DNA of 38,818 bases from a virus, in IMG/VR virus record IMGVR_UViG_3300045999_012341, positions 1-38,818 of that record. One strand, given 5' to 3'. The position numbers and the translations under genes are program-made. A model generated the notes under the pieces. It saw only the letters and a program-made list of their open reading frames with translations. It was not told the DNA's origin and made no database searches. This document shows, piece after piece, positions 1-38,818 of the stretch (within the stretch, counting starts at the first letter, position 1; each line of letters starts with the position of its first letter).

Positions 1-1
1 G

Positions 2-397
2 AGAATTTTAGAATTTAGACAAATCAATAAGAGATTTGCTCGCCGTTACAATAAAGTAACAGCCGCTATGCTTAAAGCTGAACCTGGTTCAGAGGAGTAT
101 GGTAAACTAAAGACTGAAAGAGAAGATCTGGTCTCAATTCTTAAAGATCATGGCCAAACACCAAGAGATTTAGAAGCTTTCTTAGCTAAGAAAGAATCGG
201 AAAACCCTCTTCCAGAAGTTCAGGACCACAATCCTCAAACACAAAATCAATACAAGGACAATTCTTATACTGATACAGCCGACTATCCAGTTCCTTCAGA
301 ACCAGAAGCCGCTGTAACAGCTGCAATGACAAATCCTTCTATTGAAGCTTCTCAGCTAGCTCCTTCTAAGCCAGCAGCTGAAGCACCTCAAGCTTAA
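2..397 (+). CDS. Hypothetical protein, C-terminal part (5' end outside window)
   Basis: The frame is open from the left edge (base 2) through the first ATG at 68, so the gene very probably starts upstream and only 131 residues are visible. The visible N-terminal part is basic and probably helical (RRYNKVTAAMLKAEPGSEE). The C-terminal half is rich in Pro, Glu, Ala and Gln with no clear fold, like the disordered tails of phage scaffold or virion-associated proteins. No catalytic motif or membrane segment is seen, and I do not recognise the family. It is followed by a separate sigma70-type promoter for the next gene, so it ends its own transcription unit. Confidence 0.6.
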   Translation, partial: RILEFRQINKRFARRYNKVTAAMLKAEPGSEEYGKLKTEREDLVSILKDHGQTPRDLEAFLAKKESENPLPEVQDHNPQTQNQYKDNSYTDTADYPVPSEPEAAVTAAMTNPSIEASQLAPSKPAAEAPQA

Positions 398-414
398 TAG
401 GTTACAAAAAGTTC

Positions 415-443
415 TTGACCTAGTTTAAAGGTTCCGATACTAT
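415..443 (+). promoter_or_regulatory. Sigma70-type promoter of the 57-aa gene
   Basis: TTGACC at 415-420, a 17-nt spacer and TACTAT at 438-443. The spacer ends with AAGGTTCC (428-435), two bases before the -10. The same octamer sits at the same place in the next promoter. The start codon is only 9 nt after the -10, so the leader would be about 3 nt. Confidence 0.7.
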
Positions 444-452
444 AGGTGTATT

Positions 453-626
453 ATGAAACACCTTAATGATATCGAAAAGTATCACGAAGTTCGCGGTACT
501 TTAGAATTTGTTCTTCGTGCTCTTCGTTCTGTTTATAACGAAGGTATGTTTAATTCTGCACAGAAACGTTATATCTTTAATCTTCTTCGTGAAGGGGATA
601 TCACACTTAAAAAAGTTTCTGAATAA
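453..626 (+). CDS. Small hypothetical protein (57 aa)
   Basis: A short 57-residue reading frame (starts MKHLNDIEKYHEVRG, ends LKKVSE) lies directly behind a strong sigma70-type promoter. It is charged, has no cysteines or membrane segment, and looks like a small helical cytoplasmic protein. Codon choice (CGT, GGT, CTT) resembles the neighbouring early-type genes. No Shine-Dalgarno sequence precedes the ATG, which is 9 nt after the -10, so translation from an almost leaderless message is expected. The family is not recognised. Small single-promoter genes of this kind in T4-like phages are often early host-takeover factors, but that is inference from position and promoter type. Confidence 0.6.
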   Translation: MKHLNDIEKYHEVRGTLEFVLRALRSVYNEGMFNSAQKRYIFNLLREGDITLKKVSE

Positions 627-633
627 AAATTCC

Positions 634-661
634 TTGCTATCTTATAAGGTTCCTGTAATAT
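634..661 (+). promoter_or_regulatory. Sigma70-type promoter of the AT-hook gene
   Basis: TTGCTA (634-639), 16-nt spacer, TAATAT (656-661). AAGGTTCC (646-653) again ends two bases before the -10. Transcription would start near 668 and leave a leader of about 28 nt that contains a Shine-Dalgarno sequence. Confidence 0.65.
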
Positions 662-676
662 TAGAACATCAAACCG

Positions 677-686
677 AAAGGAGGTG
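677..686 (+). promoter_or_regulatory. Strong Shine-Dalgarno sequence deciding the start at 696
   Basis: AAAGGAGGTG lies 9 nt before ATG 696. An in-frame GTG at 684 is inside this sequence, so 696 is preferred. It is one of very few canonical Shine-Dalgarno sites in the window. Confidence 0.8.
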
Positions 687-695
687 AAATTAAAA

Positions 696-1052
696 ATGAA
701 CGAACAAAACACAATCAAAATTGAACGCAAGTCTGATGGTTCCATCGGTCGCGTTAAAGAAGGTAAGCGTCGTGGGCGCCCGGCTGGTTCCGGTAACCCG
801 GCTCTCAAGTTGATCTGCCAGGTCACGGGTAAATCTCGTGCCACTAACCAGAACTACTTGAACGGTAAGGCCTCTCGTTTGGGCGTGAATGTTGATGAGA
901 TTATCAGCAATTACGTTTCGAAAGAAGGACTTAAACAGCTTCAAGCTGATAACAACCTCAAAGCTGATACACGCGAGCAGTTGCTCCGTCTCAATGGTGG
1001 TACCCGTCAACGTGCTTCTAAAGCCGTTGAACTTAAGAAGGCTGCCAAGTAA
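696..1052 (+). CDS. AT-hook-like basic DNA-binding protein
   Basis: A 118-residue, strongly basic protein. Residues about 23-32 (KRRGRPAGSG) match the AT-hook core R-G-R-P, which binds the minor groove of AT-rich DNA. The rest is predicted helical and rich in Lys, Arg and Gln, ending in KKAAK. The gene has its own promoter, a near-perfect Shine-Dalgarno sequence and a strong intrinsic terminator at 1057-1096, so it is a monocistronic unit built for high expression. Codons end in C or T more often than in neighbouring late-type genes, which also suggests abundance. A nucleoid-like or transcription-modulating role is inferred from the hook; no enzymatic domain is seen. The family itself is not recognised. 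Confidence 0.65.
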   Translation: MNEQNTIKIERKSDGSIGRVKEGKRRGRPAGSGNPALKLICQVTGKSRATNQNYLNGKASRLGVNVDEIISNYVSKEGLKQLQADNNLKADTREQLLRLNGGTRQRASKAVELKKAAK

Positions 1053-1056
1053 TATC

Positions 1057-1096
1057 AAAAACCGGTCTAGGTTCTAAACCTTTACCGGTTTTCTTT
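1057..1096 (+). terminator. Intrinsic terminator
   Basis: AAAACCGGT (1057-1066 region) pairs with ACCGGTTTTC (1084-1093). An inner AGGTT/AACCT helix extends the stem, and a T-rich run follows. It lies just after the AT-hook gene. Confidence 0.8.
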
Positions 1097-1130
1097 TCTA
1101 AATTTATTTTAAACCTTTAACATTTTTTTT

Positions 1131-1271
1131 ATGACAAACGAACAAGAAGAACGTATGTACAATCTCTTCGGTACCGAAGATATCACAACTGAACAAGAAA
1201 ATGAGCTTTCTAAGCTTGTTGACCTGATGGTCTTTGAACTTGATCAGAAAATTGCTGCAATTGATATTTAA
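1131..1271 (+). CDS. Small acidic hypothetical protein (46 aa)
   Basis: A 46-residue acidic reading frame (MTNEQEERMYNLFGTEDI..., ending AAIDI) rich in Glu and Gln and probably all helical. It follows the terminator at 1057-1096 and its last 4 nt overlap the 3' end of the converging gene at 1268-1774. No Shine-Dalgarno sequence is seen before the ATG, but a T-rich stretch precedes it. The codon pattern (GAA, CTT, GTT) and amino-acid composition look like real coding sequence. The function is unknown. Confidence 0.5.
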   Translation: MTNEQEERMYNLFGTEDITTEQENELSKLVDLMVFELDQKIAAIDI

Positions 1272-1774
1272 TTTTTGTAGTAAGGATTAGTAATAAGATC
1301 TCCAACTACACAGTGACAAGCACCCATATCAATAGAAAATTGAAGTCCTGGATTTAAAAAGGGTATTACTTGTTGCACAATAGAATCGGATGTAACATTC
1401 CCGAGTCGTTTAATCATATTGAGATGTAGTTTTTCTCGATAAAAATCACCACACATAGCAACGTATCGATATTTTCTAATGGGTGGTAAAACCCGACAAC
1501 TAAGTTCTATAACGTACCCGTACACTAAACTTGACCAATATTTACTACCCCCTGTTAGTTCCCAAGAATGTAATTCCGTATCGCTATTTTTCGGACAAAA
1601 ATCTATTATAATAACTCGTTCTTTTTCTTTAGGTAAGAATTGAACATCTCCAGTAAAAATATACTCATTATTTTTAATTTTAAATTCCCATTTCTCTTTT
1701 CCGGAACCGTCCTTACGGTCTAATTCTCGACTTATTAATTTTAAATCTGAAAAATTTTTTTGCTTTGTAAACAT
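1268..1774 (-). CDS. Hypothetical protein, paralogue of the gene at 1774-2295
   Basis: A 168-residue protein that shares its layout with the upstream gene: a KWEFKI..YIFTGD motif near residues 28-43, a VIIIDFCPKN strand near 55, and a C-terminal SIDMG....VGDL..NP.YK block. It has several cysteines (ELSCRVL, MCGDF, ACHCVV) that the partner lacks. The start overlaps the stop of the upstream paralogue as TAATG, so the pair should be translationally coupled and expressed from the late-type motif at 2296-2303. No signal peptide, transmembrane segment or known catalytic motif is visible. The function is unknown; a tandem duplication followed by divergence is the simplest origin. Confidence 0.65.
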   Translation of the reverse strand: MFTKQKNFSDLKLISRELDRKDGSGKEKWEFKIKNNEYIFTGDVQFLPKEKERVIIIDFCPKNSDTELHSWELTGGSKYWSSLVYGYVIELSCRVLPPIRKYRYVAMCGDFYREKLHLNMIKRLGNVTSDSIVQQVIPFLNPGLQFSIDMGACHCVVGDLITNPYYKN

Positions 1775-2295
1775 TACGGAGCTTTGTATGAAGGATTTAC
1801 TGATAAATCTCCAATGTCCAAACTATGAAAATCCATATCAATACTGGTTTGGAAGTTTGGTTTAATTATAACTAAAACTTCACTAGCAACTTTTTCAGTC
1901 ACAGGGTTACAAATATTTTGTAAAAAATTGTAAGAAGTTGTTCTCCATTCCGGTGAACTTAAAGTAGCAATATATTTAAATTCTCTAAACTGCAAAACTT
2001 TGTCAGCAATCTCTATCAAGCAGCCTAGAACCTTCGATGTTTCAGCATCAGGGGATTTTTGATACTCCCATAATGTTATACCATCATTTATTGTATCAAC
2101 CATAAAGTCTATAACCAATACATTCTGTTGAGTTTCGGGCAAATATCGAATATCCCCATTAAAAAGATAACGCTTGTTATTAATTTCAAATTCCCAACGT
2201 TCATAACCACCGTTCATTTCTCTATGAAAAGTTCTTTCAATAAAAGAAAAAGTAGCTTCAGGTTGAAATAATGTCTTATATGGTACCATGAACAT
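1774..2295 (-). CDS. Hypothetical protein, paralogue of the gene at 1268-1774
   Basis: A 173-residue mixed alpha/beta protein. It aligns by eye with the downstream gene across ERWEFEINNKRYLFNGDIRYLP, VLVIDF and the C-terminal SIDMD....IGDLSVNPSYK block. The upstream region carries a perfect T4-like late motif, TATAAATA (reverse complement at 2296-2303). That motif abuts the first ATG at 2295 and stands 6 nt before a second in-frame ATG at 2289. By analogy with other genes here, transcription would begin at about 2289, so the real protein may start two residues later (MVPYKTLF). The two paralogues form a two-gene late operon. No known domain is recognised. Confidence 0.65.
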   Translation of the reverse strand: MFMVPYKTLFQPEATFSFIERTFHREMNGGYERWEFEINNKRYLFNGDIRYLPETQQNVLVIDFMVDTINDGITLWEYQKSPDAETSKVLGCLIEIADKVLQFREFKYIATLSSPEWRTTSYNFLQNICNPVTEKVASEVLVIIKPNFQTSIDMDFHSLDIGDLSVNPSYKAP

Positions 2296-2303
2296 TATTT
2301 ATA
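2296..2303 (-). promoter_or_regulatory. T4-like late promoter motif TATAAATA
   Basis: A perfect match on the minus strand to the T4 late consensus octamer, 6 nt before the second in-frame ATG (2289) of the paralogue operon. If used as in T4, the transcript would start at or within a base of that ATG. Confidence 0.6.
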
Positions 2304-2363
2304 AAAATAATTTTTAATTTGCCAATATTTTGTATTCATTTATTATTTTAAATAATATTATAT

Positions 2364-2951
2364 ATGTCTGATAAATTAAGCCGAAACACAGTTTTAGTAC
2401 TTAATAAAAACTGGCAGGCAGTAGGTATTAAATCACCAGCTGATACTTTTGCCATGTTAATGACAGATACTGCCACCGGGCTCGACATCAGAGGTCTGGA
2501 TTATATGGTACCGCTTCGTTGGAACGAATGGCTTGAATTGCCTATTGAAAAAGATGATTTATATGTACAAACGGTAAACAAAAAAATTAAAATACCAAAA
2601 GTAATAATTCTATCTAAGTTTGACAGGGTACCTAAAAAACGTCCTAGATTTTCTCAGAAAAATATTTGGATTAGAGATAACTTTACTTGTCAGTATACCG
2701 GTAAAAAGCTTCGACCCGGTGAGGGAAATATTGATCACGTTGTACCTAAATCGCGCGGAGGTTCTACCGCTTGGGAGAACTGTGTATTAGCCTGCAAACA
2801 AGTCAACGCTAAAAAAGCAGATGCAACGCCAGAGGAGGCCGGGCTTAGATTATTAAAAAAACCAGAACCTCCAAAAGAGCTTCCTGTTTTCCACTACATT
2901 ACTAACAAACATAATATAAAAGAGTGGGAAATATTTCTTGCAAAAAACTAA
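2364..2951 (+). CDS. HNH endonuclease (free-standing)
   Basis: A 195-residue protein with a C-terminal HNH nuclease fold. The core is C109..T112, then D124-H125 (NIDHVVPKSRGG), N139 and C144..V147-N148..K151. This is the family pattern in which the first His of HNH follows Asp. In the usual zinc-bound version each side carries a CxxC pair; here the second Cys of both pairs is replaced (T112, V147), so the structural zinc has probably been lost together. The N-terminal 100 residues (VLVLNKNWQAVGI...) match the usual upstream extension of phage and bacterial HNH proteins. It sits at the left edge of the tRNA block, a common place for homing-type nucleases. TTTTAAATAATATT before the ATG resembles a late promoter. 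Confidence 0.85.
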   Translation: MSDKLSRNTVLVLNKNWQAVGIKSPADTFAMLMTDTATGLDIRGLDYMVPLRWNEWLELPIEKDDLYVQTVNKKIKIPKVIILSKFDRVPKKRPRFSQKNIWIRDNFTCQYTGKKLRPGEGNIDHVVPKSRGGSTAWENCVLACKQVNAKKADATPEEAGLRLLKKPEPPKELPVFHYITNKHNIKEWEIFLAKN

Positions 2952-3010
2952 AAAAGAGCCATAATTAATAGTACATTAAATGAATCATACAATTACAAGC
3001 ACAGACGCAG

Positions 3011-3204
3011 GATGTTCAGCCTTTTGGCCACGAACAACCGGCACCATCTAAGCGGGTATTGTAAAGATTCTATTTGCAAAGCCCGCTGATCTCAATAAAA
3101 TGAGCAGCGGGTTTAAAATTCTAAAGGTTTCGTAGGAGGTGAACCTGAATCACCGAAACAACCACCGTGAATCCGTGGGTGACGAAAGTCAGAGGTGTAG
3201 GTTC
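3011..3204 (+). ncRNA. Structured non-coding region upstream of the tRNA block
   Basis: No gene lies between 2952 and 3211, but inverted repeats are dense. The first hairpin pairs TGTTC 3013-3017 with GAACA 3032-3036. Hairpin A pairs AGCGGG 3051-3056 with CCCGCT 3082-3087 and has an inner 7-bp helix. Hairpin B pairs CCCGCTG 3082-3088 with CAGCGGG 3105-3111. A and B share the same strand and cannot coexist. Next comes a 10-bp stem (GTTTC..GGTGA / TCACC..GAAAC, 3127-3159) whose loop ACCT can pair with AGGT at 3199-3202 as a pseudoknot. A GAAA-capped hairpin (3181-3190) follows. The switch-like design suggests a regulatory RNA or processing element. It is not a tRNA and matches no RNA family I know. 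Confidence 0.4.
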
Positions 3205-3211
3205 ATATAAA

Positions 3212-3282
3212 GCGGATGTGATGTAATGGTAGCCTGGAACCTTGCCAAGGTTCTCGCGAGGGTTCGATTCCCTCTATCCGCT
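3212..3282 (+). tRNA. tRNA-Gly(GCC)
   Basis: Acceptor GCGGATG/TATCCGC, anticodon stem GAACC/GGTTC around TTGCCAA, T-arm GAGGG-TTCGATT-CCCTC. The CCA end is not encoded. Confidence 0.93.
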
Positions 3283-3294
3283 CATTTTTACAGT

Positions 3295-3348
3295 CCCGGG
3301 ACAATCCCTCTCCTGCTAATGCAGTGACGGATCCCGGGTAAGTTTTTT
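3295..3348 (+). terminator. Long hairpin followed by T6 inside the tRNA block
   Basis: CCCGGGA (3295-3301) pairs with TCCCGGG (3332-3338). Inner TCC/GGA and CTGC/GCAG helices make a rod-like stem, and TTTTTT follows at 3343-3348. It could be an intrinsic terminator or a processing hairpin between tRNA-Gly and tRNA-Thr. It has no T-arm, so it is not an ordinary tRNA. Confidence 0.55.
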
Positions 3349-3351
3349 AAA

Positions 3352-3427
3352 GCCCTTGTAGCTCAGTTGGTAGAGCACCTCACTTGTAATGAGGATGTCA
3401 TCGGTTCGAATCCGATCGGGGGCTCCA
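3352..3427 (+). tRNA. tRNA-Thr(TGT)
   Basis: Acceptor GCCCTTG/CGGGGGC (two G-T pairs), anticodon loop with TGT, canonical T-loop TTCGAAT. The 3' CCA is encoded. Confidence 0.93.
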
Positions 3428-3437
3428 TTTTTAAAAT

Positions 3438-3512
3438 GCACCAGAAGCTAAACGGCTAGGCATTGGTCTGCAAAACCTTTATTAGTCAGTTCGACTCTGA
3501 CCTGGTGCTCCA
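3438..3512 (+). tRNA. tRNA-Cys(GCA)
   Basis: Acceptor GCACCAG/CTGGTGC, loop CTGCAAA (anticodon GCA), T-arm GTCAG-TTCGACT-CTGAC, CCA encoded. The anticodon stem is weak (two T-T oppositions) and position 8 is A, so function is slightly less certain. Confidence 0.82.
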
Positions 3513-3741
3513 TTTTAAACGGACCCGGCTGCAGCAAATAAACCAGGTCCAGGTAAGATAGTCGTTGCCTGTTAGTGTGTTAAGGCTACTTACTGACGCT
3601 GGACGAGTTAGGCTGCGTAAAGCATTGACTCCAAGCATTTAGATTAACACAGGCTAGACGGATGATTCCGGGCTCCATGCCCGGTCTCGTTGAGGAAGGG
3701 ACAATTCCTAGGACAAAACCCTTCAATACTACAATTTTTAA
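3513..3741 (+). ncRNA. Second unexplained structured segment in the tRNA block
   Basis: This 229-nt gap has no supportable ORF or tRNA but holds several pairings. GGACC 3521-3525 can pair with GGTCC 3546-3550. GTCCAG 3547-3552 can pair instead with CTGGAC 3599-3604, so the two are mutually exclusive. GTTAGT 3571-3576 pairs with ACTGAC 3592-3597, and GTGTTAA 3577-3583 with TTAACAC 3644-3650. A strong hairpin, CCGGGC/GCCCGG, is at 3668-3684. It may be an alternate-folding RNA or degenerate tRNA material. No RNA family is recognised. Confidence 0.35.
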
Positions 3742-3814
3742 CGGGATGTAGCCCAACGGTTAAGGCGCCTGCTTTGGGAGCAGGAGATTGCGAGTTCGAG
3801 CCCCGCCATCCCGA
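3742..3814 (+). tRNA. tRNA-Pro(TGG)
   Basis: Acceptor CGGGATG/CATCCCG, anticodon stem CCTGC/GCAGG around TTTGGGA (TGG), discriminator A. CCA is not encoded. Confidence 0.93.
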
Positions 3815-3823
3815 TACTTTAAT

Positions 3824-3896
3824 GTTGCTCGTGGTGTAACGGTTAGCATTACAGATTGTGATTCTGTTAGAGAGGGTTCGAGTCCCTCCGAGCAAC
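3824..3896 (+). tRNA. tRNA-His(GTG)
   Basis: Anticodon stem ACAGA/TCTGT around TTGTGAT (GTG). The extra G(-1) at 3824 faces C73 at 3896, the known histidine identity pair, with acceptor TTGCTCG/CGAGCAA. Confidence 0.94.
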
Positions 3897-3920
3897 CTGT
3901 TTTGGGTTAATCTTATAAGC

Positions 3921-3990
3921 AGGGAGCCGCCCTACTCGCCCCCTGAAGGGTGGGGGAGATTAGTCCTGAGACGTCGCGGGTAAACGTCTC
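3921..3990 (+). ncRNA. Three consecutive hairpins between tRNA-His and tRNA-Ala
   Basis: AGGG/CCCT (3921-3933), a G/C-rich stem CTC-CCCC/GGGG-GAG (3935-3958), and a perfect 7-bp hairpin GAGACGT/ACGTCTC (3968-3990). There is no T-run after the last stem, so these look more like processing or spacer structures than a terminator. The function is unknown. Confidence 0.35.
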
Positions 3991-3998
3991 ACAATTTC

Positions 3999-4070
3999 GG
4001 GGAATTAGTTAAGTGGCTATAACTCCTGATTTGCATTCAGGTGTCACCGGTTCGACTCCGGTATTCTCCA
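3999..4070 (+). tRNA. tRNA-Ala(TGC)
   Basis: Acceptor GGGGAAT/ATTCTCC, anticodon stem CCTGA/TCAGG around TTTGCAT (TGC), T-loop TTCGACT, discriminator A. Confidence 0.92.
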
Positions 4071-4077
4071 AACTTTA

Positions 4078-4159
4078 GCTCTAGTGGCGAAATTGGCAGA
4101 CGCGACAGACTTAGGATCTGTTGCCGTAAGGCATGGGGGTTCGAGTCCCTCCTGGAGCA
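4078..4159 (+). tRNA. tRNA-Leu(TAG)
   Basis: A normal class II leucine tRNA: acceptor GCTCTAG/CTGGAGC, anticodon stem ACAGA/TCTGT around CTTAGGA (TAG), long variable arm TGCCGTAAGGCA, discriminator A. Confidence 0.93.
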
Positions 4160-4166
4160 TATTTTA

Positions 4167-4251
4167 GGAGCGGTGGCTGAGCGGTCTAAAGCGGTCGATT
4201 ACTAATCGACTGAACAGTGATGTTCCGTGGGTTCGAATCCTACTCGCTCCG
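4167..4251 (+). tRNA. tRNA-Ser(ACT), unusual A34 anticodon
   Basis: Class II tRNA with G73 (serine discriminator), acceptor GGAGCGG/TCGCTCC, and anticodon stem GTCGA/TCGAC around TTACTAA. The anticodon is ACT, where bacteria normally use GCT. A34 would read AGU, and AGC only if deaminated to inosine. Confidence 0.88.
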
Positions 4252-4268
4252 TTCTTTAAAAATTTTAT

Positions 4269-4359
4269 GGGCAGATGGCTGAGCTGGTCTAAGGCGTCCG
4301 ACTTGAAATCGGAAGTGGGGGAAACTTCACCGTGGGTTCGAATCCTACTCTGCCCGCCA
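4269..4359 (+). tRNA. tRNA-Ser(TGA)
   Basis: Class II, acceptor GGGCAGA/TCTGCCC, anticodon stem TCCGA/TCGGA around CTTGAAA (TGA), long variable arm, G73 and encoded CCA. Confidence 0.93.
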
Positions 4360-4363
4360 TTTT

Positions 4364-4371
4364 GATAAATA
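4364..4371 (+). promoter_or_regulatory. T4-like late motif (GATAAATA)
   Basis: TAAATA stands 5 nt before the ATG of the DUF5661 gene, the spacing that would put transcription start on the start codon. Confidence 0.5.
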
Positions 4372-4376
4372 ACTAT

Positions 4377-4607
4377 ATGACATTTAAACAATACTTTACG
4401 GAACAAAGTTTATCTAAAGGTATGTCTTTAGAAGATATTGCTAAAAAGCATAATGTAGAAATTTCTGAACTACAAAAAGAGCTCGAAAAAGGTTCTAAGG
4501 TTGAGCATGAACATACAGATTCAGAAGAACATGCTAAAAGAGTAGCTATGGATCATTTAGTTGAAGATCCAAAATACTATACAAAACTTTCAAAAGCTGG
4601 TCTTTAA
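4377..4607 (+). CDS. DUF5661 family protein with candidate capsid-targeting N-terminus
   Basis: A 76-residue protein. Residues about 18-38 (LEDIAKKHNVEISELQKEL) look helix-turn-helix-like. Residues about 44-71 carry the DUF5661 signature EHT.S.EHAKRVAMDHLVEDPKYYTKL, which I recognise from phage and bacterial proteins of unknown function. The N-terminus MTFKQYFTE|Q resembles the T4 capsid-targeting peptide (family example MKTYQEFIAE), which the prohead protease cuts after the Glu. That would make this a head-internal protein; this is inference. ATG 4377 is chosen over an in-frame start at 4332, because 4332 lies inside tRNA-Ser and 4377 follows a late motif. It stands alone between tRNA genes. 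Confidence 0.75.
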   Translation: MTFKQYFTEQSLSKGMSLEDIAKKHNVEISELQKELEKGSKVEHEHTDSEEHAKRVAMDHLVEDPKYYTKLSKAGL

Positions 4608-4608
4608 T

Positions 4609-4681
4609 TGCGGGATAGAATTCCGGTGAGTTCAGGTGTCTCATAAGCATCTCTAGGTGGGTTCGACCCCCACTCCCGCTA
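4609..4681 (+). tRNA. tRNA-Met(CAT) with initiator-like features
   Basis: Loop CTCATAA (CAT), T-stem GTGGG/CCCAC. The acceptor pairs GCGGGA/TCCCGC, but the first position is a T1-T72 mismatch. The D-stem GAAT/GTTC gives A11-T24. Bacterial initiator tRNAs have an unpaired 1-72 and A11-U24. The three G-C pairs next to the anticodon loop found in initiators are missing (T29-A41, G30-C40, T31-G39). Confidence 0.85.
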
Positions 4682-4691
4682 TTTTTTTAAC

Positions 4692-4766
4692 ACGTTGGTG
4701 GCAGACAAGCAATGCAGCAGTCTCCAAAACTGCCTTATGTGAGAGCGTTACTCACCCAACGTGCCA
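4692..4766 (+). tRNA. tRNA-Trp(CCA)
   Basis: Acceptor ACGTTGG/CCAACGT, anticodon stem GCAGT/ACTGC around CTCCAAA (CCA), G73 and encoded CCA. The T-loop is AGCGTTA, so T54 and A58 are swapped to A54 and T58. Confidence 0.87.
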
Positions 4767-4770
4767 TTTT

Positions 4771-4844
4771 GCGGTGGTAGTATAATAGTAGTACAGTAGT
4801 CTTCCAAACTTCGGGCCTCGGAGCGTAACCGTGTCACCGCACCA
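4771..4844 (+). tRNA. tRNA-Gly(TCC)
   Basis: Acceptor GCGGTGG/TCACCGC, loop CTTCCAA (TCC), encoded CCA. The T-loop AGCGTAA again has A54/T58. The anticodon stem and T-stem each have one T-T opposition. Confidence 0.82.
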
Positions 4845-4848
4845 TTTA

Positions 4849-4922
4849 GGAGTTGTAGCTCAGTTGGTTAGAGCATCTGACTGTCACTTAGAAGGTCGCG
4901 GGTTCGAGCCCCGTCAACTCCG
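4849..4922 (+). tRNA. tRNA-Asp(GTC)
   Basis: Acceptor GGAGTTG/CAACTCC, anticodon stem TCTGA/TTAGA around CTGTCAC (GTC), T-loop TTCGAGC, G73. Confidence 0.93.
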
Positions 4923-4927
4923 TATTC

Positions 4928-5000
4928 AGAGGTGTAGCTCAATCGGCAGAGCATCGCTTTGATAAGGCGGGGGTTGTTGGTTCAAGTCCAACCATCTCTA
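4928..5000 (+). tRNA. tRNA-Ile(GAT)
   Basis: Acceptor AGAGGTG/CATCTCT, anticodon stem TCGCT/GGCGG around TTGATAA (GAT), T-loop TTCAAGT, A73. Confidence 0.92.
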
Positions 5001-5004
5001 TTTT

Positions 5005-5077
5005 GGATCCTTAGTGAAACGGATTATCACTTAACGCTACGGACGTTACATTCTAGGTTCGAATCCTGGAGGATCCA
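5005..5077 (+). tRNA. tRNA-Arg(ACG)
   Basis: Acceptor GGATCCT/AGGATCC, anticodon stem TAACG/CGTTA around CTACGGA (ACG), T-loop TTCGAAT, A73. Its 3' end overlaps the late motif of the next gene. Confidence 0.93.
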
Positions 5078-5083
5078 TAAATA
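5076..5083 (+). promoter_or_regulatory. T4-like late motif (CATAAATA)
   Basis: It overlaps the last two bases of tRNA-Arg and stands 5 nt before the ATG at 5089. Confidence 0.5.
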
Positions 5084-5088
5084 ATATT

Positions 5089-5424
5089 ATGCAACAATAC
5101 GTATATAGAGCGTTAGTAAAGGAAGTTTATGATGGAGACACGATAACTGTTGATGTCGATTTAGGTTTTGATATATGGTTAAAAGATCAAAAAATACGGC
5201 TCGCAGGTATTAACGCCCCAGAAATTCGCGGTGAAAATAAACTACAAGGTTTGAAAACACGAGATCGTTTAATACAATTAATTCTTAATAAAGAAGTTAC
5301 AATAGAAACAATTAAAGATAAAAAAGAAAAATTTGGTCGTTGGTTAGGAAAAGTTTATTTTAATTCTGAGCTAATAAATGAAAAATTGGTATTAGAAAAT
5401 TTAGCTCAAAAATATTTAGAATAA
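5089..5424 (+). CDS. Staphylococcal-nuclease-like (SNase) protein
   Basis: A 111-residue single-domain protein of the thermonuclease family, which cuts DNA and RNA with Ca2+. The active-site pattern is intact: VYDGDT (D15, D17) on the first strand, IRLAGINAPE (R37 and E45) and GRWLGKV (R84), corresponding to the Asp, Arg-Glu and Arg of staphylococcal nuclease. There is no signal peptide, so it acts in the cytoplasm or virion rather than outside the cell. It lies directly behind the tRNA block under a late-type motif, with no Shine-Dalgarno sequence. It is shorter than the secreted enzyme but complete for the domain. Its role could be nucleic-acid degradation or packaging-related; the sequence does not say which. 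Confidence 0.85.
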   Translation: MQQYVYRALVKEVYDGDTITVDVDLGFDIWLKDQKIRLAGINAPEIRGENKLQGLKTRDRLIQLILNKEVTIETIKDKKEKFGRWLGKVYFNSELINEKLVLENLAQKYLE

Positions 5425-5435
5425 CCTGTTTTTTA

Positions 5436-5464
5436 TTGATTTTATAAAAAACCTACACTATAAT
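5436..5464 (+). promoter_or_regulatory. Sigma70-type promoter of the bilin reductase/glycan operon
   Basis: TTGATT (5436-5441), 17-nt spacer, TATAAT (5459-5464), then exactly 6 nt to the GTG start at 5471. Transcription is expected to begin on the start codon. It is the only clear promoter before the six-gene operon that ends at 11220. Confidence 0.8.
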
Positions 5465-5470
5465 TGTAGT

Positions 5471-6127
5471 GTGAATTCTCATGTACAAATTAAAAAATAT
5501 TTTTTCGAAATTGCCAAAATATTTGAACATTACTTTGATGTATACGAAGATAAGCAATTAACTTTTCAAAAATCAGAACACGAATGGTTAAATTATTTTT
5601 TTAAATCTCCTATATTTCGCCATATACATTTAGAGTATTATAAAACAGATAAAATCTGTGCTCTTCATTCAACAATCTTACCAAACCCGTTAGTAGATTT
5701 TCCGATTTATGGGTTTGATATGATAGCGTTAGGAGATAAAATAACAGGCTTGTTTTTTGACTTTACACCTACACTTACCAATTATAAAGATTTTGAAAAT
5801 CTTTTATTAATTTTAAAAGAAAATGTAAAATCACCGGTAAGACCATTACCAGTATGGGCTACCTTCTTTAGTAAAAATTTCATCTGTATATCACCTCTTG
5901 AAGAAGAGTTAAATAGTTTAATTGACACTATTAAAACTTATACAGAGAGTTATTTACAAAATAGTTCTCTAGTAAAAGAAAAATATCTTAAAAACATCGA
6001 AATCCAAAATACTTATTGTCAAGGGCAAAAAAGGAACGATAAAACATTTAAAGCTCTTACAGCTGAAGTAGGAAAAGAAAACGCTCAAAAGTTTTTTGAT
6101 GAATATTTGTTTCCGGAAATTGTGTAA
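5471..6127 (+). CDS. Ferredoxin-dependent bilin reductase (PcyA/PebS/PcyX-type)
   Basis: A 218-residue protein that fits the FDBR family, which reduces biliverdin to phycobilins with electrons from ferredoxin. Family marks in order: ALHSTILP (residues 64-71), FPIYGFDMI (77-85), LFFDFTP (94-100), LPVWATFFSKNF (126-137) and YCQGQKRNDKTFKAL...GKENA..FF.EYLF (182-214). H66 and D83 are 17 residues apart, as are His88 and Asp105 of PcyA. PebS carries Asn at the first position, so this protein has a PcyA/PcyX-like pair. D190 is a candidate for the third catalytic Asp. No heme oxygenase is in the window, so the substrate must come from the host or from elsewhere in the phage. The start is GTG at predicted +1. 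The stop overlaps the next start (TAATG). Confidence 0.88.
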   Translation: MNSHVQIKKYFFEIAKIFEHYFDVYEDKQLTFQKSEHEWLNYFFKSPIFRHIHLEYYKTDKICALHSTILPNPLVDFPIYGFDMIALGDKITGLFFDFTPTLTNYKDFENLLLILKENVKSPVRPLPVWATFFSKNFICISPLEEELNSLIDTIKTYTESYLQNSSLVKEKYLKNIEIQNTYCQGQKRNDKTFKALTAEVGKENAQKFFDEYLFPEIV

Positions 6128-6741
6128 TGAATATAACTGCTGTTACCATCGGTATAAATGAGCCATATTTAACATATGCCCGTAAAGGGTGTGAGCAGAT
6201 TGAGAAACTTTTAAATATAGAGAGTAGAATAATAACTGAGGACTTCTTACACTTAGGGGTTGGTGCGCACGAACAAGAAAAAATATGGAGTTTGAAGTTT
6301 AATATATTTGATATTTTTCCAGATATAGAAACAGTAATGTATTTTGATGTTGATTGGCGACCGTTGCAAAAATTTAATATTTTAGATTATTGCCCTGATA
6401 TTGATAAAATATATTTTACACCTGATCGATCAGAATATTGGTTTGTGCAAGAGCTTGAAAAAAAATACGATCTTTTATCTGGTACATATGTTAATGCAGG
6501 CTGGTTTGTTATAAACAAGCAATACAAAGATCTATTAGATTATTGTAAACATAATCTTGTTTTTTTTGATCGAAGTTTCTATGGGGATCAGTGTGTTATT
6601 AATCAAGTTTTTAAAAACAGAATAACTTTAGCTGATAGGTGTTTGAATGTCTTAGATATGAACGCATTCCCTTACAACAAAATTTTAGGTTTGCATAATA
6701 GCACTGAAAACTATAAATTTTACAATAATATAAATGAATAA
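6127..6741 (+). CDS. Glycosyltransferase with DXD motif (GT8/GT77-like fold)
   Basis: A 204-residue GT-A type protein. The start (MNITAVTIGINEPYLTYA) is the beta strand and helix that open nucleotide-sugar transferases. D74-V-D76 (MYFDVDW) is the metal-binding DXD motif, and GDQCVINQVF near residue 153 matches the acceptor-side GDQ..N block of GT8-like enzymes. There is no membrane anchor. It would transfer a sugar from a nucleotide-sugar donor; neither donor nor acceptor can be read. It is translationally coupled to the bilin reductase (TAATG) and overlaps the next gene by 8 nt, so the proteins are made together. Base composition is very AT-rich, like the rest of the operon. Confidence 0.75.
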   Translation: MNITAVTIGINEPYLTYARKGCEQIEKLLNIESRIITEDFLHLGVGAHEQEKIWSLKFNIFDIFPDIETVMYFDVDWRPLQKFNILDYCPDIDKIYFTPDRSEYWFVQELEKKYDLLSGTYVNAGWFVINKQYKDLLDYCKHNLVFFDRSFYGDQCVINQVFKNRITLADRCLNVLDMNAFPYNKILGLHNSTENYKFYNNINE

Positions 6742-7723
6742 TTTTGCAAAAGATGTATTAGAAAGTGGAGGTGAAATACATCCTTTATTGATACCGAGTT
6801 CAGAATTAAACAATTTACCGTCATTAACTAACCCTACAATTTATAATGATAACGGAAAAATATATGCTAATATAAGAAATATAAATTATACACTATATCA
6901 TTCGGAAAGAAAGAAATACGAACATCAGTGGGGACCACTTGTTTATATACACCCTGAAAATGATTGGAAATTAAGAACAAGTAATATTTTTTGTGAATTA
7001 AATGAGGACTTGAGTATAAAGTGGTATACAAGAATAGACACTTCAAGATTTGACACATACGAGCCGATGTGGGATTTCGTGGGTTTAGAAGATGGACGTA
7101 TAGTTCGTTGGAACGACAGGCTTTATATAATAGGGGTAAGAAGAGACACAACTACAAACGGTGAAGGTAGAATGGAATTATCAGAAATTGAAATACAAGA
7201 TCAAAAGGTTATAGAAGTTTCGCGTACTAGAATTCCAGGGCCGGGGGATAATAAATCTTACTGCGAAAAAAATTGGGTTCCAATTATAGATAAACCTTTC
7301 CACTTTGTAAAATGGCATAATGGAACTGAAGTAGTTTATTACGATATTGAAAAAAAAACTACAGAACCTGTTATAACGCATTCATGGAAAGATTTAGGAT
7401 GTGCTGACTTAAGAGGTGGCTCTCAAGTTATACCGTATAAAGATTATTATATTTCGTTAACCCATACAACTTATCTCTTTAATTCTCCCGCTGGAAGAAA
7501 AGACGGTATCTATAGACATAGATTTATTATTTTTAATAAAAACTTAGAAATTGTTAAAATATCTAAAGAATTTTCTTTTTTAGGTGCTGATGTAGAATTT
7601 GCAATTGGTATGACAGAATATCAAGACTCTTTTTTAATAACTCATGGATTTCAAGATAATGCCGCTTTTGTTTTAAGGGTATCTAAGACATTTTTAAAAG
7701 AATTTTTAAATGAAAACACTTAA
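6734..7723 (+). CDS. Five-bladed beta-propeller, GH43/GH130-like
   Basis: A 329-residue protein with repeated four-strand blade patterns. Examples are NPTIYNDNGKIYANIR (residues 33-48), GLEDGRIVRWNDRLYIIGVRRD (114-135), EKNWVPI...FHFVKW, LRGGSQVIPYKDYYISLTHT, and EFAIGMTEY.DSFLITHGFQDN. The layout and blade motifs resemble glycoside phosphorylases and hydrolases of GH130/GH43 type, often found beside glycosyltransferases. The acidic residue in LED and the CEKNW motif are candidate active-site positions, but I cannot prove catalysis. It has no signal peptide and overlaps both neighbours (8 and 14 nt) in the operon. It could trim or phosphorolyse a glycan made by the adjacent transferases, or bind it. 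Confidence 0.7.
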   Translation: MNNFAKDVLESGGEIHPLLIPSSELNNLPSLTNPTIYNDNGKIYANIRNINYTLYHSERKKYEHQWGPLVYIHPENDWKLRTSNIFCELNEDLSIKWYTRIDTSRFDTYEPMWDFVGLEDGRIVRWNDRLYIIGVRRDTTTNGEGRMELSEIEIQDQKVIEVSRTRIPGPGDNKSYCEKNWVPIIDKPFHFVKWHNGTEVVYYDIEKKTTEPVITHSWKDLGCADLRGGSQVIPYKDYYISLTHTTYLFNSPAGRKDGIYRHRFIIFNKNLEIVKISKEFSFLGADVEFAIGMTEYQDSFLITHGFQDNAAFVLRVSKTFLKEFLNENT

Positions 7724-10505
7724 AACTAATACAATACTTTGCGATTTGTTTTTCAAATATTTATCAGATAAATGTCCTCAGGTAGGTCATATTTATTCAC
7801 CGTATTATTACAATGTTTTAAAAGATTATAAAAACACGTTTACCAATATTATTGAAATAGGGGTAGGGACCAACCCCTTAATGAAACCTTTATGTGGAGA
7901 AAAATATACACCAGGTGCTAGTTTACGTGCTTGGCGAGATTTTTTCCCAAACGCAACAGTGTATGGTTTGGATATAGAAAAAGAGGTATTATTTAAAGAA
8001 GAAAGAATTAATTGTTTTTATACCGATCAATCTAATAAAAATAGTCTTATACAAACTATTGAAGAAATTAGAATGTATGAAAACAACCTAGACATACATT
8101 TTGACTTGATAATAGATGATGGTAGCCATATACCTAATCATATTATTACTTCTTTCGAAACTTTAAAAAATTTCGTAAAACCCGGCGGTTTTTATATAAT
8201 AGAGGATGTTCAAATTTATTTTGATTTTTTTAAAAATTATAATTACAAAGACTTTATCATTGTGCAACACGATAATGAAGGTATGCTTATACTACAAAAG
8301 CAAAATAAGCTTTTGAATTTTCCAAAAATTAATTGTATAAGTCTTTTTGAGTGTTCAAAAAGACGAGAAGTATTAGCAAAGCAATTAGATCTATATAATA
8401 TTAAAGATTTAAATTTTTATTTATCTAAAAAATTTGAGGATAGTAACGATACTGTAATCGGAAAACAATCCCATACCCTACTAAATGGCACAAAAGGGTG
8501 CTGTATTTCACATATTAGAAACATTAAACAGTGGTTGGACAATTCCTTAGAAACTGAAAGTTATGGCTTTTTTTGCGAAGATGATTTAAGTTTAGATTGT
8601 GTTCCATACTGGAATAAAACATGGGAAGAGTATATTAATAGTTTACCTAATGATTGGGATTGTGTACAACTCGTTGTTATAAATGAAAATATAGATAGTT
8701 TAAAACTTTCTAATAGAAATTGGAATGATTGGAGTGTTACAGCTTATATTTTAAAAAGAGAATTTGCTAAAAAAATAATTGAATATTATTTTATTAATGA
8801 GGATACTTTTAAATTAGAGTTACCTGAACCTGACTGTAATATACAACCATTGATGGAAAACTTACTGTACACTGTAGGTAAAACATACTCTCTCCCTCTT
8901 TTTATTGAAAATTTAGCTTTTAAAACAACGATTTTACCTAATAACGAGGATATACGAAGTACAGGTCAACATAAAACAAATCACATATACGCTGCTAACA
9001 AAGTACTAAAAATGTGGAAAGGTAGAGAAAAAAAAATTGTTGATTGCTTTATTTATTTTAATGAAAAAGAACTTTTAGAATTAAGAATAAATTTATTAAA
9101 AGATTACGTTGATGAGTTTATTATTATAGAAGGTAACTATACATTTAGCGGACAACCTAAAAATTATACATGCAAACAATTAATAGAAGATTTACAACTA
9201 CCTAAAGAAAAAATACGAGTAATTGAGTTAGATTTAAATGATAGTGTTTGCGGTTTACCTACAGAATATGATTTATTCTTTGACACAAAAGCTAGTATTG
9301 GAAGCCGAGAAAGAATACAAAGAGATTATTTACATACTCTGTTAAACGAATATGAGGATGAAACTGTTTTTATAGTTAGTGACTGTGATGAAATAATAGA
9401 CCCAAATAATATTAATTGGATAGCAAATATAGTGCGTAACAATCAAGAGATTATTTGTAAAATACCTTTAGTAGCTTTAGAAGGACAAGCTAATTTTCGT
9501 TTGTTTATTAAGGATTCTTTTAACCCTTACCCTCACGATGGGGCAATGTTTTTTGCAACAAAAAAGCAACTTTTAAATAATTTACCTAATAGTATTCGTT
9601 CAAATTATAAAATAAATTTACCAATTAGTTATATACATCAAAATGGAAAAAGACTTGAAGAATTAGGATGGCATTTTGGCTGGATGGGCGGGTTAAATCG
9701 GATAAAAACAAAAGCTCGAGCATATAGTCATTACGGCGCGACTTTAAAGGATTTTGTATATGAAGAGTGTTTTGGAGATAAAATGTTAAATTATTTTAAC
9801 AAACATCAATTAGAGAATAACGGGCTACCTGTTTCAGGGCTAGTAAATGCAGTTATTAGACACTATCCTATAGAAAAACTACCACAAATTATTTTTTCTC
9901 TTCCCCGGGTTAAAGATTTTTTACTACCAGAACAGGATAAGGAGAAACATATGTGGTTAACTCAATTTGCAACAAATGTTGATAAACCTGAATACAATTT
10001 TAAAGCGGGTATATATTATTTTGAGCAAGGTCATACTGCTCCTGCAAAGTCATATTTTTTACGGTGTGCTGAAAGAACAGATGATAAACTTTTAGCGTAC
10101 GAAGCATTGATATACGGTTACTTGTGCTACAAAGAACAAAAAATACGAGATGAAACTGCAAAGAGTCTTATCATGCATGCATTATGTTTGTTACCTGAAA
10201 GACCTGAAGCTAGATGGTTAATGAGTGGGTTTTATGAGCAAAAACAGCTTTGGATGTATTCTTATTATCATGCTATTCAAGGTCTTAAATATAATGATCA
10301 GAATTTTGAACCATTAAAATATTATAAAGATTATCCCGGCAAAATCGGTTTACTTTTTCAAAAAGCAATTTCAGGTTACTGGTGGGGTAAAAATGACGAA
10401 TGTAAAGAAGTTTTTCTTGATTTGTGGAACAATTATCAGCTTAATGATATCTATAAACAAAATGTTAGAGATAATTTAAAGCGTATTGGCGTAGAAATTT
10501 CATAA
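7710..10505 (+). CDS. Multidomain glycan enzyme: SAM methyltransferase + GT25-like + GT17-like + TPR-like
   Basis: A 931-residue fusion. Residues about 40-200 are a class I methyltransferase: IIEIGVGTNP (47-56) binds SAM, IIDDGSH (134-140) and LKNFVKPGGFYIIEDV (152-167) match the macrocin/TylF-type sugar O-methyltransferases. Residues about 205-425 look like GT25 (LPS-type) transferases: CISLFECSKRREVL, GCCISHIRNIKQW (263-275) and FFCEDDLSLD (287-296). Residues about 440-720 match GT17 (DCFIYFNEKELLELR, FIVSDCDEI, PHDGAMFF, GWHFGWMGG). The last 180 residues are helical repeats of TPR type. No membrane segment is present. It probably builds and methylates a glycan in the cytoplasm. Three enzymatic domains in one phage protein is unusual. 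Domain borders are approximate. Confidence 0.8.
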   Translation: MKTLKTNTILCDLFFKYLSDKCPQVGHIYSPYYYNVLKDYKNTFTNIIEIGVGTNPLMKPLCGEKYTPGASLRAWRDFFPNATVYGLDIEKEVLFKEERINCFYTDQSNKNSLIQTIEEIRMYENNLDIHFDLIIDDGSHIPNHIITSFETLKNFVKPGGFYIIEDVQIYFDFFKNYNYKDFIIVQHDNEGMLILQKQNKLLNFPKINCISLFECSKRREVLAKQLDLYNIKDLNFYLSKKFEDSNDTVIGKQSHTLLNGTKGCCISHIRNIKQWLDNSLETESYGFFCEDDLSLDCVPYWNKTWEEYINSLPNDWDCVQLVVINENIDSLKLSNRNWNDWSVTAYILKREFAKKIIEYYFINEDTFKLELPEPDCNIQPLMENLLYTVGKTYSLPLFIENLAFKTTILPNNEDIRSTGQHKTNHIYAANKVLKMWKGREKKIVDCFIYFNEKELLELRINLLKDYVDEFIIIEGNYTFSGQPKNYTCKQLIEDLQLPKEKIRVIELDLNDSVCGLPTEYDLFFDTKASIGSRERIQRDYLHTLLNEYEDETVFIVSDCDEIIDPNNINWIANIVRNNQEIICKIPLVALEGQANFRLFIKDSFNPYPHDGAMFFATKKQLLNNLPNSIRSNYKINLPISYIHQNGKRLEELGWHFGWMGGLNRIKTKARAYSHYGATLKDFVYEECFGDKMLNYFNKHQLENNGLPVSGLVNAVIRHYPIEKLPQIIFSLPRVKDFLLPEQDKEKHMWLTQFATNVDKPEYNFKAGIYYFEQGHTAPAKSYFLRCAERTDDKLLAYEALIYGYLCYKEQKIRDETAKSLIMHALCLLPERPEARWLMSGFYEQKQLWMYSYYHAIQGLKYNDQNFEPLKYYKDYPGKIGLLFQKAISGYWWGKNDECKEVFLDLWNNYQLNDIYKQNVRDNLKRIGVEIS

Positions 10506-10513
10506 GTATTTAC

Positions 10514-10933
10514 ATGAAATGGTGGCCAACAGCATTGCTTGCTTTGGTTATTTTCTTCTTTTTAGATACCTATACAACCAAAGAAAAAAAGTTTGTAAAT
10601 TTACTCGACGATGGATGCCTAATACAATCTTTGTATTTTCAGCAAACGCAGTTAGCAAAAGAGATGTTAGATGAGTTTATGTGGTCAAGGGTTCTTGCTA
10701 TACATTTTTACGGAATGATAGAGGGTCACGCTGTAACTGTTTTTGTATACAAGAATATTACCTGGGTTTATGATCCAAATAAAGGATCATATCCTGTAGC
10801 ACATTTTCCTTTGTATGATCCGTTAATGATAGCAGAATTAGCCTTCCCTAAACTTTCAATTAAAAAAGCTTATTATATAGAACCTACTTTACTCTTGAAT
10901 ATCCCGCCGAAGTCATCTAAACTGGTCTGGTAA
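10514..10933 (+). CDS. Membrane-anchored papain-like/transglutaminase-like protein
   Basis: A 139-residue protein with an N-terminal hydrophobic segment (WWPTALLALVIFFFL, residues 3-17), after which the chain is probably outside the cytoplasm. The rest contains a Cys in DGCLIQSL (about 34), a His in IEGHAVTVFVY (about 72) and an Asp in WVYDPNKGS (about 88). This is the Cys-His-Asp order of papain-like folds (NlpC/P60, transglutaminase-like, C39-like). It follows the fusion enzyme by 8 nt and overlaps the next gene as TAATG. The fold is inferred from motif order only. It could be a peptidase, an amidase or an inactive binding protein. Confidence 0.55.
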   Translation: MKWWPTALLALVIFFFLDTYTTKEKKFVNLLDDGCLIQSLYFQQTQLAKEMLDEFMWSRVLAIHFYGMIEGHAVTVFVYKNITWVYDPNKGSYPVAHFPLYDPLMIAELAFPKLSIKKAYYIEPTLLLNIPPKSSKLVW

Positions 10934-11220
10934 TGCAAGAAATCATAAAAGAAATCGCCGGCATCTTAATGATGTTATGTTTCATGTTTTGTTATATTCC
11001 GCAGATTATTAAAATTTTTAAAAACAAATCTTCCCGGGATGTTTCGTTAACCTTAATCCTTATGTCTATTGGAGGTTATATTTTCGGAATGGTTTATATG
11101 TTCCTAGGTACTTTTGGACTTTGGTGGTTTTTAAATTACTGTGTCGGGCTCATTATGTGCTCGATTCTCGTATACGCTTGGTTTAAATACTATAAAGACG
11201 ACGATTACGATTCTTATTAA
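10933..11220 (+). CDS. SemiSWEET-like PQ-loop sugar transporter
   Basis: A 95-residue membrane protein with three predicted helices (residues about 6-24, 40-58 and 63-84) and a PQ-loop in the first (FCYIPQIIKIFKNKSSRDVSL, split around P23-Q24). This is the size and layout of bacterial SemiSWEETs, which dimerise to carry sugars down a gradient through the inner membrane. The PQ pair acts as the hinge in known family members. The C-terminus is very acidic (YYKDDDYDSY). It is the last protein gene of the bilin reductase/glycan operon. tRNA-Val begins one base after its stop. The substrate cannot be deduced. Confidence 0.85.
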   Translation: MQEIIKEIAGILMMLCFMFCYIPQIIKIFKNKSSRDVSLTLILMSIGGYIFGMVYMFLGTFGLWWFLNYCVGLIMCSILVYAWFKYYKDDDYDSY

Positions 11221-11221
11221 T

Positions 11222-11296
11222 GCGCGCGTAGCTTAGCGGTAGAGCAGGTCCTTTACACGGACAAGGTCGGGAGTTCAATCCTCTCCGCGCGTACCA
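11222..11296 (+). tRNA. tRNA-Val(TAC)
   Basis: Acceptor GCGCGCG/CGCGCGT, loop TTTACAC (TAC), T-arm GGGAG-TTCAATC-CTCTC, A73 and encoded CCA. It starts one base after the SemiSWEET stop, so it is probably co-transcribed with that operon. Confidence 0.92.
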
Positions 11297-11299
11297 TTT

Positions 11300-11305
11300 T
11301 AAATA
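11300..11305 (+). promoter_or_regulatory. T4-like late motif (TTTTAAATA)
   Basis: TAAATA stands 6 nt before the ATG at 11312, directly after tRNA-Val. Confidence 0.45.
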
Positions 11306-11311
11306 ATACCA

Positions 11312-11713
11312 ATGAAAAAAGTAATGACTGTAGATTTTGATGATACTTTAGCTGCTACTATTACAAGCGGTTGGGGAGGTACATCTTTGAAGCCTATATC
11401 TCGTATTATGAACTTTGTTTTTGATAAAGTTCGTTCTGGAGAATGGGAAGCTCATATTGTTTCGTTTCGTTCTGAAGATGATAAACAAGAAATGGTAGAC
11501 TTTGTTAAAGGTTACAAGTTACCTATTAAGTCTATAACTTGTACAAGTTCAAAGAATAAAACTCCATTCTTAAAGAAATTAGGTTCAAAACTTCATATTG
11601 ATGATGATGTTTCTACTTGTACGTTGGCGACAATGGCAGGTATTGATTGTCTTTTAGTAGATCATGGCCAAGGAGATACAAACTCTATGGCAAATTTATT
11701 CGATAAGATTTAA
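11312..11713 (+). CDS. HAD-superfamily phosphatase
   Basis: A 133-residue protein starting MKKVMTVDFDDTL. The DFDDT sequence (residues 8-12) is HAD motif I with the nucleophilic Asp. VSFRS (about residue 50) stands for motif II, a Lys near residue 74-90 for motif III, and KLHIDDDVSTC (about residue 92-102) for motif IV with paired acidic residues that bind Mg2+. The small size without a large cap domain fits phage HAD proteins related to 5'-nucleotidases or polynucleotide phosphatases. The substrate is not readable. The gene stands alone behind a late-type motif, in front of a separate promoter. Confidence 0.8.
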   Translation: MKKVMTVDFDDTLAATITSGWGGTSLKPISRIMNFVFDKVRSGEWEAHIVSFRSEDDKQEMVDFVKGYKLPIKSITCTSSKNKTPFLKKLGSKLHIDDDVSTCTLATMAGIDCLLVDHGQGDTNSMANLFDKI

Positions 11714-11721
11714 TTTTTTTG

Positions 11722-11749
11722 TTGCAGTTCCTCGTAGATCATCTACAAT
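11722..11749 (+). promoter_or_regulatory. Promoter with overlapping perfect palindrome (candidate operator)
   Basis: TTGCAG (11722-11727), 16-nt spacer, TACAAT (11744-11749). GTAGAT-C-ATCTAC (11734-11746) is a perfect 13-bp palindrome that covers the first half of the -10, a typical repressor-site position. A TGTTTGT/ACAAACA hairpin (11752-11774) follows in the short leader. Confidence 0.55.
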
Positions 11750-11792
11750 GATGTTTGTCAATTAGACACAAACACAACAAAATAACAAATAT

Positions 11793-12836
11793 ATGGCACA
11801 TCAATTAGACTTCACCAAAGGTAAAGCAGCAATTGCTTACACTGGAGAAACACCTTGGCACAAATACGGAACTCAGTTCAAAAAGGGATTCACTTCCGAG
11901 GAAGCGCTCGAGGCTGCTGGGCTCGATTATGAGGTCGAGCTTCAAGAACTGTCAACCCCTAACGTCGTTTGCGAATCACATAAAGCAATCGTTCGTACCG
12001 ATACTCAAGACGTCTTGGGTGTTGTTGGCAACAATTATGAACCCCTGCAAAACAAAGATGCATTTCGCTTCTTTGATGCTCTGGTTAAAGACAAAACAGC
12101 TCTTTACGAGACTGCAGGCGCTCTTAAGGGCGGTCGTCAGATTTGGCTTCTTGCTAAAATTCAAGGTCAAATCGACATCATTAAAAATGACCCCATTAAC
12201 AAGTACTTCCTTCTGACAAATAGTCATGACGGTTTGCGTGCTGTTGCTGGACGAGTTACCCCGGTTCGAGTTGTCTGTGATAATACGCTGACGGCTGCTA
12301 TGGGTAAAAATGTTAAAGAAGAAATTCGTATTGTTCATCGCGGCAATGTTGCAGATCGTCTGGAGTTTGCTGGTCAGCTTCTAGCTAAGATTGGAGCTTA
12401 CTACGATGAGCTCTCTGAAGTTTATCGTAAGTTCGCTAAAATTCAGATGAAAGAAAGGCAAATGCGTACTTACATCGCCGAGGCTCTTCGTCCTTACGGC
12501 GGTGTTAAGACCGAGCAAGAAGCTTTGGAAATCGCTAAGCTTCAAGAAGAAGAAGGTATGTCTGTTCGTCTTCAAACTGAAGTTAACAACGTCTTGACTT
12601 TGGTTGAGAACGGACGTGGAACTGATATCAAAGGTGTTCGCGGAACTCTCTGGGGCACTTATAACGCTATCACTGAGTACGTTGATCATCATAAGACACC
12701 TCGCTCCGGTGATGAGGGCCGTGTTCAATACATTGGCTTTGGTACTGGTAAGATGGTTAAAGACGCCGCTCTCAAGATCGGAATGCGGTTTGCTAAGACT
12801 GGGTTCGTTACAAAAGATCTTTTGGCTCTAAATTAA
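11793..12836 (+). CDS. DUF932 phage/plasmid-like protein
   Basis: A 347-residue protein of the DUF932 (phage/plasmid-like TIGR03299) family. The N-terminal GETPWHKYG (residues 18-26) and the central VVGNNYEPLQNKDAFRFFD, GGRQIWLLAKI and RVVCDNTLTAA blocks are the family marks. These proteins are widespread in large phages and plasmids and of unknown function, often guessed to act in DNA metabolism. The gene has its own promoter with a palindromic operator candidate, a leader hairpin, and a strong terminator after the stop. Its codons are C/G-ending more often than in neighbouring genes, which suggests high expression. No Shine-Dalgarno sequence is visible. Confidence 0.88.
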   Translation: MAHQLDFTKGKAAIAYTGETPWHKYGTQFKKGFTSEEALEAAGLDYEVELQELSTPNVVCESHKAIVRTDTQDVLGVVGNNYEPLQNKDAFRFFDALVKDKTALYETAGALKGGRQIWLLAKIQGQIDIIKNDPINKYFLLTNSHDGLRAVAGRVTPVRVVCDNTLTAAMGKNVKEEIRIVHRGNVADRLEFAGQLLAKIGAYYDELSEVYRKFAKIQMKERQMRTYIAEALRPYGGVKTEQEALEIAKLQEEEGMSVRLQTEVNNVLTLVENGRGTDIKGVRGTLWGTYNAITEYVDHHKTPRSGDEGRVQYIGFGTGKMVKDAALKIGMRFAKTGFVTKDLLALN

Positions 12837-12863
12837 ATATAGAGCTAGGTCTTAATACTAGCA

Positions 12864-12900
12864 CCCCTTGGTAGCTTCGGTTGCCAAGGGGTTCGCTTTT
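12864..12900 (+). terminator. Intrinsic terminator between convergent genes
   Basis: CCCCTTGG (12864-12871) pairs with CCAAGGGG (12884-12891), and TTTT follows at 12897. It stops the DUF932 transcript just before the 3' end of the converging amylase gene. The minus strand lacks a T-run, so it is mainly one-directional. Confidence 0.85.
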
Positions 12901-15900
12901 ACGGATTGTACTGAATAGTTCTAGTAGCTGATACTTTTCTACCTGTATTGTTAGTTGCTATTATATGAACTTTATAAGTTCCTTTAGGAAGGGTTGGTGG
13001 TAGTACGAACCTTAGATGATGGGAATCCCATCCTGCAAACCAGCTTATACCATCTCTGCGTGTATGGTACAATATATAACGAATGTCTTCTGGAGCGTTT
13101 TCAATTTCTATTACAACTCTCTGACTTAGTAAGCTTCTATTCATTTGCCAATCTGCAAATGAAGCTGAGACCCAAGCATTTAAAAACCATCCTGCTCTTA
13201 CCTCTGTAGTAGCTGTTGAACTTGGCCAGAGCCATCCAACAGCTTGTGCTGGAGCTTTTGTACTATAAGTTTTTGTTACTAAGCCATATTTACCTGGTGC
13301 TATTGATTTGATATCTTCCTTCTTTGGTGATGCTGTTTCTCTTAACACCAAGTTAATTGTACCCGTTCCCGATGCAGGAATATTAATATACTTAAATCTC
13401 CATTCCTTTGTCATTCCATTTCCAGAGTCATTAATTGCTCTTACGGTGGGAATTACACCCCACGAAGGTGTACCATCAGCTTTATTACCGTTACCGTAAT
13501 TTCTACCAACATTTACGTCGTCGTTAAGAGGATCAGAATCAACAATATTATAAAGAACTTCTTTTACTGTATGATCTGTATGCACTACAAACTCATAATC
13601 AAATGAGGTTAACTCTTGATTATCAGAAGGAAACTTAACTGCACCTTCTGGGTTCTTTGCATCATAATAAAAGACTTGAGTGAAGGTATTATAAAGAGAT
13701 GCCTGTCCTGGTCTCTTAAGATATGCTCTTGCTCTTAATACATGAAAGCCTTCTGTGAGGCCTTTTCTCTTTATTGAGTAATCATTGTGAACATAATATT
13801 CAGTTTCAGTAGCATTAAAATTAGCAATTTGAAATTCTGTTTCCATCTTTCTCTTTAGTGATACATTATAAGGGCTATTAGGAAATACAGAATCAGCTTT
13901 GGTGTTAAGAGCTGAGATCTTATATTTTAAATGTCCTCCACTATAAGGAATATTGGCTACCCACCAATCACTTCTTCTACCTGTAGAGTCAGGTGCACCA
14001 TTTTTAAGCCATCTGGCCTGCACTACACCAGTAGTACCTTTCGGTGAACCAACTGAACCTTCTGGGAACTCATTTAAATCGGTTGTATAATAAACATAAG
14101 CTCTATCTACATCAAATTGATAACCTGTCTTAAAGTAAACCTGATAGGTTCTTAAAATAGGTCTTGCCTGTCTTATAGTGGTACCCTCATATAAGTCTGT
14201 AGGGTTATGATGAACAAATTGAGCTGTTTGTAAAGAATCATTCATACCGTTACCATTATTTGTTGTCAATATAATAGCGTTGTTAGTACCTCTATTAACA
14301 ATATAAGTTTCAGCTCCTGGAGAACCAATAACATTTCTTCTTGTATCTATAGAGCCAAACTTCTCCTTACCTCTATGAACAAATTGCATGAACTCGTAAC
14401 CCAAAAATGTATCGGTTGTTAAGCCCGGAGGTGCATCTCTTTTATCTCCTCCTTGAGGTCCAAGACCTACAAATGAATTTACATCCCAGCCTCCATCTAA
14501 CTTTAATCTAACCATCTCAGCTGAACCATCAGCATTAACAATAAAAGATAAACTAGATCCGTTAGTAACATAAGGAATAGCTACATCATAAGAAAAGTCT
14601 GTTGTATTGGTATCTGGTAGTCCGTAAGGGTTAAATGCAGGATCTCCATTTGGTCCATCCTTTCTTGATACTTTAATATAATCTACTGCCTTACCATTTT
14701 GAAGGATGGTAATAGGGGAATAACCATCCCATACTGAAGGTGTCTCGGGTGTACGCCAAGAGAAGAAATAATAGCCCCCTGGAGGAACAATTACACTGCC
14801 AAGTTCCCAAGCATATTTGTAAAAGCCTGTTTGACCTGAGCCATTAGGTCCTGTAGCATATTGATAGAGGAAAGCATTAGAAGGGAAAGAAGATTTAACC
14901 CGAGCTTCCCCTCTACCAGCAGCAAAGTTATCATTGATCATAACAATACCGGTAACACCATCCCAATCACCCATACTCTGATTTTCTCTTTTATCTATTC
15001 TTTCATAGACAACTAAATCAGCATCTGACCAAATACCCTTTTGATACCCTCTAGCAAAATGGTTATGAATATAAACCAGGTTAGGTATCCTCGGGTCATT
15101 CCATTGACCGAGGAATGCTGTATTAGCTATTCTAGGAAATTCTCCACCAGAACCTTGTAGAACCCCAGCATGATAATTACCATCTGTATAGATAAGGGGC
15201 AAGCCGACTCTGGTGAAGTAAAATGCATGCTGTAAATGTCTATGAGTTGACCAAGCAATGTCATGAGATTGAGCATGAGTTACAGAAACTTCTGGGGAAA
15301 AGCCGCCAAAGCCTGGCTGATCTAATCCCCATAAACCGTTTGATGGATTACCTAATCTTCCATCTAAAGTATTCTTCAAAGGATTGTCAATGAGTCTCAT
15401 ACCTGCATTGATATAAGGCGTATAAGGAGGTGGTTCACCTAAATGCTCACCAAATATCATAGCATCATCTCTACCCTTCTCAGTATCAAATACTGTATCT
15501 CTATGATTAGCATCTGAGTAACCTCTAGTTATATTAAACTGTCTTTGAATCTGTCCTGTATAACCATAATCAGAAAAGTCCTTATCATTACCATAATTGG
15601 CTCCAAAGAAATCAGCACGAGCATGCTTAACAGCATCTAATCTAAACCCATCAACATAGGTGGTGGCGGTTAACCAACGAACTGATCTATAAAGATAGTC
15701 TTGTACAAACTCTGAATAAGAATTTGAATTAGCTAAAATGTACTCTTTGGTCAATCCATTATCAGGTCCAAAACCAACATAGTTACCCTTTGCATCAAAG
15801 CAATAATATTCTGGATTATCTGCATCTCTAACTATTTTTGGCTTCTTTGTCCACCAACCTTCGAATGGCCCGTGATTATGATTCCATTCGCCGGGCTCTT

Positions 15901-16438
15901 GTGCGATGTCAATTAAATCTGATAAGCCTAAATTATAAACCTGCCATTCATCACCCCAATTGCGGGTATTATCCCATTTGCGGTAAAATGTTAATCCGTT
16001 AGTTACAACTGTTCTGAGGTGAAAATCTTCTGGTACTAAACCGGGATATAAGTCTTTAGGCGACTGTGCATTAAAGAGAGGGGTATCAAAGCCTCTATGA
16101 TTCATTATGTTATCAAAATAGACTCTAATACCAAAGCGATGTGCTGTTTCGATAAGATCTACCAGCTCAGTATATGTTCCGTACTTTGTAGCAAATCCTC
16201 CTTTTTGATCTTTGGAGCCTAAATCATAAGGATCAAAGAGATCATAACCCACAGAGAATTGAGAGCCCGCTTTTGTTGGAGGTGGCACCCAAATTGACTC
16301 ATAGCCAACTTCAGCTAGTTCGGGCATCTTTTGTGTTATCTCGGCCCACGAAGTATTAAAGTACTGAATCATGGGCTCTGCTTTTGCGGAGGTTAAAAGC
16401 AGCAGCCATATAAGGAACGCTAAAAAGTAATACCTCAT
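12899..16438 (-). CDS. Secreted GH13 alpha-amylase, multidomain
   Basis: A 1179-residue protein with a clear Sec signal peptide (hydrophobic WLLLL core, cut after TSAKA, residue 20). Residues about 22-520 are a GH13 (beta/alpha)8 barrel with all catalytic regions: VYFDNIMNH (106-114), GFRLDAVKH (264-272, nucleophile D268), IFGEH (328-332, acid/base E331) and SHD (391-393, transition-state D393). GH13 enzymes cut alpha-1,4-glucans such as starch or glycogen. The remaining 650 residues look like several beta-sandwich modules, probably carbohydrate-binding. It is on the opposite strand between the DUF932 gene and the tail fibre. A GGGAGG sequence lies 14 nt before the ATG. A phage gene with an export signal suggests release into the periplasm or medium, or a host gene captured by the phage. 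Confidence 0.88.
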   Translation of the reverse strand: MRYYFLAFLIWLLLLTSAKAEPMIQYFNTSWAEITQKMPELAEVGYESIWVPPPTKAGSQFSVGYDLFDPYDLGSKDQKGGFATKYGTYTELVDLIETAHRFGIRVYFDNIMNHRGFDTPLFNAQSPKDLYPGLVPEDFHLRTVVTNGLTFYRKWDNTRNWGDEWQVYNLGLSDLIDIAQEPGEWNHNHGPFEGWWTKKPKIVRDADNPEYYCFDAKGNYVGFGPDNGLTKEYILANSNSYSEFVQDYLYRSVRWLTATTYVDGFRLDAVKHARADFFGANYGNDKDFSDYGYTGQIQRQFNITRGYSDANHRDTVFDTEKGRDDAMIFGEHLGEPPPYTPYINAGMRLIDNPLKNTLDGRLGNPSNGLWGLDQPGFGGFSPEVSVTHAQSHDIAWSTHRHLQHAFYFTRVGLPLIYTDGNYHAGVLQGSGGEFPRIANTAFLGQWNDPRIPNLVYIHNHFARGYQKGIWSDADLVVYERIDKRENQSMGDWDGVTGIVMINDNFAAGRGEARVKSSFPSNAFLYQYATGPNGSGQTGFYKYAWELGSVIVPPGGYYFFSWRTPETPSVWDGYSPITILQNGKAVDYIKVSRKDGPNGDPAFNPYGLPDTNTTDFSYDVAIPYVTNGSSLSFIVNADGSAEMVRLKLDGGWDVNSFVGLGPQGGDKRDAPPGLTTDTFLGYEFMQFVHRGKEKFGSIDTRRNVIGSPGAETYIVNRGTNNAIILTTNNGNGMNDSLQTAQFVHHNPTDLYEGTTIRQARPILRTYQVYFKTGYQFDVDRAYVYYTTDLNEFPEGSVGSPKGTTGVVQARWLKNGAPDSTGRRSDWWVANIPYSGGHLKYKISALNTKADSVFPNSPYNVSLKRKMETEFQIANFNATETEYYVHNDYSIKRKGLTEGFHVLRARAYLKRPGQASLYNTFTQVFYYDAKNPEGAVKFPSDNQELTSFDYEFVVHTDHTVKEVLYNIVDSDPLNDDVNVGRNYGNGNKADGTPSWGVIPTVRAINDSGNGMTKEWRFKYINIPASGTGTINLVLRETASPKKEDIKSIAPGKYGLVTKTYSTKAPAQAVGWLWPSSTATTEVRAGWFLNAWVSASFADWQMNRSLLSQRVVIEIENAPEDIRYILYHTRRDGISWFAGWDSHHLRFVLPPTLPKGTYKVHIIATNNTGRKVSATRTIQYNP

Positions 16439-16535
16439 ATATATTAGACAATCCTCCCTGCGAAATATTTAATCTTTTATTTAGATTTTTAATGTTTATC
16501 TTAGCGGAGAGTGCTCTTAAATATTCATTACGACC

Positions 16536-19500
16536 GTGTCCGACGAGATTATTAATTTTTATAAAAAGGTTTCCGATACTGAAGAACCTCAAGAACCTAT
16601 TGAAGAGCAAAAAGAAACACCTGCTCCGGTACTTCCCCAGCCCGATGAACCCTTTGATAAGTTTCTTTTTGAGTTAGCTGAAAAACTCAAAAACGAAAAA
16701 GTCATTACTGAAAAGCAGCAAGAGTCATTTGAAGAGCAAATTAAACAACCGGTTTTAGAAGAAGATAAAAATTCTGACGACCCATTTAAGAAGTTTATCG
16801 GGTCCTTTGCAAACATCTTAAAAGAGGATGAATTAGTTAATAGAGAAGAGAATATTAAAGAAGCTACTATTAGTTTCATTAACAAATTAAAAGAACAACC
16901 CGAAGAGCCTTTTATTATTGATGATCAACCTTTAGTAAGAACCAGAAAGAAATATTTACCACCTAAAATAAAACAAAAAGTTCAAAAGCTTCCTCAAGTT
17001 GTTAAAAAAGAAGAGCCTGTTGTTGCTGAACAAGCTGACGAACCTGTTAAAGAAGAGCCTAAAGACGAAAACAAATACGTCCAAGAACTCAAAACAGCTG
17101 ATAAGTCTAACAAAAAAATACCTGAAAAAATTAAAAGTGTTTCAGACATTAAATCTATTGTTGAAAAACAAGTTGCTGAGATTTTATCCCGTTACCCGAA
17201 TTTAGGTTTCACAGGAGGGGGTGGCGGTACTAATGCTGTTCAGTACGCTAAAGGCGGTACTATGGACGGAGATCTCAATGTCACTGGTAAATTTTTATCA
17301 GGTGGTGTTGATATTTCTACATTATTTGGAACTGGCGGCGGAGGAGAAGCAGACAGATTAGTCTCCGGTTCAGCATCTCTTATTTTAAACCCTAATGGTA
17401 CTTTAGATTTTCCTAATGATACAATTCGACCTCCGGATGAAACGGTATTAACTCTAGAATCTGAAAATCCTTCTTTATCTGCTTATACCAGAATTGCTTT
17501 ATCCCCTTATGCATTTTTTGCTTATGATAGCGAAGGTAATTCCATAACTTTTGATGAAGTTGATAATGCTATTGTCTTAACCTCTCAAGACGAACATGAA
17601 TGGACATTTAATAAACAAGGAGTTTTAGTAGGTCCAGGCAACAAACTTACTGTTACATCTCTTAGTTCTTTAGGTAAAATTTTATCCGGTGATAGAGATT
17701 TAGCTGATATCTTTTTAACTGCTGAAACTGATTCACAAACTTTATCGTTTAATAGTAACAGTGAAGTTTTATCTATTTCTAACGGTAATAGTGTTGCACT
17801 ATCTTCTATTAGAATTGCAGCTAATAATTTTACATCAAATAACTTTTTATCTTTATCAGGGGGTTTAGTTCAAGGCCCGGTTCAGATTAATAATAATTTA
17901 ACCGTATTTGGTAACCTTACTGCTTCGGGTACTACTACTTTTGCCAATACTGTTTTTACTACTACGAGCTCTTTAAGTGTAGTTCACTTAGGATCAGGCC
18001 CAGCGTTGTATGTTGGTAATTACGGAAATGATCATATAGCTACATTCGTTGATCTACAAAACGGATTAGAGATGATGCACATTGGTGGGTTGAGCAGCTC
18101 GTTTCCTAATGTCGGCATTAAGACAGGTCAGCCTAATAAAGATTTTACAGTACAAGGTGAAATTAGTGCATCTGGTACAATCTGGAACGGTGAAGGAAAT
18201 TCTATTCAATGGAATAAAGCATATAATATAGGTACGGCGTATCAAGCTGTTTCGTCTACATTTTTAACTGCTGAAACTGATTCACAAACCTTAACATTTA
18301 CAGAATCTTCTGCAGAGCTTTCAATATCAAATGGCAATATAGTAAGTCTCTCTTCAATTAATACCACCTTTGCAACCAATTCAGGAAAGTATGAAAGCGT
18401 ATACACAACCGTACAGGTTAATTCCGGGTCTTGGAATAGAAATTACATTTACGTATCAACTAATACAAATCTCTCTTCAAATTTTAAATACGCAATTGAT
18501 ACCACATCTGGGACTTTAACAGCTACATTACCTCCCGCACCGCAAACAGGAGATGAAATTGAGATATTTGATATTCTGGGAACATGGGGTGTTAATAACT
18601 TAGTAGTTAATAATAACACCCATTACATTGAACAACAGAATGATAACTTATTATGTAATGTAAGATTTGGTCTTGTTAAATTAATTTACACAAATAATAA
18701 TACAGGCTGGAGAATTATACCGTTACCTTTACATGATAAACCATCAATTGGTCTTCCTAATATATCTATTGGTATTAATACTCTATCAAGCTATATACCA
18801 CTCACGGTCGGCTTAACCGGTATCAATAATCTAGATGCTTCTATTGCACCGGTTGATTCCTGGTCCTGGGATCTATCTGGTAATTCTAGTATTGATAGTA
18901 CATCTCGTATTACTACTGTAACTTACAATACGCCAGGAGTATACGCTATTACTCTAACCGGTAGCAATAGTGTGGGTATTGACACTGCTTCAATAGTGGT
19001 TACAGCTGTTAATATACTACCACCAAGTGTGTCAATTAGTATTAGTAGCTTGTCTGGTATAATACCGTTTACAGTTAACTTGACCGGTATCAATAATCTC
19101 AATCCTATTGCTTCACCAATTAGTGCTTGGTACTGGGATCTGTCTGGTGACGGTCAGGTCGATAGTCAGTCTCAAATTACTTCATACACTTACGAAACTT
19201 CTGGCACCTACACTATCACGCTTTCAGGTAATAATAGTGCAGGGATAGGAACGGCCTTTGCAACCGTAACAGCATTAGCTCCTGCAATTCCTGCAGTTCC
19301 GACTGAGGGTCTTCTTGTTAGATTTAACGCTGATTCAGGCATTAGTGAGTCTGGTGGTAACATTACTTCTTGGACCGATCAACAGAATGGAGTAGTGGCC
19401 ACTGCATTTAATAATCCAACCTTATTAACAAATGAGTTTAATGGCCGTAATGCTGTTTCATTTAACGGGTCTAATACCTATTTTACGTTTACATTTCCTG

Positions 19501-19955
19501 CCCCTATAAGCAATGGTACACCTCGTACTTTTATAGTTATTGGTAGATATAATAACCCTACTACCACAGCCCAAAAAGGTTACTTAAACTCAACATCAGG
19601 AGATCTATGTTACGTCTTTAAAAATGCAAATGATGATCGAGCTTACTTTTATACCGAGGGTAGACAAATAGCTGGACCCACAGCTGGCTCTTCAAGCAGT
19701 CTTGCGAATTATCATGTTCAAACTGTTGTGCACAACGGTGTACCCAATTCTAACTTCATTCGTATTAATGGGGTAACCTCTACCGGAGTATCGTATGGTG
19801 TAATGGACAATTTACCTCAATTAACTAATTTAGTTATTGGTGGTAGAGGTACACCTAATGAAATATTACCCGGTCAAATAGTTGAAGTATTAATTTATAA
19901 TAGAGAATTAACATCTCAAGAAATTGAGCAAATTGAAACTTACGCTAATGTTTAA
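16536..19955 (+). CDS. Tail fibre/adhesin with two PKD domains and a LamG-like C-terminus
   Basis: A 1139-residue protein starting at GTG. Residues 1-200 are charged, Pro/Glu/Lys-rich and probably coiled-coil, with a repeated F..F..ELAEKL / F..FIGSFANIL segment. A Gly run (about 225) leads to DGDLNVTGKFLSGGVDISTLF, typical of long fibres of T4-like phages. The 11-residue segment FLTAETDSQTL occurs twice (about 394 and 575). Two PKD-type Ig modules follow (about 741-825 and 828-910, each with SWDLSGN or WYWDLSGDG and a Y.T.G.Y.ITL.G.N strand). The last 215 residues are a concanavalin/LamG-like lectin domain. It most likely recognises host surface glycans. The start at 16536 has no Shine-Dalgarno sequence; TTAAATA lies 12 nt upstream. 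Confidence 0.85.
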   Translation: MSDEIINFYKKVSDTEEPQEPIEEQKETPAPVLPQPDEPFDKFLFELAEKLKNEKVITEKQQESFEEQIKQPVLEEDKNSDDPFKKFIGSFANILKEDELVNREENIKEATISFINKLKEQPEEPFIIDDQPLVRTRKKYLPPKIKQKVQKLPQVVKKEEPVVAEQADEPVKEEPKDENKYVQELKTADKSNKKIPEKIKSVSDIKSIVEKQVAEILSRYPNLGFTGGGGGTNAVQYAKGGTMDGDLNVTGKFLSGGVDISTLFGTGGGGEADRLVSGSASLILNPNGTLDFPNDTIRPPDETVLTLESENPSLSAYTRIALSPYAFFAYDSEGNSITFDEVDNAIVLTSQDEHEWTFNKQGVLVGPGNKLTVTSLSSLGKILSGDRDLADIFLTAETDSQTLSFNSNSEVLSISNGNSVALSSIRIAANNFTSNNFLSLSGGLVQGPVQINNNLTVFGNLTASGTTTFANTVFTTTSSLSVVHLGSGPALYVGNYGNDHIATFVDLQNGLEMMHIGGLSSSFPNVGIKTGQPNKDFTVQGEISASGTIWNGEGNSIQWNKAYNIGTAYQAVSSTFLTAETDSQTLTFTESSAELSISNGNIVSLSSINTTFATNSGKYESVYTTVQVNSGSWNRNYIYVSTNTNLSSNFKYAIDTTSGTLTATLPPAPQTGDEIEIFDILGTWGVNNLVVNNNTHYIEQQNDNLLCNVRFGLVKLIYTNNNTGWRIIPLPLHDKPSIGLPNISIGINTLSSYIPLTVGLTGINNLDASIAPVDSWSWDLSGNSSIDSTSRITTVTYNTPGVYAITLTGSNSVGIDTASIVVTAVNILPPSVSISISSLSGIIPFTVNLTGINNLNPIASPISAWYWDLSGDGQVDSQSQITSYTYETSGTYTITLSGNNSAGIGTAFATVTALAPAIPAVPTEGLLVRFNADSGISESGGNITSWTDQQNGVVATAFNNPTLLTNEFNGRNAVSFNGSNTYFTFTFPAPISNGTPRTFIVIGRYNNPTTTAQKGYLNSTSGDLCYVFKNANDDRAYFYTEGRQIAGPTAGSSSSLANYHVQTVVHNGVPNSNFIRINGVTSTGVSYGVMDNLPQLTNLVIGGRGTPNEILPGQIVEVLIYNRELTSQEIEQIETYANV

Positions 19956-19958
19956 TAT

Positions 19959-20156
19959 ATGATTGATCTAAACAAATATTATATTTCAACAACCTATCAA
20001 GGAGCTTCAGGTGGTTCTGAAGGGAGATCCGGTTTTGTTCCTAAAGCTTTATCGGCAGAAGAATTAAAATTTTTAAGAGGGGATGGAACCTGGCAAGAGA
20101 TCCAAGCCGGTGCTACTGAAGAGTTTGTTGTAGCCATGAGTATTGGTCTTAGTTAA
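19959..20156 (+). CDS. Small tail-associated protein (65 aa)
   Basis: A 65-residue protein beginning 3 nt after the tail-fibre stop, so it is co-transcribed with it. It contains GGSEGRSGFVPKALSAEELKFLRGDGTWQEI. The L.GDGTW motif is a common element of phage tail fibres, often at the end of a fibre domain, where it takes part in trimer formation. It could be a fibre-tip or connector protein, or a broken-off fibre segment. No catalytic motif is seen. Confidence 0.7.
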   Translation: MIDLNKYYISTTYQGASGGSEGRSGFVPKALSAEELKFLRGDGTWQEIQAGATEEFVVAMSIGLS

Positions 20157-20165
20157 GTATTCTAT

Positions 20166-20171
20166 TAAATA
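20166..20171 (+). promoter_or_regulatory. T4-like late motif (ATTAAATA)
   Basis: TAAATA stands 7 nt before the ATG at 20179, inside the tail operon. Confidence 0.45.
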
Positions 20172-20178
20172 ATACATA

Positions 20179-20697
20179 ATGAAAAAGTTAGTGTCTAACT
20201 ATAGTTTTAATGCTGCTGCTAAACAGGTTACATTAGCAGACTATACTACTATAGATTTGGAATCTCTTCTTTTAATTACTAATGTAACTAGTAATACTAT
20301 TGTTTACAATTTTGCTGGACAAGGTAAAGGGGCAACAATTTCTGGTAACGTTTTGACATTAGATTTTGATACAACATTAATGTCAAACTCGGATAATTTA
20401 CAGATTTTTATCGATGATGGTTTTTCGGCAGCTGCTAATGATACAATCGAAGAATTAACAAAAGCATTAGAAGATAACAATGTGTTTTTAAGAAGAATTT
20501 TGCAAGCCCTAACACCTATTACAAATATGGATTCTGCACAAAGATTACGTGTTGCAGTTGATGTAATAAACGTGGCTTTAGCAGGTACATCAAACGTAAA
20601 TACTTCTACAATCGCAGGTTTTGGTTCTGCTGAAATACTTTTACAAGATTCTTTTAACACGTATGCGAATTGCAATAGAAGAAATATTTTAAATTAA
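20179..20697 (+). CDS. Tail/baseplate-associated hypothetical protein
   Basis: A 172-residue protein between tail-fibre genes. Its first 80 residues look like beta-rich repeats (LESLLLITNVTSNTIVYNFAG...). The middle (NDTIEELTKALEDNNVFLRRILQAL) is an amphipathic coiled-coil typical of virion trimer stalks. The end contains MDSAQRLRVAVDV, which I have seen near the C-terminus of similar phage structural proteins. The next gene starts 4 nt after its stop. It is probably a structural protein that joins the baseplate to the fibre. No enzymatic motif is present. Confidence 0.65.
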   Translation: MKKLVSNYSFNAAAKQVTLADYTTIDLESLLLITNVTSNTIVYNFAGQGKGATISGNVLTLDFDTTLMSNSDNLQIFIDDGFSAAANDTIEELTKALEDNNVFLRRILQALTPITNMDSAQRLRVAVDVINVALAGTSNVNTSTIAGFGSAEILLQDSFNTYANCNRRNILN

Positions 20698-20701
20698 TAA
20701 T

Positions 20702-23179
20702 ATGGCTATAACAAATAAATTAGTTCCAGTTTTAGATAACCAGACATATGAGTTTTTGCGAGTCAATTACTCTGCAGGTAACCAAGCTAGTAACGGCTCA
20801 AACTGTTTTCGAAAAGATTTAAAAGATAGATATTTTTATTATTTTAACGGGGCATCAGGTATTATAAGATCTGATTTATACAGCGACTCTGGTATAGGTT
20901 CTCAAATAGGTTTAGCTCCTTTTGGTATGGCTAATACCGTTGGTAATATGACCTATTCTGAGGAAGGTTATAAGGGTCAGGTTATTTCTAGTACTTCAAA
21001 CACTGTAAAAGCTGCTTTTTGTGATTCTAGAAATATTTTTGTCGGTAAGCAAATTAAAATTGTTAGTGGTAAAGGTAAACACCAGATTAGAACGATTGTT
21101 TCTATAGCATCTCCAACTGTTGAAGAGACAATGGTTCCATCTTCTGATACAATTTCTTCTACTTGGTCATCAGGTCAAAGTATAACAGATTCAACTAAAT
21201 TTTGGGAAATTAATAGATGGATGGGTTATGAGCTAAAAGTTTTAACAAGCACTGGTCAAAACAATATTAGACCTATCTTGTACAGTAATAGAAATAGTAT
21301 AGCTATTAATGATGCTGGTTTAGCAGGTGTTAGAGATGACTGGGGTAGATATATGCCTGGTGATATTAGTACAACCGCAGGTTCTCAATCTATTATACAA
21401 ATACAAGCTTCTGTTGCAACACTAGACAAACCTTGGGATATTGAGCCTGATAAAACATCGTTTTTTGAAATTTTAGGTACTGACTCTCTCTATTTTTTAA
21501 CTGTAGCTTCTACACCGTGGGTTACTCAAATATATGATTTAGCTACTAATACATGGCAAGTTAGAACTACAAACGCTTTCACGCCATCGAATCCAACTGA
21601 TTTAACTATGGATTCGTTTTCGTCCCTTACATCAGCTATCGAGACAGGTTATGTAACTTCTAATACAGGTCTTTCTGTTGTAAATACAGGTAAAAGTTGG
21701 ATCACTAATGATTATAAAAATATGTTGTTTTCTGTGCTAAGTGGTACCGGAGAAGGTCAGCGTAGAGTTATTGATCGCAACACAAGTGATACAATCATAT
21801 TGTACAGAAACTTAGATATCTCTCTTGATGCAACAAGCTATTATGAAATCAAGCAAGATACAAACAAGCTGTATTTGCAAACTAACACAACACAACGTTG
21901 GCAAATCTATAACGAAGATGAGGACGTTTGGATGCAGAATAACTACTGGTACGATAAAGGTTTCTTTAGTAATTTGCTCTTAACCCCTACAGGTTCTACT
22001 TCCGGGTTTAGCCCTATACCAGTATCTACAATTACACGCAATGCCGGCTTAACGAGAATAGATATTACAACAATTCGCCCTCACCTTTTAACAACCGGAG
22101 ATGTTGCTCAATTAACCGGGGCTACTGATCCTCTTTATAATATTTCGGTCACTTTAACAGCCACCGGAAATACAACTTTATCTGCAAATGCAGCCTCAAC
22201 CCCTGCCGCTAACGCAGTTGCATCAAACACTTTTACAACAAGTGTAGTATTTGATACCTCAAAAAATTGGACAACAAATCAATGGGTCGGGTTCGGTCTT
22301 TTATCTGTAGGTACAGGGTTACAGACTGGTGGTATTATAACACCGGTAATGAGAAGAATCACAGCAAATACAAATAGTAGTTTAACAGTGTCCCCTGCTT
22401 ATGCTTCTACACCTACAGCAGGAGCAAGATATTATATCGTAAATTTAAAACCAGCAGGAGTCGATGTAGCAGATGGAGACACTGCGGCTAAAGATGGCTA
22501 TGGTATATGCACATCATCAAGCGCGGCTGGTGTAGTTAATGATACTACTAAAAACTGGACTACAAATACTCACGTAGGTAAAAGAGTAGCTATTATTTCT
22601 GGTACTGGTTCATATACCGAAACAACTGTAACCTCAAATACATCAAACTCTATAACGACTGCTGCAACAACAACAACATTTGATACTACTACAGTCTATG
22701 CCATCTTGGGGTGCAGTATTCAACCAATTCCTAACAACATTAACATGCTAGTTAATTGCGCTGACAATACAACTCTTAACAGAGGCAAATACATTTACTA
22801 TAACCCGGGATCAAACAACGCTGCAGCATTCCGTATGACTATGTTAAGGTATAATGTTGGCACTGAAAAATGGGAACTGTTTCAACCAAATTATGAAAAT
22901 GCCTCTACAACAACAATTTTTGCTGGCGGCGCTCAATGTACGTATGATTTTAAAGATAGATTGTATTTTACCCCAGGTGGTAACTCTCAGTCTTTATTTT
23001 ATATGGATTTAAATACATTTAAAGTTGAAAATGCTGGTGCGTTTCCGTACACAGCTCTTAATAACAACTTTTATCGTATAAAAACGTTTCCTATGTATAA
23101 AGTGAGCGACGATCTTGCTTTTGTTTACTTTTTAGCAGGTAACGGTAGTTATATGTATAGAACTTTAATTTTTTACTAA
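20702..23179 (+). CDS. Large tail/receptor-binding structural protein with repeated modules
   Basis: An 825-residue, Ser/Thr/Asn-rich, cysteine-poor beta protein. At least four copies of one module can be seen: K-x-W-x-x-N-x-[W/H/Y]..G or K, then [I/L].SGTG....R.[I/V]..NT...[I/L]. They lie near residues 160-205, 327-370, 517-570 and 615-665, with a weaker one near 100-135. Such repeats occur in extended virion fibres. The N-terminus (ITNKLVPVLDNQTYEFLRVNYSAGN) is a possible attachment domain. It sits between other fibre genes and just before a small helical protein. No signal peptide or enzymatic motif is seen, so a structural or host-binding role is the best guess. Confidence 0.7.
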   Translation: MAITNKLVPVLDNQTYEFLRVNYSAGNQASNGSNCFRKDLKDRYFYYFNGASGIIRSDLYSDSGIGSQIGLAPFGMANTVGNMTYSEEGYKGQVISSTSNTVKAAFCDSRNIFVGKQIKIVSGKGKHQIRTIVSIASPTVEETMVPSSDTISSTWSSGQSITDSTKFWEINRWMGYELKVLTSTGQNNIRPILYSNRNSIAINDAGLAGVRDDWGRYMPGDISTTAGSQSIIQIQASVATLDKPWDIEPDKTSFFEILGTDSLYFLTVASTPWVTQIYDLATNTWQVRTTNAFTPSNPTDLTMDSFSSLTSAIETGYVTSNTGLSVVNTGKSWITNDYKNMLFSVLSGTGEGQRRVIDRNTSDTIILYRNLDISLDATSYYEIKQDTNKLYLQTNTTQRWQIYNEDEDVWMQNNYWYDKGFFSNLLLTPTGSTSGFSPIPVSTITRNAGLTRIDITTIRPHLLTTGDVAQLTGATDPLYNISVTLTATGNTTLSANAASTPAANAVASNTFTTSVVFDTSKNWTTNQWVGFGLLSVGTGLQTGGIITPVMRRITANTNSSLTVSPAYASTPTAGARYYIVNLKPAGVDVADGDTAAKDGYGICTSSSAAGVVNDTTKNWTTNTHVGKRVAIISGTGSYTETTVTSNTSNSITTAATTTTFDTTTVYAILGCSIQPIPNNINMLVNCADNTTLNRGKYIYYNPGSNNAAAFRMTMLRYNVGTEKWELFQPNYENASTTTIFAGGAQCTYDFKDRLYFTPGGNSQSLFYMDLNTFKVENAGAFPYTALNNNFYRIKTFPMYKVSDDLAFVYFLAGNGSYMYRTLIFY

Positions 23180-23180
23180 T

Positions 23181-23339
23181 ATGGTTATTAACGAAATCAC
23201 ACAACTTTTAAATAACAAGCTAACAGCGTTAAACGACCGTAAAAACGCTGCCTACACAAACGGTGATATATCTCTATACGAATCTACCTCTCAAGAAATT
23301 GAAGAAGTGCAAAAAATTCTTGAAAAATTGCAAAGCTAG
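23181..23339 (+). CDS. Small helical protein at the end of the tail operon (52 aa)
   Basis: A 52-residue reading frame that starts one base after the stop of the large tail protein, so the two are coupled. It is composed almost entirely of two amphipathic helices (NEITQLLNNKLTALNDRKNAA and QEIEEVQKILEKLQS) joined by a short turn. That suggests a coiled-coil hairpin, such as a small chaperone or assembly factor for the fibre. There is no known domain. It is the last gene before the sigma70-type promoter at 23365. Confidence 0.6.
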   Translation: MVINEITQLLNNKLTALNDRKNAAYTNGDISLYESTSQEIEEVQKILEKLQS

Positions 23340-23364
23340 AGAATAGTTATTTTTTGCCTTGAGG

Positions 23365-23393
23365 TTGAGTACCAAAAGCATTTCCTTTATACT
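23365..23393 (+). promoter_or_regulatory. Sigma70-type promoter with leaderless spacing
   Basis: TTGAGT (23365-23370), 17-nt spacer, TATACT (23388-23393), then exactly 6 nt to the ATG at 23400. Confidence 0.75.
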
Positions 23394-23399
23394 CGATTT

Positions 23400-23786
23400 A
23401 TGATCGAGTATTTTAAAGATTGTGCAGGTTCTCCAGAAGAAGAACGTAATGACTGTACAGTGAGAGCTTTAGCCATTTCAACAGGCATGCCTTATCATGA
23501 CTGTTATATGTATCTAGCTAATTTTGGTCGTAAACCTAATAAAGGAACCAATATTCGAAAGTTCTTTAAAAATAATAAAACAGTTTTTCGTTATAGCTTT
23601 ACCAAATTAAAATTCCGTAAATCAATTACCCTTAATAAATTTGTTAAGAAGTATTCAGAAGGTACCTTTTATGTTAGAAAGTCTAAGCACGTCTTTGTAG
23701 TTAAAGATGGGGTAGCAATAGATATGTCAAAACCTAGTACATATTGTAGAATAACCGATGCCTGGGAAGTAAAACCGCTTGAATAA
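23400..23786 (+). CDS. Papain-like cysteine peptidase/amidase-like protein
   Basis: A 128-residue protein with N17-D18-C19-T-V-R-A-L-A-I near the start, a Gly-Arg-rich middle, and GTFYVRKSKHVFVVKDGVAIDM (H97, D103, D108) near the end. The order Cys, His, Asp with a 'DC.VRA.AI' opening and 'G.....HV.....G...D' closing fits the papain-like fold (NlpC/P60 or C39-like) seen in small phage proteins. It has no signal peptide. It is transcribed alone from a promoter that puts the ATG at +1. It could cut a host protein or isopeptide bond early in infection; catalytic activity is inferred from motif order only. Confidence 0.65.
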   Translation: MIEYFKDCAGSPEEERNDCTVRALAISTGMPYHDCYMYLANFGRKPNKGTNIRKFFKNNKTVFRYSFTKLKFRKSITLNKFVKKYSEGTFYVRKSKHVFVVKDGVAIDMSKPSTYCRITDAWEVKPLE

Positions 23787-23806
23787 TTTTAAAGTTTTAT
23801 TAAAAT
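23779..23806 (+). promoter_or_regulatory. Sigma70-type promoter with leaderless spacing
   Basis: TTGAAT (23779-23784, overlapping the end of the previous gene), 16-nt spacer, TAAAAT (23801-23806), then exactly 6 nt to the ATG at 23813. Confidence 0.65.
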
Positions 23807-23812
23807 ACCTAC

Positions 23813-24349
23813 ATGCCGCTTTCCGACGAAGATATGTATCGTATCATGGGCCCGACTTCTATGGCTCCTGATGAATTAAGTGAAATAAAACAATCTACAA
23901 GACCAAAAAAGCAATATTACTCTTGGGATTACTTTCACACACTGGTTGGAGAGATTAAAAAGAAGGTTAAAACTACACCTAATATCATTGTTTCTATAGG
24001 TAAAGGCGGGTCTATCCCAGGGGTTATCTTAGCAGAACACTTTGAGTGTAATAACCTTAATCTCGGCTTGAAGTCCTATAAGGGCCAATCTCGAGGAGAA
24101 ATTCATGAATATCAAGGTATTAAGTGCTACGACGGTTTGAGAGATGCTAATATTCTTATCGTAGATGATATTGCCGATTCAGGAGAAACATTCAAATACG
24201 CTGTCAAGAAATTTAAAGGTAACGGATGTGAGAGAATTGAAACAGCTTCCGTATTTTACAAGCCTTGTTCGAAATTTAAACCAGATTGCTTTGCTGAAGA
24301 GGTAGAAGAGTCGACGTGGATTGTCCAGCCCTGGGAAGCTTTTCATTAA
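23813..24349 (+). CDS. Phosphoribosyltransferase (type I PRTase)
   Basis: A 178-residue protein with the PRPP-binding signature I-V-D-D-I-A-D-S-G-E-T (residues 116-126) and an upstream SIGKGGSIPG loop (61-70). Both are typical of type I phosphoribosyltransferases of the xanthine/hypoxanthine-guanine group (Gpt-like), which convert a free base and PRPP to a nucleotide. The first 35 residues are an extension with no known motif. Its 3' end meets the converging Nudix gene with a 4-nt overlap. In a phage it may salvage purines from degraded host DNA; a role linked to 7-deazaguanine bases cannot be excluded. The base specificity is not readable. Confidence 0.85.
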   Translation: MPLSDEDMYRIMGPTSMAPDELSEIKQSTRPKKQYYSWDYFHTLVGEIKKKVKTTPNIIVSIGKGGSIPGVILAEHFECNNLNLGLKSYKGQSRGEIHEYQGIKCYDGLRDANILIVDDIADSGETFKYAVKKFKGNGCERIETASVFYKPCSKFKPDCFAEEVEESTWIVQPWEAFH

Positions 24350-24756
24350 AGGTCTTTAAGAAACTTTTTATACAAACCCCAATAAGCCTGAAAGACTTTT
24401 GTAAGTTTTTCAGGTTTTATTTTTTTGTAGTCAATCCAAGCATAGTCTTTATGCTCCCAAGATAATGTCGGTTTAAATTCTTTTTTAACAGCTTTAAAAA
24501 ATGAGTAGACAGGCCGTTTAACTTCATCTTTAGTAATTTTTAATTTACCGACCATTTCCCCATCAGGGTTCATTCCCAATTCTTCAAAACATTCTCTTTG
24601 AGCTGTCTGAAGAGGTTCTTCGTCAGGCTCCCGATGCCCGCCTGGAAACGTCCATTTACCGTTTTCTTTTTTAAGGAAAAGAATTTTTTTATCTGGGGTT
24701 ACAAAAACTATTCCCGCTCCAATGTAATCATCTTTTACATACTCACGAAATTTCAT
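24346..24756 (-). CDS. Nudix hydrolase
   Basis: A 136-residue protein with a complete Nudix box, GGHREPDEEPLQTAQRECFEELG (residues 39-61), including the REC.EE metal ligands. An opening beta-strand (GAGIVFVTPDKKILFLKK) precedes it. The family cuts nucleoside diphosphates linked to another group, such as oxidised dNTPs, ADP-ribose, NADH, Ap4A or mRNA caps. The substrate is not readable from the box. Bidirectional crowding (4-nt overlap with the PRTase end) suggests independent transcription on the minus strand. No signal peptide is present, so it is cytoplasmic. Confidence 0.9.
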   Translation of the reverse strand: MKFREYVKDDYIGAGIVFVTPDKKILFLKKENGKWTFPGGHREPDEEPLQTAQRECFEELGMNPDGEMVGKLKITKDEVKRPVYSFFKAVKKEFKPTLSWEHKDYAWIDYKKIKPEKLTKVFQAYWGLYKKFLKDL

Positions 24757-24783
24757 TGATTTAGTATTTATCTAGTGTATAAT
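24756..24783 (+). promoter_or_regulatory. Sigma70-type promoter of the bS21 gene
   Basis: TTGATT (24756-24761), 16-nt spacer, TATAAT (24778-24783), then 9 nt to the ATG at 24793, leaving a leader of about 3 nt. Confidence 0.75.
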
Positions 24784-24792
24784 ACTAAGCAA

Positions 24793-25023
24793 ATGGAAAA
24801 CGTAGCAGTATATCTACAAAAAGGTGAGTTTTCTGGTCGCGAACATATTGATCGCGCACTTAAAAGACTCAAAAATAAAGTCGACAACGAAGGTATTATC
24901 GAAACTGTTCGCATTAAGCGCGCTTTCGAAACTCCGGCAGAACGCAAAATTCGCAAACGCCGGAAGCTTCAAAAGTCTATTAAAATGCTTAAGCTTAAAA
25001 GGCAGCAACAGCCGCGCAATTAA
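24793..25023 (+). CDS. rpsU: Ribosomal protein bS21 homologue
   Basis: A 76-residue, very basic protein. It shows the bS21 plan: a strand near the start (VAVYLQKGE), IDRALKRLKNKV (residues 20-31) and the hallmark RAFETPAERKIRKRRKLQKS (43-62), equivalent to E-x-P-x-x-R-x-R in host S21. bS21 sits on the 30S platform beside the anti-Shine-Dalgarno helix and affects initiation. Phage copies of bS21 are known and are thought to steer ribosomes toward phage messages. ATG 24793 is preferred to an upstream GTG because the latter overlaps the -10. The ATG is almost at +1 and has no Shine-Dalgarno sequence. The 3' end overlaps the converging Hc1-like gene by 4 nt. Confidence 0.87.
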   Translation: MENVAVYLQKGEFSGREHIDRALKRLKNKVDNEGIIETVRIKRAFETPAERKIRKRRKLQKSIKMLKLKRQQQPRN

Positions 25024-25214
25024 GCTGCTTTACCAGCTTTACGCGAGTTCTTCTCTTCTTGGATAGCTTTACGCTCAGATTTGGCATATTTACCAATCTC
25101 TTGAAGAGCTTTACGGGCACGAGCACCAGCAGCATTATTACCACCGTAGAACTTTTCAGCTTCAACGGCAAAGGTTTCAACGAGTTGTTTCAGTGTTTCG
25201 GATGTGTTAGGCAT
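25020..25214 (-). CDS. Histone H1-like Hc1 protein
   Basis: A 64-residue protein (ATG at 25214) of the Hc1 family. The motif EAEKFYGGNNAAGARARKALQEIGKYAKSERKAIQE is the conserved core in which G-N-x-A-A-G-x-R-x-R-K-A-L is diagnostic. Hc1 proteins compact DNA in Chlamydia and similar ones occur in Bacteroidetes and some large phages. An upstream in-frame start (25250) would add a hydrophobic segment not found in the family, so 25214 is chosen. It overlaps the converging bS21 gene by 4 nt. Likely roles are compaction of phage or host DNA, or silencing of the host nucleoid. Confidence 0.85.
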   Translation of the reverse strand: MPNTSETLKQLVETFAVEAEKFYGGNNAAGARARKALQEIGKYAKSERKAIQEEKNSRKAGKAA

Positions 25215-25290
25215 AATATAATAGTTAAACAATATACCTAAAAATATCAACTACTTGATTTATTTAGAAATGATATTAAATTTATACCGT

Positions 25291-25404
25291 ATGAAATATA
25301 TCTTACTCGCAGTTTTGGTAGTCTCTGCTGTTATGACTACTGCTTGTGCCTCGAAAAAAGAGTGCAAGCCATCAGGTAAAACCGTTATTACTTGTAATAA
25401 ATAA
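25291..25404 (+). CDS. Small lipoprotein (37 aa)
   Basis: A 37-residue reading frame: a signal peptide MKYILLAVLVVSAVMT and then a lipobox T-T-A-C at residues 16-19. The mature part is only about 19 residues (C-A-S-K-K-E-C-K-P...CNK) with three Cys. Short lipoproteins with this layout are common in phages as superinfection-exclusion or lysis-helper proteins, for example the Cor and spanin-like classes, but this match is only by form. The mature chain would sit on the periplasmic side of the inner or outer membrane. It is followed at once by the candidate RNA at 25427-25519. Confidence 0.7.
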   Translation: MKYILLAVLVVSAVMTTACASKKECKPSGKTVITCNK

Positions 25405-25421
25405 TAACGATGTTTTATTAT
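25392..25421 (+). promoter_or_regulatory. Possible promoter of the candidate small RNA
   Basis: TTGTAA (25392-25397, inside the lipoprotein 3' end), 18-nt spacer, TATTAT (25416-25421). The start would fall near 25427, at the base of a large hairpin. Confidence 0.4.
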
Positions 25422-25426
25422 ATACA

Positions 25427-25519
25427 AAACGAATATAGAATGCTTACCCGTAAGGGCTGAGTTCTAGAACGTTTTGTTTTAAGACCCGGCCCTCGCAAGA
25501 AGGCCGGGTTCTTTTTTTC
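25427..25519 (+). ncRNA. Candidate small RNA ending in an intrinsic terminator
   Basis: The predicted transcript starts at the 5' side of a stem CAAAACG (25425-25431) that pairs with CGTTTTG further on. Inside are TAGAA/TTCTA and an apical CTTAC/GTAAG helix. It ends at the G/C-rich terminator 25484-25517. The stem-then-terminator layout is typical of small RNAs; it could equally be a structured 3' UTR of the lipoprotein gene. No known RNA family is recognised. Confidence 0.4.
25484..25517 (+). terminator. Strong intrinsic terminator
   Basis: ACCCGGCC pairs with GGCCGGGT around the loop CTCGCAAGAA, and TTCTTTTTTT follows. Confidence 0.85.
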
Positions 25520-25532
25520 GATCTTTGACAGT

Positions 25533-25754
25533 TTATAACAAGTTTAAGAAAGCCATACGGTTATTCTCCATGTTTGCTATATGGATCCTATAAGATCTTT
25601 TAAAAGATCTCCAGAACCTTCTTACATAGTATCTCATATAACGAAATACTAAATAGGATGTTTCTGGATCCATGTAACAGCAACCAGGATAACCTACGCC
25701 ACCATACATTGAATAAACCAATCCAAGATCGACTTTTGGTCGATTTTTTTTCAT
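25533..25754 (-). CDS. Hypothetical aromatic/basic protein (73 aa)
   Basis: A 73-residue protein rich in Tyr, Arg and Met (YLVFRYMRYYVRRFWRSFKRS). No membrane segment, signal or known domain is seen. AATAAATA lies 8 nt before the ATG on the minus strand, resembling the late motif, which supports real coding. Its first codons contain a perfect inverted repeat (ATCGAC/GTCGAT) that reads as an intrinsic terminator on the plus strand. I rate it as probable because of promoter and position rather than any similarity. Confidence 0.45.
   Translation of the reverse strand: MKKNRPKVDLGLVYSMYGGVGYPGCCYMDPETSYLVFRYMRYYVRRFWRSFKRSYRIHIANMENNRMAFLNLL
25728..25751 (+). terminator. Plus-strand terminator overlapping a minus-strand start
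   Basis: ATCGAC (25728-25733) pairs with GTCGAT (25739-25744) around TTTTG, and eight T residues follow. It is on the plus strand, inside the first codons of the minus-strand gene at 25533-25754. Confidence 0.7.
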
Positions 25755-25831
25755 GGCGTAGATATTTATTCTATATCAGCTTAACAATATACGAATTTTA
25801 GTTTAAGATTTCTTAAACTTTCAATAAAAAA

Positions 25832-25917
25832 GGAGCAGTATACCTCTAAGGACGAGGCCCGGACTGTAAATCCGGTAGCTAACGCTTGGCTAGGATCGTT
25901 ACCTAGATGCTCCACCA
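25832..25917 (+). tRNA. tRNA-Tyr(GTA)
   Basis: Anticodon stem CCGGA/TCCGG around CTGTAAA (GTA), long class II variable arm, T-stem CTAGG/CCTAG, A73 and encoded CCA. The T-loop ATCGTTA has A54/T58. Acceptor pair 7-66 is a G-A mismatch. Its 3' end overlaps the longest reading of the next endonuclease gene. Confidence 0.88.
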
Positions 25918-25960
25918 CTTCAAGTTGAAGGTTCGAGTTTATGTGCATAAATATAATATA

Positions 25961-26806
25961 GTGCATATTAACACATTAAGAGCACAAAAAATCTATGATG
26001 CAAATCCAAGGTATTGCAAACTTTGTAATACCAAATTTAGTCATAGACAAATTCAAGCTAATTACAGAAAAAAGTTTTGTAATAGTTCTTGTGCAGCTTC
26101 TTATAATAATATTGGTAGAGCACGAACACAAGATTCTAAACTTAAAACATCTACTACTCTAAAAAATAGACCTACAGTAACAACAAAATGTATAGATTGC
26201 AATAGTCAAATATTTGTTAAAAAAATCTTAAAAGAAGGTAATTTATGTAATATTTGTTATAGTAATAGATCTAAAAATATTTGGTGTCCAAAGGGTAAAA
26301 AATATAGCTGTATAAAGTGTAATAAAGCTATTTTAAAAAATAAAACAAATCTTTGTAAGGGGTGCTGGATAATATCAGAAGACTTTGAAAAACAGAGAGG
26401 TAATTATTTAAAAACGTTTCAAAAGGGTTATTATTTTTGCAAGAAAGAAAATAAAGATGTTTACTTAAACAGTAGTTTAGAATTTGCTTTTGCTGAATAT
26501 TGCGATAAAAACAATATTGAATGGTCAAAGCCAAGGCATTTAACATATACATTAAATGATAAGCAGCACTATTATTTTCCAGATTTTTATTTAAATAAGC
26601 ATAATCTTATCATTGAAATAAAAGGCTATTTTTGGAAAAATGATCTTAAAAAGATGCAAGCTGTATTAAGAGATAATAAAGATAAAAATATTAAAATAAT
26701 ACAGCAAAAAGAACTTAAAAAATTAATTAACGGAGAAATAAATTTTAATTATTGCGGGATGGGGGAATTGGTAGACCCACCGGGCTTTGAACCCGGCGCT
26801 GAATAA
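25961..26806 (+). CDS. PD-(D/E)XK endonuclease with zinc-ribbon N-terminus (homing-type)
   Basis: A protein of 281 residues from GTG 25961. The N-terminal half has several zinc-binding knuckles (YCKLCNTKF, FCNSSCAASY, CIDCNSQ, NLCNICY, SCIKCN, CKGCW). The C-terminal part is a PD-(D/E)XK nuclease: SSLEFAFAEYC, then FPDFYL and IIEIKGY, that is E...PD...E-x-K. It is related to the gene at 27519-28265. It lies between tRNA-Tyr and tRNA-Gln, and its last 54 nt, including the stop, are inside tRNA-Gln. Such free-standing genes usually behave as homing endonucleases. A longer reading starts at 25907 inside tRNA-Tyr; 25961 follows a CATAAATA motif by 7 nt, so it is preferred. Confidence 0.8.
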   Translation: MHINTLRAQKIYDANPRYCKLCNTKFSHRQIQANYRKKFCNSSCAASYNNIGRARTQDSKLKTSTTLKNRPTVTTKCIDCNSQIFVKKILKEGNLCNICYSNRSKNIWCPKGKKYSCIKCNKAILKNKTNLCKGCWIISEDFEKQRGNYLKTFQKGYYFCKKENKDVYLNSSLEFAFAEYCDKNNIEWSKPRHLTYTLNDKQHYYFPDFYLNKHNLIIEIKGYFWKNDLKKMQAVLRDNKDKNIKIIQQKELKKLINGEINFNYCGMGELVDPPGFEPGAE

Positions 26807-26839
26807 GCATTAAACGTTCAAGTCGTTTTCCCGCAGCCA
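26753..26839 (+). tRNA. tRNA-Gln(TTG) with long variable arm
   Basis: Acceptor TGCGGGA/TCCCGCA with U1-A72 and G73, both known glutamine identity features. Anticodon stem CCGGG/CCCGG around CTTTGAA (TTG), encoded CCA. The variable region is long (GCT-GAATA-AGC hairpin), which is not normal for Gln. It contains the stop codon of the upstream endonuclease gene. Confidence 0.85.
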
Positions 26840-26847
26840 GTTTTTAG

Positions 26848-26876
26848 TTGCATGTATTAAAGATTTCCGGTATATT
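26848..26876 (+). promoter_or_regulatory. Sigma70-type promoter of the small membrane protein
   Basis: TTGCAT (26848-26853), 17-nt spacer, TATATT (26871-26876), 7 nt to the ATG. The spacer contains AAGATTTCC ending 2 nt before the -10, close to the AAGGTTCC element of the promoters at 415 and 634. Confidence 0.65.
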
Positions 26877-26883
26877 ATGCATC

Positions 26884-27069
26884 ATGAAATTAGATACAGC
26901 TATTCTCTTCCTTCTTGCTTTAGGTATTATTGCAGGAAGTATTGTCTCAGAACTTCAACATCGACGAATTAAAGATTTGCAAACACAAGTTGATGAGCTT
27001 ACTATTGTGGTTAGTCAAAGATTTTTACCGGCAATGATTTTTGATAAGCATAATTTAACTGTCAGGTAA
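26884..27069 (+). CDS. Small single-span membrane protein with coiled-coil (61 aa)
   Basis: A 61-residue protein: one hydrophobic helix (residues 6-22, AILFLLALGIIAGSIVS) and then a charged heptad-like region (ELQHRRIKDLQTQVDELTIVV). This layout fits small phage membrane proteins such as Rz-like, holin-helper or exclusion proteins. No cut site or lipobox follows the helix, so it is likely an N-in membrane anchor. It has its own promoter between two tRNA groups. ATG 26884 is used rather than an upstream start at 26848, which lies on the -35 box. Confidence 0.6.
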   Translation: MKLDTAILFLLALGIIAGSIVSELQHRRIKDLQTQVDELTIVVSQRFLPAMIFDKHNLTVR

Positions 27070-27109
27070 TATGGAAGACTTTGACGGTTTAGGACTTTAA
27101 TGATTTTCA

Positions 27110-27200
27110 GCTGGGTTAGTGTAACTGGAAGCACCGACAGTTTTATAAACTGTGTGCCCTAGATGAGGGCCGAGCATGGGTTCAATTCCCATACCCAGCA
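27110..27200 (+). tRNA. tRNA with anticodon TAT (Ile) and class II variable arm
   Basis: Acceptor GCTGGGT/ACCCAGC, anticodon stem ACAGT/ACTGT around TTTATAA (TAT, reads AUA), T-arm ATGGG-TTCAATT-CCCAT, A73. The variable arm is about 22 nt with a CCCT/AGGG stem. Ile tRNAs are normally class I; long arms belong to Leu, Ser and Tyr. T6 follows at once. Confidence 0.85.
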
Positions 27201-27225
27201 TTTTTTAGTTCTTTTAAAACTTAAC

Positions 27226-27302
27226 GGGGTGTTAGCTTAGCGTTCTAAAGCAGTCGGCTCATAATCGATTGACCCTGGGTTAGAATCCCAGACGCCCCAC
27301 CA
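27226..27302 (+). tRNA. tRNA-Met(CAT) (elongator, or Ile2 if lysidine-modified)
   Basis: Acceptor GGGGTGT/ACGCCCC, loop CTCATAA (CAT), T-loop TTAGAAT (C56 replaced by A), D-stem with C11-G24 (elongator type), encoded CCA. CAT alone cannot separate Met from Ile2. Confidence 0.86.
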
Positions 27303-27309
27303 CTTTAAA

Positions 27310-27384
27310 TCCTAGGTAGCACAGCGGTAGTGCAATCGGCTGTTAACCGATGGGTCGCTGGTTCGAATCCAGCCCTAGGAGCCA
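27310..27384 (+). tRNA. tRNA-Asn(GTT)
   Basis: Acceptor TCCTAGG/CCTAGGA, anticodon stem ATCGG/CCGAT around CTGTTAA (GTT), T-loop TTCGAAT, G73 and encoded CCA. Confidence 0.93.
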
Positions 27385-27388
27385 TTTT

Positions 27389-27470
27389 GCACCCGTATCT
27401 CATCGGTCTTCTAAACCGACGTTAATCGAGTAACTGGAGTATGCACGTTCGAGTCGTGCCGGGTGCGCCA
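27389..27470 (+). tRNA. tRNA-Arg(TCT), D-armless with long variable region
   Basis: Acceptor GCACCCG/CGGGTGC, perfect anticodon stem TCGGT/ACCGA around CTTCTAA (TCT), T-arm GCACG-TTCGAGT-CGTGC, G73 and encoded CCA. Only TATCTCA (7 nt) lies between the acceptor and anticodon stems, so there is no D-arm. The variable region is 23 nt with a GTTA/TAAC helix. Confidence 0.8.
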
Positions 27471-27483
27471 TAAATATTTTAAA

Positions 27484-27558
27484 GCTCCCGTGGTGTAACT
27501 GGTTAGCACATCAGGTTTTCATCCTGAAGGTTTGCGGGTTCGAGCCCCGCCGGGAGTG
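27484..27558 (+). tRNA. tRNA-Glu(TTC)
   Basis: Acceptor GCTCCCG/CGGGAGT (G1-T72), anticodon stem TCAGG/CCTGA around TTTTCAT (TTC), T-arm GCGGG-TTCGAGC-CCCGC, G73. The stop codon of the antisense endonuclease gene overlaps its anticodon loop. Confidence 0.92.
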
Positions 27559-28265
27559 TAATTATCGTATAGTGTATAATATTTTTTAGTATTATACTTT
27601 TTTGTTACATATTCAAATATTGGTTCTAAATCTTTTTTTCGTAAAACATTTACTTTGTAACCAAATGACTCTGCTAATTTTGTTTTCTTATCAACAGACT
27701 CAACTGACTCATATCCTTTAGTTTCTACTATTGTTTTATTATCTTCGAGTAAAAAGTCCGGGTAGTATTTTAAATTGTCCCTCTGTAAAAACGAAGGAAA
27801 TCTTTTAAATTTAATTCCATGATCTAAACTATATATAACCCAACATAATTCGTATGTAGATCCGCAATATATACCTTTGTAATAACCATGTTTACTCCTT
27901 CCTGAACCTAATCTATAACCACCTGGGGTTTTTGGTTTTGGTATATTTTTAAGCCTATGCTGTATTAAGCAGTTATATGAACATGTCTTCTTTTTTCGGT
28001 TCTTAGAGGTTGGTAAAAATTCCTTACTACATTCAATACACTTATTAGGTGTAATCGGTTTTGAAAGAGCTTTGCTAACTTTTTGTTTTTGCTGCTCGGA
28101 AACTACTCGACCCCTATTATTAAATGTTGCGCTACATGAACTTGAACAAAATCTTTTATGATATTTTGCTTTTAAATGTCTCGAAACTTTAAAAATACAA
28201 CTACACGTAGGGCATATTTTATCTATAAATTGTTGAGGTCTTTTAAAGTTAGAGTGGTTACTCAT
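27519..28265 (-). CDS. PD-(D/E)XK endonuclease with zinc-ribbon N-terminus (homing-type)
   Basis: A 248-residue protein related to the gene at 25961-26806. N-terminal zinc knuckles (ICPTCSCIF, FCSSSCSATFNN, KCIECSKEF, CSYNCLIQH) are followed by a linker with GGYRLGSGRSK, and then a nuclease core: GSTYELCWVIYSLDHGI, YYPDFLL and TIVETKGY, the E...PD...E-x-K pattern. The start is the ATG at 28265, 5 nt behind an ATAAATA late-type motif. The C-terminal tail (TPGGARTRKPSG) is encoded on the opposite strand of tRNA-Glu, and the TGA overlaps the tRNA anticodon loop. A 3' tRNA fragment lies upstream at 28298. Homing-type behaviour near tRNA genes is inferred. Confidence 0.82.
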   Translation of the reverse strand: MSNHSNFKRPQQFIDKICPTCSCIFKVSRHLKAKYHKRFCSSSCSATFNNRGRVVSEQQKQKVSKALSKPITPNKCIECSKEFLPTSKNRKKKTCSYNCLIQHRLKNIPKPKTPGGYRLGSGRSKHGYYKGIYCGSTYELCWVIYSLDHGIKFKRFPSFLQRDNLKYYPDFLLEDNKTIVETKGYESVESVDKKTKLAESFGYKVNVLRKKDLEPIFEYVTKKYNTKKYYTLYDNYTPGGARTRKPSG

Positions 28266-28270
28266 AATAT

Positions 28271-28276
28271 TATTTA
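28271..28276 (-). promoter_or_regulatory. T4-like late motif (AATAAATA)
   Basis: On the minus strand TAAATA stands 5 nt before the ATG of the endonuclease gene at 28265. Confidence 0.45.
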
Positions 28277-28297
28277 TTATGAATCACCCAAATAACA

Positions 28298-28325
28298 ACG
28301 GTTCGATTCCCCGTGGCGATGCTTT
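28298..28325 (+). pseudogene. 3' remnant of a tRNA gene
   Basis: ACGG-TTCGATTC-CCGT looks like a T-arm with the canonical TTCGATT loop, followed by GGCGATGC and a T-run like an acceptor 3' strand. No matching 5' half is found upstream, where the endonuclease gene starts. It is probably a tRNA 3' end cut off by the insertion of that gene. Confidence 0.5.
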
Positions 28326-28362
28326 TTATCTAAGTATAACTTTACTATGTTAGGTTATTATT

Positions 28363-29067
28363 TTAACCTTCGTACATGATATTCACCGCGCCGGCATCAA
28401 ATACATCACTACCGTTAGCGGTGGTTAGACGGATGCGGCTGAGTGCACCAGGCAGTGTAGGGCTAACTCCTCCTCCTGATCCGCTCTCACCGGATCGAAT
28501 CACATGGGACGATATCCATGTGTTTTCAAAAACAAGCGTTAGAACCATGTGTCCAGAAATGGCATATGTCGCTACGTTAAAAATACAGAAACCAGCTGTG
28601 GAAGTTGTTCCAGCAGTTCCCGCACTGTAGTTAAAGGTACCTCCAGATGAGCTATACCCGCTTGTCGCTATGCTTCCTGATCCGATTTGAACTAATAACG
28701 CACTGCTTCCATTAGTACTAATTTGATTAAAAATAACTGTAATCCTTCTCGCCCAAGATGGGATATTTTCAAAATCAATAAAAGTATTAGTGGTTGACCC
28801 GTTCCAGTTAAATGCTTTAAAGGTTGCTAAAGTTAAGGGCTGTGAGAGCTTAGACGGGGTAACCGCACCATCTGCTAAATCTGCTGTAATAACGGCTCCT
28901 GGTGCAATCTTCTCGGTAGTCACAGCACCGCTTGCTAGGGCACTTGTAGTTACTGCATTATTTACCAAACCTGACAAACCTGCTGTAGTTACTGTAGCGG
29001 CTCTTTGTCCTTCTACTAAAATATACCCTTGAGGTAGTGTTGAATCTGCTTGAAGTGCTATAGACAT
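28363..29067 (-). CDS. Tail-fibre tip/adhesion protein
   Basis: A 234-residue virion protein. Residues about 30-70 contain short repeats of the form G-A-V-T-T-x-K-I-A-x-G-A-V (ALASGAVTTEKIAPGAVITADLADGAVTPSKL), typical of trimeric phage fibre shafts. The remaining beta-rich region, rich in Ser, Gly and Thr, ends with SRIRLTTANGSDVFDAGAVNIMYEG, a common closing motif of T4-like fibre tips. It is the last gene of the three-gene minus-strand tail cluster and has its own late-type motif (TAAATA, 6 nt before the start). It probably contacts the receptor. Confidence 0.8.
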   Translation of the reverse strand: MSIALQADSTLPQGYILVEGQRAATVTTAGLSGLVNNAVTTSALASGAVTTEKIAPGAVITADLADGAVTPSKLSQPLTLATFKAFNWNGSTTNTFIDFENIPSWARRITVIFNQISTNGSSALLVQIGSGSIATSGYSSSGGTFNYSAGTAGTTSTAGFCIFNVATYAISGHMVLTLVFENTWISSHVIRSGESGSGGGVSPTLPGALSRIRLTTANGSDVFDAGAVNIMYEG

Positions 29068-29073
29068 ATAATA

Positions 29074-29079
29074 TATTTA
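29074..29079 (-). promoter_or_regulatory. T4-like late motif (AATAAATA)
   Basis: TAAATA on the minus strand, 6 nt before the ATG at 29067. Confidence 0.5.
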
Positions 29080-29892
29080 TTAACTAGATAATTCTGAAAC
29101 TTCTGTACTAGACGTTTCTTCTGGTTCTGGTGTTACTATGTTTTCTGGTTCAGTAACTTCTGGTTCTGGTGTTACTATGTTTTCTGGTTCAGTAACTTCT
29201 GGTTCTGGTGTTACTATAACAGGGTATAAAACGTCACGAATTTCCTGAGAAACATCTACAAAAGTAAATGGAGGTTGAAAATTTTGTAAATTTGTTTGAT
29301 CTAAATTCTCTGAAGTTATTGCAAACTTTGTTACATTTTCAATCCAAACATAAGTTGCTGAAAGCTTTGGGGTCATTTGATGGGGTATTTCGTCCCACCA
29401 GGTCTTCATTTGAAGAAGGCGTGTCGGGCTATAGAAGTTGTTTATAAACAGTTCTGCTTTAAACAAGTTGTTTTCGTTTTCAGTATCTGGTACAATTACT
29501 TCTGGTTTTTCAGGCCAAACAACATCTTGTGGGTTTGCAAATGTTTCAGGTAGATCCCTTAACTGTTGTCTGTAATTAAACCACTCAATTTTGTTAGAAA
29601 GGTTAATATCAGGTGAAAGAATCCAGTCTGTGTCTCTTAAAAGTTGATCTCTTTGTGCTCTAATTTTATTCCAAGTAATTGGCTCTGGTTCAGGCTCTGA
29701 TTCTGGTTCAGGTATATTTTGAATTTCCCATGCTGTACCGTTCCAATATGCTTGTTGTTTTGCTTCTAATGCTGGGGGTTCAATAATTGTAGCATTTCTT
29801 GGAATAAGAAATTCCCCTGGAGCCATAGGGTTAGGAAAAGCTTCTTCCTGACCACAATAAATTTTATCATCTGTGTAGTTATAAACTTTCAT
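29080..29892 (-). CDS. Tail-fibre assembly chaperone-like protein
   Basis: A 270-residue protein. The middle carries W-N-K-I-R-A-Q-R-D-Q-L-L-R-D-T-D-W-I-L (about 74-92) and YRQQLRDLP...DVVWPEKP (about 107-130). These are the marks of phage tail assembly chaperone (tfa/APC-type) domains in which 'W..IRA.RD.LL..TDW' is diagnostic. The first 70 residues (YWNGTAWEI) are a beta unit typical of the same proteins. The last 45 residues are Glu/Pro/Thr-rich and repeat the 13-residue unit VTPEPEVTEPENI about two and a half times. It is 3 nt downstream of the tail collar gene and so co-transcribed with it. Confidence 0.85.
   Translation of the reverse strand: MKVYNYTDDKIYCGQEEAFPNPMAPGEFLIPRNATIIEPPALEAKQQAYWNGTAWEIQNIPEPESEPEPEPITWNKIRAQRDQLLRDTDWILSPDINLSNKIEWFNYRQQLRDLPETFANPQDVVWPEKPEVIVPDTENENNLFKAELFINNFYSPTRLLQMKTWWDEIPHQMTPKLSATYVWIENVTKFAITSENLDQTNLQNFQPPFTFVDVSQEIRDVLYPVIVTPEPEVTEPENIVTPEPEVTEPENIVTPEPEETSSTEVSELSS
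29119..29217 (-). repeat. 39-bp tandem repeat (2.5 copies) in the chaperone 3' end
   Basis: Identical 39-bp units at 29119-29157 and 29158-29196, and a 21-bp part copy at 29197-29217. Each unit encodes 13 residues (VTPEPEVTEPENI). A repeat that keeps the frame can change copy number without a frameshift. Confidence 0.9.
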
Positions 29893-29895
29893 AAA

Positions 29896-30417
29896 TTAAT
29901 TCCATTTAATGCAATAAAGTAAAGCTACATTGCGAGGGCGGGTTTCAGAGCCACCGAAAGACCCGCTTTGATAGTTAGACATATTATCAGCCATTCGTGT
30001 GATTTGCAGGCCGGCCCCGGTTGTATTGTTTGCACCAACTAAAGTGTGAGAGTGAGATCTTAGCTCATCTGCCTGGGCTGACCCAAAAGCCCTCCCGGTA
30101 TCAACCGCTCTCGCTTCAGACCAACCTCTAATAAATTCACCTCTTAAATCAGGTAAATTGAAATTTACCCCGGATCCGCCGTGCATATATTGTATAACAT
30201 TAAAAAGAGCAGGGTATAAATTTGTCGCTAGAGAAGCTCCATTACAAGGTAGCCAACCAGCCGGAACACCGCTCATAGCAAAAGACATAACAGATCCAAC
30301 TGGAATTCCGAGAATTTGCCGAACGTCTGCAGATAACTGAGGTGTAGTAATAATACCCGATGACAAAGAAGTATTATCAGTAAACGTAATTGCGTTAGAA
30401 GCTAATGTAAGAGGCAT
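29896..30417 (-). CDS. Phage tail-collar domain protein
   Basis: A 173-residue protein with a classic tail-collar core: PVGSVMSFAMSGVPAGWLPCNGASL (residues 39-63), NLPDLRGEFIRGW (about 90-102), a HSHTL segment and the closing SETRPRNVALLYCIKWN. The family forms the tail-collar or fibre-tip of many phages, including T4 gp12-like proteins and microcystin-dependent protein homologues. It is the first gene of the minus-strand tail operon, with a late-type motif 7 nt before the ATG and 3 nt to the next gene. The His-x-His motif could bind a metal as in T4 gp12. Confidence 0.9.
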   Translation of the reverse strand: MPLTLASNAITFTDNTSLSSGIITTPQLSADVRQILGIPVGSVMSFAMSGVPAGWLPCNGASLATNLYPALFNVIQYMHGGSGVNFNLPDLRGEFIRGWSEARAVDTGRAFGSAQADELRSHSHTLVGANNTTGAGLQITRMADNMSNYQSGSFGGSETRPRNVALLYCIKWN

Positions 30418-30424
30418 TTAGATA

Positions 30425-30430
30425 TATTTA
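30425..30430 (-). promoter_or_regulatory. T4-like late motif (ATTAAATA)
   Basis: TAAATA on the minus strand, 7 nt before the ATG at 30417. Confidence 0.45.
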
Positions 30431-30463
30431 ATCTCAGACTTTTTTAAAAACTATTAAAATCCG

Positions 30464-30491
30464 TTGCCAGACATAAAAAACACTCTATACT
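30464..30491 (+). promoter_or_regulatory. Sigma70-type promoter of the AAA ATPase
   Basis: TTGCCA (30464-30469), 16-nt spacer, TATACT (30486-30491). The ATG is 12 nt downstream, so a leader of about 5 nt is expected. Confidence 0.65.
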
Positions 30492-30503
30492 TTTTATTAT
30501 TCT

Positions 30504-31673
30504 ATGAGTAAAATACAGTTACCTAAAGATATTGGTCAGGGAACACCTGCAAAAATTCGTCAAGATGTTCAATATTTTGACACCTCACATCACGGTTCAT
30601 TTTTTCCTTTTGGTGTTTATTTTACCACTACTTACGGGGTAATGCCTTCTACTATACATGTTAATAAAACATATACCGAAGATCTAGTTTTCTTCTTAAG
30701 GGAAAAAGGCGAAATCTTTCAAGATCTTGTTTCTATTTCTGCAGGATCACCTCGTTCTATGACACTCAGTATGTATCAAGATGACTTTGAATTAGATGAA
30801 CCAGAGTATAAAGGTACTTTTCTTTACAAAGAATGTGTTATTAATTTTTCAAGAACTACTTCTCGTAAGCATAAAAAAGCTAACGATACACCACCACTTT
30901 TTACTATTTCAATTTACTACAAACCCGGTACAAAACCACCGGTGAAAGACTTTGATAAGTTCTTGTACGAAGAGAAACTTAATAGTGTTATTCATACTAT
31001 TTTTAGAGACGAACACGGAGGTATTGTTTTTGAGCCTTTCGAAACCGTTGTACCTGAAGGTTATTCAGTTGAAAAATATTATACAAAAGACTTTCAACCT
31101 ATTCATAAACATATTGTTGAGAATCTTCAAAAGAATGAATCAGGGTTATATCTTTTTCATGGAGAACCGGGAACCGGTAAAACTACATATATTAAACACC
31201 TGGCAAGTCTCATTAACCGAGATATGATTTATGTTCCGGTAGCATTTATTGACTCTTTGGTAGATCCTTCTTTCTTGCCAGCATTGCTTAAAAAGCGTCA
31301 TTCGATTCTTGTTATTGAAGATGCTGAAAAGGCTTTATTAGCTCGTGAACCGGGTGATTCTTCCTCTCTTGTTTCTGCCATTCTTAATATCACAGACGGT
31401 ATTATGGGAAATGTATTCTCGATCTCTGTTATTGCTACTTACAACTCTCCAAGAGCAGGAATTGATAAGGCACTTCTTCGTAAGGGTAGATTAAAAGGTG
31501 AACACAAATTTGATAAACTACCTATCGAACAAGTTCAGCAAATTATTGACGAAAATAAGATTAATTTTACTGCTAAAGAACCAATGTCCTTGGCAGAAAT
31601 ATTCAACACCCAAGAACCCGACACTCTCACTACTAAAGAGCTGGTCGAAGAAAAAAGAATGGGCTTTTTTTAA
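30504..31673 (+). CDS. BCS1-like AAA ATPase
   Basis: A 389-residue protein. Residues 1-200 are a phage-type N-domain of unknown fold. The AAA core starts near residue 205: Walker A GEPGTGKTT (220-228), Walker B SILVIEDAE (267-275), sensor-1 VIATYNSP (about 311) and an arginine-finger-like LRKGRLKGE (about 325). The spacing follows BCS1-type AAA proteins, known for pulling on substrate proteins. Such ATPases are common in large T4-like phages but their partner is unknown. The short C-terminal part has a substrate-like helix (MSLAEIFN). It is transcribed alone from a sigma70-type promoter. Confidence 0.87.
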   Translation: MSKIQLPKDIGQGTPAKIRQDVQYFDTSHHGSFFPFGVYFTTTYGVMPSTIHVNKTYTEDLVFFLREKGEIFQDLVSISAGSPRSMTLSMYQDDFELDEPEYKGTFLYKECVINFSRTTSRKHKKANDTPPLFTISIYYKPGTKPPVKDFDKFLYEEKLNSVIHTIFRDEHGGIVFEPFETVVPEGYSVEKYYTKDFQPIHKHIVENLQKNESGLYLFHGEPGTGKTTYIKHLASLINRDMIYVPVAFIDSLVDPSFLPALLKKRHSILVIEDAEKALLAREPGDSSSLVSAILNITDGIMGNVFSISVIATYNSPRAGIDKALLRKGRLKGEHKFDKLPIEQVQQIIDENKINFTAKEPMSLAEIFNTQEPDTLTTKELVEEKRMGFF

Positions 31674-31682
31674 GATAGTTAG

Positions 31683-31710
31683 TTGAAAAGCTTTAAACAT
31701 CATATATTAT
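31683..31710 (+). promoter_or_regulatory. Sigma70-type promoter
   Basis: TTGAAA (31683-31688), 16-nt spacer, TATTAT (31705-31710); the ATG is 10 nt further on, at 31721. Confidence 0.65.
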
Positions 31711-31720
31711 TAAACGCGAT

Positions 31721-31966
31721 ATGAAAAACACAAATACAAGTATCACGACAATGGGTCTTGACGAAATCGCTGACTTCTACATTCCGGCTAATGCTCCTAA
31801 GAATGTTAAGTCTTGCATCGTTGAGAACTATCTCGACACTACCCGTTATGAGTTCCTCGGGTTTGTTGATCGCTCGAACACAGCCATTCTTCGCCAACGT
31901 TTTCATAACGTTCGTGACAACAATGGTCGCTTCGCAAAGATCCGCAATACTCGCCGTTCCCGCTAA
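31721..31966 (+). CDS. Small basic hypothetical protein (81 aa)
   Basis: An 81-residue protein, acidic in the first part (GLDEIADFYIP) and basic at the end (FHNVRDNNGRFAKIRNTRRSR). The basic C-terminus could bind nucleic acid. It is monocistronic, between a sigma70-type promoter and a strong terminator. Its C-ending codon choice (ATC, CGC, TTC) resembles the AT-hook, DUF932 and bS21 genes, so it is probably an abundant early protein. No family is recognised. Confidence 0.6.
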   Translation: MKNTNTSITTMGLDEIADFYIPANAPKNVKSCIVENYLDTTRYEFLGFVDRSNTAILRQRFHNVRDNNGRFAKIRNTRRSR

Positions 31967-31986
31967 TAGGTAAGTAGTTACATCAT

Positions 31987-32026
31987 GGACCCGGCTTTGA
32001 GCTTGACTTAAAGCCGGGTTCCTTTT
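31987..32026 (+). terminator. Terminator overlapping the next promoter
   Basis: GGACCCGGCTTT (31987-31998) pairs with AAAGCCGGGTTCC (32010-32022), followed by TTTT. The -35 box of the next gene lies in its loop and the spacer covers its descending stem. Confidence 0.8.
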
Positions 32027-32031
32027 ATACT
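32003..32031 (+). promoter_or_regulatory. Sigma70-type promoter with leaderless spacing, inside a terminator
   Basis: TTGACT (32003-32008), 17-nt spacer, TATACT (32026-32031), then exactly 6 nt to the ATG at 32038. The -35 is in the loop of the terminator hairpin. Confidence 0.75.
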
Positions 32032-32037
32032 AATAGC

Positions 32038-32325
32038 ATGAAAAAATTAGAAACTAAATTTAGTAAAAAAGGCTTTAACTACTCTCAAGTTACTCGTAAA
32101 GGTAATTTTGCGATTTACGAGCAACAAAATGCTAAAATTAAAAACGGCTCAAAAAACTACGAGGTAGTAGAGATCAAATCTCATAATGGTTATGAGATTG
32201 GCGGATCAAAGATTGCTGCAGCGGAAGTTTACCCAGGTTCTTCTCAATGGGGACTTCTTGGTTGGACTTACTCAGATTTAAAATTAGCTGAGAAGCGATT
32301 TAACAAGCTCGTCAAAAGTAAGTGA
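32038..32325 (+). CDS. Conserved phage hypothetical protein (95 aa)
   Basis: A 95-residue basic protein with NFAIYEQQNA, YEVVEIKSHNGYEIGGSKI and PGSSQWGLLGWTYSDLKLAEKRFNKL. I recognise this pattern (beta strands, then W-G-x-x-G-W-x-Y and an AEKRFN helix) from uncharacterised proteins of large phages. The function is unknown. There is no signal or membrane segment. It has its own leaderless-type promoter. Its 3' end overlaps the converging DUF3008 gene by 42 nt. Confidence 0.7.
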   Translation: MKKLETKFSKKGFNYSQVTRKGNFAIYEQQNAKIKNGSKNYEVVEIKSHNGYEIGGSKIAAAEVYPGSSQWGLLGWTYSDLKLAEKRFNKLVKSK

Positions 32326-32469
32326 TTCCTTTTTAAGAAACTTCTTAATCTCTTTCTTAGGCATTTCTTTAGCTACTTCTTTAGCTGCACCAGAAACATC
32401 CTTTTGACCTTTCTTGGCACCCATCACAGCCCCGAAGAACTTTCTTTGTTTTTCTGATTTTGCTGGCAT
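32284..32469 (-). CDS. DUF3008 family protein (61 aa)
   Basis: A 61-residue protein starting MPAKSEKQRKFFGAVMGAKKG, which matches the DUF3008 opening 'MPAKSKAQQRFFG', followed by a Lys/Ala-rich helix and KEIKKFL. The family is small, basic and uncharacterised, and is widespread in phages and bacteria. The ATG at 32469 is chosen because the upstream in-frame start at 32526 adds a hydrophobic stretch that the family lacks. It converges on the 32038-32325 gene with a 42-nt overlap. Confidence 0.8.
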   Translation of the reverse strand: MPAKSEKQRKFFGAVMGAKKGQKDVSGAAKEVAKEMPKKEIKKFLKKESLTFDELVKSLLS

Positions 32470-32499
32470 ATTATGATTAATTAAGCAATATATTACAAA

Positions 32500-33054
32500 A
32501 TGGCTGCAGTAAAGCAAAAACGTCAAAAACGAGTAGATCTTGTTTGTATACTAACAGGGGAAGTAATCCCCAAGCAACCGAGAGCACGAGTTGATAAGCA
32601 GGCTAAAAAGCTTAAGTTCGACGACTCTGAGGATTACATTAATTACTTTATCTCCCGGGATGCTCGTAAATTATTATCTAAAGGTAGCTCAGAATTAGAA
32701 ATTCGTAAACAGTATAATTGCAAGGAAACAAAGTCAATTCCTTTTCACATACTGAAGTGTTACGTTAAGAAATTTAAATCGAAGGACGCTGTAGATCGCA
32801 AGCGACAAAAGAAGATAGCTGAAGAGTATAAAGCTAAGCCTATTGTAATGCAGTGGAAGGGTTCGGAACCTATTAATATGGTTAAGAACAAAGATGTTTG
32901 TGCAGATGTTACTCAATTTGCCTGCTGGCGTCCTGATATATATCTTGATTTAGGTTGTGAGGCCTGTATACTAAAAGACAATTGCGCTTGTCCGATTAAA
33001 AATCTCAAGCGAAAGCCTCATGCTAGAAGACCTCAAAAAACTAAAAGTATTTGA
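32500..33054 (+). CDS. Hypothetical zinc-binding protein upstream of the RecB-like nuclease
   Basis: A 184-residue basic protein. The N-terminal 50 residues are Lys/Arg/Gln-rich (KQKRQKRVDLVC). A central helical region (DAVDRKRQKKIAEEY) follows. The C-terminal part has a cluster of Cys (CADVTQFACW...CEACILKDNCACPIK), a likely zinc knuckle. It overlaps the next gene, a RecB-like nuclease, by 35 nt, so the two are co-expressed. A nucleic-acid-binding role is likely from charge and zinc ligands. No family is recognised. Confidence 0.6.
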   Translation: MAAVKQKRQKRVDLVCILTGEVIPKQPRARVDKQAKKLKFDDSEDYINYFISRDARKLLSKGSSELEIRKQYNCKETKSIPFHILKCYVKKFKSKDAVDRKRQKKIAEEYKAKPIVMQWKGSEPINMVKNKDVCADVTQFACWRPDIYLDLGCEACILKDNCACPIKNLKRKPHARRPQKTKSI

Positions 33055-33823
33055 TCGGATTACTTTTTACGATGATAAGCATTCGTATAAAATTGATGGT
33101 CAACCCTCTGCTAAAGTATCTGTTACTGGTTTAGTTAATACCGTTAAAGAGCCCTTCGACGAAGAGAAGTGGGCTAGTATCAAGGCCAAAGAATTTGGCT
33201 TTTCTCCTGAAGAGATGAAACTCGTTTGGAAGAAAAATAACCAAATGGCTACGTATCAAGGCTCAACTCTTCACAACTATATTGATAGCTTTTATCAAAA
33301 CAAAGTTAAACCTTACAATAGAGATTTAGCTAAAGCTATTCTTGGAGATGTTTTACATGATAAAATGTACGGAAATCTTAAAGTTCTTGTTAAACAATTC
33401 ATGAACTTTTATAATGATACAAAAGACTGTATCATACCTATCAAGAACGAATTTGTTGTTGGGGATTTGGAAGACACTAGAATCTGTGGTATGCTTGATA
33501 TGCTTGTATACAATTCTGAGACTGAAAAGTACGAAATTTTTGACTTTAAAACTAATAAAAGGTTTAGTATGGTTTCTAAGTTTGAAAAGAAACTTCAACA
33601 CCCTTTACAGCACTTAGACGAATGTGAATTCAATATCTATTCTTTGCAGCTATCCCTTTATAAAATTTTTATACAAAAATACGCAAAAATCGAGATAGAC
33701 AAACTTAAAGTTGTTTGGTTTTCAGTTAATAACGAAAATTATAAAGTAATCGAACTCGATTATTTACAGAATGAATGTTTAACTCTGATGGCTGAATACC
33801 TAACCAAGAATCCGCTCAATTAA
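33020..33823 (+). CDS. RecB/Cas4-like PD-(D/E)XK nuclease
   Basis: A 267-residue protein of the PD-(D/E)XK nuclease group. The core motifs are GSTLHNYIDSF (H85), GMLDMLV (D160), IFDFKTNK (D175 and K177) and a C-terminal SLQLSLYKIF (Q210..Y214) helix, the order seen in RecB and Cas4 type exonucleases. No iron-sulfur Cys cluster is visible. The N-terminal VTGLVNTVKEPFDEEKWA resembles the opening of phage RecB-like exonucleases. Overlap of 35 nt with the upstream zinc-binding protein suggests an operon for DNA repair or recombination. Confidence 0.85.
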   Translation: MLEDLKKLKVFDRITFYDDKHSYKIDGQPSAKVSVTGLVNTVKEPFDEEKWASIKAKEFGFSPEEMKLVWKKNNQMATYQGSTLHNYIDSFYQNKVKPYNRDLAKAILGDVLHDKMYGNLKVLVKQFMNFYNDTKDCIIPIKNEFVVGDLEDTRICGMLDMLVYNSETEKYEIFDFKTNKRFSMVSKFEKKLQHPLQHLDECEFNIYSLQLSLYKIFIQKYAKIEIDKLKVVWFSVNNENYKVIELDYLQNECLTLMAEYLTKNPLN

Positions 33824-34159
33824 GAAATAGCTGACTAAGACAGTTACGTAAAAAAGCGGGGTTAATACTATTGTACCGTATATGGTAGCTGCTCCTATGC
33901 TCAACCAAAAAGCTAAACACAAAGGACAGGTTAAAAGAGCTACTAAAAATCTGCAAATTGTGCTTTTAAATAAGGATTTGGACTTTATGTACAAATACTG
34001 AGGAAAAGTGAGGTTATTCGGGTCTTTATCGTAACCTAACAGCAGACTTTTAAGACCAAAAAGATTACAGTATTCAACAAAAGCGGCTGATTTAAACCAT
34101 ACAATCATTATTGTTACTACTAAACACACTAAGTTTACAAAAAGTAGTAAATCCTCCAT
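33800..34159 (-). CDS. DUF1360-like membrane protein
   Basis: A 119-residue membrane protein with three or more hydrophobic helices (residues about 4-22, 67-83 and 88-117). It carries the CPLCLAFW motif (about 78-85), which fits the C-P-F-C-x-x-F/V-W signature of DUF1360 proteins found in many T4-like phages and Firmicutes. It has no known function; phage members are often placed near holins. The ATG at 34159 is used because an upstream in-frame start would begin inside the divergent gene. Its 3' end overlaps the RecB-like gene by 24 nt. Confidence 0.72.
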   Translation of the reverse strand: MEDLLLFVNLVCLVVTIMIVWFKSAAFVEYCNLFGLKSLLLGYDKDPNNLTFPQYLYIKSKSLFKSTICRFLVALLTCPLCLAFWLSIGAATIYGTIVLTPLFYVTVLVSYFLIERILG

Positions 34160-34180
34160 AAATATATATAATCTAATTAT

Positions 34181-34615
34181 ATGAAATTTGATAGTCTTTT
34201 TAAAACTGTTTTTATTACTGAACAAGATGATGTTGCTTTACCGGAAGATGATTTAGCACCTGTAGCAGACGAAACATCAGCACCAGCTCCGGAAAATGAT
34301 GGTATTCCAATGCCAGACAATTACGATGTTGATCCAGCCCCTATTGCTCAACCTGTTGGGGATGCCGGTTCTATTAAAAACTTTATTATGAAATTAGATG
34401 AATTTGCTGACACTTTAAATGGTGTAGATACCGGTTCATTACAGCAGATGGTAACTGACATGGATAGAGCAGGTTCATTATTTCAAGGCATTTCAAGAGA
34501 AACATCTTCGGATATTATTAAATTAGCTGAACAGTCAAGACAGCTATCCGAAATTCTCAAAGGTTTTATTATTAATTCCGCTAAGCGTCAAAGAGATATT
34601 GCTGCCGGCGCCTAA
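34181..34615 (+). CDS. Candidate head-internal protein with capsid-targeting-like N-terminus
   Basis: A 144-residue acidic protein. It begins MKFDSLFKTVFITE|QDD, close in form to T4 capsid-targeting peptides, with an I-x-E cut site at residue 14. The middle (about 20-70) is Pro/Ala/Asp-rich and probably flexible. The C-terminal half (about 65-140) is helical. Three other minus-strand or nearby proteins here have similar starts. CATAAATA lies 16 nt before the ATG. A head-internal or scaffold role is inferred from the N-terminus alone. Confidence 0.6.
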   Translation: MKFDSLFKTVFITEQDDVALPEDDLAPVADETSAPAPENDGIPMPDNYDVDPAPIAQPVGDAGSIKNFIMKLDEFADTLNGVDTGSLQQMVTDMDRAGSLFQGISRETSSDIIKLAEQSRQLSEILKGFIINSAKRQRDIAAGA

Positions 34616-34626
34616 TCCTATATAAT
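34599..34626 (+). promoter_or_regulatory. Sigma70-type promoter with leaderless spacing (primase)
   Basis: TTGCTG (34599-34604), 16-nt spacer, TATAAT (34621-34626), then exactly 6 nt to the GTG at 34633. CCTATA-TAA-TATAGG forms an inverted repeat over the -10. Confidence 0.7.
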
Positions 34627-34632
34627 ATAGGG

Positions 34633-35637
34633 GTGGAAGGACTACCTCAAGATTATGTCATACAGGCCCTATACTCCTACTGCAAGAGGCCTGTATACAA
34701 GAAGTATCAAAGAGTTTACAACGCAGAGTGCTGTGTATGTGGGGAAGGTGGCTCTGCTGGTCGTAAGCGTCGGCTTTTTTATTTTTCAGATGATCGGTAT
34801 TTCTATTGCTTTAATTGCAGTCGGTCTTGGTCTGAGCTTAGTTGGATTCATGAGATTACTAAAAAGTCTATTCCGGAAATCTTAAGAGAGACTAAAAATT
34901 TTGTTCCTACCTCTCAGGTTCAAAATAAAATCCAAAAACAAAACGAAACAGTTAAGCAGGTTGAGATACCTTCTATCCCTGATGACTCAATTGATATTTG
35001 TGATCCTTCTCAAGTAGGTTATTATAAGGATAATAAACTCATTAAAAGAGTAATTGAATACTGTCAGTCCCGGAGATTGTTTAGTGCTGTTAATAAACCG
35101 AAGTCTTTATATGTTTCCTTTAAGGATAAAGTACATAAAAACAGACTTATAATCCCTTTTTATGGTGAATCAGGTAAAATAGAATCTTATCAATCGAGAA
35201 CTCTAGACGGGGATACATATCCAAAATATCTAACGAAGTACGGTGAGAAGAGCCTTTATGGTGAGAACAATATAGATAACGATATCCCTTATATTTTTAT
35301 CTTTGAAGGCCCAATTGATGCTATGTTTGTTAAGAATGCTGTAGCTGTTGGCGGTTCTTCAATGACTGACAAGCAAGAATCATTTATTAAGAAGTGCGTC
35401 GATAAAGAAATTGTATACGTTTACGATAACGATAAAAACAATAAAGAGATGTCTAAGAAGATTAAGAATCTCATTAAACAAAATAAAAAGCTCTTTGTGT
35501 GGCCTAAAGAGCTTAAGAAATATAAAGATATAAATGAAATTTGCTGCAACCTCTGTTTAGACGAACTACCTTACAAGTTTATTATACAAAACTCCTACTC
35601 CGGAGTCGAGGCTTTAATGAAGCAAAAGGTTACTTAA
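34633..35637 (+). CDS. DNA primase, T4-type (zinc + TOPRIM)
   Basis: A 334-residue primase of the DnaG/T4 gp61 class. The N-terminal zinc ribbon uses C33/C34, C36, C59 and C62 (CCVCG...FYCFNC). The catalytic TOPRIM part includes IIPFYG (about 176), the EGPIDAMF motif with the conserved Glu (about 226-233) and YDND (about 265-268), which bind Mg2+. It synthesises RNA primers for lagging-strand replication and normally works with a replicative helicase. The start codon is GTG at the predicted transcription start with no Shine-Dalgarno sequence. Its 3' end overlaps the minus-strand gene at 35630 by 8 nt. Confidence 0.9.
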   Translation: MEGLPQDYVIQALYSYCKRPVYKKYQRVYNAECCVCGEGGSAGRKRRLFYFSDDRYFYCFNCSRSWSELSWIHEITKKSIPEILRETKNFVPTSQVQNKIQKQNETVKQVEIPSIPDDSIDICDPSQVGYYKDNKLIKRVIEYCQSRRLFSAVNKPKSLYVSFKDKVHKNRLIIPFYGESGKIESYQSRTLDGDTYPKYLTKYGEKSLYGENNIDNDIPYIFIFEGPIDAMFVKNAVAVGGSSMTDKQESFIKKCVDKEIVYVYDNDKNNKEMSKKIKNLIKQNKKLFVWPKELKKYKDINEICCNLCLDELPYKFIIQNSYSGVEALMKQKVT

Positions 35638-35869
35638 GATTACTTACACAGAAGTTAATAGCTTTTAAAAACTTATCTTTGTAATTACGTATCGGTTTTA
35701 CTTCTGTAGCAGTTTCTGCCTCTTCAATCATTTGCAGCCGCGAAAACTCTTCTTTAAGAGATTTTAAAAACTTTTCAGAAAACTGAATCTGTTTTGGATA
35801 ACGAACTCTTGTAACAACCTTCATAGTTGTTGGAAAAAAACTTTCACAAAGTTGATCGAATTTCGACAT
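35630..35869 (-). CDS. Small hypothetical protein with capsid-targeting-like start (79 aa)
   Basis: A 79-residue protein starting MSKFDQLCESFFPTTMKVV. It shares the F-x-x-L..S/T-F pattern of the other capsid-targeting-like N-termini but has no clear E at the cut position, so the match is weaker. The middle is basic (VRYPKQIQFSEKFLKSLKEEF). It lies one base downstream of the larger 369-residue gene and is translated with it. The function is unknown. Confidence 0.55.
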   Translation of the reverse strand: MSKFDQLCESFFPTTMKVVTRVRYPKQIQFSEKFLKSLKEEFSRLQMIEEAETATEVKPIRNYKDKFLKAINFCVSNLK

Positions 35870-35870
35870 T

Positions 35871-36980
35871 TTAAAATCTTTCTAAAGCTGAACCAATATC
35901 CTCTAGACCTTTCGTAAAATCGCTAAGCATTTTATTAGCTACCTGCCATTTAGATGGTACAGTTCCTTTTTTAATATTATTAAAAACATATAAAAAGGAT
36001 TGAAATATTTCTTGACCAGTATTTGTTAAACCTTGAAAATCATTTATTTTTTCTATTAAAGATTTTTGAGTTGTTGGATCAAGAATTAATTTTGAATTTC
36101 CTTGTATAAAGTTAATAAAGTCTTGCTGTAATACTTTATTACTAGCTGTTAGTTTACCGGCAGAGTTGTTTGCTGCAGCTATTAAAGCGTTTTCATCCGC
36201 TACTCCAACAGTTTGTATTAAAGTTTGTTTAATGTTTGAGTCAGCATTAATAAAATAATCGCGATAAAAAACTAATAATAGTTTAGCAATTTCAATAACA
36301 GATCCCATAACGGGGCCTTCTATATTAGATTGCTGAGTAAATTTCGTTTCAGCAGGATATTTTAAAATATTATCCACTAAACGCATGTCATACCCGCCAT
36401 ACTCTTTTAATAGCTGTGTTAAGCCGTTATATGGTGTTAAAGGTAAATATTTTTCTGCAGCAATAATTTGTGTTTTATCTTGCATTTGTTTAAGTCTTGG
36501 AAGAAACCAATTTCTATAGTTATTAGCATTTGTTTTATAATCATCTATTTTTGCTTGAAGATTATCGTAGAATTGTTGTTCACTATTTGTATTGTTATTA
36601 AAAGCTTTTAATATTGTTTGAGAAGAAATATTACTATTAGCAAAATAATCTACTATAGTATTAACATTAGAATTTTTAAGATTGTTTAAAAATTCATTCA
36701 CAAACACATCATTTAAGGTTGGTACTATTTTATTATCTAGTAGGGATTTAAAAATATATGCTAAAGTATCAATTAAAGGCCATAACGGTTTAACTGCTAA
36801 AAGTGTATCTACTTTTAAATAACTTTGACCTGATGATTTAAGTATTTTTAAAGCCCATTCTGCTGCATCTTTTAATGGTGTATTTTGTGAAGATGCTCCC
36901 TGTGGTACCTTACTAATAAGATCGTTTTGAAGAGATTCGGTTAGTAAAGATTCTACTAAGAGTTCAAAATTAATAGCCAT
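35871..36980 (-). CDS. Candidate head-internal virion protein
   Basis: A 369-residue helical protein rich in Asn, Leu and Lys. Its start MAINFELLVESLLTE|SLQND matches a T4-like capsid-targeting peptide with an L-x-E cut site at residue 15. There is no catalytic motif, membrane segment or cysteine-rich region. Large helical head-internal proteins with cleavable ends are packaged and injected with the DNA in T4-like phages, so that is the best hypothesis. ATTAAATA precedes the start by 13 nt. It heads an operon with the 79-residue gene. Confidence 0.6.
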   Translation of the reverse strand: MAINFELLVESLLTESLQNDLISKVPQGASSQNTPLKDAAEWALKILKSSGQSYLKVDTLLAVKPLWPLIDTLAYIFKSLLDNKIVPTLNDVFVNEFLNNLKNSNVNTIVDYFANSNISSQTILKAFNNNTNSEQQFYDNLQAKIDDYKTNANNYRNWFLPRLKQMQDKTQIIAAEKYLPLTPYNGLTQLLKEYGGYDMRLVDNILKYPAETKFTQQSNIEGPVMGSVIEIAKLLLVFYRDYFINADSNIKQTLIQTVGVADENALIAAANNSAGKLTASNKVLQQDFINFIQGNSKLILDPTTQKSLIEKINDFQGLTNTGQEIFQSFLYVFNNIKKGTVPSKWQVANKMLSDFTKGLEDIGSALERF

Positions 36981-37006
36981 AAATTTGTATTATTATTTAA
37001 TACAAA

Positions 37007-37639
37007 TTACATACCGGCTAGCAAAGAGCCGTCTTCTTCATCAAAGAATTTACCAGACGATTTAATATACAAAGGAACCTGTTCGATACGTAGATCTGGA
37101 GGACCTTCCAGAGTTATAACAGCTGGGCAATCTTCTTTAGGAAAGAATGTACCTTGTTGTTTTTCATATGTTCCGACTACAGCTCTAAAAAGATTATCAA
37201 TCTCTTGACGATAAACCGGATCAATTGCACGTCCTTTTTTAGGTACGATGTTAATTTCTTCTCTTAAAGGTACATAAAAAATGATATCAAAAACACGAAT
37301 TGCTTCAAAGGCGATACGTTTTGTATCCATAATAAACTCATCAGATACTTTACCTTTTTCGTTAAGCCAGAGCGAATAAACAATATTATCAATAACACAC
37401 CGATCAAATACTAAAAACTCATTACCTTCTGCAGAAGCTTTTTGTGTATCATCAATAATTGCATCAAGAATAGCGCGTTGGGATTCAGCAGTACCTTCTT
37501 CATTATTAGTAATTTTACCGGTCTTAATGAGCTTACGGTAAGTGGATTTGACCTCTTTATACATTGGCCAGCGTTTACAGAATTCTTTAATTAGTGTACT
37601 TTTCCCATTACACTGGGTACCCATGAATGCAATTTTCAT
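37007..37639 (-). CDS. P-loop NTPase/kinase, NadR-like (AAA_28)
   Basis: A 210-residue P-loop kinase. Walker A is GTQCNGKST (residues 7-15) and the DRCVIDN motif (about 83-89) resembles the DR..xD region of NadR-like and AAA_28 enzymes. The body is mixed alpha/beta with RQEIDNLF near residue 145. Similar phage proteins phosphorylate a nucleoside or cofactor precursor, but the substrate cannot be read. It lies 2 nt downstream of QueE on the same strand, so a role in base or nucleotide modification is likely. Confidence 0.75.
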   Translation of the reverse strand: MKIAFMGTQCNGKSTLIKEFCKRWPMYKEVKSTYRKLIKTGKITNNEEGTAESQRAILDAIIDDTQKASAEGNEFLVFDRCVIDNIVYSLWLNEKGKVSDEFIMDTKRIAFEAIRVFDIIFYVPLREEINIVPKKGRAIDPVYRQEIDNLFRAVVGTYEKQQGTFFPKEDCPAVITLEGPPDLRIEQVPLYIKSSGKFFDEEDGSLLAGM

Positions 37640-37641
37640 GA

Positions 37642-38400
37642 TTATACTTTAAGGGCTTTATTCCAGATTAGCAATTGTAGTCTTGGAGAAAAATTAACAT
37701 GCATAGCTTTTGCATACTCTGCTACTGCAGGCGCATTCTGTACATGCTCTTCTCTCGATCCACAACAAGGCATGAACCAAATTCGATGAAGCGGTACATT
37801 AATGCCTTCATCGTCATTAACATATTTCCGCCAGATCTCTTCAATATCTTTATCAGAGTTAATAACAAATTTAAAACCTGAACCATTTGTTACATGCCAT
37901 TGAAGTGCTTCTGGCTTATAGGTCTTCTCTTCTGGATCTCCATTTGAGATAAGTTTAGGAGATGTAGTAAAGGTAGCTCTGAATTCATTGCGCCATCTCT
38001 CAGAAGGAATCAAAGTAGCATTAGTTTCAAAATCAATACGTGATACAAAGTTATACCTCTCTTTAAAGGCTTCGATAAATTTAAGAAGCTGCTTTTCTTG
38101 AATGATGGGCTCACCACCTGTTAGTTTTAAAATTGCACCATTACGAAGATGTTCGATATAGTTATTATCTTCCATCATCTGAAATACTTCAGCAAATGTT
38201 TTTTTGTTCTTAACAGACCAAGATACAAACGAATCACAGCCATTAGGTGAATCTGGTGACGCAAATCCAATACAAGTTAAGTTACACATTGACATGCGCA
38301 TAAACACAGAAGGCTGACCGACAAATTCACCTTCACCCTCAACTGTGTAAAATACTAAGTCGTCTGACAAGAACAATGTTTCTTTATTAATATCAATCAT
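37642..38400 (-). CDS. queE: QueE-like 7-carboxy-7-deazaguanine synthase (radical SAM)
   Basis: A 252-residue radical SAM protein. It fits QueE, which turns carboxy-tetrahydropterin (CPH4) into 7-carboxy-7-deazaguanine, a precursor of queuosine and phage 7-deazaguanine DNA bases. YTVEGEGEFVGQPSVFMR (residues 18-35) is the family start. The iron-sulfur Cys are C39, C43 and C55, so the spacing is C-x3-C-x11-C with an insert before the third Cys. LTGGEP (93-98) is the SAM-binding GGEP motif and DFETNAT follows. GGAGG stands 7 nt before the ATG, a real Shine-Dalgarno site. It is next to QueD (38585-38818), the preceding step of the pathway. Confidence 0.88.
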   Translation of the reverse strand: MIDINKETLFLSDDLVFYTVEGEGEFVGQPSVFMRMSMCNLTCIGFASPDSPNGCDSFVSWSVKNKKTFAEVFQMMEDNNYIEHLRNGAILKLTGGEPIIQEKQLLKFIEAFKERYNFVSRIDFETNATLIPSERWRNEFRATFTTSPKLISNGDPEEKTYKPEALQWHVTNGSGFKFVINSDKDIEEIWRKYVNDDEGINVPLHRIWFMPCCGSREEHVQNAPAVAEYAKAMHVNFSPRLQLLIWNKALKV

Positions 38401-38403
38401 AAA

Positions 38404-38601
38404 TTATCCTCCAATTATAAATTTATAAAGCAGAGTGCAGATTACAAGAGCAACCCAACCCAGTGGATTTAAAAATAATAAAACAAACCCTGCAAAAATC
38501 AAGGACACTACTACAGTTAAAAATTCCCAAAAGCCGATTTTCTTATCTTTTGGTACAACTTTTTCAAAGCTAGCATTGATTATTTCAAGACCGTTTTTCA
38601 T
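38404..38601 (-). CDS. Small membrane protein between QueD and QueE (65 aa)
   Basis: A 65-residue protein with two hydrophobic helices near residues 25-42 (FLTVVVSLIFAGFVLLFL) and 45-62 (LGWVALVICTLLYKFIIG). The N-terminal 20 residues are charged (MKNGLEIINASFEKVVPKDKK). Its 5' end overlaps the 3' end of queD by 17 nt and its stop lies 3 nt before queE, so it is part of that operon. No known family. It might be a small membrane partner or an unrelated early phage protein. Confidence 0.6.
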   Translation of the reverse strand: MKNGLEIINASFEKVVPKDKKIGFWEFLTVVVSLIFAGFVLLFLNPLGWVALVICTLLYKFIIGG

Positions 38602-38818
38602 ATATAGCACTATTAAGTTCGTGTTCCCAAACTTCTACTTTCTCAACCCAGCAACGACCGACTGACATCTCCCGAATCATAGGATCAACAGCCTTAAAGC
38701 ACCATTCAGCGGTCTTTTCAATTCCTACCCCATCCATAACTTTAAGAACACATCCCCCTTTAGCATCGAGTTGTTTAAATTCCTCAAGTAACGGATCATC
38801 TTTAGCAATACAGAGCTC
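38585..38818 (-). CDS. queD: QueD-like 6-carboxytetrahydropterin synthase, C-terminal part
   Basis: The last 77 residues of a protein that runs off the right edge (minus strand). The frame is open from 38818 to the TGA at 38585. Its end matches QueD/PTPS family proteins: a DGVGIEKTAEWCFKAVDPMI helix block and VEKVEVWEHELNSAIYE, where the V.VWE motif holds the catalytic Glu of the C-terminal strand. QueD makes CPH4 from dihydroneopterin triphosphate, the step before QueE, which lies 185 nt downstream. Only part of the gene is visible, so the zinc site and the start cannot be checked. Confidence 0.78.
   Translation of the reverse strand, partial: ELCIAKDDPLLEEFKQLDAKGGCVLKVMDGVGIEKTAEWCFKAVDPMIREMSVGRCWVEKVEVWEHELNSAIYEKRS

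Follow-up and report, generated by a model that had tools for sequence, protein, structure and literature searches.

The window, by which we mean the whole 38,818-nucleotide stretch analysed here (IMG/VR record IMGVR_UViG_3300045999_012341, G000), is an incomplete 38.8-kb virus fragment that encodes a ferredoxin-dependent bilin reductase (FDBR) between a tRNA array and a group of glycosyltransferase-like genes (Table 1). FDBRs convert biliverdin, a heme breakdown product, into a light-absorbing pigment. The GTG start falls in the alignment column where relatives begin with MNSQ or MNSH, which backs this start codon.

Table 1. Features of the FDBR locus, in coordinates of the window
Feature	Position	Strand	Basis
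12 tRNA genes upstream of FDBR, order largely kept in the sister record L225	3212..5078	+	tRNA listing, L225 comparison
Staphylococcal-nuclease-like protein at the heme oxygenase site of relatives	5089..5424	+	PF00565 E 1.1e-9
FDBR, predicted PcyA-type, 218 aa, GTG start	5471..6127	+	PF05996, PDB PcyA match, structure model
Codon for E55, equivalent to PcyA Glu76 (Asp in PcyX)	5633..5635	+	Alignments
Codon for H66, equivalent to PcyA His88	5666..5668	+	Alignments
Codon for D83, equivalent to PcyA Asp105	5717..5719	+	Alignments
Codon for D190, in the column of PcyA Asp220, not conserved among relatives	6038..6040	+	Alignments
Glycosyltransferase-8-like ORF overlapping the FDBR stop codon	6127..6741	+	PF01501 E 1.3e-4, below cut-off
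329-aa ORF, conserved downstream in L225	6734..7723	+	phmmer E 2.9e-117 to L225
Large glycosyltransferase/methyltransferase-like protein with a conserved counterpart in L225	7710..10505	+	PF04724 E 6.6e-15

The first-pass annotation had read this frame as an FDBR along its entire length and proposed a profile search as a check. That search gave a significant match to PF05996 (82 bits, the cut-off being 31; E 6.6e-23) covering most of the domain, and a second one to PHROG 7278 (E 6.6e-20). Among PDB sequences, PcyA (1.1e-15) and PcyX (1.6e-12) were matched, and PebS only marginally (0.11). The top NCBI FDBR model was PRK02816 (PcyA) with 93.5 bits, which is below its equivalog cut-off of 206 bits, and identity to characterised PcyA is 24-28%. 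The window protein is thus an FDBR, and its activity would be the ferredoxin-dependent reduction of biliverdin.

The fold agrees with this assignment. An AlphaFold model built from an alignment of 74 FDBRs reached a mean pLDDT of 95.1 and a pTM of 0.91, with helices at both ends and strands in mid-chain, as in the alpha-beta-alpha fold of FDBRs. Foldseek and VIA-align identified PcyA, including PcyA-biliverdin complexes, as the best structural match, and the superposition suggested by the first-pass annotation fitted over the whole length (Z 25.3, 217 residues, 2.6 A). PebB and PebA followed with Z 22-23, PcyX with 19.9 and PebS with about 18, so that FDBR structures overall scored Z 17-25 with nearly full-length coverage; the lower value of PcyX is partly explained by the fact that 5owg resolves only 181 residues.

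We numbered active-site equivalents according to Synechocystis PcyA. The proposed correspondence of H66 and D83 with His88 and Asp105 was borne out by the PDB alignment, and both positions are invariant in the 74 aligned FDBRs and in an extended set of 86 rows. The cyanophage PebS of P-SSM2 does carry Asn at the first position of this pair, as had been stated, with the motif YNTILYP against LHCVMFP in PcyA. More importantly, the alignment completes the PcyA set Glu76-His88-Asp105 with E55, a residue absent from the earlier reading that decides between the PcyA and PcyX classes: at position 55, PcyA and the window protein have Glu, and PcyX, including 5owg and the FDBR of pelagiphage Mosig, has Asp. 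By its residues, the active site is accordingly predicted to be PcyA-type rather than PcyX-type, and the side chains of H66, D83 and E55 would face the bilin pocket. D190, put forward earlier as a third candidate catalytic residue, aligns with PcyA Asp220; however, many relatives have Gln, Glu, Pro, Thr or Lys there. Since L225, the closest of them, has Gln and the majority of PcyX-like proteins have Pro, a catalytic role of D190 seems unconvincing on the alignments.

Glu76 is PcyA-specific and required for 18-vinyl reduction (PMC10151467), and the PcyA of phage CB_2, which lacks the PcyX-specific Asp55, makes phycocyanobilin (PCB) (PMC11480375). On these two grounds, PCB is our best prediction for the product of the window enzyme.

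A single alignment-based scan of IMG/VR returned at least 590 encoded FDBR relatives confirmed by tblastn, and 27 GenBank phage records contain an FDBR. The view that few phage FDBRs are known therefore has to be given up. A freshwater phage PcyA making PCB (PMC11480375) and a hemO-FDBR pair in a pelagiphage were already known. Hundreds of aquatic phages encode FDBRs, and phage bilin reductases are not rare. The close clade of the window protein was found by narrower IMG/VR scans, and no plasmid-borne relative was found.

In a first tree the placement of PebS was unreliable owing to its long branch, and the tree was therefore rebuilt without PebA, PebB and PebS under a mixture model. In the rebuilt tree, which answers the earlier call for a phylogeny, the window protein falls in a phage group together with PcyX, split from cyanobacterial and cyanophage PcyA (100/99), and hence does not belong to the latter lineage. 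Within the phage group it forms a clade (99/98) with L002, L090, L091, L092, L093, L094 and L096, to which L225, L226, L232 and L233 were added later; this clade branches outside the PcyX-like branch (100/99). The window protein and L225 are sisters (95/90). Rockwell and colleagues (PMC10151467) use the term AX clade for alphaproteobacterial PcyA plus phage PcyX, and the phage group most likely corresponds to it, in a tree built without alphaproteobacterial PcyA and pre-PcyA sequences; a contig scan with the NDKT pattern gave almost only cyanobacteria. In the close pairs L002/L090, L092/L093 and L094/L096, dN/dS is about 0.06-0.08, and the clade genes are therefore under purifying selection.

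The remainder of the window is that of a T4-type phage. Tail fibre and collar genes lie at 28-30 kb, and the 30.5-38.8 kb region, with genes for a primase, an AAA ATPase, a nuclease, a thymidylate-kinase-like and a QueE-like protein, is collinear with G004, the record carrying L092. The primase resembles those of T4-like phages at low identity, the core genes have only distant T4-like and mixed matches, and megablast of 24.8 kb of the window against GenBank phages gave no match. The phage had been described as being without cyanobacterial markers, which holds: the contig is not cyanophage-like, and psbA was found in none of 13 records, i.e., the window and 12 related ones. The QueE-like radical SAM protein (37642-38400, minus strand) is conserved in the related records G004, G007 and G001, and a QueC-like ORF adjoins the heme oxygenase gene of L002; together they hint at deazaguanine DNA modification. 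Separately, a 1179-aa protein (12899-16438, minus strand) with an alpha-amylase-like match (E 4.2e-14) and no PHROG match adjoins a tail-like protein with PKD and laminin-G domains (16536-19955), and is possibly a glycan-degrading structural protein.

Around the FDBR gene, the closest counterpart of the window is L225, an IMG/VR record of 75 kb whose FDBR is 60% identical. The two share an HNH gene, the tRNA array with its order almost unchanged, the FDBR, the 329-aa ORF, the glycosyltransferase protein, a PQ-loop protein and a tRNA-Val; they differ in that the staphylococcal-nuclease-like gene is not listed between tRNA array and FDBR in L225. The 38.8-kb window contains 18 tRNA genes, with two main clusters (3212-5078, 11222-11296, 26753-27558). 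An inverted repeat, ACACTA-TAATTG-TAGTGT (5456-5473), contains TATAAT and reaches into the GTG start; its presence may reflect an operator, a leaderless promoter or chance. A promoter-like site at 5436-5464 was given no weight, as such matches are not commoner than in shuffled sequences.

The absence of a heme oxygenase (HO) from the window, noticed at first reading, was confirmed: PF01126 had no match anywhere in the 38.8 kb, and an unfiltered search of all six frames with a phage-HO profile gave nothing better than E 2. This absence is more telling than could be seen then, as nearly all relatives have HO adjacent. Of 98 FDBR loci, some of them redundant, 86 have an HO gene nearby, usually overlapping the FDBR start; the loci without one nearby are the window, L032/L034/L049/L054, L033, L078, L085 and four cyanophages. 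Within the clade, HO is present in L002, L090-L096, L226, L232 and L233, with its usual site directly upstream of the FDBR. A search along the whole 75 kb of L225 found none, and a stand-alone FDBR is therefore a trait common to the sub-lineage of the window and L225, produced either by loss of HO or by its relocation outside both fragments. As the window is an incomplete fragment, its HO gene may lie outside it. This sub-lineage probably uses host biliverdin or has an oxygenase encoded elsewhere. AlaS, as a partner gene, was found only in the L028 and L070 records and in no record of the window clade, the window included.

Phage PcyA, phage hemO-FDBR cassettes and broken cassettes all have precedents (PMC11480375). 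Among the closest is vPcyA of the freshwater phage CB_2 (PMC11480375), which, compared by description only, resembles the window enzyme in lacking Asp55, in having no hemO in an intact cassette and in its non-cyanobacterial setting, and which makes PCB. CB_2, however, has a 527-kb genome in which hemO and alaS are still present at other sites, whereas the window has neither HO nor alaS, and L225 has no HO. The cyanobacterial PcyA proteins of Synechocystis and Nostoc share the equivalents of Glu76, His88, Asp105 and Asp220 and give the top structural match, yet sit on another tree branch, are only about 24-28% identical and have a longer N-terminus. PebS of P-SSM2 is likewise a phage-borne FDBR of common fold; it differs in having no Glu76 equivalent and in belonging to the PebA/PebB branch, and with His66 in place of Asn and a tree position outside that branch, the window protein is not of the PebS type. 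PcyX (EBK42635, 5owg) and the Mosig FDBR share the phage group, the His-Asp pair and the fold, and differ in Asp at 55, Pro at 190, the HO adjacent in Mosig and phycoerythrobilin as the published product of PcyX. The Mosig FDBR (L004, 7908-8591) and the metagenomic PcyX in 5owg are almost identical in sequence (E 1.8e-138), which gives this PcyX a cultured, isolated pelagiphage; the annotated neighbours of the Mosig gene include a ferrochelatase and several 2OG-Fe(II) oxygenase genes. The 164-kb record L028, which also carries AlaS, has two adjacent FDBR genes (5270-5986 and 5983-6651) after one heme oxygenase, the first Asp-type (PcyX-like) and the second Glu-type.

From the directly established family, fold, residue correspondence, tree position and missing adjacent HO, we infer the activity, the product, the source of biliverdin and the benefit to the phage. 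The reading that we consider probable is an active PcyA-type FDBR, expressed during infection as a phage auxiliary metabolic enzyme that converts biliverdin to PCB. Biliverdin IXalpha would occupy the pocket that the alpha-beta-alpha fold forms and receive single electrons from a host (or phage) ferredoxin, with D83 and H66 acting as the proton relay in the manner of Asp105 and His88. E55, in the role of Glu76, would permit 18-vinyl reduction and thereby the four-electron product phycocyanobilin. With the partner heme oxygenase gone from the cassette, biliverdin would be supplied by the host or by a phage oxygenase encoded elsewhere.

A PcyX-type enzyme, which, like its phage sister group, would take biliverdin through 15,16-dihydrobiliverdin to phycoerythrobilin, appears unlikely. 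The common phage group apart from cyanobacterial PcyA (100/99) and the pelagiphage-type PcyX as the characterised member with a structure speak for it, but the window has Glu instead of Asp at the PcyX-specific position 55 and Asp instead of Pro at position 190, its clade lies outside the PcyX group, it lacks the adjacent HO gene, and the phage enzyme CB_2 without Asp55 made PCB (PMC11480375). We give similarly little credence to a divergent reductase tuned to non-cyanobacterial hosts that makes something other than PCB or carries the reaction only part of the way (e.g., to 18-ethyl-biliverdin or another two-electron product). It would fit the low identity to every assayed enzyme, the drift at the Glu76 position within the clade (Gln in L093, L094, L096 and L233) and the D, E, K, Q, S and N found there across phages; however, the window and its nearest relatives L225, L226, L091 and L002 keep Glu, His and Asp.

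That the gene is a relict, an FDBR decaying without substrate after HO loss, is improbable: HO is missing from both the window and L225, and L225 has lost D190, yet the frame is open and full-length with all clade-invariant residues kept, the fold is confident, and the gene is retained in two records despite a 40% residue difference. Nothing was found in favour of a cellular gene or an assembly artefact, which we regard as extremely improbable; the independent record L225 likewise has its FDBR in this position behind the tRNA array, and phage tail, collar and primase genes lie on the window contig. Returning to the PcyA-type reading, a more specific and rather speculative version holds that the window and L225 phages dropped HO and turn host biliverdin into PCB in a non-cyanobacterial host, possibly with an effect on host phytochrome signalling or on heme/biliverdin turnover and not on light harvesting.

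Taken together, the new elements are a T4-like sub-lineage with a stand-alone reductase after a tRNA array, and an answer to the PcyA/PcyX question that, as a prediction, favours PcyA chemistry. Phage bilin metabolism thus reaches a T4-like lineage that lacks the usual HO and whose reductase is predicted to have a complete PcyA-type active site. If the enzyme is active, some phages would need only the last step, acting on host biliverdin; such reliance, if true, bears on why non-cyanobacterial phages make bilins.

Of the 86 phage-dominated FDBR rows, 52 have D at the Glu76 position, 19 have E, 8 K, 4 Q, 2 S and 1 N. Lys occurs, for example, in L022, L031, L042 and L062, Gln in L013, L093, L094 and L096, and Ser in L097 and L099; we know of no assays of the Lys, Gln or Ser types. 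The natural Glu/Gln/Asp/Lys series offers a means to probe product control, and its Gln type mirrors the engineered E76Q PcyA mutant (structure 3i95).
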